From the NCBI GenBank assembly GCA_020429585.1, contig JAGQLE010000006.1:1-38303 (forward strand): a DNA stretch of 38,303 nt, written 5' to 3'. Below the pieces are notes generated by a model. The model ran no database searches. It saw only the letters and a program-made list of their open reading frames with translations, and was not told where the DNA came from. This document shows positions 1-38,303 of this stretch, piece after piece (positions within the stretch are counted from its first letter, which is position 1; each line of letters opens with the position of its first letter). This stretch comes from Candidatus Berkelbacteria bacterium (GTDB lineage Bacteria > Patescibacteriota > UBA1384 > JACPKC01). Made by a program: the position numbers and the translations under genes.

Positions 1-514
1 TGATCAACTCGCGCTGACCGCGGCCGATCGGAATTAAGCCGTCGATAGCTTTAATGCCAGTTTGAAGAGGTGTGTCAACTGATTTTCGACTGATAACACC
101 AGGAGCAATCCTCTCAACCAAACCAGTTTTATTAGTATTAAGTGGGCCTTTGTTATCAATCGGTTCACCCAAGGGATTAACAACTCGGCCAACCAATTCC
201 TGACCAATCGGAACTTCTAAGAGTCGGCCGGTTGTCTTAACCTTATCGCCTTCAACCACCTGGGTTGTGTCACCCATAATGACGGCACCGACATTAGTTT
301 CTTCGAGGTTTAAAGCTAAACCAGTCACCGTCTTACCGGCTCGAGTCGCAAATTCAACCATTTCCATCGACCGAACATCGTCTAAACCGCTAATTCGAGC
401 AATACCGTCAGCAACTTCAAGAACTGTGCCAGCCTGGGCTTGATCAGCCGACGGCTGAAAGCCTTCAATTTTTCGTCTGAGATTTTCCACGATCATATTT
501 GATTTATCACTCAT
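1..514 (-). CDS. atpA: ATP synthase F1 subunit alpha, N-terminal part (cut by window edge)
   Basis: Translating the minus strand from the ATG at 514 gives an uninterrupted frame to the window edge (about 171 residues), starting [19 protein letters not shown]. It contains the alpha-subunit beta-barrel and linker signatures [25 protein letters not shown] and [18 protein letters not shown]. The last of these runs directly into the position of the Walker A loop, which is beyond base 1. Alpha subunits form the F1 hexamer with beta and carry the non-catalytic nucleotide sites. The start overlaps the stop of atpH as ATGA, the usual coupling in this operon. The gene is truncated only by the window, and the identification is secure. 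Confidence 0.95.
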
Positions 515-996
515 ATATTCTCCATTTGATTCAAAGTTTCCTGAAGTTGAATAAGATTAGTTTTGTAGGATTTATCAATTAGTTGCTGGCCGACCTTGAT
601 CTGGATTCCGCCGACCAAACCGGGTTTAACTATATTTTCGATTAAAACCCGAGAACCTAGTTTTGCCTCAAGGGATTTGATCTGTTCACCACTAAGAGGA
701 TTAGTAGAAACTACACGGATAACTTGACCCAGATTTTGGCTTTTTGACTCATCATTAACTAGTTCGAAAATCTCTGGAAGTAATTTAAACTGCTTAGCTT
801 CGTGGAGCGCTTCCAAAAATCCCCATACAGACTCTGGCATATCTAAGTCAGCAGGTTTCACCTTAACCTGTAATAATTTGGCGAAAAAAGTAGCAGTCGA
901 CTTTTTATTTAAAGCCGTCAACCAACCAAGTCGGTCAGCAACGTTTAAATCTTTAGTCAAGTCAAAATAAACTTGAGCCCAAATCCTCGCCTTCAC
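511..996 (-). CDS. atpH: ATP synthase F1 subunit delta
   Basis: This 161-residue protein lies between subunit b and subunit alpha, the conserved delta position. The C-terminal part carries the family pattern ([39 protein letters not shown] in the family layout, residues about 103-141), in which the 'ktlVGGiviriG' motif is recognisable. Delta links the F1 head to the peripheral b stalk. The start is GTG at 996, overlapping the atpF stop by one base (TAGTG), and the stop overlaps atpA as ATGA. The N-terminal half is divergent, which is normal for this fast-evolving subunit. Confidence 0.9.
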
Positions 997-1574
997 TAAA
1001 TACCTTTCGCCTCGCTCAAGGCTGAGCTAATCTGCGACTCATCTACTTTGATATCTGCACTGCCTACAACCTTCTGGGTAGCGACAGCGATTAGTTCACC
1101 TAAATCCGCTTCGGCTTCGGCCATCAATTGAGACTTCTCTCGCTCGATTTGCTCTTTAGCTTGAGTTAAAAGCTTATCCGCCTCTTGATTAGCTTTGTTT
1201 TTGATTTCAAGTGCACTCGCCATCGCCTTAGCCTCAGCCTGCTCAATAATCTGAGCTGCCTGAGTCTTAGCTTTGGAAATTACTTGATGTTTCTGCTCTT
1301 CAGCTAACTGAGCGTCAGCCTGACTCTGTTCAGCCATCTTAAGTCCAGACTCAATCTTCTCCCGTCGCTCCCTAAGGAGTTTGACAATCGGCCCGTATAA
1401 GGCGAATCGCAAAATCAACAACAGCAAGAGAAAGTTTACAATCTGAGCCAACAGCAAACTACCATCAATTCCCAAAGCTGCGATGCCGCTTGCTCCGCTG
1501 TGAGATTGCTCTGCCTCAACCTGAGTTGTGCTCAAATCAGTCTCGTGACCAGTTGTCGTGGTCTCGCTCGCCAT
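996..1574 (-). CDS. atpF: ATP synthase F0 subunit b (peripheral stalk)
   Basis: The protein has 192 residues: a hydrophilic, Thr/Ser/Glu-rich N-terminal stretch (about 1-34), one membrane helix (about 40-60, with QIVNFLLLLLILRFALYGPI), then a long charged Ala/Glu/Lys/Gln-rich coiled coil that forms the stator. The ATG at 1574 overlaps the atpE stop by one base. The roughly 34-residue extension before the membrane helix is longer than usual, since family members commonly start just before the 'GINgtLlaQiinFlil' segment. There is no clear Shine-Dalgarno sequence at the ATG, so translation is probably coupled to atpE. An internal TTG start (residue 35) is possible but has no ribosome binding site. 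Confidence 0.92.
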   Translation of the reverse strand: MASETTTTGHETDLSTTQVEAEQSHSGASGIAALGIDGSLLLAQIVNFLLLLLILRFALYGPIVKLLRERREKIESGLKMAEQSQADAQLAEEQKHQVISKAKTQAAQIIEQAEAKAMASALEIKNKANQEADKLLTQAKEQIEREKSQLMAEAEADLGELIAVATQKVVGSADIKVDESQISSALSEAKGI

Positions 1575-1801
1575 TAGACAAACTTAATGATTAGGGCGAT
1601 AACCAAGGCGTAAATTGCAATCGCTTCGGCGAAAGCAATTGCCAAAATCATGGCAGTTTGTACCTTAGAGGCAGCCTCTGGATTACGACCGATTGCTTCT
1701 AGGCCCTTAGCACCAATCCAACCAATCGCGATTGCTGGTGCAATTCCACCTCCAGCAATCGCCAAGGCGGTTGCTAAAATCTGCATTGTTTCTGTACTCA
1801 T
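1574..1801 (-). CDS. atpE: ATP synthase F0 subunit c (proteolipid ring)
   Basis: This 75-residue protein has two hydrophobic helices joined by the polar loop GRNPEA, which is diagnostic of subunit c. Helix 2 contains the ion-carrying glutamate in [12 protein letters not shown]. Na+-type rings usually have a glutamine in helix 1 and Ser/Thr directly after the glutamate. Neither is present here, so I infer a proton-type ring. A Shine-Dalgarno-like AAGGAA precedes the ATG at 1801. A 78-base AT-rich spacer separates it from atpB, the only real gap in the operon; such a spacer may allow the high c-subunit output the complex needs. Confidence 0.95.
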
Positions 1802-1879
1802 ATTTTTCCTTTCAGGATAATTCCTTTACTTATTAACTAATGATTAGTGACTACCTAGCCAATAATCATCAATCAATAA

Positions 1880-2611
1880 TTAATGACCTTCGGCCTCATG
1901 ATGCGGCGTGGTCGCAATCGTCATAAAGACTAAGGTTAGCATCGTAAAGACAAGTGCCTGAACAAAGCCAACAAAAACCTCAATTGCATAAAAAGGCATC
2001 GGCACAATGTATGGAACCAAAAATGTGATAACCACTAGCAAAACCTCGCCGGCAAAAATGTTACCAAAGAGCCGAAAGGCAAAGGACATGATTTTAGCTA
2101 ACTCGCCAATTAAGTGAAGGATCCCAACAAAAAACTCAATTGGCCCTTTAAAAGAAATGTAGTGGCCAAGATTCTGCCAGAAGCCGACAGCTAAAATTCC
2201 AAAAATCTGCGTTCCAATTACAGAGATTAAAGCCAATGCCAACGGCGTATTAAGATCGGTATTAGCACTTCGTAGTAGCGGAGTACCACCAATAGTCAAG
2301 CTGCCAAAGCCGGGAATCAATTCCATCCAATTCATTACCAGAATAAATACAAAGAAAGTAGCTAAGATCGGCAAAAATTGTTCAGCGCGACGGCGATCCC
2401 CAGTCACACCTTCAATCAAACCCAACAGCTCCTCGATGATCCATTCAACCAGGTTTTGGAAACCAGTGGGAATGGATTTAAGATTAAAGGTTGCAGCCGC
2501 CGAAATAGCCAAGATCACCAGCATGCCAAGCCAGGTCGCTAATATCGCATTAGTCACCGCCAAGGGGCCGATATTAAATAAAACGTTAGATGCTAAGTGT
2601 ATTTCGTGCAT
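1880..2611 (-). CDS. atpB: ATP synthase F0 subunit a
   Basis: The 243-residue polytopic membrane protein has the subunit a hallmarks: GELAKIMSFAFRLFGNIFAGE (residues about 168-188), which includes the essential arginine of the half-channel in the FRLFGN segment, and a C-terminal FVGFVQALVFTMLTLVFM helix with the conserved Gln. Subunit a conducts ions to the c ring. The gene directly follows atpZ with no intervening base between stop and ATG. Length is normal for bacteria. Confidence 0.95.
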   Translation of the reverse strand: MHEIHLASNVLFNIGPLAVTNAILATWLGMLVILAISAAATFNLKSIPTGFQNLVEWIIEELLGLIEGVTGDRRRAEQFLPILATFFVFILVMNWMELIPGFGSLTIGGTPLLRSANTDLNTPLALALISVIGTQIFGILAVGFWQNLGHYISFKGPIEFFVGILHLIGELAKIMSFAFRLFGNIFAGEVLLVVITFLVPYIVPMPFYAIEVFVGFVQALVFTMLTLVFMTIATTPHHEAEGH

Positions 2612-2818
2612 TTACTCTTCTATACTTTTGACAAACTTATAAACCCAAACTACCGAAGACAAAACCGCCAAGCCCAACCCCAATAGTATAAACAAAGGTG
2701 TGGTCTCGAGCTTTTTATCTAAGTATGCACCACCAAACGCAAAAACTGCCGCCGGCAGGGCAATAACAAAACCAAGCTTCCCAACCAGGGACAGCACGTA
2801 TAAAACTTTCTTATTCAT
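2612..2818 (-). CDS. atpZ: AtpZ/AtpI-like ATP synthase accessory membrane protein
   Basis: This 68-residue protein has two hydrophobic helices (about 8-30 and 41-63). The first ends in the FAFGGAYLDKKLETTPLF pattern typical of the AtpZ family (putative F0F1-ATPase accessory subunit): a Gly-rich helix end, then a 'lDk.l.t.P' turn. It is the first gene of the atp operon, directly before atpB, where AtpZ/AtpI normally sit. These proteins assist c-ring assembly or Mg2+ supply; the exact role is unsettled. The ATG at 2818 lies only 16 bases from a good -10 box, so the leader is very short. Confidence 0.8.
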   Translation of the reverse strand: MNKKVLYVLSLVGKLGFVIALPAAVFAFGGAYLDKKLETTPLFILLGLGLAVLSSVVWVYKFVKSIEE

Positions 2819-2834
2819 GTTTTACAAACTCCAG

Positions 2835-2862
2835 ACTATACTCGTTTTATTGCCGGCGTCAA
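2835..2862 (-). promoter_or_regulatory. Promoter of the atp operon
   Basis: On the minus strand TTGACG (2857-2862) and TATAGT (2835-2840) are separated by 16 bases, a strong sigma-70-like match. The -10 box ends 16 bases before the atpZ ATG, so a start point 6-8 bases downstream leaves a leader of only about 9 bases. The GGAG at about -12 from the ATG would then be upstream of, or at, the transcription start. Confidence 0.7.
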
Positions 2863-2921
2863 GGAGGAGTGGGTTGACCGGTATCTTTTCTGTCCACAAA
2901 TCAATGTTTTAAAACAAATGA

Positions 2922-2943
2922 AAACCCACCCGAAAGTGAGTTT
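2922..2943 (-). terminator. Putative intrinsic terminator downstream of tRNA-Asp
   Basis: On the minus strand AAACTCAC pairs with GTGGGTTT (one G-U pair) around a six-base loop, TTTCGG. It is followed by a T-rich stretch (TTCATTTGTTTT). It lies between the tRNA-Asp 3' end and the atp promoter, where a terminator is expected. The stem is short and the T tract is interrupted, so confidence is moderate. Confidence 0.5.
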
Positions 2944-3005
2944 AAAAACGACACTAGAGTTTTACTTTACAAAAATATCCAGCACGAGGCTGAATACTTT
3001 TTATG

Positions 3006-3084
3006 TGGCGGGCGCGACCGGATTCGAACCGGCGGTCTCCACCGTGACAGGGTGGCGTGTTAGGCCAGACTACACCACGCGCCC
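3006..3084 (-). tRNA. tRNA-Asp (anticodon GTC)
   Basis: On the minus strand the acceptor arms GGGCGCG and CGCGCCC pair perfectly. The anticodon stem CCACC/GGTGG encloses the loop CTGTCAC with anticodon GTC. The T arm GCCGG-TTCGAAT-CCGGT closes with one G-U pair, and the discriminator is G followed by an encoded CCA (3006-3008). The D loop is somewhat long (11 bases between 4-bp stems). A promoter with a 17-base spacer lies just upstream. Confidence 0.95.
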
Positions 3085-3099
3085 AAAACTGACCTGCTC

Positions 3100-3128
3100 A
3101 ATATAGCTAAAATAGGTTTTTTAAGCAA
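3100..3128 (-). promoter_or_regulatory. Promoter of tRNA-Asp
   Basis: On the minus strand TTGCTT (3123-3128) and TATATT (3100-3105) are separated by exactly 17 bases. The tRNA 5' end lies 15 bases further downstream, so the primary transcript has a short 5' leader for RNase P to remove. Confidence 0.6.
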
Positions 3129-3161
3129 GATTACGATGCAAATTATTCACAATTACTACCC

Positions 3162-3193
3162 TTGACACTATTGGCTAAATATCGTCATATATA
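3162..3193 (+). promoter_or_regulatory. Promoter of the plus-strand secreted-protein gene
   Basis: A consensus -35 TTGACA (3162-3167) is followed after 18 bases by CATATA, overlapping TATATA (3186-3193). The leader to the ATG at 3220 is about 20 bases and contains GGGAGGA, so both transcription and translation signals are strong. The promoter is divergent from that of tRNA-Asp. Confidence 0.65.
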
Positions 3194-3219
3194 GTTGTAT
3201 TACGAACGGGAGGACATTA

Positions 3220-3843
3220 ATGTCTTCGAATCTAAAGTTTAAATTTAATAAAAATTCAATCGGTTTGATCTCAGTCCTAGGACTTGCAGTTGTTTTAGTG
3301 GCCGGAGCCCAAGCTCATTACGGTTCAAGCCTAAATGCCAGCTTCAGTGCTGATGAAAACCACGATTCGGTCTCTGGAGGAACCTTAATTGCCGACCTAC
3401 CAGACTTAGACATGGCGGATTCAGAAGAAGGTAGTAATAATAACGAAGACACAAATAGTGATACTGCAGATGAAGCAAAAGACAATCAGGCCAACCTAAC
3501 AGTTACCACTGATACCCCATCGGATCCGACTGACAGCGATCCGGTAGTCGAAGAACAAAAAGTAAAAATTGAGCTTGATGGCGAGGGCGATGCTAATGTA
3601 TCGGAAGACAACGGACAAATTAGTGCTGACTTCTCCAATAACGGCACCCTTGATGGTGACCGCAATGAAAACACTCTTGATTATGATCGCGATACAGACA
3701 CTAATGTTGATAACAATATTAAGCTAGACAATGACAACCAAGACGTTAAGCTCATTACGGGCAATAATAAAATTAAAGACAACAAGAACCCGATTACCGT
3801 CAAACCAAGCAGTGTTAACTGGAACTTAAACTACAACGACTAA
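3220..3843 (+). CDS. Secreted acidic Asp/Asn-rich protein of unknown function
   Basis: This 207-residue protein is the only convincing plus-strand gene. It is preceded by a near-perfect ribosome binding site (GGGAGGA, 6 bases before ATG) and a TTGACA promoter, and followed by a terminator, so it is an independent unit. Residues 1-33 form a signal peptide: basic start with Lys residues, hydrophobic core ISVLGLAVVLVAGA, and likely cleavage after AQA. The mature part (about 175 residues) is low complexity, very rich in Asp, Asn, Glu, Ser and Thr, with no cysteine and no recognisable domain. Repeated D/N-rich runs such as DRNENTLDYDRDTDTNVD might bind divalent cations, but this is only a guess. 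It could be an anchored or released surface protein. Confidence 0.8.
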   Translation: MSSNLKFKFNKNSIGLISVLGLAVVLVAGAQAHYGSSLNASFSADENHDSVSGGTLIADLPDLDMADSEEGSNNNEDTNSDTADEAKDNQANLTVTTDTPSDPTDSDPVVEEQKVKIELDGEGDANVSEDNGQISADFSNNGTLDGDRNENTLDYDRDTDTNVDNNIKLDNDNQDVKLITGNNKIKDNKNPITVKPSSVNWNLNYND

Positions 3844-3851
3844 TTTAAAGA

Positions 3852-3895
3852 GAAAACAAAAAAAGACTCCTTTAAAAGGAGTCTTTTTTGTTTTC
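3852..3895. terminator. Bidirectional intrinsic terminator between convergent genes
   Basis: A long inverted repeat has core stem GACTCC/GGAGTC (3865-3870 with 3878-3883), flanked by seven A on the left and six T on the right, and extended by GAAAAC/GTTTTC at the outer ends. It therefore gives a GC stem plus U tract on both strands. It terminates the plus-strand secreted-protein gene and the minus-strand envelope operon. The last codons and stop (TAA at 3872-3874) of the glycosyltransferase lie inside the hairpin. Confidence 0.92.
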
Positions 3896-4651
3896 TAGCT
3901 GCTGCAAGATGTTTTCTAAAAATCTTTCCGCCCGCGTCAAACCCTCGGCTTCGGAATAATCGCCAAATTGGTACTTAAAATCGTAATCTACCCCAAGAGA
4001 TCGGAGACGGCGAAAAAATCCGCGCTTCATATACTTGTTTAGCAATTTAAATCGTCCCTCTTTATCAAACCTTCTAACCGATAAATTTACATAAGTGGTC
4101 GTAATTACGCCAAACTTAGCAATTGCCCGCGCCCGATCACCATAATCGTTATCTTCAATCTCTGACTCCTCATCAAAACCACCGATTCTTCGATGAAGTC
4201 TTTTGGTAACTATAAGGGCCGCCCCTGGAGAGATCGGATAAAATTCCTGCAAACCCTGCTGAGCAAGCTCGTTAATTCTAAACATCAGTTTATCCAGCTT
4301 TAAGCTCGAAATTGGCTTAAACTTTATTGGGGCAATTTCTAGATACCTATCCTCGAACTCTTTTAAGGCTTTTTCGATAAAATCACTTGGCACAATAACG
4401 TCAGCATCCAAGAATAACAAATAATCACCTTGAGCAACTTGTGCTCCACGATTCCGGCCGACTGCTGGCAGACCCCCGTCAACAACCATACAATCTGCCT
4501 TTAGGGCAATCTCACGGGTTGAATCTTGAGAGTTGGCATCTGCCACAATAACTTCGAGTGGCTCTAGACTTTGCTTGGCAAGTGATTGGAGCAAATGAGG
4601 AAGATACTCCTCTTCATTATAGGTTGGAATTATAACCGAGATTGAGCTCAT
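3872..4651 (-). CDS. Family 2 glycosyltransferase
   Basis: The 259-residue protein has a GT-A fold at its N-terminus: SVIIPTYNEEEYLPHLLQSL (residues 4-23), a VIVADANSQDST nucleotide-binding segment, and LLFLDADV with the metal-binding DxD-type motif (around 78-83). A GRNRGAQVAQGDY helix comes before it. There are no clear multi-pass membrane helices, so the enzyme is probably cytoplasmic or peripheral. It is the last gene of the LCP operon and overlaps the PpiC gene by ATGA, suggesting that it adds sugars to the envelope polymer that the LCP protein attaches. The acceptor and donor cannot be read from sequence. Confidence 0.85.
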   Translation of the reverse strand: MSSISVIIPTYNEEEYLPHLLQSLAKQSLEPLEVIVADANSQDSTREIALKADCMVVDGGLPAVGRNRGAQVAQGDYLLFLDADVIVPSDFIEKALKEFEDRYLEIAPIKFKPISSLKLDKLMFRINELAQQGLQEFYPISPGAALIVTKRLHRRIGGFDEESEIEDNDYGDRARAIAKFGVITTTYVNLSVRRFDKEGRFKLLNKYMKRGFFRRLRSLGVDYDFKYQFGDYSEAEGLTRAERFLENILQQLENKKDSF

Positions 4652-5553
4652 TTAAGATATACTTTGACTCCAAAATCAGCCCTGGCGCCAGCCAGCCAAT
4701 CATCGAACGACTGCTGAATATTGCCCTTCTTTTCTAAGACCTCAATGACATGAAAACCAAAATCTGTCTTAACCGGAGCTTCGATCAAGCCCACGGCATT
4801 ACTAAAGATCGCTTTTTCGATCTCTTCAGGCTGCTCACCCCGAGCAACAAACCCGATTACACCCCCTGCTTCCCGGCTTTCTTTGTGTTTGGAAAACTCT
4901 GCGGCCAGCTCCTCAAACGATCCACCTTCATTGAGTTTTTGAATTAGTTCTTGAGCCTGAGCTTCGTCGGCCACCAGGATTTGACGGAAATTCACTTGCT
5001 CGATCAGTTCTTGGCGGACCTTTTCTTCGAGGATCTTGATCCTAATCAAATCGTTAAGCTCAGTTCGGTCGGTACCATAAAGTTCTTCTAAAATCAGCTC
5101 GAGCTCTTCCTCTGAAACCTCACGGGGCGACTCATCACTTTGAGCAACCAGAATATCCGAATAAGCCGCTTGAATTTCCTCCTCTGTTACTGTTAAACCT
5201 TCGTCCTTAGCTGCCCTGGCCGTAGTCTGATTGGCGATCAGAATATCGATCACTTGGTCGGAAACAGAACTGTCTGAATCTAACTCCACCCCCGATTCAG
5301 CTGAACGAGCCAGAAAGGTTTCGATAAATGATTCGTATTCGAGATACTGACGCGCCCAAATAAACTGGTTACCGGCCTGAGCCACTGGCACAGGTAACCA
5401 ACGAGCCAAAGAGTCCACCAAGGGACTGCGACGACCCACTAAGAATAATTGTCCGACAATTAAGCTCGCTGCAAGATAGCTCAAAGCCAAGCCAGAAATC
5501 AACCAAGGCACCCAACGGGGAATAAAAACTTCTTGTTGTTGTTCATGTTCCAT
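4648..5553 (-). CDS. Membrane-anchored PpiC/SurA-type peptidyl-prolyl isomerase
   Basis: The 301-residue protein has one N-terminal membrane anchor (about 13-36, WVPWLISGLALSYLAASLIV), a SurA/PrsA-like N-terminal helical region, then a parvulin domain (about 187-290). The parvulin domain has NFRQILVADEAQAQELIQKL, GGSFEELAAEFSKH, GGVIGFVARG and FGFHVIEVLEK, the classic PpiC signatures. It should fold or chaperone exported proteins on the outer face of the membrane. There is no lipobox cysteine, so it is not a PrsA-type lipoprotein. It overlaps the glycosyltransferase start (ATGA) and sits in the LCP operon. Confidence 0.88.
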   Translation of the reverse strand: MEHEQQQEVFIPRWVPWLISGLALSYLAASLIVGQLFLVGRRSPLVDSLARWLPVPVAQAGNQFIWARQYLEYESFIETFLARSAESGVELDSDSSVSDQVIDILIANQTTARAAKDEGLTVTEEEIQAAYSDILVAQSDESPREVSEEELELILEELYGTDRTELNDLIRIKILEEKVRQELIEQVNFRQILVADEAQAQELIQKLNEGGSFEELAAEFSKHKESREAGGVIGFVARGEQPEEIEKAIFSNAVGLIEAPVKTDFGFHVIEVLEKKGNIQQSFDDWLAGARADFGVKVYLK

Positions 5554-6126
5554 TTAAAATCCAAACCAAATAGCTGCTACTAAAATACTTACAACTACTA
5601 ATAAACTTAAGCCTAAACTAAAGCTCATCTTTTTCCAATCAAAACCATCTTCGTCAAAGTGAGTAATAAGCTCCAGCAAAACAAAGACAAAACTAGTTAA
5701 TAAAATTGCCTGAGACGGCGCGTTAACCGGCCAGAAAAGCAAGTTCAAAAATAACTCAGCGCAGACAAGACCAAGTAGCACTGCAAGAGCCTGAGTAAAG
5801 ATCGCCATGTCTCCCTGGATCCAATTAACAGCTAACCAACCCGCCAACATCAACGCTAATAGAACAATTAAGTTTGAACTTTGGGCGATAGTAAAAGCTA
5901 ATAAGCCGGTAGAGAAAATAATGGTTATTGCCGCCAACCAGCGATGATAGCTAAAAAGCTGGCCAATACCGGCTAAAACAGTAAGCCCTCCAATTAGCCA
6001 CATAAAAATAGAGCTGGAATCTAACCAGGGCAAAAAAGACCCGGCCAGTATTAGCACCAAAGACCGAAACCAACTATGATGTACAAAAGTTTGCCAGCCT
6101 TTAACTGGAACTGTTCTGGTAGTCAT
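5554..6126 (-). CDS. Multi-pass membrane protein of unknown function
   Basis: The protein has about 190 residues and is mostly hydrophobic, with five to six probable membrane helices and a short acidic loop (HFDEDGFDWKK) near the C-terminus. No family is recognised. I chose the ATG at 6126, which overlaps the end of the LCP gene by 26 bases. GGAG directly abuts it, which is closer than ideal, and a TTG at 6150 in the same frame is the alternative. Its place between the LCP ligase and the foldase/glycosyltransferase suggests an envelope role, perhaps in handling a lipid-linked intermediate, but this is guilt by association only. Confidence 0.75.
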   Translation of the reverse strand: MTTRTVPVKGWQTFVHHSWFRSLVLILAGSFLPWLDSSSIFMWLIGGLTVLAGIGQLFSYHRWLAAITIIFSTGLLAFTIAQSSNLIVLLALMLAGWLAVNWIQGDMAIFTQALAVLLGLVCAELFLNLLFWPVNAPSQAILLTSFVFVLLELITHFDEDGFDWKKMSFSLGLSLLVVVSILVAAIWFGF

Positions 6127-7447
6127 CTCCGAGAATAATTCTAATATCAACCCCGTCAGCCTCCGTCGTCTGCCCAGGTGTTATACTAACGCCTACTCTA
6201 TTAGCCAAGAAGCTGGCTGTAAAGGGAGTTGAACTGGAATAATCATAAATAACCGTCTGTTTTGTCGACTCTGCCTTGTCGATCGACACAATATTATAGC
6301 CTAGGGCTTGTAAGTCTTCGGAAAGCTTAAGCGCCTGACCAGCTGTCGAGCTGCCATTTAAGATTTCGATCTTGGCGTTTTCCCGGGCTAGATAAGGATC
6401 TTTAAATAACTCGTGGGCCATTTTTTGGATCTCGCTATAGTCGTACATACCAGCCTTGGGAATTAAGTAGTACCCCCCGTTGCTATAGGTTTTTAAGACT
6501 CCATTTGTCGAATTGTCAAGAACTTTGGTTATGACAGAATCCGAATCTATTTTTTGAGCAATTGTTAATAGGCTCTTGATTTCATCAAGGGCGATATCGG
6601 TTTTTAAGTGGTCGCCGACAATCTGAATGATTTCGTTGAGCTTGATCGGATTAGCGATCACCCCAGCCGAAATTGCCTTGTCGCGAACGCCAAGAATGAT
6701 TTGTTGTTGCCGACTAGCTCGATCAAAATCAGAGGTTGTTTTACGCGAGCGTGCATACCTAAGAGCTGTATCACCATCCATCAGCTGTAATCCCGCCGGT
6801 ATATAAAGTGGTTGGTAGCCAACTAGCCGGTCATCCGGGTAAAAAGGATCGTTAAGAGCCTTGGATACATCTATTTCAACCCCTCCCAGAGCATCAATAA
6901 ACTCCTCGAAGCCATCAAAATCAACGCGAAAATAATAGTGAATCGGTAAATCAATAACCTCACTAACGACTTCTTTTAATAAGCGAGGACCACCACCCTC
7001 TTCCTGCTGCTCTCCGTAAGAGTGGGCGCTATTTATTTTTCCTTCGTTATAGCCAGGAATTTTAACCAACAGATCACGCGGAATAGATAACAAGCCGACC
7101 TGATTATTTTGTGAATCGATACTGGCAACCATAATCGTATCAGCCAAAGCGCCGCCTTGGTGTCCTGCGCCACCTATTCCTATAAGGAGAATATTAATCC
7201 GTCCGTCGCCCTCACCTTTAAGCTGATCAGGAGTAACATCTTGACCAAACCAACGAAGTAACGGTGAGCTTCGGTCATTGTTGCTGTCTGTTATCTTCGA
7301 AATAGCATTAGCAGCCGATAATCCAAACCAACCAGCACCAATTGCAAAAACAGCAACTAGGGCTCCTAGTCCCCAAAGCCACTTCCTGTTCTTGCGATAT
7401 TTTTTTAGCTTTGCGCCGTGCTCTTTTTCTTTGGTCATGGATAACAT
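6101..7447 (-). CDS. LytR-CpsA-Psr (LCP) family envelope polymer transferase
   Basis: The 448-residue protein has a short basic cytoplasmic start, a membrane helix (about 24-46), an LCP domain (about 85-280) and a C-terminal LytR_C-type domain (about 358-440, IEILNGSSTAGQALKLSEDL). LCP hallmarks are INILLIGIGG, ADTIMVASID, VGLLSIPRDL with its catalytic-loop Arg-Asp, GGVEIDV and DGDTALRYARSR plus DFDRASRQQ, which supply the arginines that bind the pyrophosphate. LCP enzymes transfer polymers from undecaprenyl carriers to peptidoglycan or proteins. It is the first gene of a four-gene envelope operon. Its AGGAGG ribosome binding site lies inside a GC-rich hairpin, and a strong extended -10 promoter lies upstream. 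Confidence 0.92.
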   Translation of the reverse strand: MLSMTKEKEHGAKLKKYRKNRKWLWGLGALVAVFAIGAGWFGLSAANAISKITDSNNDRSSPLLRWFGQDVTPDQLKGEGDGRINILLIGIGGAGHQGGALADTIMVASIDSQNNQVGLLSIPRDLLVKIPGYNEGKINSAHSYGEQQEEGGGPRLLKEVVSEVIDLPIHYYFRVDFDGFEEFIDALGGVEIDVSKALNDPFYPDDRLVGYQPLYIPAGLQLMDGDTALRYARSRKTTSDFDRASRQQQIILGVRDKAISAGVIANPIKLNEIIQIVGDHLKTDIALDEIKSLLTIAQKIDSDSVITKVLDNSTNGVLKTYSNGGYYLIPKAGMYDYSEIQKMAHELFKDPYLARENAKIEILNGSSTAGQALKLSEDLQALGYNIVSIDKAESTKQTVIYDYSSSTPFTASFLANRVGVSITPGQTTEADGVDIRIILGDDYQNSSS

Positions 7448-7450
7448 AAG

Positions 7451-7466
7451 CCCTCCTGGGGGAGGG
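7451..7466 (-). promoter_or_regulatory. Hairpin occluding the LCP ribosome binding site
   Basis: On the minus strand CCCTCC (7461-7466) can pair perfectly with GGAGGG (7451-7456) around a four-base loop. The right arm contains the AGGAGG ribosome binding site of the LCP gene, whose ATG follows 3 bases later. The fold would block initiation unless opened, so it may set or condition LCP translation. Pairing is seen directly; regulation is inferred. Confidence 0.5.
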
Positions 7467-7482
7467 TAAAACTGTTGTTAAA

Positions 7483-7491
7483 ATTATAGCA
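7483..7491 (-). promoter_or_regulatory. Extended -10 promoter of the LCP operon
   Basis: On the minus strand TGC-TATAAT (TATAAT at 7483-7488, TGC at 7489-7491) is a perfect extended -10 element, about 36 bases before the LCP ATG. The -35 region lies in the 3' end of the tsaB-like gene and is poor (TGATTT at a 16-base spacing), which extended -10 promoters tolerate. Confidence 0.65.
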
Positions 7492-7494
7492 CGA

Positions 7495-7836
7495 TTAAGT
7501 ATTCAAATCAGCCACAAGGGCGAGAATTTCATTTTTCTCTAGGTTTAAAAACTCTTCCCCTTCGATTTCTTTGACTGGCAAATCAAAATACCAACCGACA
7601 GTGTTTAAAATGGTCTTAGCCACCCTAACCGAAGTCTTACTAGTAGGAATCCTAAAAATATAAAGACTTTTAAAATCTGACCAGCTTAGATTATTCTGGT
7701 CCAAAAAATCGTTTATAATCTGGCGCTCATTGCGCTCCTTTGCCCCGACAGCAATAGTTTTATCTAACCAGTTACTACCAATAACTATTAGGCGCAAAAA
7801 CTTATTGTCGGCGCCAATAATCAAAGATCTTTGCAT
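7495..7836 (-). CDS. TsaB-like protein, short and divergent
   Basis: This 113-residue protein overlaps tsaE by 16 bases. The stretch FRIPTSKTSVRVAKTILNTVGWYFDLPV (residues 61-88) lines up with the TsaB segment 'GPGSFTGLRIG.a.akgla...ipv', and the surrounding layout (LSWSDFKSLYI before it) also fits. However, GPGSFTGLR is replaced by IPTSKTSVR, and the ASKHA start motif is weak (IIGADNKFLRLIVI). TsaB is the platform subunit of the TsaBDE complex that makes t6A37 in ANN-decoding tRNAs. TsaB's own active site is not used for catalysis, so a reduced scaffold could still work. The assignment rests on the neighbour and one motif region. Confidence 0.6.
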   Translation of the reverse strand: MQRSLIIGADNKFLRLIVIGSNWLDKTIAVGAKERNERQIINDFLDQNNLSWSDFKSLYIFRIPTSKTSVRVAKTILNTVGWYFDLPVKEIEGEEFLNLEKNEILALVADLNT

Positions 7837-8249
7837 AAGACTTCCTCAATAATTCTAGTTTCTCCACTCAATTTGAATCTCAAGCAAAAATCGGCTATCG
7901 GTAATAACTCTGGAACATTCTCAATCCATTCAATTAAAAAAAATCCACGGTCGTCATCTAATGGGATATCAAGAGCTTCAAAATCACCCATGCTTTTTAT
8001 TCGGTACAAATCAAGATGATGTACCCTCAGCTCAGGTGCCTCGTAAACCTGATGGTAAAGATAGGTTGGTGAAATAACCTGATCCTTAATTCCAAGTTGG
8101 CGAGCAATCGCCTTAACCAAAGCAGTCTTACCTGCGCCTAACGGACCGCTCAATCCAATTACACCACCCGGTCTAAATTTAGCTACTAGCTTGGCAGCAA
8201 CTAAGTCTAAATCTGCCAAGCTTTTTGCTTGGTACTCAACTTTTTCCAT
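7821..8249 (-). CDS. tsaE: tRNA t6A modification ATPase TsaE
   Basis: The 142-residue P-loop protein has Walker A GPLGAGKT (residues 35-42), the TsaE-specific VISPTYLYHQVYE segment, HLDLYRI and FFLIEWIENV, matching the family's 'SPTF.l...Y', 'H.DlYRl' and 'eWp/ae' motifs. TsaE drives turnover of the TsaBD threonylcarbamoyl transferase in t6A37 synthesis. Length is normal. It overlaps the lamin-tail gene upstream by 43 bases and the tsaB-like gene downstream by 16. TsaD is not in this window. Confidence 0.93.
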   Translation of the reverse strand: MEKVEYQAKSLADLDLVAAKLVAKFRPGGVIGLSGPLGAGKTALVKAIARQLGIKDQVISPTYLYHQVYEAPELRVHHLDLYRIKSMGDFEALDIPLDDDRGFFLIEWIENVPELLPIADFCLRFKLSGETRIIEEVLCKDL

Positions 8250-10231
8250 AATAATTCACCGATAGCTAGTAAGGATAGTATTGAACTTAAAATTACTAAA
8301 CCTGTCAAAAATTCATTTTGCCCCTTGGCAGTGTCTTTCTCGCCTAAAACACGGGCTCCGATAAAATCCGTATCAGCCTGCAACTGGGAAAAATCATCGA
8401 TCAAGCCGAATAATTTATCGAAGGCCGGGTTTAGATTAACAGGGCTAACTCGTTCTTCAATCCGACTAGGTGACAATAAGAGCTGTGGCTCAGTTTCGAC
8501 GTCTGCCTTCTGAGATACAACTATTAAATCCCCATCGGTAAGAATTCTAATTCGAGGTGGCTCCAGAGCAACCACTAAGCCAGTAACCTCGACTAAATCG
8601 CCTTCCTCCAAACTTGGGAGATTCAGGCCGCTTTTTCGAGTAATTTGCCAACGCCCAAATTCATTCTCGAGCCAGGTTCGTCGCTCTGCCTTAGTAATTA
8701 TCCCTGATAGTTTTAATTTTTGAAAAATCCTTAATGGGGATGTTGCCGCAGCTACATATGCATCTTTATGATCAGCGATAACCAAAGAACAGTCTTTCTG
8801 CTCGAGTATTCTAGGGTTAGACGTCTTTGATCTCTTAACGCAGAGCGAAATCCGATCGCCGGCCTCTAGTTTAGGATTACCTTTGAGCTTAAGCTCGGAA
8901 AAGACACCCATGTCTTCAATAATCACTGTATCTTTACTGTAAGTGCCAAGCGGCTCAATTACATTTACCAAGACCTTAAAAACTTGACCGGAAGGATCGG
9001 CCAGAACAGTACTCAGGCTAGCTTTAGCAACCTCTGTCAAAATAGCTACTGGCTTTGCAGCCGGCCGATTGGCTGTACCAGGGGTTGACTCCGACCAAAC
9101 CCAGTTTCCCTGGTAAAAAGACCAGCTAAGTCCGTCTGGGCTATTGGCATAGCTCGTAGAATCTACAATCTCTCCCAGAGGGTTAAATAAATAAAACTCA
9201 TCTCCGCTATTGTTGAGTTTTAAGCTACCCAAATTGACAATAAGATAATCGCCAGCTCCAATCATTAGATCCTGCAACGTAAGCGGCTTACTCCCCCCGT
9301 CGATTAAGTCATCAATTTGCCATCCAGACAGACTAACTGCCTGGTCAGATTCATTTATTAGTTCGACAAATTCAACACCCTCAGCTCCTGGATTAGGTAA
9401 CAACTCATTGATTTTGATTTCACTACTTAGCTGACCGATACTGCATGTATCCGACCGGAAATCCGCCAAACCGTTACTACTGATTATTTGTAGATTAAAC
9501 TGATTATCCGCCTCAAGCCTGGGATTGATTTTTAACAAACCCTGCTCAATCACGTATTCTTGGTCCAAACCATTAATCAAAACTTTTTCGATCGGATTTT
9601 CAGGATATTCGATAATAGGCCAGGAAATTGGTAGCCACTCATTTTTATCTTTTATTAGTCGACAGTCACTATCTAAAAACTGTGGCTGCCCGGAATGCAT
9701 TGGTGTTCCGAAACCCATTTTGAGATTGATCGACTCAGTGGCGCTTATCCAATCGCCATCAATCGTCCTTTCCATGCTCCTAAATTCTTCCGAGCTACCA
9801 GCCGGAGGTAAGTTACTGTCGCCAACTTCATCGATCAAAACACCATTGCTATCGGTTAGACCCAATTTTAAAGTTGAGTTGCTTAAACTTAAATTATTTT
9901 CAATCAAATCAGGCTCAATCGCCAGACTCGATTCTCCCTTTGAGAATTTAAAATCAGGAGAATTATTGGCAATCAAAAAAAATCCATTTGGGGGAATCTG
10001 AGCGATTGGCATTGTTACTAATAGCTTGTCCTTAACTAGATCTACTAGTTGCCAACCCTTTAAATCAATAATTTCCGAGCCACTATTATAAAGCTCGAGC
10101 CACTCATCGGCGGAAGATGAATCCGATCCAGCCCAATTAACTTCATTAATAATGACATCGTCACTTGCTAAGGCTAGACCCGGCAATAACAAGATACTCG
10201 CACCGACTAAGAATCTTGTAGTGATATTAAT
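8207..10231 (-). CDS. Exported protein with two lamin-tail domains and a C-terminal membrane anchor; likely ATT start
   Basis: The first LTD domain opens with DVIINEVNWAGSDSSSADEW and has LYNSGSEIIDLKGWQL. The second opens with EIKINELLPNPGAEGVEFVEL and has NESDQAVSLSGWQI. A region with OB-fold-like beta segments follows (LSGIITKAERRTW..., GDLVEVTGLVVAL), and a C-terminal membrane helix (FLTGLVILSSILSLLAIGELL) with a basic tail. Starting at the only in-frame NTG (TTG, 10192) leaves just nine residues before the Ala-x-Ala site. Starting at ATT (10229-10231) adds INITTRFLVGASI and yields a textbook signal peptide, with AGGAGG four bases upstream. Lamin-tail domains occur on bacterial surface proteins and secreted nucleases; no nuclease motif is visible here. 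It overlaps the PH-domain gene and tsaE. Confidence 0.85.
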   Translation of the reverse strand: MNITTRFLVGASILLLPGLALASDDVIINEVNWAGSDSSSADEWLELYNSGSEIIDLKGWQLVDLVKDKLLVTMPIAQIPPNGFFLIANNSPDFKFSKGESSLAIEPDLIENNLSLSNSTLKLGLTDSNGVLIDEVGDSNLPPAGSSEEFRSMERTIDGDWISATESINLKMGFGTPMHSGQPQFLDSDCRLIKDKNEWLPISWPIIEYPENPIEKVLINGLDQEYVIEQGLLKINPRLEADNQFNLQIISSNGLADFRSDTCSIGQLSSEIKINELLPNPGAEGVEFVELINESDQAVSLSGWQIDDLIDGGSKPLTLQDLMIGAGDYLIVNLGSLKLNNSGDEFYLFNPLGEIVDSTSYANSPDGLSWSFYQGNWVWSESTPGTANRPAAKPVAILTEVAKASLSTVLADPSGQVFKVLVNVIEPLGTYSKDTVIIEDMGVFSELKLKGNPKLEAGDRISLCVKRSKTSNPRILEQKDCSLVIADHKDAYVAAATSPLRIFQKLKLSGIITKAERRTWLENEFGRWQITRKSGLNLPSLEEGDLVEVTGLVVALEPPRIRILTDGDLIVVSQKADVETEPQLLLSPSRIEERVSPVNLNPAFDKLFGLIDDFSQLQADTDFIGARVLGEKDTAKGQNEFLTGLVILSSILSLLAIGELLWKKLSTKQKAWQI

Positions 10232-11052
10232 TCCCCCTCCTCGAGTTGTTGACTGTCTTTAAAACGATTGTCTGGCGGTAGTCTATTTGGCGGTGTCTTT
10301 TGGATTACCGGCTCTAACTCTTGCTGAACGGTATCATTAATTCGGCTAATACCCGAATCCAAACGACGGCGGTCAAAATCTTTGGGTGGTGCAGAAGTTG
10401 GTAGTTTTTTAATAATGCTTTTCTGAATTTCTCTTTCTGGCACAGAAGTATCTTGATTTGCAATAGCCATTTCACGCCTAATGTGTTTTTCCCCCAACTG
10501 AGAGTGAGCCAGGCGATCATGAACCATAAGGATTGTATTAGCAACTAAATGCGGTTTAGGTACATTATACATCACAAAGTTTGGAGTCTCTCCAGCCGTC
10601 TCAACGATTACTGTCCCAAACTGAAAAAATGACTGCAAATACCCGTTCATCTGTGCCGAAACATCTTGAATTCGTAACAAGCTCAGCTCTGCAACTCGAC
10701 GATTAAATAAGCCGATTTGCCTAATTGTTACCAAGCGGTCAGTTGTAATAATCGAGACGTCCAAATAATACTCAATCCAGGCCACCATAAAAACCGCCGC
10801 CGAAAAAAGTAGAATTGTACTACTCAATAGGGTGAGATAGACTAATTTCTCTCCGAGCAGGAAACTTGTTTGTCCAACGAATACCAGTATTCCAAAAACA
10901 GTAGGTGGTATTAGGAGCATTATTGCCAAAAAAACCAACCAATTTACAAAGGCAATCCAATGTCGACGAACAAAGATTAGAATATCTTCTTCTATAATTT
11001 TACCGGGAAAGGCTGCGCTTTTTTTGCCAGTTGTTAAATTAGTTAAGTTCAT
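10207..11052 (-). CDS. Membrane protein with bacterial PH (bPH2/YdbT-type) domain
   Basis: The 281-residue protein has two adjacent membrane helices (about 35-58 and 67-92), then a YdbT-like bacterial PH domain (about 95-180). The PH domain has YYLDVSIITTDRLVTIRQIGLFNRRVAELSL and LQSFFQFGTVIVETAGE in the family layout, both characteristic ('iiT.rRi...rGif.r......l..i..v'). The remaining 100 residues are polar, Pro/Arg-rich and probably disordered. Its function is unknown; such proteins are thought to sense membrane or envelope state. It is coupled to the preceding small membrane gene by ATGA. Confidence 0.82.
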   Translation of the reverse strand: MNLTNLTTGKKSAAFPGKIIEEDILIFVRRHWIAFVNWLVFLAIMLLIPPTVFGILVFVGQTSFLLGEKLVYLTLLSSTILLFSAAVFMVAWIEYYLDVSIITTDRLVTIRQIGLFNRRVAELSLLRIQDVSAQMNGYLQSFFQFGTVIVETAGETPNFVMYNVPKPHLVANTILMVHDRLAHSQLGEKHIRREMAIANQDTSVPEREIQKSIIKKLPTSAPPKDFDRRRLDSGISRINDTVQQELEPVIQKTPPNRLPPDNRFKDSQQLEEGELISLQDS

Positions 11053-11255
11053 AAGCTAACCAAGCCTGAAATTACCCCAACTACCGTTAAGGTTAGAACA
11101 GTGACCGTAAACCCAATGTAAACTTTAAGCATGCGTTGCGAGGCATCGCCCGAGTAACCAAATTCATTTAAGTGGTGAATCGCATAAATTGAGTAAAAAG
11201 AAAAAGCTAATAAAAATACCCCATAGGCCAAGAAGGCAAGGAGTATTTTAAACAT
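11049..11255 (-). CDS. Small two-helix membrane protein, unknown
   Basis: The 68-residue protein has two hydrophobic helices (about 3-27 and 45-67) separated by a polar loop ([16 protein letters not shown]). It overlaps ruvB by 8 bases and the PH-domain gene by ATGA, so it is translated in the same operon and is very unlikely to be a chance frame. No family is recognised with certainty. Proteins of this shape are common in CPR operons. It may partner the PH-domain protein. Confidence 0.75.
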
Positions 11256-12264
11256 CAGCCGCCAATGCCATCGCCGCTTTAGCTGTTACAGTGCGACCTC
11301 GATTAGTTCGCTCCAAAAAACCTACCTGCATCAAAAAAGGCTCATAAACTTCTTCAACTGTTCCCGGATCTTCGCCCAGAATAGCAGCAATGGTTCCTAA
11401 GCCAACCGGCCCACCAGCGAATTGATCAATAATCGTCCTTAATAATTTCCGATCTGCTTTATTAAGTCCATAGTTATCGATGTGCAGTAAATTCAAGGCC
11501 TTGTCGGCCACTATTGCAGTAATCTGACTAAATTTTTTAACCTGAGCGTAGTCCCTAACTCGACGCAAAAGACGATTGGCGATTCGCGGTGTTTTACGGG
11601 CGCGCTTAGCAATCTCTTCAGCTCCCTCCGGCGTAATTTTTACCCCAAGAGGTTGGGCATTTCTTTCAATAATCTTTTGGATATCCTGATCTTCATAAAA
11701 ATCGAGTTGAAAATGAGCGCCAAAGCGATCACGCAACGGCGAGCTTAGCTTGCCAATCTGAGTTGTTGCCGCAATTAATGTAAACTGCTCAAGTTCCAAC
11801 CTTAATGTCTTAGCCGAGGGACCCTTACCCATAATCAGATCGAGCGAGAAATCCTCCATCGCTGGATAAAGCATCTCTTCAATAGTTCTATTTAGGCGGT
11901 GGATTTCATCAATAAACAAAATATCACCCCTTTTTAAACCGGTTAAAATAGAGGCCAAGTCGCCAGCTCTTTCTAGTGCTGGACCTGAGGTGATTCTAAT
12001 TTGTGCTCCGAGTTCATTAGCCACCACGCAAGAGAGACTAGTCTTTCCTAAGCCCGGCGGTCCATAAAATAGGGTATGTTCCAGCGGCTGCCCCCTACCT
12101 TTAGCCGCCTCAATTAAAATAACCAGGTTGCGTTTAGTTGACACCTGGCCAATAAAATCATCTAAAGTAGTTGGTCGAAGAGCAAGGTCGTCTTGCACCT
12201 CGCTTGGCGACTGAACTGCTTCGGTTAATACCGTTGTTCGTCCCTCCTCATCACCACTGCTCAT
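11248..12264 (-). CDS. ruvB: Holliday junction branch migration ATPase RuvB
   Basis: The 338-residue AAA+ helicase has Walker A GPPGLGKT (68-75), Walker B with FIDEIHRL (118-125), the RuvB signature [13 protein letters not shown] (28-40), the sensor-type segment [19 protein letters not shown] and the C-terminal winged helix [30 protein letters not shown] (family layout). Length matches the family (about 335-345). RuvB drives branch migration with RuvA. RuvA and RuvC are not in this window. There is no obvious Shine-Dalgarno sequence before the ATG, which sits in the loop of a small hairpin (GCTCA/TGAGC). Confidence 0.97.
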
Positions 12265-12275
12265 AAACTGAGCTT

Positions 12276-12304
12276 ACACCTTTAATACTCAAAGATAAAG
12301 GTGT
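12276..12304 (-). repeat. Intercistronic inverted repeat between the M23 gene and ruvB
   Basis: A perfect 9-bp inverted repeat (ACACCTTTA at 12276-12284 with TAAAGGTGT at 12296-12304, 11-base loop) begins at the M23 stop codon. No T tract follows on the minus strand, so it does not look like an intrinsic terminator. An mRNA-stabilising or processing hairpin between the two cistrons is more likely. Confidence 0.5.
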
Positions 12305-13533
12305 TAGGGCAGGAGCCCCAAAGGATTAACTCGAGCAGAGTATTCCCAAATTTCGAAATGCAAGTGAGGACCAGTTGACCAGCCAGTCGAACCCATATAG
12401 CCAATCACATCGCCTCGATGAACTTCTTGCCCGGCCGAAACGGCAAAGGCCTGTAAGTGGGCATAAAGCGAGCTCCAACGGGCATTGTGACCAACGACAA
12501 TGTAATTTCCGTAAGCATAGTAACTGCCGTTATAAGTCATTGATGTTACTGCCGTAACCGTACCATCGGCCGCGGCGTAAATTGGCGTTCCAGCCGAGTT
12601 GACCAAATCCAACCCCCCATGCCCACCACCCGGCTGAAATGGAGTTGAGCCTCCAAAATAAGTCGAAATGTACCGATAGTTAGTTGGCCACTGAAAACCA
12701 ACCGCTGAAGTTCCTTGGTCGGAAGCCTTAATAACCCCGGGACCAGACTTTTGAGTTAGCTTGGAGCGGACTGATCTCAACTCAGCTTCAACCTTATCAT
12801 TAAGCGCCTCGGCTTCGGCAACCTCGTCTTCAAAACTCTTTTGAGTTGCAACAGCATCACTCAATAAAGCATCTTTCCGAGCCTTTTCGTCAACCAAGCC
12901 AATTTTATATGCTTCGTGTTGAGCTTTGAGATTTGCCAATTCTGTTTCTTCTTGTTCAAGTCCGGTTTTCTTCTCTTGCAATTCCCTTTTGAGCTTTTCG
13001 ATTTCGGCAATCGCTCCCTCGATTTGTCCTTCGAGTGATTCCAGGTATTCATTATGATCAATTACTTCCGAAATTGAATTGGAACCAACTAAAACAAATA
13101 ATAGTTCATCAGTGACCGTTTCGTAGAAAACTCTCAAGGTCTCGTCTTGATTACGCTCTTGCTCTTCAAGCGATGCCTGCTGAACCTTTATCTCTTCGTT
13201 AGTTTGAGAAATCGAACTTTCAACGTCACTGATTTTGGTTGCTGTTTCTGAGATTCTCGCTTCCGTTAAACTTATGTCGTTATCAAGCTGGCCAACCTCG
13301 CCAGACAAGGCATCAGCCTCGGCTCGAGCATCAGCTGCCGCTGCCTCTTTTTCTTTAATCTCCGCTTCTAATTGAGCCGACTGCTGCTCAAGTCTATCTA
13401 CATCGGATTGACTAGCAACTACAGAACTAGTCGGAAGTACAACAGATCCGACTATCAACAAAATTACCAGCCAGGCAATAGGGTTTAAAAACCGATAAGG
13501 GTTGTTTTTGTTTAGTTGAAGCATGCCCCTCAT
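12304..13533 (-). CDS. Coiled-coil M23 (LytM) peptidoglycan hydrolase, EnvC-like
   Basis: The 409-residue protein has an N-terminal signal or anchor helix (about 18-40, WLVILLIVGSVVLPTSSVVA), a long Glu/Ala/Lys-rich coiled coil (about 42-265), and a C-terminal M23 domain. The M23 zinc motifs are GGGHGGLDLV (His and Asp ligands) and GPHLHFEIW (HxH), so the domain keeps its ligands and is probably an active endopeptidase. In E. coli the homologous EnvC has lost its ligands. It directly follows ftsX, the arrangement of FtsEX-controlled hydrolases, in which FtsX binds the coiled coil. ATG at 13533 is used; ATG at 13524 directly follows GAGGGG and is an alternative. Confidence 0.92.
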   Translation of the reverse strand: MRGMLQLNKNNPYRFLNPIAWLVILLIVGSVVLPTSSVVASQSDVDRLEQQSAQLEAEIKEKEAAAADARAEADALSGEVGQLDNDISLTEARISETATKISDVESSISQTNEEIKVQQASLEEQERNQDETLRVFYETVTDELLFVLVGSNSISEVIDHNEYLESLEGQIEGAIAEIEKLKRELQEKKTGLEQEETELANLKAQHEAYKIGLVDEKARKDALLSDAVATQKSFEDEVAEAEALNDKVEAELRSVRSKLTQKSGPGVIKASDQGTSAVGFQWPTNYRYISTYFGGSTPFQPGGGHGGLDLVNSAGTPIYAAADGTVTAVTSMTYNGSYYAYGNYIVVGHNARWSSLYAHLQAFAVSAGQEVHRGDVIGYMGSTGWSTGPHLHFEIWEYSARVNPLGLLP

Positions 13534-13543
13534 AATTAAGCTG

Positions 13544-13571
13544 ATAATAGCAAGCTTTTACAATTTAACAA
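13544..13571 (-). promoter_or_regulatory. Possible internal promoter for the M23 hydrolase gene
   Basis: On the minus strand TTGTTA (13566-13571) and an extended -10 TGC-TATTAT (13544-13549) are 16 bases apart, at the 3' end of ftsX. The -10 ends only 10 bases before the M23 ATG, so its transcript would be leaderless or nearly so. This would let the hydrolase be expressed separately from ftsEX. Confidence 0.45.
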
Positions 13572-14478
13572 ATCGTCGAACGGCAAACGAGCTCATGGTC
13601 GTGGCGATAAGAACACCGGCAGCAATCATGACTGCAATAATTATAATCAAGTGATCCACATAAAAACTAAGCATGTCCGGTGCCAAAAAATTTGCAATTG
13701 ACAAAAGCGGAGTTGCGCTAGCCAAATCGTATTGTAGAAAAACGTAAAGGGCGCCACTGGCTCCAAGCGCACCAAAAACCCCGTACAATGAGGCCTCGAT
13801 CAAAAACGGCCAGCGAACAAAACTCTCTGTTGAGCCAACAAGCCGCATAATTTCGATTTCGTCAGCTCGAGAGACAATAATAATTCTGGTTGTATTGTAA
13901 ATTAAGATAAAGGACAGGATAATTGCGACCGCCGTTAAAATCCAGCCGTTTTTCTTAACGGTCGTTGAAGCCTCAACTAAACTTTCAATTACATTCTTGT
14001 TATCTTGGTAACTAACTCTTCTAACCAAAGCTTCATAGCGGTCGGCCTCGAAAAGCTTGGCCAACTGCTCCAAGTCTTGAGGGCTACTCGGTCTAATCAC
14101 CAGACTTCGTGGCAAAGGATTGTCTTCGGGGGTAATAAGACTTTTGATTTTCTCTGAAGATGGACGGCTTTGAAAAATTTCAAAGGCCTTTTCCTTGGTA
14201 ATATATTCAACGCTCTTAACGTCGGGACGATTGGCAATTGAACGTTGAATATCAGTAATGACCTGTTCGTCGACATCATCATTAAAATAAACTGAAATAT
14301 CGAGCTTGTCTTGGATCGCCTGAGTAGTATTCTGAATAACCACGCCTTGGATAAAAAATACACCGATAATAAAAAGAGTTATACCTACTACTAAAACAGA
14401 AGCCAAGGATAACCAACGGTTCCGCCAAAAGTTTATTGCCCCAAGACGGATAACCCGCCCAAAACCTCGCGTACTCAT
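13558..14478 (-). CDS. ftsX: Cell division ABC transporter permease FtsX
   Basis: The 306-residue protein has four membrane helices (about 20-42, 175-198, 225-250, 270-295) and a large extracytoplasmic loop after helix 1. The loop contains DKLDISVYFNDDV, VKSVEYITKEKAFEIFQ and NPLPRSLVIRPSSPQDLE, the typical FtsX ECD1 pattern. It pairs with FtsE, whose gene ends one base before the ftsX start, and transmits ATP-driven movement to the periplasmic hydrolase encoded next. Length is normal for FtsX. Confidence 0.95.
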   Translation of the reverse strand: MSTRGFGRVIRLGAINFWRNRWLSLASVLVVGITLFIIGVFFIQGVVIQNTTQAIQDKLDISVYFNDDVDEQVITDIQRSIANRPDVKSVEYITKEKAFEIFQSRPSSEKIKSLITPEDNPLPRSLVIRPSSPQDLEQLAKLFEADRYEALVRRVSYQDNKNVIESLVEASTTVKKNGWILTAVAIILSFILIYNTTRIIIVSRADEIEIMRLVGSTESFVRWPFLIEASLYGVFGALGASGALYVFLQYDLASATPLLSIANFLAPDMLSFYVDHLIIIIAVMIAAGVLIATTMSSFAVRRFVKL

Positions 14479-15189
14479 CTAGGCCTCTCCAGGTACGATA
14501 TATCGGCCAATTTTTTCGTCGGACACCACCCGTCCATGCTCGATCACGATCACCCGCTTCCGCAGTTTATCAACAACAGCCTTATCATGAGTCGCTAAAA
14601 TAACCGTCGTTCCACTGCGGTGAATTCTTTCGAGGAGTTCAACGATTTCCCAAGTTGTCGTTGGATCTAAGTTACCAGTTGGCTCATCGGCGATTAAAAT
14701 CCTTGGTGAATGGATCATTGCTCTGGCAATTGCTACTCGCTGTCGCTCACCACCAGATAATTCACTGGGGTAGTTCTGCCCTTTGTCGCCCAAGCCAACC
14801 ATTGTAAGGATTTTTGGCACGCGATCCTGGATATCGCTCGAGGCAGCATCGGAGACTTCGAGGGCGAAAGCAATATTTTCCCACACGGTCTTAACCGGCA
14901 AAAGCTTAAAATCCTGAAACACTACGCCAATTTTGCGACGATAATAAGGGAGGTCTTTGGTTCTGAGTCGGGCAATATCACGCTTAGAAACCAAGATACT
15001 TCCCTCGTCAGGCCTCTCCTCGGCAATCAATAGACGAATCAGAGTGCTTTTACCCGCCCCGGATGGCCCAACTAAATTTACAAACTCGCCCTTACCAATT
15101 TCGAGGTTAATATCATCGAGGGCTAAGATTCGCTGTTTCGGATTAGACGAACGACTATAGGATTTAGTTACGTTCCTAATATCAATCAA
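14479..15189 (-). CDS. ftsE: Cell division ABC transporter ATPase FtsE
   Basis: The 236-residue ABC ATPase has Walker A GPSGAGKS (41-48), a Q-loop glutamine at 92 in VVFQDFKLL (typical FtsE, which reads '.vfQdf.LL'), signature LSGGERQ (144-150), Walker B ILIADEP (164-170) and the H-loop in ILATHDK. FtsE powers FtsX at the division site. The start is TTG at 15189 (protein begins MIDIRNVTKSY) with TGGAG six bases upstream, a credible non-ATG start. It is the first gene of the long operon running to the tsaB-like gene at 7495. Confidence 0.96.
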   Translation of the reverse strand: MIDIRNVTKSYSRSSNPKQRILALDDINLEIGKGEFVNLVGPSGAGKSTLIRLLIAEERPDEGSILVSKRDIARLRTKDLPYYRRKIGVVFQDFKLLPVKTVWENIAFALEVSDAASSDIQDRVPKILTMVGLGDKGQNYPSELSGGERQRVAIARAMIHSPRILIADEPTGNLDPTTTWEIVELLERIHRSGTTVILATHDKAVVDKLRKRVIVIEHGRVVSDEKIGRYIVPGEA

Positions 15190-15232
15190 ATTTTCTCCAG
15201 GAATCTAATAATATGTACTAAGAATATTAACA

Positions 15233-15250
15233 GAAACAACTGATTGTTTC
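15233..15250. repeat. Short perfect inverted repeat upstream of ftsE
   Basis: GAAACAA (15233-15239) and TTGTTTC (15244-15250) form a perfect 7-bp hairpin with a four-base loop, in the 90-base gap between polX and ftsE. It lacks a T tract, so a terminator is doubtful. It overlaps a weak candidate -35 (TTGTTT) for ftsE and might be an operator. Nothing else is seen in this gap. Confidence 0.35.
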
Positions 15251-15279
15251 ATCGAGTATAACTTTTGAATATTAAAATT

Positions 15280-17016
15280 TTATGAGCGCCGGATCTTTAA
15301 CCAGTTAGAAAAATCTTGATAAGACTTTGTATTGACTACATCTTTTTTCTCGAGCCAGCCACGACGGGCCATTGCCAGGCCGTAACTCAGATATTCAAAA
15401 TCGCTTGCAGCGTGAGCATCGGTATTAATAGCAAACTTTACCCCAGACTCCTTTGCAGCTTGTATCCTTGTGTCAGCTAAATCTAGGCGATGAGGATCGG
15501 CATTTATTTCTAATAGGGTCTTAGCTTTAGCGGCCGTCTCATAAATAGTCGCCCAATTAACATTTATCGACTCCCGACTCAATAATTTTCTGGTGGCTGG
15601 ATGGCCAATGCAATCAACGTAAGGATTTTCAATTGCCTTAACCAAACGCTTAGTCATAACTGAAGGCGAAAATCTAAAGCTCGAATGAATTGAGGCGATT
15701 ACCCAGTCAAATTCCTTAAGGATTTTATCAGCCACATCAATTGTCCCATCGGGCCTGATATTAGCCTCAACTCCAGCTAAGATTCTAAACTTTTTTTGTT
15801 TGTATTTTTGATCGAGCTTTTTGATTTTTTCTATATGCTTCACTAACTGTCGCGGACCCAAACCTCGACCAGCACCCTGAGAATGATCAGTGATTGCAAT
15901 ATACTCGTAACCGTTTTTATAAGCCGCTTCAGCCATTTCCTCCAGCGAGAGTTTACCGTCCGAAGCATCAGTATGCATGTGTAAGTCGGCAACTATGTCG
16001 TTTTTATCAACCAGCCTTGGCAACTCATCGGCTAGGGCTGCCTCAATTTCACCCCTATTTTCTCTTAGTTCTGCCGGCATCCATTTCATCCCCAGTGCTT
16101 TATAAAAACTTTTCTCGCTTTTAAATCTTTTAGTTCTGCCGGTCTTAATGTTCTCTATTCCCTTTTCCGATAGCGTCCAGCCCTTGGTTTGCGCCCAAGT
16201 CCTCAAGGCAACATTATGCTCTTTGCCACCGGTAAAATGCTGAAGCAATGCGCCATAATCTGCCGGCTCTACCAACTCTAAATCGACCTGAAAACCACTC
16301 TCGTGGACAATTGTCGTTAAGCCTAAGCCGGCCACAACAATCCGTTCTGTAAAACCAGCCTGAGTAAAAGCCTCTACGGTTGCTTTTCGATTCTTACTAG
16401 CACAGACCAAATCTATGTCACCAATTGTTTCCTTGCGTCGTCGCAAGCTGCCAACCGGATCAGCCTGGGTAACTTCAGGTCGCTCAAGTAACCAAGTAAC
16501 AATTCTTTGGGCTATCGGTTCCACTTCGCTGAGCAAATATCGTTTTTCGTGGCGGCGCTCAGAAAGCTCGGTTAGAATATTTTGAATTTGCTTAGAACCA
16601 AAGTTATCACCAGGCCGTTCCTTTTTTAACTTTGCCTTCAAATCAACGAGACTCTTGGGCTTTAAAATTCGAACAAGCTCAAGCGCGGTCTGAGGACCGA
16701 TTCCGGTAATACCAACCAGTTTCAGGGCAATCGGATCTACCTTTTTCTTGAGCTGTTCATAAAACGGTAATTTTCCTTTGGTAATTAAAGCTTCCGCCTT
16801 ACTAGCAATACTTTCACCGATCCCATTAATCTTTGTAAGCCCCCTTAACCCATCCCGATGGTAAATATCATACAATTCCTCGGGATAAACCTTAATGATC
16901 CCAGCGGCATTCTCGTAAGCAATTGTCTTAAACCGGTTCTCGCCAACCAGCTCAAGCATCTGGCCTATTTCATAAAAAATATCGGCAATTTTCCGATTAG
17001 AATACTTTTTAATCAC
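15280..17016 (-). CDS. polX: Family X DNA polymerase with C-terminal PHP domain
   Basis: The 578-residue protein has the bacterial PolX layout. It starts with an 8-kDa-like domain with helix-hairpin-helix segments (KINGIGESIASKAEALI, ITGIGPQTAL). A polymerase palm follows with GSLRRRKETIGDIDLV (residues about 189-204), giving the Gly-Ser and catalytic Asp-x-Asp motifs, and QVDLELVEP. The C-terminal PHP domain has DLHMHTDASDG, ITDHSQG, GVEANI, IASIHSS, IGHPATR and NTDAHA, so the metal-binding histidines and aspartates are complete. It should do gap filling plus 3' end trimming in base excision repair. The start is GTG at 17016, inside the last bases of nfo (8-base overlap), so translation is likely coupled to the AP endonuclease. 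Confidence 0.95.
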   Translation of the reverse strand: MIKKYSNRKIADIFYEIGQMLELVGENRFKTIAYENAAGIIKVYPEELYDIYHRDGLRGLTKINGIGESIASKAEALITKGKLPFYEQLKKKVDPIALKLVGITGIGPQTALELVRILKPKSLVDLKAKLKKERPGDNFGSKQIQNILTELSERRHEKRYLLSEVEPIAQRIVTWLLERPEVTQADPVGSLRRRKETIGDIDLVCASKNRKATVEAFTQAGFTERIVVAGLGLTTIVHESGFQVDLELVEPADYGALLQHFTGGKEHNVALRTWAQTKGWTLSEKGIENIKTGRTKRFKSEKSFYKALGMKWMPAELRENRGEIEAALADELPRLVDKNDIVADLHMHTDASDGKLSLEEMAEAAYKNGYEYIAITDHSQGAGRGLGPRQLVKHIEKIKKLDQKYKQKKFRILAGVEANIRPDGTIDVADKILKEFDWVIASIHSSFRFSPSVMTKRLVKAIENPYVDCIGHPATRKLLSRESINVNWATIYETAAKAKTLLEINADPHRLDLADTRIQAAKESGVKFAINTDAHAASDFEYLSYGLAMARRGWLEKKDVVNTKSYQDFSNWLKIRRS

Positions 17017-17854
17017 GATGTAATGATTTTAGTTGATCTATATTTTTTTGGTCAGGACCCTTATGTTCGCCAAAACCTGGAACCTCTAAAATCCAGGGCA
17101 AATTAGTTAGCCTGGAATCATTTACCAGAAGCCTAAATCCTTCGTTGCCAATTTTACCTTCGCCAATATTTTCGTGGCGATCACGAGCCTCCCCTAAGCC
17201 AAATTTTGAATCATTTGAGTGGATAACAACCAAGTTTTCCAAACCGACTTTTTGATCAAACTCTCCAAGTGTTTCGTCGATGCCAGTCTTAGTTCGAAGA
17301 TCAAAGCCTGCAGCAAATAGATGACACATATCAAGACAAACTTTAACCCGATCAGAACTAGCGCCCTTTATCATTTGCCCAAGCTCATCAAAAGTAGATC
17401 CTAGTGCCCCACCCTGACCCGCCGCCCCTTCAACAATCAACTGACTTTTACCTGGCGCTCGTTTTAAGACCTCTTTCATGGTCTCAATTACTTGAGTCAT
17501 AGCTTCATCGTGATCTCGATCACGTTTGGAGCCGGTATGGTAAATCACACCTTGGATCCCAAGCCTGTCTGCCATTATCAAAGCATGAGCTAGAGCATCA
17601 ATTGACTTTTCTAAAAGCTCCTTATTGTCTGTTGCCAAATTCACAAGATACAAAGCATGAATAAAAACCGGTTTCAGACCATAAGTGTCAATCCCCTTGC
17701 TAAATTCTGCAATCTGCTCATCGGAATAAGTATTTTTCCGCCAAGTTCGAGGAGAGGTAATAAAAATCTGAAAACAATTTGCACCAATATCTAGCGCGCG
17801 CTGCACAGCCGTATCCACCCCGCCGGCCGCCGAAACATGACCCCCGATTTTCAT
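17009..17854 (-). CDS. nfo: Endonuclease IV (AP endonuclease)
   Basis: The 281-residue TIM-barrel enzyme starts KIGGHVSAAGGVDTAV. It carries the trinuclear zinc ligand motifs FIHALYLVNLA, VIYHTGS, LIVEGAAGQG, VCLDMCHLFAAGFD, VVIHSNDSKFGLG, DRHENIGEG and ILEVPGFG. It cleaves DNA at abasic sites. AGGAAG lies 6 bases before the ATG at 17854. The ATG overlaps the stop of a small ORF (ATGA), and the 3' end overlaps polX, making a base-excision-repair pair of AP endonuclease and gap-filling polymerase. Length matches the family (about 280). Confidence 0.97.
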   Translation of the reverse strand: MKIGGHVSAAGGVDTAVQRALDIGANCFQIFITSPRTWRKNTYSDEQIAEFSKGIDTYGLKPVFIHALYLVNLATDNKELLEKSIDALAHALIMADRLGIQGVIYHTGSKRDRDHDEAMTQVIETMKEVLKRAPGKSQLIVEGAAGQGGALGSTFDELGQMIKGASSDRVKVCLDMCHLFAAGFDLRTKTGIDETLGEFDQKVGLENLVVIHSNDSKFGLGEARDRHENIGEGKIGNEGFRLLVNDSRLTNLPWILEVPGFGEHKGPDQKNIDQLKSLHRD

Positions 17855-18045
17855 ACAAACTTCCTAAGGGCAAGATCTCTCCGTCCTGGTCGAGATGATA
17901 ACTCCAGATCATACCCAGTTAAAAATAAAGTACTTCGGATTGAGGGCTCAAATCCTTCAATAGCGCAAAACCTCTCAATATCGGACTTTGTCCGATTCAA
18001 TAGCAGTGTTCTTATAGACTTTGCCTGCTGTCTATTTATCATCAC
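17851..18045 (-). CDS. Small ORF of unknown function between the IMPase-like gene and nfo
   Basis: This 64-residue frame starts at GTG 18045 (or ATG 18042), one base after the IMPase-like stop, and its stop overlaps the nfo ATG as ATGA. It therefore fills the gap exactly, as coupled operon genes do here. The product is basic, with no membrane segment and no cysteine pair; a single Cys occurs in ERFCAIEGFEPSIRS. I recognise no family. The DNA contains a perfect palindromic stem (ATCGGAC-AAA-GTCCGAT, 17978-17994). It could be a real small protein, or a spacer that happens to be open. Confidence 0.42.
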   Translation of the reverse strand: MMINRQQAKSIRTLLLNRTKSDIERFCAIEGFEPSIRSTLFLTGYDLELSSRPGRRDLALRKFV

Positions 18046-18046
18046 C

Positions 18047-18820
18047 CTATTTCGAATTAATTATCTTTAATAGTTCGTTATGAAGATGACTGTTAGAAAC
18101 TAAGCCTGACTCAGTTTTTACCATCATCATCTTTGATTCAAGATCACTCATTGTTCCTCCGGCTTCATTAACAATTAGCTGAGCAGCGACCCAATCCCAA
18201 GGTTTAAAGCCGTGATGAATAAAAGCATCGTGAGTCCCCTGAGCGATTGCGCAAATCTCTAACGCTGGGCACTCACGGATCTTAATTTGGCGGACTTTAT
18301 CTAGTAACTTTTCAACCGTCTTGACGCTGGTAGCTCTAGTTTCACCGTGGCCGAAACTAGCCAAGATATATGCATCTTTAGCCTGCTTTGTCTCTCTTAC
18401 TTTAAGAGGGACATTATTGAGCTGGGCGCCACTATTTTTAACTGCCGAAAACAACTGACCACGAGAAGGATTACTAACAACACCTAAAATCGGTTCACCG
18501 TTTTCAATCCAAGCAACAGTAGTAGCGTAGTAGCTTTCGCCAGTACCGTAATTTTCGCCACCATTCAAGGAATCAATAAGCCAAAACTTTTTGACCTTAG
18601 GCAATTCGCCCATACCTTTACCCCAAATCGTATCTTCTGGGTAAACCTGACTCAAAAAGGTTAGCATCGACTCACGGCTTGCCCGATCGGCCTCGACAAC
18701 ACCTTTTTTCATGTCTTCGACTCGCCAATCACCATGAAAGTGACGCTTCAGCTCTTCACCAGAAATATACGAGGCTTGCTTAGCAACCTGCAATCTGACT
18801 TGATGGTCTTGTTTGGACAT
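18047..18820 (-). CDS. Inositol monophosphatase-like protein with altered metal site
   Basis: The 257-residue protein has the IMPase fold order: VVEADRASRESM (41-52, cf. 'vTeaD...E'), FWLIDSLNGGENYG (79-92, cf. 'W.iDPlDGT.nF'), GVVSNPSRGQLFSAV, and PWDWVAAQLIVNEAGG (197-212, cf. 'WD.aa...i..eAGG'). Several metal ligands are changed. The GEE motif after strand 2 reads IWGKG (65-69), the second Asp of DPxDGT is Asn86, and its Thr is Gly88. Asp83 and Asp199 are kept. Classic Mg2+-dependent phosphatase activity is therefore doubtful. The start ATG at 18820 has AGGAAAT before it. Its neighbours are the adk gene and the small ORF. It may be a pseudoenzyme or bind another substrate. Confidence 0.78.
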   Translation of the reverse strand: MSKQDHQVRLQVAKQASYISGEELKRHFHGDWRVEDMKKGVVEADRASRESMLTFLSQVYPEDTIWGKGMGELPKVKKFWLIDSLNGGENYGTGESYYATTVAWIENGEPILGVVSNPSRGQLFSAVKNSGAQLNNVPLKVRETKQAKDAYILASFGHGETRATSVKTVEKLLDKVRQIKIRECPALEICAIAQGTHDAFIHHGFKPWDWVAAQLIVNEAGGTMSDLESKMMMVKTESGLVSNSHLHNELLKIINSK

Positions 18821-18833
18821 AATTTCCTACTTT

Positions 18834-19480
18834 CTAAGATAAACGTTGTCGTCGTACCAAATGCAAATCATCAGGCAAATAATTTCTTGGTTCGGTTTCT
18901 GATAACTGCAACATGTTTAAAACATCCCCATTTACTTCATCAATAGAGTTATTTCCGTTAACAACCTTTAATCTTCCTTTCTTGATTAAGTTTTTTAACA
19001 ACCTTTTTGCGATGATCATGCCATGATTTTAGGCGATTAGCCAAGGCTTCTGTTTGATCGTCCAAAACGATTCGAATCAGCAGATCTAGCAATTATCCTA
19101 GAAAAACACTCGTTAATAGGCACGGACAGGTAAATAAAACTCGGTTCTAGCTGATCATTTTCTGCCAGCCAACTTTCAACTTTTTCAAGGTGCTCTATCA
19201 TACTCGGAAAACCATTAAAAATCACACTTTCGCCTTCTTGAATTAATTTTCTTGCTTGGTTCAGTACTATTTCTCCAATTGGCTCAGCTGGGGCCATTTG
19301 TCCTGATAGAGCGATCATTTTCGACTCGGATAAAATTTGGTAGCTATCATCGTCTGAGTTCACCGACTCCCTTAAAATCTGTCCGACATTTATCTGGGCA
19401 AAACCCAAGTGATCGCTCAGCAAATCAGCTTGAGTATCTTTACCACTACCCGCGTTCCCAAGAATAAAGATAACTTTCAT
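18834..19480 (-). CDS. adk: Adenylate kinase, reading frame broken by two +1 shifts
   Basis: From the ATG at 19480 the frame gives a P-loop (FILGNAGSGKDTQADLL) and NMP-domain features (IFNGFPSMIEHLEKVESWL), then stops at 19037 after only 147 residues. The adenylate kinase C-terminus continues in two other frames: first RLDDQTEALANRLKSWHDH, then LIKKGRLKVVNGNNSIDEV, ending with TAG at 18834. Removing one base from the run of four at 19064-19067 and one from the run of six at 18991-18996 (or the five at 19004-19008) restores a continuous protein of about 214 residues, the normal length. Adk is essential, so sequencing or assembly indels at homopolymers are the simplest explanation. The gene sits between the NYN nuclease and the IMPase-like gene. 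Confidence 0.88.
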
Positions 19481-20077
19481 TTAATTCTTTTTAGTTGAAC
19501 TCTGCGGATAAAATTTCACTACATCGTCGTTAGAAATTAAAATGTAACGGTCGGTGGTTTTGATTAAGCCTTGATTGGGACGATTACGAAACCCCATGTA
19601 AACCACGTCAGCTCCGAGCTCGTGCAATTGTTTTACCGCTGGCTGTAAATCCGAGTCAGAGGTAGCCAAAATTACTTTTCCTACTGAGTTTTTAAGCACA
19701 TCGACAACAGCATCGATTGCAATTTTGACATCTACTCCTTTTTCCACAAACCGCACCTCGCCTGATTTGACTTGAGCCCGAACAATTCCACTTAAAACAT
19801 ATTTAAACCCTTGCTGTTGCAAGTGTTCCTGAAGTTCTTGTTGACGAATCAAAAGCTCTTCTGATTTTTCCTTTGTTTCCTCATGAGGCAAAACCCTTGC
19901 ACCGTAGAAGGCAGCTAGGTCGACATTCTCTTTCTTAAATTTCTCGTTGAGCATTCCCCAAAAATCGAACTTGGTAATATCCGGATCTTTGATACCGCGC
20001 CTAACTAGGATTCCTCGAATCTTACTAATAAAGTTTTGTCCATCAATGTAAAGATGGGTTAGTTTTTGCCGTGACAT
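19481..20077 (-). CDS. NYN-domain (LabA/DUF88-type) putative ribonuclease
   Basis: The 198-residue protein has the PIN-like NYN fold: LYIDGQNF with the first acidic residue (about 9-16), VDLAAFYGARV, KGVDVKIAIDAVVDVL with the second Asp pair, ILATSDSDLQPAVKQLHELGADVVYMG with SDSD, and an RYILISNDDVV tail. All the expected acidic active-site residues are present, so it is probably an RNase or other RNA-processing enzyme. The substrate is unknown. Its start overlaps the secA 3' end by 19 bases and its stop abuts the adk ATG, giving a secA-NYN-adk transcription unit. Confidence 0.85.
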   Translation of the reverse strand: MSRQKLTHLYIDGQNFISKIRGILVRRGIKDPDITKFDFWGMLNEKFKKENVDLAAFYGARVLPHEETKEKSEELLIRQQELQEHLQQQGFKYVLSGIVRAQVKSGEVRFVEKGVDVKIAIDAVVDVLKNSVGKVILATSDSDLQPAVKQLHELGADVVYMGFRNRPNQGLIKTTDRYILISNDDVVKFYPQSSTKKN

Positions 20078-22740
20078 TTTTTAAATTTCTTTCCGCTTCC
20101 ACAAGGACAAAGATCGTTACGTCCAACTTTTCCATAAGGATTAAGGGATTGAGTCTGAGCAGCTGGCTCAACCATTGTTCGGCCGCCTGGACCCCTGACC
20201 GTCAACGCAACGCCGCTGTTTTTGACTGGCGATAAATCACGAACAACCTTTTCTGTAGCCATAGATTCTTTTTGAGCGACAACAGCTCGATCATCAGAAT
20301 CATCTTGCTTATTTGATTTTTCTGCCAGCTTAAAGCCGCCGCCCGCCAAACTTGAATCCGCCCCCTCAAGCTTTAGGTTTTGGTTTTGCTGCTGAATCTG
20401 ATCGGGTGCCGGCTCTCTAACCTCTAGCTTGAGCAACATTTCTACAACTTGGTTTTCAATATCGTCCTTGAGACGCTGAAAAATATCGAAGGCTGCTTCT
20501 TTGTATTCAATCAAGGGGTCCTTTTGTGCGTAACCTTTTAATCCAATTCCTTCCCTGAGGTGCTGCATTGTTGAAAGGTGTTGGACCCAGAGGGCATCAA
20601 CAGTACGTAAATAAACTAACCGCTCAACTTTTTTAAAGTTACTCTCTCCTACTTTCTCAACCTTGCTCTTAAATTCCGCCAGTTCATCTTCGTGAAGAAG
20701 TTCCTCAATTTCCTCGTGGAGCCAATTCTCCTTGGTTGGATTCAATTCCAAAATGCCTTTTCGCTTACGATAAACAACTTCCCGGTGTTGATTCATTACG
20801 TCATCGTATTCAACCAAATGCTTGCGAATATCAAAATTGTGCCCTTCAACTCTCTTTTGAGCCTGTTCAATCGAGTTACTAACTAGCTTGTGCTGAATTG
20901 GTTCGTCGTCGGGCAGACCAAGACGATCCATCATCGCCTTCAAGCGTTCGCCCCCGAAAACCCGCATTAAGTCATCTTCCATTGATACATAAAATCGAGA
21001 AATACCTGGATCTCCCTGGCGACCAGAACGGCCTCGTAACTGATTATCAATTCGGCGCGACTCATGACGCTCGGTTCCAAAAACTGCCAAGCCGCCTGCT
21101 TCAATTACCCTAGTGTGATTATCCTCCCAGGCCTTAAAGTCTTCTGAGCTATCGTCAGGACTTGGTTTTTTTCCACCAAGAACAATGTCAACGCCCCGTC
21201 CCGCCATATTAGTGGCGATAGTTACTCGCCCCGGCTCGCCGGCGTGTTCAATAATTCTAGCCTCGCGCTCATGCTGCTTAGCATTAAGGATGTCATGTTC
21301 AACCCCGACTTTTTTAAAAAATTGAGAAATTTGTTCAGATTTTTCAATTGAGACCGTTCCAATTAAAACAGGCTGCCCAGCTTTCGATCTTTCTTTAACT
21401 TCTTCGACAATCGATTTAAGCTTACCCTGTTCTGTTTTATAGATAACATCCGCTTCGTCAATTCGAGCCACTGGTCGGTTGGTCGGGATCTCAACAACAT
21501 CCAGCTCATAAATCTTGGCAAATTCCTCAGCCTCAGTGGCAGCCGTACCGGTCATACCAGCAAGCTTGTCATACATGCGAAAGAGATTCTGAAAAGTGAT
21601 TGTCGCCATAGTCCGTGATTCCTGCCTAATCTCGACTCCTTCTTTAGCCTCAATCGCCTGATGCAAACCCTCGGAATATCGACGGCCTGGCATCATTCGA
21701 CCAGTAAACTCATCGACAATAATCACCTCACCATCTTTAACAACGTATGCCTTATCCTTAATATAAAGAGCCTTGGCTTTTAAGGCTTCCTCTAGGTGAT
21801 GAACATACTGGACAGTCTTTTCCGAATAAATATTCTCTACACCTAAAACTTGCTCCATTTTTTTTATGCCGGGCTCGGATATTTTAACGTTCCGATCCTT
21901 CTCATCGACTTCGTAATCCTCACCCTCTTTTAGCTGTTTTACGAAATCAGCGAAATCACTGTATAAGGTGGCTGATTCGGCAGCTGGCGCCGAAATAATA
22001 AGCGGTGTACGAGCCTCATCTATTAAGATCGAGTCAACTTCGTCAATAATCGCATAACTTAGAGTTCGCTGAACAAGGCGATCAACGCTTAAAGCCATAT
22101 TGTCGCGTAAATAGTCAAAACCGAACTCGTTATTGGTGCCGTAAGTAATATCCGCAGCATACGCATCTTGTCGACCACAGCTAACTAAATTAGGCCAATC
22201 CGAATCGTCATTGGCTCCAGCAGAATCATATCTCCAACTAGCACCCTGCTGACCAATCACGGCTACAGACAAACCCAAAAAGTCGTAAAGTGGTCCATTC
22301 CAATTAGCTCCGACTTTAGCCAGGTAATCATTTGGGGTAACTAAGTGAGCGCCTCGACCAGCTAAGGAGTTCAAAATCAAAGGCAAGGTAGCAACCAAGG
22401 TCTTACCTTCGCCTGTTTTCATTTCGGCAATCTTTCCTTGATGCAAAACTATTCCACCAATTAATTGAACGTCAAAATGACGCATCCCCAAAACCCGCTT
22501 GCTCGCTTCGCGCACCAAGGCAAAAACCTCAGGTAATTTGCTATTGAGTTCAACTTCCAAAGACTGATTATCGAGTTCCTTAAATAACTTTTTAAAATCT
22601 GAAAATTTCTGCTTGATCTGTTGATCTTCTAATTTTTCGATATCGGATTCACGGTCGTTAATACTATCCACTATTGCTTTGAGCTTTTTTAATTCTTTAA
22701 CGTTCGTATCACCAAAAATTTTTTCTAAGAGATTTGCCAT
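20059..22740 (-). CDS. secA: Preprotein translocase motor SecA
   Basis: The 893-residue ATPase has Walker A MKTGEGKT (107-114), SYAIIDEVDSILIDEARTPLI with Walker B, the preprotein cross-linking region, TFQNLFRMYDKLAGMTGTA, TNMAGRGVDIVLGG, RHESRRIDNQLRGRSGRQGD and a C-terminal zinc finger RNDLCPCGSGKKFKKCHG. The zinc finger is intact (CxC...CH), so the protein can contact ribosomes or SecB-like partners. It drives post-translational export through SecYEG. Length is normal. A 64-base AT-rich gap precedes it, with a candidate -10 TACAAT. Confidence 0.98.
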   Translation of the reverse strand: MANLLEKIFGDTNVKELKKLKAIVDSINDRESDIEKLEDQQIKQKFSDFKKLFKELDNQSLEVELNSKLPEVFALVREASKRVLGMRHFDVQLIGGIVLHQGKIAEMKTGEGKTLVATLPLILNSLAGRGAHLVTPNDYLAKVGANWNGPLYDFLGLSVAVIGQQGASWRYDSAGANDDSDWPNLVSCGRQDAYAADITYGTNNEFGFDYLRDNMALSVDRLVQRTLSYAIIDEVDSILIDEARTPLIISAPAAESATLYSDFADFVKQLKEGEDYEVDEKDRNVKISEPGIKKMEQVLGVENIYSEKTVQYVHHLEEALKAKALYIKDKAYVVKDGEVIIVDEFTGRMMPGRRYSEGLHQAIEAKEGVEIRQESRTMATITFQNLFRMYDKLAGMTGTAATEAEEFAKIYELDVVEIPTNRPVARIDEADVIYKTEQGKLKSIVEEVKERSKAGQPVLIGTVSIEKSEQISQFFKKVGVEHDILNAKQHEREARIIEHAGEPGRVTIATNMAGRGVDIVLGGKKPSPDDSSEDFKAWEDNHTRVIEAGGLAVFGTERHESRRIDNQLRGRSGRQGDPGISRFYVSMEDDLMRVFGGERLKAMMDRLGLPDDEPIQHKLVSNSIEQAQKRVEGHNFDIRKHLVEYDDVMNQHREVVYRKRKGILELNPTKENWLHEEIEELLHEDELAEFKSKVEKVGESNFKKVERLVYLRTVDALWVQHLSTMQHLREGIGLKGYAQKDPLIEYKEAAFDIFQRLKDDIENQVVEMLLKLEVREPAPDQIQQQNQNLKLEGADSSLAGGGFKLAEKSNKQDDSDDRAVVAQKESMATEKVVRDLSPVKNSGVALTVRGPGGRTMVEPAAQTQSLNPYGKVGRNDLCPCGSGKKFKKCHGKN

Positions 22741-22765
22741 ATCTAAACCTTATTAATATTAAAAG

Positions 22766-22771
22766 ATTGTA
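22766..22771 (-). promoter_or_regulatory. Candidate -10 box for secA
   Basis: TACAAT on the minus strand lies 25 bases before the secA ATG in the AT-rich hpf-secA gap. TTTAAT at a 16-base spacing is a weak -35. AAGG follows as a ribosome binding site. The match is only fair in such AT-rich DNA. Confidence 0.4.
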
Positions 22772-22804
22772 CCTTAAATTTAACCTAATTAAAAGCAACG
22801 AAGA

Positions 22805-23182
22805 CTAAGAACGTCGAAACCTATTAACAAAACTAGCAACAAAACTTTGCTTGCGACTTTCGCCTCGCGGCCGACGAATTTGCTTGGCATGCCGACGGCT
22901 TAATTTTTTGCTTAGTTTTTCGTGTGCTCGATCTGCTGCCGAACGAAAATCGTCGCTTATGACCTCAATGTGGAATGTTGACGGCTCTCCAGGAATAGTA
23001 GCAGTTGCGTGAACATAATGAGTTTTGCCTTTGTGCTTGTTATTGAGGTGCTCCATTCTAACTTCAACCAAGCCGTTATCAGGCATAAATTTGTCTAACT
23101 TTCCAAACATTTTTTCAACTGCCTGAAGTGTCGACTTGTTCAGAGTGTGACTCTTATCCCTCGCTCTAACCTCTAACCTCAT
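22805..23182 (-). CDS. hpf: Short-form ribosome hibernation promoting factor
   Basis: The protein has 125 residues from the ATG at 23182, which has AAGGAG five bases upstream; the frame is open further upstream but only inside serS. It has the HPF/YfiA beta-alpha-beta-beta-beta-alpha order: MRLEVRARDKSHTL, LNNKHKGKTHYVHATATIPG, and FHIEVISDDFRSAADRAHEKLSKKL ('D.y.AiD.a.dkL...l'). The C-terminus is a short basic tail (HAKQIRRPRGESRKQ), with no long-form dimerisation domain. It binds the 30S subunit to inactivate ribosomes in starvation. It follows serS in the greA operon. Confidence 0.9.
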   Translation of the reverse strand: MRLEVRARDKSHTLNKSTLQAVEKMFGKLDKFMPDNGLVEVRMEHLNNKHKGKTHYVHATATIPGEPSTFHIEVISDDFRSAADRAHEKLSKKLSRRHAKQIRRPRGESRKQSFVASFVNRFRRS

Positions 23183-23183
23183 A

Positions 23184-24449
23184 TTACTCCTTAGGCTTAA
23201 TAACTTCTTTTCCAACAAATTTTTGCAGTACTTCTGGCACCCTAATGCTCCCGTCAGCCAGCTGGTAGTTTTCCATAATTGCAATCAAAATTCTTGGAGA
23301 GGCAACGACAGTGTTGTTTAGCGTAAAAGCATAAAGCTTTTGATCGTCTTTTCTGTATTTGATCCCAAGCCGTCGGGCCTGCCAGTCACCTAGAGCCGAG
23401 CTTGAATGAGTTTCTCCGTAAGAACCTCGGGCTGGCATCCAAGTTTCGATGTCGTTCATATAAACCTTACCCGCCCCCATGTCTCCAGTAGCTATGTTTA
23501 AAATCCGATAGGGTAATCCAAGTGTTGTTAGAAGTTCCTCAGAAATCGCCAGCATTTCATCAAATCTCTCTTGCTGAGCCTCGGCAGTAGCTTCGCAAAT
23601 CACTACCTGCTCAACCTTAAGAAATTCGTGAACGCGATACAATCCCTTGGTATCTTTACCATAGCTGCCCGCTTCGCTCCGATAGCAAGGAGAAATGCCG
23701 CACACTTTTTGAGGCAAATCCTTAGCATCAAGCTCCTGATTTACAAAATAGGCTAATAGAGATGGCTCAGCTGTACCAGCTAAAAAGTGTGTCTCCTTTT
23801 CACTTTCTGCCTGTAAGCGAGCAGCATTTGCAATCTGATAAACTTCTGGTCGCCCAAAGGGAAAATGACCACTCCCTTCCAGTGCAAATTCCCTAAGGAT
23901 AGTTGGACTACTCATTAAGGTAAAACCTTTTTGTTCCATGAGCTTCAAGCCGAGCTGCATCAATCCGTAATGCATTAAAACTGCTTCATTTTTAAGGAAA
24001 TAACCTCTAAAACCTGATACTTGGCGTCCGCGTTCAAAATCAATCAGTCCAAGACTTTCGCCCAGTTCAATATGATCCTTAATCTCAAAATCAAAGTTTG
24101 GACGTTCACCTTCCTCTCTAACAGCCTGGTTAGACTCTTCGCCACCAATCGGTGAATTAGGGGAAGGAATTTGCGGCAAAAGTAAACTCAATTTACGGAA
24201 TTCTTTTTCCACTTCGGCAAGACGAGGCTCTATTTCTGCAAGCTTTGCCTTTATTTCCCCGCCTCGCTGCTTTGCCTGCTCGACGGTGAGCGAATTACGT
24301 TCGGCCAAAAACTCTTCACGCTGACTAATTAACTGACGTCTTTCTTGGTCGATACTTATAAATTCATCCAGATCTATATCTAGTTGTTTGTCGGCAATCG
24401 CCTTTTTGACTAGGTCTGGATTCGAGCGAACTAGCTCAAGATCAATCAT
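23184..24449 (-). CDS. serS: Seryl-tRNA synthetase
   Basis: The 421-residue class II synthetase has an N-terminal coiled-coil arm (MIDLELVRSNPDLVKKAI in the family layout, arm about 30-100), GSGHFPFGRPEVYQI, TAEPSLLAYFVNQEL, motif 2 ISPCYRSEAGSYGKDTKGLYRVHEFLKVEQ (layout), ASRGSYGE-like ARGSYGETHSSSALGDWQARRLGIKYR, and motif 3 TLNNTVVASPRILIAIMENYQ (layout). It charges tRNA-Ser and prepares Ser for the Sec pathway if present. Its start overlaps the rdgB-like stop by 8 bases. Length is normal. Confidence 0.97.
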   Translation of the reverse strand: MIDLELVRSNPDLVKKAIADKQLDIDLDEFISIDQERRQLISQREEFLAERNSLTVEQAKQRGGEIKAKLAEIEPRLAEVEKEFRKLSLLLPQIPSPNSPIGGEESNQAVREEGERPNFDFEIKDHIELGESLGLIDFERGRQVSGFRGYFLKNEAVLMHYGLMQLGLKLMEQKGFTLMSSPTILREFALEGSGHFPFGRPEVYQIANAARLQAESEKETHFLAGTAEPSLLAYFVNQELDAKDLPQKVCGISPCYRSEAGSYGKDTKGLYRVHEFLKVEQVVICEATAEAQQERFDEMLAISEELLTTLGLPYRILNIATGDMGAGKVYMNDIETWMPARGSYGETHSSSALGDWQARRLGIKYRKDDQKLYAFTLNNTVVASPRILIAIMENYQLADGSIRVPEVLQKFVGKEVIKPKE

Positions 24450-25050
24450 GGATATACCTTTCTATGGCTGGCCGCAACTTCCTGAGGGCATGACCATTAT
24501 GGTTAGCTTGATCATACTCCAAATCGGTTAGATCAAGAAAGTATTTATGAAATTTGGGTAACCACCAAAAGCGGCGATAGGGAAAGCCTGGCTGCGCAAG
24601 CGGATGCAACTCGAGGGTAATATCGCCACTAAGCACACCCCGACCGACTACTGGCTGGCGACCAAGTTCAACGAAAGCAAAAACAGTATGAAATTCGAAT
24701 TTTCTTTCTTTGGAGCCAAGGGTGCGAATCTTATTCTTAAATATCTCTATTACTTCTTCATCCGTATGTTCTACTTGGGTGTCGAAACGCCTGCTTCTCA
24801 CTCCTGGCCAACCGCCAAGTGCAGGCACGACCATTCCACCATCAGCCGCAAGAGTCGCCATCTGTGTCGCACGAGAGATTTCTACCGCCTTTTTAACCGC
24901 ATTACCCTCGAAATCAGGCCGATTCTCATCTACTTCTATATTAGGCGCGATATCACAGAGATTTAACCAATCGATCGATAAGTCACCTAAAAATCTTTTA
25001 ACCTCTAAAATCTTGCCTTGATTAGTACTCCCAATCAAAACTTGCTTCAT
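24442..25050 (-). CDS. RdgB/HAM1-like nucleoside triphosphate pyrophosphatase, divergent
   Basis: The 202-residue protein begins with the family motif IGSTNQGKILEVKRFL (6-21, cf. 'atgN.gK..E...l') and has NAVKKAVEISRAT (cf. 'NA..KA..aa'). The LAADGGMVVPALGGWPGVRSRRF stretch (67-89) matches 'aDDSGL.v.aL.G.PGvySaRf'. The DDSGL is ADGGM, so only one of the two acidic residues remains, and the C-terminal 'SHR..A' motif appears as NGHALRK. House-cleaning activity on ITP/XTP is plausible but not certain. It overlaps lysS by ATGA and serS by 8 bases. Confidence 0.75.
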   Translation of the reverse strand: MKQVLIGSTNQGKILEVKRFLGDLSIDWLNLCDIAPNIEVDENRPDFEGNAVKKAVEISRATQMATLAADGGMVVPALGGWPGVRSRRFDTQVEHTDEEVIEIFKNKIRTLGSKERKFEFHTVFAFVELGRQPVVGRGVLSGDITLELHPLAQPGFPYRRFWWLPKFHKYFLDLTDLEYDQANHNGHALRKLRPAIERYIHD

Positions 25051-26660
25051 CGCCCTGCTTCTTGAAGGCGCTTAATAACAAAATTCCGGTCAAGGTTGGC
25101 CAGAAACCACCCCGCCTGAGGTCCAGATTCTCTGTTCAGAAAAATCCGATACAACGCCTCAAATGCTAATTTGGGTTCAATAGCCATCGATTTTCTCACT
25201 ACATGAATTTCTTCATGAACTCGTAGGCCATCCCAACTATCTAAGACTGAAAAAGACGCAGCCAACGCAGTTAAAAACTCTTTCTGATTAGCGTTTAGAC
25301 TAATATTCACTGGCAAGATTTTCTGTAAAACAATGCGCTCATCTGATGGAAGCTCGCTAATAAGTTTTTTAGCAACCTCAATCCTTTGTTCTAATTCGCT
25401 CAGTTCGATTTCGCTTAAAGGCGCGCCTTTATCTTTGATCAAAGTTGCTTTTAAATCGATATTCGGCAACTGTAACAAATAAATCAAAGATGACATTTTT
25501 GGAACAAAATCAGGCGCCTTTTTATCGATCATACTTAATTGAAAAGCTTTCCCCTCAGCGCTAGTTGGGTCTTCGTGAAACTTCTTTAAATATTGGTCGA
25601 ACTGATCATAGAGCCTGAGAGTTGACTCTAACGACAACTTAAAGCTAAAAGCTGTTTTAGGCTTAGTCCTCACTAATAGAAATCGCAAAGCATTTGCCGG
25701 CAGTAATCCGGCTACCGAAAAAGCCGTATCACCCAAACCCTTCGACGTTGCCATCTTTCGGCCTTCGATTAGCAGCCATTCATAAAATAGATCCGTCGGC
25801 ACTCGAGCGTACTGACTGTCAAGATGTGGCGCATAAACTGATCTAAAAATCTCATTTGCCACATCTCTTGAACCGCCCTTAGTGTAATGATCTTTACCGC
25901 CACCTTCCAAATCGGTTTTAAACAAAAAAAACTTAGCCGCCCACTCTACCTTCCAGGGTAATTTAGCCCCGCCGTTATAAGGCGATGCTTTGCCTTTGTG
26001 ACTACAACCGGGAGCAAAATTTACACCTATGCATTGATAACCAACTACTTCACCATCCCAATCTGTTGCTTCGGTCGTTGCGATCTTATGGCAATTTTCA
26101 CAAACTATATTTATTGGAAAATGTTTAAATGGAATAACTTCGCGACCTTCGGTCCGATTAGTATTTATTTTCTTAAAAACCGCTTTAATATCCTCGGCCT
26201 GATTAAGAGCTATTTTAATAGCCAGATTCAAAAAACCGTCTCTGTAGAGTACAGATGTGCGTAGGGTTTCCGATTGAACACCAAGACCTCTGTAAACCGA
26301 CTCAAATTGATCAGCAAAAAATCGGCCGTAGTTACTCTCTTCTGTTGCCTCCAGCCCAGGTCGACCTTGCTCGTCCGGGGCGGGAATTGTCGAAAATGAT
26401 TGGCCTAAATACCGTTCGTAATCCGAGGATAGGTAGTTAGGTAATTTATCCATTGAGTCATAGTCGTCAAAACCGTATATGTATCTAACCTGTTTACCTA
26501 GAGAGCTAATTGTTTTGGCGATTGCGTCATGAAGCAAAACTCCCCGCAAGGCACCTACGTGAATATGTCCAGATGGGGTTTTCCAATCAGAAACCACATA
26601 TGGTTCGGCATGACGATCCAATACAGTCTGAGCTAGTTCTTCTGCCCAAAACTTATTCAT
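25047..26660 (-). CDS. lysS: Class I lysyl-tRNA synthetase
   Basis: The protein has 537 residues from the ATG at 26660, with TAGGATA just upstream and 4 bases after the greA stop; a longer frame inside greA is not used. It is a class I (archaeal-type) LysRS: PSGHIHVGALRG (29-40, HIGH motif), YIYGFDDYDSMDKLP (60-74), zinc-type cysteines CENC (187-190) with a C...CSH pair at 210-221, GGGKDHYTKGGSRDVA (253-268) and RKMATSKG (301-308, KMSKS motif). It is not the usual bacterial class II enzyme. Class I LysRS is found in archaea, spirochaetes, alpha-proteobacteria and many CPR bacteria. Confidence 0.95.
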   Translation of the reverse strand: MNKFWAEELAQTVLDRHAEPYVVSDWKTPSGHIHVGALRGVLLHDAIAKTISSLGKQVRYIYGFDDYDSMDKLPNYLSSDYERYLGQSFSTIPAPDEQGRPGLEATEESNYGRFFADQFESVYRGLGVQSETLRTSVLYRDGFLNLAIKIALNQAEDIKAVFKKINTNRTEGREVIPFKHFPINIVCENCHKIATTEATDWDGEVVGYQCIGVNFAPGCSHKGKASPYNGGAKLPWKVEWAAKFFLFKTDLEGGGKDHYTKGGSRDVANEIFRSVYAPHLDSQYARVPTDLFYEWLLIEGRKMATSKGLGDTAFSVAGLLPANALRFLLVRTKPKTAFSFKLSLESTLRLYDQFDQYLKKFHEDPTSAEGKAFQLSMIDKKAPDFVPKMSSLIYLLQLPNIDLKATLIKDKGAPLSEIELSELEQRIEVAKKLISELPSDERIVLQKILPVNISLNANQKEFLTALAASFSVLDSWDGLRVHEEIHVVRKSMAIEPKLAFEALYRIFLNRESGPQAGWFLANLDRNFVIKRLQEAGR

Positions 26661-26664
26661 TATC

Positions 26665-27129
26665 CTATTTAACGGCCTCGATTTTATATTTGACGATCCC
26701 GCCTGGGGTTTTAACTTCCACAACTTCACCCTTGCGACGACCAATTAAACTAGAACCGACTGGCGACTCAGACGAAATTTTTCCCTGAGTTGGATCGCCT
26801 TCGTTAACGCCAACGATTTCGAAATTAATTTTCTTTCCAGCAACAGTCAAATCGATTTTACTGCCCATCTGTACAGTATCGCCGCCAGTTTTAACATTGA
26901 CAACCTGGGCATTTTTAATCATCGCTTCCACTTCTTGAATTCGACCCTCTAAAAATGCAAGTTGCTCTCGCGCATCATGATAGTCAGCATTCTCAGAAAG
27001 ATCACCAAGTTCTCGAGCTTCCGCCATTCTTTTAACAATTGCTGGTCGATCAACTGTCTTTAACTTTTTAAGTTCCTCCTCCAGCTTCTTAAAGCCTTCA
27101 GGAGTAACTTCATGTTTATGCTTGTTCAT
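26665..27129 (-). CDS. greA: Transcription elongation factor GreA
   Basis: The 154-residue protein has the family layout. The N-terminal coiled coil contains VTPEGFKKLEEELKKLKTVDRPAI and the tip acidic residues in ARELGDLSENADYHDAREQ, which reach into the RNA polymerase channel. A C-terminal FKBP-like domain has VQMGSKIDL, ISSESPVGSSLIGRRKGEVVEV and GGIVKYKIEAV. It rescues backtracked polymerase by stimulating transcript cleavage. It is the first gene of the greA-lysS-rdgB-serS-hpf operon, with AAAGGA seven bases before ATG and a strong promoter. Confidence 0.97.
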   Translation of the reverse strand: MNKHKHEVTPEGFKKLEEELKKLKTVDRPAIVKRMAEARELGDLSENADYHDAREQLAFLEGRIQEVEAMIKNAQVVNVKTGGDTVQMGSKIDLTVAGKKINFEIVGVNEGDPTQGKISSESPVGSSLIGRRKGEVVEVKTPGGIVKYKIEAVK

Positions 27130-27151
27130 AGAATCCTTTCATTAACAGAAT

Positions 27152-27180
27152 ACTATAATTGATTGCTTTCTCGAGGTCAA
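27152..27180 (-). promoter_or_regulatory. Promoter of the greA-lysS operon
   Basis: On the minus strand TTGACC (27175-27180) and TATAGT (27152-27157) are separated by exactly 17 bases, one of the best sigma-70-type matches in the window. The leader to the greA ATG is about 16-20 bases and holds AAAGGA. Confidence 0.75.
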
Positions 27181-27190
27181 TTGAACCCCA

Positions 27191-29017
27191 TTACCTGCTA
27201 AAATACCAATCCATAATCTCCTCGGCGACTGGCAAAGCCACCTCGTTACCCGCTCCGCCACCGTCGATCAAGACTACGACTGCAAATTCCGGATTTTCAT
27301 AGGGCGCAAAAGCCGAAAACCAGGCATGGGTTTTATCATCGGCCCCAAACTGAGCCGTACCAGTTTTAGCCGCCGAACTAACTGGCAGATCTTGCAAACG
27401 ACGGGCCGAACCGTCAAGAACAGCTTGGCGCATACCCGCCCTAACTATATCAATGGAATCGGTATATTGGGTTAACTCGGTACTAATCGGTTCAGCTTTA
27501 TTTCCTAGAACTAGAGTAGGGGTACTAAGTCTACCGCCATTCGCAATAGCGCTGGTAGCATTCACAATCTGAAGCGGAGTAACTAACAGATCACCTTGAC
27601 CAATAGACAAATGATAAGTATCTCCGGTAAACCATGCTTCTTGCTTTACCCGCGCCTTCCAGGCTGGGGTCGGAACCAAACCCGACAACTCTCCATCTAA
27701 ATCAATCCCCGTTTTTTCTCCAAACCCAAAAAGACCCAGATAATCATCAATTTTTTGAACGCCCAGACCAGGAATCTTATCCCAACCGCCCCCGACTGCA
27801 TAAAAGAAAACGTTAGACGAAACAGCCAAGGCTTTCTTAACATCGGTGAGACCATGCCTTTTCAAATCAGGAAAAACAAAATCGCCGATTGTAATTTGCG
27901 CAGGAGCATCTATGGTCGTACTCTCCGTAATCACTCCCTCTGCCAAACCGGCAACAGCAATAAAGGGTTTGATAACTGAACCAGATGGATAAACGCCAGC
28001 AATTGCCCTGTTAGTTAAAACCGCGTCAGGATGATTAAACAAACTCTCAACTTGCTCTGGGGTTATTCCAGAAGTAAATTCATTGTTGTCATAATCTGGT
28101 AGACTAACCATCGCTAAAATCTCGCCGTTTTGAGGATTCTCAACAATAACGACCCCGGATTTGGATTCTGTTTCTTCTATTTTTGCCTTTAGTGCCTCGG
28201 CAGCCTTTTTTTGAAGCTCCAAATCCAGACTTAGTTTTAGAGTCTGGCCGGCAATTGGCTCTTTAAGACCAACCTGACGCTGAAAGAAACCTTTTGCGTC
28301 GACCTCAACTTGCTCATACCCAAGCTTACCTTGCAAATCAGGTTCATAAACTTGTTCGAGGCCAGCTCGACCAACCGTCGATGAGTAAGTATAGAGGCTA
28401 CTATCTTGAATCTCCTCCTCACCAACCTTGCCAGTATAACCAAGTAGGTGAGATAGCCCAGGAACGCGTAGATAATCTCTGCGCGGACGATCTACAATCT
28501 GCAAACCTGGGTCATCCTGAAAATCAACCTTGTATTCTAAAGCTTTGTCATGATCCAAATGCTCTACTAATGCAATAGACTGAGGCGAATTATAATCGCT
28601 CCTCAATTTCTCTTCCTGAATCTCACTTAATAAATTAATTTCTTTGAGCCGGGAGATTATTCTTTCCCGATCGGCTACTGCAACTGGCAAATTAGCCGGA
28701 ACCAGCTCCAAGCTAAAAGATGGTAGATTTTTACTCAAGGGTACGTTAAATCGATCGGTAATTATCCCTCGGGACGGTAAAAGTTCAATCTTTCGAATTC
28801 TATTACCTTGGGCGAGGAGTTGATTACTCGCAGCATGTGTAACTTGCAAAAAAACTAAACGGGTCGTTAAAACCATCATTGCCATCACCAAAACAACGAA
28901 GAACCAGGCCAAATTAGAACGATCGCGCACTAAGTTCTTGCCGACCTCTTGCCATTCGAATTCATTTTCTTGCCCCTTAACCCTACCTAATTTTTGGTCT
29001 GGTTCAAAAATCGACAT
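27191..29017 (-). CDS. mrdA: Penicillin-binding protein 2 (elongasome transpeptidase)
   Basis: The 608-residue class B PBP has one membrane anchor (about 36-58), a pedestal domain beginning ELLPSRGIITDRFNVPLSKN (family layout) and a transpeptidase domain. The transpeptidase has the active-site SxxK as GSVIK (Ser347, Lys350), SSN (400-402) and KTGTAQFG (551-558), all intact. It cross-links peptidoglycan during lateral growth with RodA and MreBCD. The ATG at 29017 overlaps the mreD stop by one base, so it closes the mreBCD-mrdA operon. RodA is not in the window. Being next to mreD identifies it as PBP2 rather than FtsI. Confidence 0.94.
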   Translation of the reverse strand: MSIFEPDQKLGRVKGQENEFEWQEVGKNLVRDRSNLAWFFVVLVMAMMVLTTRLVFLQVTHAASNQLLAQGNRIRKIELLPSRGIITDRFNVPLSKNLPSFSLELVPANLPVAVADRERIISRLKEINLLSEIQEEKLRSDYNSPQSIALVEHLDHDKALEYKVDFQDDPGLQIVDRPRRDYLRVPGLSHLLGYTGKVGEEEIQDSSLYTYSSTVGRAGLEQVYEPDLQGKLGYEQVEVDAKGFFQRQVGLKEPIAGQTLKLSLDLELQKKAAEALKAKIEETESKSGVVIVENPQNGEILAMVSLPDYDNNEFTSGITPEQVESLFNHPDAVLTNRAIAGVYPSGSVIKPFIAVAGLAEGVITESTTIDAPAQITIGDFVFPDLKRHGLTDVKKALAVSSNVFFYAVGGGWDKIPGLGVQKIDDYLGLFGFGEKTGIDLDGELSGLVPTPAWKARVKQEAWFTGDTYHLSIGQGDLLVTPLQIVNATSAIANGGRLSTPTLVLGNKAEPISTELTQYTDSIDIVRAGMRQAVLDGSARRLQDLPVSSAAKTGTAQFGADDKTHAWFSAFAPYENPEFAVVVLIDGGGAGNEVALPVAEEIMDWYFSR

Positions 29018-29502
29018 TACATCTTTATCCTCAAGCCTAACTCATATGGCTTTAAACGACGGCTAGCCAAGAAAGCCAGCGGAACAATAATAAGCCCTGA
29101 TCGCAGATCAATAAGTAGTTGTCGCCAGTCACCAGTTATAGCTGCCAAAATCAACTCGCTTGCGCCTAGCATAATTATTCCAAATCCAATTATAGAAATC
29201 GGATTGTAAATTGGCAGGAATCTAAGAGAAAAATAGTGAACTATCGAGTAGATGAGAACGAGCGGGAACAAGGTGATGCCAACCGGAAAAGGCAAGCCTA
29301 AGTCAATTATCATTCCTCCAGCAATAATCCAGACAAAACCAAGTCCTGGACGATTAAAAACTAGGAAAAAGATTGCGAATAAGGCAATCAAATGGGGCAA
29401 ACCACCCCAAATAGGCCAGGCCGAAAAGATTACTGACTGCACTAAGGAGGTCAAATAGGCTAAAAAAATAACTAGGATTGGCTCCAGCTTCATTTCTTCC
29501 AC
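29017..29502 (-). CDS. mreD: Rod shape-determining membrane protein MreD
   Basis: The 161-residue hydrophobic protein has about five membrane helices. Recognisable MreD features are the start helix LEPILVIFLAYLTSLVQSVIF, the PNLIALFAIF-like segment LPHLIALFAIFFLVFNRPG, and GFVWIIAGGMIIDLGLPFPVGIT (family 'G...Gl..Dl....lG...l'). It bridges MreC to the elongasome. It overlaps mreC by 13 bases and mrdA by one. The sequence is weakly conserved, as usual for MreD, but the operon position is decisive. Confidence 0.88.
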   Translation of the reverse strand: MEEMKLEPILVIFLAYLTSLVQSVIFSAWPIWGGLPHLIALFAIFFLVFNRPGLGFVWIIAGGMIIDLGLPFPVGITLFPLVLIYSIVHYFSLRFLPIYNPISIIGFGIIMLGASELILAAITGDWRQLLIDLRSGLIIVPLAFLASRRLKPYELGLRIKM

Positions 29503-30278
29503 ACTAATACGTACTCAAGCTGATCAAAGTCGATGGGGGAATCCACTCTAAATTTTTGTAAAACTTCAGACTCAGAAGAGAGTTCTTCTCCAACAAAACC
29601 GATTGGAATATCGGGCGGAACAAAATCTGCCAGGGCGCTACTCAAAACCGGCTCGTCTGACTCAACCTCCTGATCAACCCCAATATCACTTAAGGTTAAG
29701 CCTTCCAGTGCACCATTCAACAATCCCTGGGCTCGACTTTTTTGTAAGATCACTGGGATTTTGAGTCGAATATCAGTAATAAGCGTTACCTGACTACTGT
29801 GACTAGCGACAGATTCGATCAAGCCAACTAAAAACCCGTTTGCCAAAACAACTTGATCGGGCTCAATTCCACTTTCAGCACCGATATTAATAATTACTCC
29901 ATTGGTGAATCTGAGGGGAGCCCGACCAATTATCCGTGCAACTTCTAAATCATGGTCCTGATCCAGATCCAAGCCAGTAACTAAATCTAAGTTTTGCTTA
30001 ACCATTTTTATTTGCTGAAGCTTATTATTGACTTGGATAATCTGCGCCTTAAGCTCTGAGTTTTCCGCTTCGAGTTTGTTTACCTGTTCTCTTAAACCCA
30101 AAGCCTCATGCAAGGTATCGAAAAAACTTTTAATCTTACGAACGTTCAAAAAAAGGGGCGACTCGGCCCGACTATTACTTAAACTGAGTTGACGAAAAAT
30201 ATTAGCCGTATCAATAATCAGCCAACTTAAACTAATTACAAATAAGAGTACAATGCCCGTTTTCCAACTAAACTTCAT
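29490..30278 (-). CDS. mreC: Rod shape-determining protein MreC
   Basis: The 262-residue protein has an N-terminal membrane helix (about 7-28), a coiled coil (about 57-90, LREQVNKLEAENSELKAQI) and a two-beta-barrel periplasmic domain. That domain has the family patterns ARIIGRAPLRFTNGVIINIG, GIEPDQVVLANGFLVGLIESV and SSQVTLITD ('V....g.vG.v..v...s..v.lltd'). It is the scaffold joining cytoplasmic MreB to periplasmic wall synthesis. Its ATG overlaps the mreB stop as ATGA. Confidence 0.94.
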   Translation of the reverse strand: MKFSWKTGIVLLFVISLSWLIIDTANIFRQLSLSNSRAESPLFLNVRKIKSFFDTLHEALGLREQVNKLEAENSELKAQIIQVNNKLQQIKMVKQNLDLVTGLDLDQDHDLEVARIIGRAPLRFTNGVIINIGAESGIEPDQVVLANGFLVGLIESVASHSSQVTLITDIRLKIPVILQKSRAQGLLNGALEGLTLSDIGVDQEVESDEPVLSSALADFVPPDIPIGFVGEELSSESEVLQKFRVDSPIDFDQLEYVLVWKK

Positions 30279-31321
30279 TTAGCAAATTCTGTCTTAATTA
30301 GAACTGGTCGTAAGGCGTCAAGGTCTTCCAAAACTATTCCCGTCCCCCTTACTACCGCAGTTAGCGGATCTTCAGCGATATGGATCGTCGTTCGAGTCTC
30401 TTGTTCGATAAGTTGAGCTAAGCCACGAAGCATTGCTCCGCCACCAGCTAAAACAATCCCGCGCGTCATTAAATCAGCAATTAGCTCTGGCGGCGTTTCT
30501 TCAAGCGTTTCTTTGATTGCTGCGATGATTTGAACTACCGACTTTGCAAGCGCTTGCCTAACCTGCTCGTCATTAATTAACACTTCTTTAGGTAAGCCGG
30601 TCACTAAGTCGCGACCTCGAATTGGCGTCTCGTCCGGCTTAGAGCTATACGATAGGGCTGAACCAATTTGCAACTTTATATCTTCAGCCATTCGGTCACC
30701 AATTAAAAGGTTAAGCTTGTCACGGGCAAACAGCTTAATATTTTCGTTAAACTCGTCTCCAGCAATTCTTAGTGATCGGCTAGCGACAATCCCTCCTAAA
30801 GACAGAACTGCCACCTCGGTCGTCCCACCTCCAATATCAACAATAAAATTACCACCTGGATCCTGAATTGGCATCCTGGCTCCGATGGCTGCTGCCACCG
30901 GCTCCTCGATTAAAAAAACCTCTCTGGCGCCAGCGTTAACTGCCGCTTCTTCAACCGCTCGTCTCTCGACTTCGGTTACGCCGTAAGGAATCCCAACGAC
31001 TACTCGAGGTCGAGAAATTGGACTAGCCCCCTGCTGACCAACCTTACCGATAAAGTATTTAAGCATCTGTTCGGTGACTTCAAAATCCGAAACTACTCCG
31101 TCAACCAAAGGCCGAATTGCCACAATATGAGCTGGAGTTCGGCCAACCATCTGCCGAGCATCGCCGCCAATCGCTAAGACTTGTTTAGTGCGAGTATTAA
31201 TCGCAACGACTGATGGCTCATTAATAATGATGCCCTTGCCCCTTACGTAAACCAACGTGTTGGCTGTACCCAAATCAATACCGATATCATGGGACACCCA
31301 ATTCCAAAAACGATTTAGCAT
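30275..31321 (-). CDS. mreB: Rod shape-determining actin MreB
   Basis: The 348-residue actin homologue has SHDIGIDLGTANTLVYVRG (9-27, phosphate 1), MLKYFIGKV, VVGIPYGVTEVERRAVEEA, NFIVDIGGGTTEVAVLSLGG (phosphate 2), IAGDEFNENI and GIVLAGGGAMLRGL (adenosine motif). The hydrophobic N-terminus NRFWNWV probably inserts in the membrane. It organises elongation wall synthesis and implies a rod-shaped cell. It heads the mre operon. There is no Shine-Dalgarno sequence before ATG, and a weak TTGCCA-19-TCTAAT element ends 6 bases from ATG, so a leaderless mRNA is possible. Confidence 0.97.
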   Translation of the reverse strand: MLNRFWNWVSHDIGIDLGTANTLVYVRGKGIIINEPSVVAINTRTKQVLAIGGDARQMVGRTPAHIVAIRPLVDGVVSDFEVTEQMLKYFIGKVGQQGASPISRPRVVVGIPYGVTEVERRAVEEAAVNAGAREVFLIEEPVAAAIGARMPIQDPGGNFIVDIGGGTTEVAVLSLGGIVASRSLRIAGDEFNENIKLFARDKLNLLIGDRMAEDIKLQIGSALSYSSKPDETPIRGRDLVTGLPKEVLINDEQVRQALAKSVVQIIAAIKETLEETPPELIADLMTRGIVLAGGGAMLRGLAQLIEQETRTTIHIAEDPLTAVVRGTGIVLEDLDALRPVLIKTEFAK

Positions 31322-31362
31322 TATTAAATTAGACTACCAAGAACAAACCGTCTGGCAAGATC

Positions 31363-32418
31363 TTATGAGCGAAACTTGGCAATATTACTCTGGTGTTCGG
31401 CAAATGTGCGAGCAAAATGGGCATGACCATCATGATCGGTAACAAAATAATAGTAATCATGATTGGCCGGTTCCACGGCCGCCTCTATTGAGGCCAAGCC
31501 CGGATTAGAAATTGGAGATGGTGGCAAGCCAGCATATAGATAGGTGTTATATTTTGAATCAACTTTGCCATAATCAGCCCGGGTGATTTCTGGCCACCAA
31601 TCAACATTTAGACAGTCATCAATCTCTTGCACCTCTGGATTATCGGCCACGCACTTATAGTTTTCCAAGGTGGCCTTACCATACTGAACAGTTGGATCGG
31701 CATCCAGCTTAATTCCGTCCCTCAAGCGATTAAAGTAAACTCCGGCAATCATCGCCCTGTCCTCATCAAACAATGCCTCTCTTTCAACAATCGAAGCAAT
31801 AACAAGCTGCTCGAAACTTGGGCTAAGATCAATCGTTCGCTTTTTATAGTTACTCGTAAGTCTCTCGAGAATTTGCTTGGGCGTACTAGTCATCGCAAGT
31901 TGGTAAGTATCAGGAAAAAGGTAGCCCTCAACTACTTGGGCATTATCACTCGGAGTAGAAACATCGAGCTGGTAAAATTGACGGCTACTTTGCAATAAAT
32001 TCGACTGGTGTAATTTAGCTGCGATTTCTTCAGTGCGCCAACCCTCAAGCAAAGTAACCTTAATCTCTTCGACTTTCGGCAAGCCCAACTTTAATACTTG
32101 GACAATTTCCCACACTGACTGGCTAGGCGATAACTCATACTGTCCAGCCACTAGAGTCAAGTTATTTACCCTCGACATCCAATCAAACCAAAAATCCGAC
32201 CTGATTATACCCTGATCGACTAATCGATCGCCTACCCGCGCAACTATGTCACCTGACTCAACTTCAAAAACTTGAATAGACTGTTCTTTGGCAGCAGGCT
32301 GAAAAATGCCGCTCCAAGCCCAAATAAACAAACCCGCGACTAGGGCAATTAACACCAAGAAGAATAATCCTGCACCCAAAAAACAGCCCCGGCAACCGCT
32401 TTTAGTTTTCTTAGTCAT
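31363..32418 (-). CDS. mltG: Endolytic murein transglycosylase MltG (YceG-like)
   Basis: The 351-residue protein has an N-terminal membrane helix (about 16-36), a LysM-like region (IQVFEVESGDIVARVGDRLV) and the YceG catalytic domain: EGYLFPDTYQLA, IASIVEREALFDEDRAMIAGVYFNRL with catalytic Glu212, LDADPTVQYGKA, YNTYLYAGLPPSPISNPGLAS and the final FVTDHDGHAHFARTFAEH. It cleaves nascent glycan strands and sets their length. It overlaps ruvX by 8 bases, a pairing often seen in bacteria, and is the last gene of the FtsA-like operon. Confidence 0.95.
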   Translation of the reverse strand: MTKKTKSGCRGCFLGAGLFFLVLIALVAGLFIWAWSGIFQPAAKEQSIQVFEVESGDIVARVGDRLVDQGIIRSDFWFDWMSRVNNLTLVAGQYELSPSQSVWEIVQVLKLGLPKVEEIKVTLLEGWRTEEIAAKLHQSNLLQSSRQFYQLDVSTPSDNAQVVEGYLFPDTYQLAMTSTPKQILERLTSNYKKRTIDLSPSFEQLVIASIVEREALFDEDRAMIAGVYFNRLRDGIKLDADPTVQYGKATLENYKCVADNPEVQEIDDCLNVDWWPEITRADYGKVDSKYNTYLYAGLPPSPISNPGLASIEAAVEPANHDYYYFVTDHDGHAHFARTFAEHQSNIAKFRS

Positions 32419-32788
32419 GAAGCTGTGTATTTAAATATTGTTCGAGGATAATTTTTGCCGCCCGCGCATCACTGTCACCAGGCCGTCCTTCGGCACTTAG
32501 CTGACGCTCAGCTTCTTTGGTCGTTAGACTTTCATTGAGCTGAATCAATTCCACTCCATTCAACTTTTCAACTAAAGACGGCAGCATTGCCGCCAATTGC
32601 CCACCTGCTCTCGGCCGGCCAACTACAATCTGATTAATCCGATACTCATCAACCAATAAGCCTAATTGCTCAATTAAACCGGCCAAGCTTTGATAGTTGA
32701 TCGTAGGCAGCTCCAAAATCAATTCGCCGGTTGGATTAACCGCCACGCCAACCCGTTTTTCACCAATATCTAGTCCTAATTTAGACAT
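32411..32788 (-). CDS. ruvX: Holliday junction resolvase-like / pre-16S rRNA nuclease RuvX (YqgF)
   Basis: The 125-residue RNase H-fold protein has KLGLDIGEKRVGVAV (3-17), NQIVVGRPRAGG, LNESLTTKEAE (the usual DERLTT, with Asn for Asp) and DSDARAAKIILEQYL (the last acidic motif). The first Asp and the C-terminal Asp are present. The family matures the 16S rRNA 5' end and may act on junctions. It overlaps mltG by 8 bases and starts directly after the stop of the baseplate-J-like gene. Confidence 0.92.
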   Translation of the reverse strand: MSKLGLDIGEKRVGVAVNPTGELILELPTINYQSLAGLIEQLGLLVDEYRINQIVVGRPRAGGQLAAMLPSLVEKLNGVELIQLNESLTTKEAERQLSAEGRPGDSDARAAKIILEQYLNTQLHD

Positions 32789-34417
32789 TTATTCTCGCTC
32801 TATGTCAAAAACAATTTGATTAGCCTTTGGAATGCTTTGTCGAAAACTCGGCCGAATCTGAACTTCCGCGGCAATAATCCCATCATCATCACCTAAGATC
32901 AATTCCGCCTCACCTATTGATTGACCAACAATCTTGCTCTTAATACTTTCCTGATCAAGCTTGGCAACGACTTTGGTGCTCAATACCCCAATCAAATTCA
33001 ATACTCCTTCGCCAATTTTTACATCTTCGACTCGGGTCTCGATTTTGTCCTCATTTTGATCGACAACTAGTTCACGATCCGAGGGCAATTTTTGTTCGGC
33101 TTGACCAATTATCGCCTGCTCAAAGTCACTAAAGTCAAAAACAATCGTTCGAGCCCGAATGGTAACTTCTAAATCAAAATTATCCGCTTCGTCGCCAGGA
33201 TTCTTGTTTGCATTTGATTCTACAACTTCAACCTCAATCGTGTCAGAAATGACAGTCTTAGGTGCCGCTTCTTCTTCCAGCTGTTTTTTAAGTTCATCTC
33301 GGGCCCCATCGGCAAGCTGATCTTTTGCCTTTTCTAGATCGTTTTCATTAACAATCTTAAGAGTCTGACTCGATCCACCCGTAAACGCTTGTGAGTTTGC
33401 CGCCTCGAATTTTTCCTGTTGGGAATTGGTTAAACCACTAACTGCAAAACTTCCGGCGCCAAGATTATACTGTTCGCCAGGTCCGACCGACTCGACAGAC
33501 ACCGAGCTTTCACCGGGAACAACACTAACGTTGCCGCCGCTATCAATAGAAACTGTTGCAGCTGGGACTTTTACAACTTCACCTGAACGAAAATCAAAAC
33601 CATCACGGGTAAAAGTTGTACCTGCTGGCAAAGTTATCCCTTCGCCTAACTTATTCTTAAGATTAATCTTTCCCGTGGAATTAGTGCCAATTTCCTTTTC
33701 ACCGGTTGAAGAAAAATTACCATTCTTTTTAACCTTAACTTCCATAGTTTGACCGGGAATAGTTGCGAAATCGTCACTAACCTCTTTAACTGAGTTGTCC
33801 ACTTTAACCTGGACGGTCTGCTCAAAGGCATCGCTTTTGAGAATTAGCTTGACTGTTGCCCGAGGGTAAATTGCTAAAAACCACCAAATACTCACAGCCA
33901 AACCAATAACCACTAACCCAGACAAGGTAACCAAGTGCTTTTTAAAATTGAGTCGCTTCGCCCGACCAGAAACCGCTTTCTTGGTCTTTTGATTATCTGT
34001 AATCGGCGTCTCTGCGAGCTCCGTCTTTGGCTGACCATAATGACGGACGGGGACTGGGCTTTCTGGCACTTCTTCTTTTTTCTGCGGAGCCGACTCTTCG
34101 AGCTCAATTACTTCGTCGATTTTCGGCTTTGGGCTGGCTTCAGGCATGATGGGTTTATCATCTGTTACAGATTCATAAACTGGGATCCCAACTTGAGCAG
34201 CCAACTTGCGTCCAATCCTATCTTGCGTAACGATTGCAACTTTCTTTTTTAGCTTCTTGGCTTCTCTCTCTAGTAATCGCAAATTAATTACGCTTGCAAT
34301 CAGGGTTGCGTTCTTCGGAATAACTAAGGAAATAGATGATCCCTTGAGATCTTTAATCTTTTCGATAACCGAAGTTATCTCCTCATCCGGCTCTAAATAA
34401 AGTATTTCGTCAATCAT
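32789..34417 (-). CDS. Bitopic membrane protein with baseplate-J-like extracytoplasmic region
   Basis: This 542-residue protein has no precise functional name. Residues 1-85 form an alpha/beta cytoplasmic domain (ISLVIPKNATLIASVINLRLLEREA, then VAIVTQDRIGRKLAAQVGIPVYE), Rossmann-like in pattern. A Pro/Glu-rich linker and a basic stretch lead to one membrane helix (about 162-183). The outer part has beta-rich segments GITLPAGTTFTRDGFDFRSGE and VESVGPGEQYNLGAGSFAVSGL, the pattern usually called baseplate J-like in CPR genomes, then a Glu/Lys helical insert and more beta strands. It overlaps the FtsA-like gene by ATGA, so a membrane partner of that ATPase, analogous to PilN with PilM, is plausible. 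No phage genes are near. Confidence 0.82.
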   Translation of the reverse strand: MIDEILYLEPDEEITSVIEKIKDLKGSSISLVIPKNATLIASVINLRLLEREAKKLKKKVAIVTQDRIGRKLAAQVGIPVYESVTDDKPIMPEASPKPKIDEVIELEESAPQKKEEVPESPVPVRHYGQPKTELAETPITDNQKTKKAVSGRAKRLNFKKHLVTLSGLVVIGLAVSIWWFLAIYPRATVKLILKSDAFEQTVQVKVDNSVKEVSDDFATIPGQTMEVKVKKNGNFSSTGEKEIGTNSTGKINLKNKLGEGITLPAGTTFTRDGFDFRSGEVVKVPAATVSIDSGGNVSVVPGESSVSVESVGPGEQYNLGAGSFAVSGLTNSQQEKFEAANSQAFTGGSSQTLKIVNENDLEKAKDQLADGARDELKKQLEEEAAPKTVISDTIEVEVVESNANKNPGDEADNFDLEVTIRARTIVFDFSDFEQAIIGQAEQKLPSDRELVVDQNEDKIETRVEDVKIGEGVLNLIGVLSTKVVAKLDQESIKSKIVGQSIGEAELILGDDDGIIAAEVQIRPSFRQSIPKANQIVFDIERE

Positions 34418-35670
34418 GATTTCAAAGATTTAACTACCCGACTAACAACTACATCACCAGCCTTGGCTCGACCAACCAGGTCAATCGCCAAATTAGCTAA
34501 AGCCATCGGTGTAATATCTTGGATGGTTGTCAGCTTTTTCGTAGTATCGATAACATTAGGAATTTCGCTCGGCACCAAAAAATGAACAGCTGGCTTGCGA
34601 GCAAACGGCAATCTTTTACCCCAGTTCGCCCCCTTAAGCGTCCTTTCGATATCGGGCAAATTGCTCCCGCCGCCGCACAGTAAAATTCGCGAGGGCAACA
34701 AATCAATGTTCTTAAACTCGCCCAATGTCAACTCCATTCCCGACAACCAAACATCTAAATCTGTTTCTAGGGCTTTTTTGACTTCGGCCTTTTCATCTCT
34801 GTCCAACCTTTTTTCGGAATAATTGATCTTTTTTTCTTCAGCGGCCTGAAAACTTAAGCTAAAACTGTTCATAATTCTTTTAGTAAAAGCCCGCCCGCCA
34901 ATTGCAAACATCTTTGTTCCGACTAATCCACCGTTGTTAACAATTGCAATATCAGTTGTACCTCCGCCAATGTCGATAAAAATTGCCGAAAACTCACTCG
35001 ATTCATTGGGCCCGGTTACCCGAGCAACTGCATAAGGTTCAGCCGCCACCGACAGCAGGTCCAAGTCAAGCTCCTCGGCAATTGTCTGCAAAGCACCCAA
35101 ATGAACGATCGGCGCAAAAGCCGAATAAATTCCAACCATCACTTCCCGACCCTGAAAGCCCAGAGGATTAGTAACTTTGTAGCCGTCGATTCTTACATCA
35201 ACAATAGCTGCGTTAACTAATCGGACGTCGATCTCCGAATGACCGGTTTCCCATGCCAACATTGCCCTTGCCCGCTCGTGAGCACGCCTCTGAACCTTTT
35301 CTAATATTTCGTGTAGCTCTTCGGCAGAAATTTTATCCAGTGGCTCCGGACGAACATATTTAATTGTAGTAGTAGCACCCTTAACTAGCTCGCCAGCAAT
35401 ACCCATGATTACCTGCTCAGGTAGGAAACCAGCCTGCTCAGCTGCCCGCTCCAAGGCTGCCTCGCAATTTCCAATTACGCCGTGGATATCGGTAACCGTA
35501 CCGCCCTGCATATCTGACAACCTCTGTCTTTGCCGACCAACTCCGACTACTTCGGCAGCACCCTCATCATTAACAATAAAAATTAGGGCTTTAACGAATT
35601 CGGTTCCAATATCCAAGGCGATTGCTTGTCGATCTTCTGGTTTTGCTCTACCCCAGCCAAATAATGCCAA
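34414..35670 (-). CDS. FtsA/PilM-like actin-family ATPase
   Basis: The 418-residue protein has actin-fold motifs: IALDIGTEFVKALI (17-30, phosphate 1), FIDIGGGTTDIAIV (231-244, phosphate 2), and the C-terminal ILLCGGGSNLPDIERTL (adenosine site). The FtsA-type order is visible, including an inserted SHS2-like segment (about 80-180) with VTNPLGFQGREVMVGI, close to FtsA 'v.nP.G..g..L.v'. Start is TTG at 35670 with GGAGGG five bases upstream. FtsA tethers FtsZ; PilM binds PilN in type IV pilus assembly. The downstream bitopic protein favours a PilM-like role, but FtsA is not excluded. FtsZ is not in this window. Confidence 0.85.
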   Translation of the reverse strand: MALFGWGRAKPEDRQAIALDIGTEFVKALIFIVNDEGAAEVVGVGRQRQRLSDMQGGTVTDIHGVIGNCEAALERAAEQAGFLPEQVIMGIAGELVKGATTTIKYVRPEPLDKISAEELHEILEKVQRRAHERARAMLAWETGHSEIDVRLVNAAIVDVRIDGYKVTNPLGFQGREVMVGIYSAFAPIVHLGALQTIAEELDLDLLSVAAEPYAVARVTGPNESSEFSAIFIDIGGGTTDIAIVNNGGLVGTKMFAIGGRAFTKRIMNSFSLSFQAAEEKKINYSEKRLDRDEKAEVKKALETDLDVWLSGMELTLGEFKNIDLLPSRILLCGGGSNLPDIERTLKGANWGKRLPFARKPAVHFLVPSEIPNVIDTTKKLTTIQDITPMALANLAIDLVGRAKAGDVVVSRVVKSLKS

Positions 35671-35718
35671 TTTCCCTCCGCTATATCCAAACCTTGGCCA
35701 GTAGCTCTGACTCTTATT

Positions 35719-35727
35719 AGTATATCA
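35719..35727 (-). promoter_or_regulatory. Extended -10 promoter of the FtsA-like operon
   Basis: On the minus strand TGA-TATACT (TATACT at 35719-35724) is an extended -10 element in the 69-base gap after alaS. The -35 is weak (TTGAAG at a 20-base spacing). It would give a leader of about 40 bases containing GGAGGG. Confidence 0.5.
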
Positions 35728-35739
35728 CCTCAGGACACA

Positions 35740-37542
35740 CTAATCTTCAACAATTGCTTTAATACGTCTGATTCCCGCCCCGGCTGACTGCTCCTTAATA
35801 ATCTTCAATTTCCCGATTTCGTTAGTATTGGAAACATGAGGACCGCCACAGAATTCCTTGGAGGGCGCATCACTAATACTATCTCCTAAATAATGGACCT
35901 TTACCTTGTCCGGATATTTATGATCAAAAAAATGGAGAGCGCCGGTCTTCTTAGCTTCGACCAAGCTTAGTTCTACGCAGTTCATCGGCAGGCCTTGCTC
36001 TATAAGCTTATTAGCCCAAGCCTCGACTTCAGCCTTCTGCTCGGCTGTCAACTTGTCAGGATAATTAAAATCAAATCTAAGTCGATCAGCATTAATATCA
36101 GAACCTTTTTGAGTTATCTGGTCTCCCAAAACCGCCCGCAAAGAGGCTTGCAAAATATGAGTAGCGGTATGGAGCCTTAAAACCTTTTTAAGCTCGGTCT
36201 CGTCGCTCGCTTTAAGTTCACCTGTATCAAGGATCAAACCGTGACCGCCGAACTTCTTTTCGCTCCCGGCTCGAGAAACTTCCTGATGAGCTTTGATCTT
36301 TTGGTCAAGTGCCTGCTCAAAACTCTTCCTACCCAAAACAAGGCCGGCCTCAGTTAAAATTTCGTATCCCAGTTCAAGAGGTAAGGCATGACTCTGGTAG
36401 GCCAAAAAGGCGAGGTTGGCTGCTGACTCATCATTAACAACTTGGTTGGCCTGAACTGCTTTTTCAATAAAATTAACGGCTTTGGTTAACTGTTTTGTGA
36501 ATTTCTGCTGCTCGGCCAATATCTCTGCCTCGATTTCCTGTTCTAACAGCTGAGGATAATACGGACCGTAAACACCTAAAATCGCCTCTGTCAAAAGTGG
36601 CCAATCTGTAAAATCTAATTTGCGAGCAGCTTGAACAGCTCGACGAATTAAACGGCGCAATACATAACCCCTGTCCTTATTGGAAGGTAAAACTCCGTCA
36701 GCAATCATAAAAAAAGCTGCTCTAATATGATCGGCTAAAATTCTAACGTCCCGGTCGGCATGAGCAAGTTGGTCGGTTGAAATAGCGGCAACGATTGGGG
36801 CCAAGACATCGGTTTGATAGACACTGTCGTAGTTATTTACGGTCATCAAAACCCGCTCCAAACCCACTCCCGTATCTATATTTTTCTGATCCAACGGCTC
36901 GAACTGCCCATCCTCAGTTTTATTAAATTCCATAAAAACGTTATTCCAAATTTCCACCCAGCGTTCATCATTACCAGGCAAAGAATTTGGCGGGATTTCC
37001 GCCTCGGCTGACCAAACGAATATTTCGGTCGTCGGACCACACGGACCGCTACTATGCACTGGCCCCCACCAATTATCTTCAACTAGCTCGTCAATCCGCT
37101 CCATACCCAAACTCTGCCACCTTTGCTTGGCTTCCTCATCTAAGCCAACGCCTCGCAACTTATCACCGGCGAATACAGTTACGGCTAGTTTTTCTTTAGG
37201 AATTCCCAATTCTTCGGTAACAAATTTATAGCTCCAGTCAATTGCTTCGTGCTTAAAATAATCTCCGAGCGACCAGTGGCCAAGCATTTCAAAAAACGTA
37301 TTATGGGTAGCATCACCCACTTCTTCGATGTCACCTGTCCGCAAGCAACGCTGAATATTAACCAATCGACTCCCGTCAGGATGGGTATCGCCCATCAAAA
37401 ACGGAATTAGTGGATGCATGCCAGCCGTCGTAAATAAGACCGAAGCATCTTGTTGCGGCACTAACGCTGCTTGACCTATTTCTTGATGGCCTTGCTTCTT
37501 ATAAAACTCAATAAATTTTTTTCTCAACTCATGATGGTTCAT
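35740..37542 (-). CDS. alaS: Alanyl-tRNA synthetase, short CPR-type
   Basis: The 600-residue class II synthetase has the catalytic domain (LFTTAGMHPLIPFLMG, QRCLRTGDIEEVGDATHNTFFEMLGHWSLGDYF in the family layout, GPCGPTTEIF, TGVGLERVLM), the tRNA-binding helical domain and an editing domain. The editing domain keeps its zinc ligands in HTATH (458-462) and CGGPH (565-569). The protein ends at SAGAGIRRIKAIVED, so the C-terminal oligomerisation/C-Ala region of the usual ~870-residue enzyme is absent, as in many CPR bacteria. The ATG at 37542 overlaps the lytic transglycosylase stop as ATGA. Confidence 0.96.
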   Translation of the reverse strand: MNHHELRKKFIEFYKKQGHQEIGQAALVPQQDASVLFTTAGMHPLIPFLMGDTHPDGSRLVNIQRCLRTGDIEEVGDATHNTFFEMLGHWSLGDYFKHEAIDWSYKFVTEELGIPKEKLAVTVFAGDKLRGVGLDEEAKQRWQSLGMERIDELVEDNWWGPVHSSGPCGPTTEIFVWSAEAEIPPNSLPGNDERWVEIWNNVFMEFNKTEDGQFEPLDQKNIDTGVGLERVLMTVNNYDSVYQTDVLAPIVAAISTDQLAHADRDVRILADHIRAAFFMIADGVLPSNKDRGYVLRRLIRRAVQAARKLDFTDWPLLTEAILGVYGPYYPQLLEQEIEAEILAEQQKFTKQLTKAVNFIEKAVQANQVVNDESAANLAFLAYQSHALPLELGYEILTEAGLVLGRKSFEQALDQKIKAHQEVSRAGSEKKFGGHGLILDTGELKASDETELKKVLRLHTATHILQASLRAVLGDQITQKGSDINADRLRFDFNYPDKLTAEQKAEVEAWANKLIEQGLPMNCVELSLVEAKKTGALHFFDHKYPDKVKVHYLGDSISDAPSKEFCGGPHVSNTNEIGKLKIIKEQSAGAGIRRIKAIVED

Positions 37543-38210
37543 GGTGATAACCTCGAAGTTACTTGGGCGGAGATTATATCGATTATTTGGCCAATTAAAG
37601 TCAATTCCGCCTCGGTTCTTGCCAAAGGATCTTCTCCGCCTAACTCAATTTTATATAGATCTTCATAGGCAGCTTTCGCAGTCAAAACCTTGTCAACGTA
37701 ATTTAAACTCTCCAGAGGAACTAAGCTCCGCTGGCCAGCCAGGTAATTGTCGCCAGCACCGCCGCCGCCATTATAGGCAACGATTGCCGGCTCAATCTGT
37801 CCGTCATAACGACCCATTAAGCCCTGAAGATGAAAAGATCCATAGCTAATATTTGTTGCCGGATCGTATAATTGATCAACACTAAAACCTGTCTCACCCA
37901 TTCGCCGGGCAATTCCCTGGCCGGTCAGAGGCATTATCTGCATTAATCCCCGAGCTCCAACCGGCGACGTGGCTCCCGGATTAAAACGGGATTCTGTATG
38001 AATTACTGCTGCTACCAAGAAGGGATCCAAGTCATGCGCCGCCGCTTCGGTAATAATCAACTCTTCGTAAGCAAGCGGATACCTTATCTCGGCAAAGATC
38101 TTTGGCAAAACCAAAAAGATTACAAATAGCGCAAAGATAAGGACTATAACTATTATTATCCCCCTTACCAAATGCTTTTTCGGTAGCTGATCAATAGCCT
38201 TAGTAACCAA
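37539..38210 (-). CDS. Membrane-anchored lytic transglycosylase (SLT domain)
   Basis: About 223 residues from a TTG at 38210 with GAGGAA six bases upstream. A frame open further up to 38261 lies inside tRNA-Leu and is not a real start. A membrane helix (IIIVIVLIFALFVIFLVLP) is followed by a Slt70-type catalytic domain with AAVIHTESRFNPGATSPVGARGLMQIMP (family layout), in which Glu of ESRF is the catalytic acid, then LYDPATNISYGSFHLQGLM and IVAYNGGGGAGDNYL. It cleaves the MurNAc-GlcNAc bond of peptidoglycan to anhydro ends. It overlaps alaS as ATGA. Confidence 0.9.
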   Translation of the reverse strand: MVTKAIDQLPKKHLVRGIIIVIVLIFALFVIFLVLPKIFAEIRYPLAYEELIITEAAAHDLDPFLVAAVIHTESRFNPGATSPVGARGLMQIMPLTGQGIARRMGETGFSVDQLYDPATNISYGSFHLQGLMGRYDGQIEPAIVAYNGGGGAGDNYLAGQRSLVPLESLNYVDKVLTAKAAYEDLYKIELGGEDPLARTEAELTLIGQIIDIISAQVTSRLSP

Positions 38211-38231
38211 TTTGTTCCTCAAAACTTTATC

Positions 38232-38303
38232 TGGTACCGAGGGCGAGACTCGAACTCGCACGGAGTATTAACTCCCCAGGATTTTAAGTCCTGTGCGTCT
38301 ACC
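38232..38303 (-). tRNA. tRNA-Leu (anticodon TAA), 3' part, cut by window edge
   Basis: The minus strand shows the anticodon stem CAGGA/TCCTG with loop CTTAAAA (anticodon TAA). A long variable arm (GGGGAGTTAATACTCC) marks a class II tRNA, followed by T arm GCGAG-TTCGAGT-CTCGC, 3' acceptor CCTCGGT, discriminator A and encoded CCA (38232-38234). The 5' acceptor strand lies beyond the window. Confidence 0.93.

Follow-up and report, generated by a model that had tools for sequence, protein, structure and literature searches.

The stretch of DNA analyzed here (the window, 38,303 nucleotides of a Candidatus Berkelbacteria contig) carries an adenylate-kinase-like gene on its minus strand, at 19480 to 18834, whose protein is spread over three reading frames by two +1 shifts, each amounting to one extra base. 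The gene is set within a secA-NYN-IMPase-nfo gene cluster. Directly upstream is the gene for a NYN-domain protein (19481 to 20077, minus strand; PF01936, 55.6 bits), whose stop codon directly abuts the first base of the ATG at 19480. Directly downstream is an inositol-monophosphatase (IMPase)-family gene (18047 to 18820, minus strand), which is the NYN gene’s neighbor in a genome of the same family (G001). Elsewhere in the window are the genes for a lysyl-tRNA synthetase (25047 to 26744), which matches the archaeal-type model TIGR00467, and an alanyl-tRNA synthetase (35740 to 37542) of the short, 600-aa form (NF002436, PRK01584).

Frame 0 opens with the ATG at 19480 and runs for 147 codons to a stop at 19037 (19037 to 19480, minus strand). 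This segment contains the P-loop GNAGSGKDTQ followed by ILR, NGFPS, RIIAR, and NR. The +1 frame continues the protein with LDDQTEALANRLKSWHDHRKKVVKK... at 18953 to 19063 (minus strand; LDDQTEALANRLKSWHDHRKKVV...) and carries LDDQTEALANRLKSWHDHRKKVVKKLNQERKIKGC; it supplies the invariant residues D140, D141, and R149 and has its own stop at about 18958. The +2 frame (18834 to 18990, minus strand; LIKKGRLKVVNGNNSIDEVNGDVL...) provides the C-terminal strand and helix of the ADK fold and runs to the stop at 18834. The shifted-frame segments include LDDQTEALANR and VVNGNNSIDEVNGDVL, and the three frames joined give 214 residues. No further stop was found within any of the three segments, and invariant residues are kept on both sides of shift 1.

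The frame-0 codon for R138 and the frame +1 codon for D140 flank shift 1 and place it within a few bases of 19067 to 19060. The site (19059 to 19067, minus strand) reads CGT TTT GGA C, with a T run at 19064 to 19067 between the two codons. Shift 2 could be localized only to about 19008 to 18978 (minus strand), where runs of five (19004 to 19008), six (18991 to 18996), and three (18978 to 18980) bases are the candidates. Per-frame coding potential, calculated with a codon-position model trained on the genome, favored frame 0 down to about 19061, frame +1 from there to about 18971, and frame +2 beyond. These data confirm the original prediction of an adenylate kinase split into three frames by two +1 shifts. 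The region proposed for shift 1, 19064 to 19067, holds, but for shift 2 the run of six is one possibility among others, as the run of three fits too.

The identity of the joined protein was examined with an ADK profile built from 75 other ADKs, with the window gene left out. The score rose from 104.2 bits for frame 0 to 133.7 bits with one shift and 158.9 bits with both, while read-throughs with shuffled tails (n = 500) gave a mean of 104.3 and a maximum of 114.3 bits. The three-frame match is far above chance. In a phmmer search of the PDB, residues 2 to 188 of the joined protein aligned with adenylate kinase 1. The read-through keeps the P-loop and LID catalytic residues (G13, K14, T16, R128, R132, R138, D140, D141, and R149), and the joined frames align to adenylate kinase through the LID and C terminus, as the proposed reconstruction required. 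Both the 147-aa open reading frame (ORF; 48.8 bits) and the read-through (63.2 bits) passed the Pfam ADK (PF00406) gathering cutoff of 26.8 bits, and the ORF also passed that of AAA_17. The NCBIfam adk equivalog/subfamily cutoff of 168 was not reached (best, 63.7 bits with the 147-aa ORF); an intact adk on contig C52, described below, likewise fell below the NCBIfam adk cutoffs, so this test carries little weight.

Two features set the window gene apart from its family. The protein does not lie in a single uninterrupted frame, and the AMP-binding motif reads NGFPSMIEH (NGFPSxxxH) for the family’s DGFPRxxxQ, which corresponds to the substitutions D89N, R93S, and Q97H at AMP-site positions that are conserved in the other sequences. 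Thus, of the P-loop and NMP domain that had both been described as good, the P-loop is intact, but the description does not fully hold for the NMP domain.

Two ADK loci are present in the genome that contains the window (G000; 790,076 bases in 55 contigs, 99.12% complete). The second, at C52:14049-14507, is an open adk of 195 codons that scored 93.7 bits and lies in the order secY, an unassigned 323-aa ORF, adk, map, infA. The 323-aa ORF (L001 1989 to 2960) had no NCBIfam match, and the rest of the order is standard. In our tree, the C52 adk clustered with the adk genes of both same-family genomes (support, 100/97). With an intact adk beside map and infA, the essential role does not fall to the window gene: the C52 gene is the normal copy that fills it, and the window gene is a separate, extra one. 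Looking for a second adk, which had been put forward as a check, proved decisive. It removes the argument that error is the default on the grounds that adk is essential, and nucleotide scavenging, raised as the consequence of a real break, is not needed in a genome with an intact adenylate kinase. As the window gene is an extra, lineage-specific paralog, real decay, originally offered as a mere alternative, becomes the likelier cause.

Other nucleoside monophosphate (NMP) kinase genes in this genome are those for guanylate kinase, an amino-acid-kinase-type protein (a UMP kinase candidate), and the thymidylate kinase family. Two thymidylate-kinase-family genes were seen in each of G000, G001, and G002, and cytidylate kinase (PF02224) was not found in any of the three. 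A role for the window gene in replacing the missing CMP kinase was considered and is not needed in the family, as G001 has neither cmk nor a second adk.

We compared the locus with those of relatives. In G001, the NYN and IMPase genes adjoin without an adk, and an nfo-like gene is next; in G002, also of the same family, an unrelated ORF lies between the two (239 aa and cyclase-like by eye). The NYN-IMPase gap is therefore variable in content within the family: empty, filled by the 239-aa ORF, or filled by the ADK-like gene. G001 and G002 each have one full ADK, with one additional subthreshold partial match in G002. Searches of 61 relatives and of 380 genomes from the phylum yielded no ortholog of the window ADK (best, 33% identity). 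A search of genome contigs with the ADK-like protein gave no match, and the same search with the NYN alignment returned one Candidatus Berkelbacteria record only. A phage origin was not supported; scans of viral contigs gave no relative, and phage matches were distant (~30% identity). In the 76-row tree, the window ADK has the longest branch (end branch, 2.12 versus a median of 0.48), and its placement is unsupported. From these comparisons, the window gene is best described as a highly divergent, fast-evolving, lineage-specific accessory ADK paralog, and one that appears dispensable by comparison with relatives.

We put at about two in three the probability that the window gene is a recent pseudogene, i.e., a recently inactivated accessory adenylate kinase paralog. 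In our model, the lineage would have carried an extra short-LID ADK gene in the secA-NYN-IMPase-nfo cluster while the C52 housekeeping adk did the essential work. The extra copy would have drifted first, giving the altered AMP-binding motif and the long branch. Two single-base insertions roughly 60 to 90 bases apart would then have entered the LID and C-terminal region and left a 147-aa remnant without the LID residues D140, D141, and R149 and the C-terminal strand. This remnant is probably inactive, as judged from its sequence. We infer that the insertions are real, that they were recent and came in this order, and that activity was lost with them. The pattern observed is the one expected if a dispensable copy decays, and the redundancy that characterizes such pseudogenes is present in the form of the intact adk elsewhere in the genome. 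Since there are no further stops and invariant residues are kept on both sides of shift 1, the decay must be very recent. From mutation spectra, it is not unlikely that a gene this size would acquire a second indel ahead of any nonsense mutation. Against decay, the clean segments are the same pattern expected from local error.

The main alternative, which we regard as possible but considerably less probable, is that the accessory paralog is intact, with the living gene encoding one 214-aa protein, and that two local errors arose in sequencing or assembly. Coding signal and family-invariant residues persist in all three segments, short A/T runs can accommodate both shift sites, and the assembly is a draft of 55 contigs. 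However, no other broken gene was seen in the 38-kb window despite 716 homopolymer runs of at least 4 bases in the remaining genes, 257 of at least 5, 67 of at least 6, and 19 of at least 7, with no visible frame break. NCBIfam models matched 18 of the 20 other window genes tested, nearly all across most of the model; the SecA match was split into two stretches, and no match at the strict cutoff used was obtained for two short proteins. Two random run errors would fall within 80 bases of each other with P = 0.004 and both in the window ADK with P = 0.0006, values that assume independence and would not apply if the errors clustered at a low-coverage spot. The number of contigs and the small size of some (2 to 4 kb) suggest a short-read assembly. 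Homopolymer errors are rare in such assemblies. It also weighs against error that the two shifts share a single gene, the one that appears dispensable, and that, with the second adk intact, essentiality no longer argues for it.

The analysis also covered 12 further contigs and 20 kb of C52. For the detection of other frameshifts, both a coding-potential path search and a junction test were unspecific, with ordinary overlapping gene junctions scoring like real shifts, and the junction test missed the shifts of the window ADK. Among the strict calls, L101:7647 proved to be a normal 4-base gene overlap, and L108:5342 was a membrane-protein-like ORF (L108 5342 to 5509, contig C55) in which coding signal extends past the first ATG/GTG/TTG on the upstream side with no usual start codon, reflecting either an unusual start or another small frameshift.

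We think it very unlikely that the 147-aa product functions as a P-loop protein in some new role. The ORF is open, with an intact P-loop and scores above the Pfam ADK and AAA_17 cutoffs, but D140, D141, R149, and the C-terminal strand, all conserved in comparators, are missing from it, and the lost part is still encoded in the other frames, so the truncation is recent.

A functional recoded gene, in which two +1 ribosomal frameshifts or transcriptional slippage would restore the full protein, appears more improbable still. The frames downstream of both sites stay clean, and frameshifting that offsets indels is known in small genomes (PMC5009743). Recoding would, however, require two separate +1 events in one gene. 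Inspection of 19067 to 19059 and 19008 to 18978 revealed no recognizable stimulators of programmed frameshifting, and neither a stop codon nor a Shine-Dalgarno-like stimulator was seen at site 1. RNA structure downstream of the shift sites was not unusual (fold z, −0.87 and −1.08), and an Rfam scan of 17500 to 20500 found no RNA element. Transcriptional slippage climbs exponentially with run length and is rare in short runs, and most of the errors that transcription makes in runs add bases (PMC5574713); the runs here are of 3 to 6 bases, and each site would need the loss of a base. Among the 61 relatives and 380 phylum genomes, there was also no ortholog in which conservation of the shift sites could be seen. 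Programmed recoding of the window ADK has no support. Least probable of all is a living enzyme that is produced by two +1 recoding events and phosphorylates NMPs with altered specificity; CMP is one example, suggested by the failure to find a cytidylate kinase in G000, G001, or G002.

Whether through decay or error, this is an ordinary case, and a false alarm is removed: adenylate kinase is present, and the broken frame is explained without nucleotide scavenging or recoding. On a small scale, the locus illustrates how a reduced genome can carry an accessory kinase and then, apparently, lose it. It also shows why a search of the genome for a second copy should precede any verdict that an essential gene is broken.

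Taken together, the window gene shares with ADK proteins (PF00406; short-LID type, e.g., adenylate kinase 1 and UMP-CMP kinase) the P-loop GxxGSGK.T, R37, R128, R132, R138, D140, D141, R149, and a C-terminal NG..SIDEV, with alignment over residues 2 to 195. Unlike them, it has two +1 shifts, NGFPSxxxH, and NCBIfam scores below cutoff, and it is not the main adk of its genome. It resembles recently frameshifted bacterial pseudogenes in gene redundancy, clustered small indels, and recognizable remnant frames, with no standout difference from them. A tandem second adk was observed in other Patescibacteria families (L072, L074, L075, L080, L081, L083, L090, L092, and L094), with a divergent P-loop (such as GDPAAGKATHG), the AMP motif NGTPKM..EAK, and a clade of its own, and is possibly a distinct NMP kinase. 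Grouping of the window ADK with these copies had weak support (87/59). Like the window gene, they are divergent extra ADKs beside an intact one, with an altered AMP motif (e.g., NGTPK); they adjoin the main adk and are open, whereas the window gene lies in another gene cluster.
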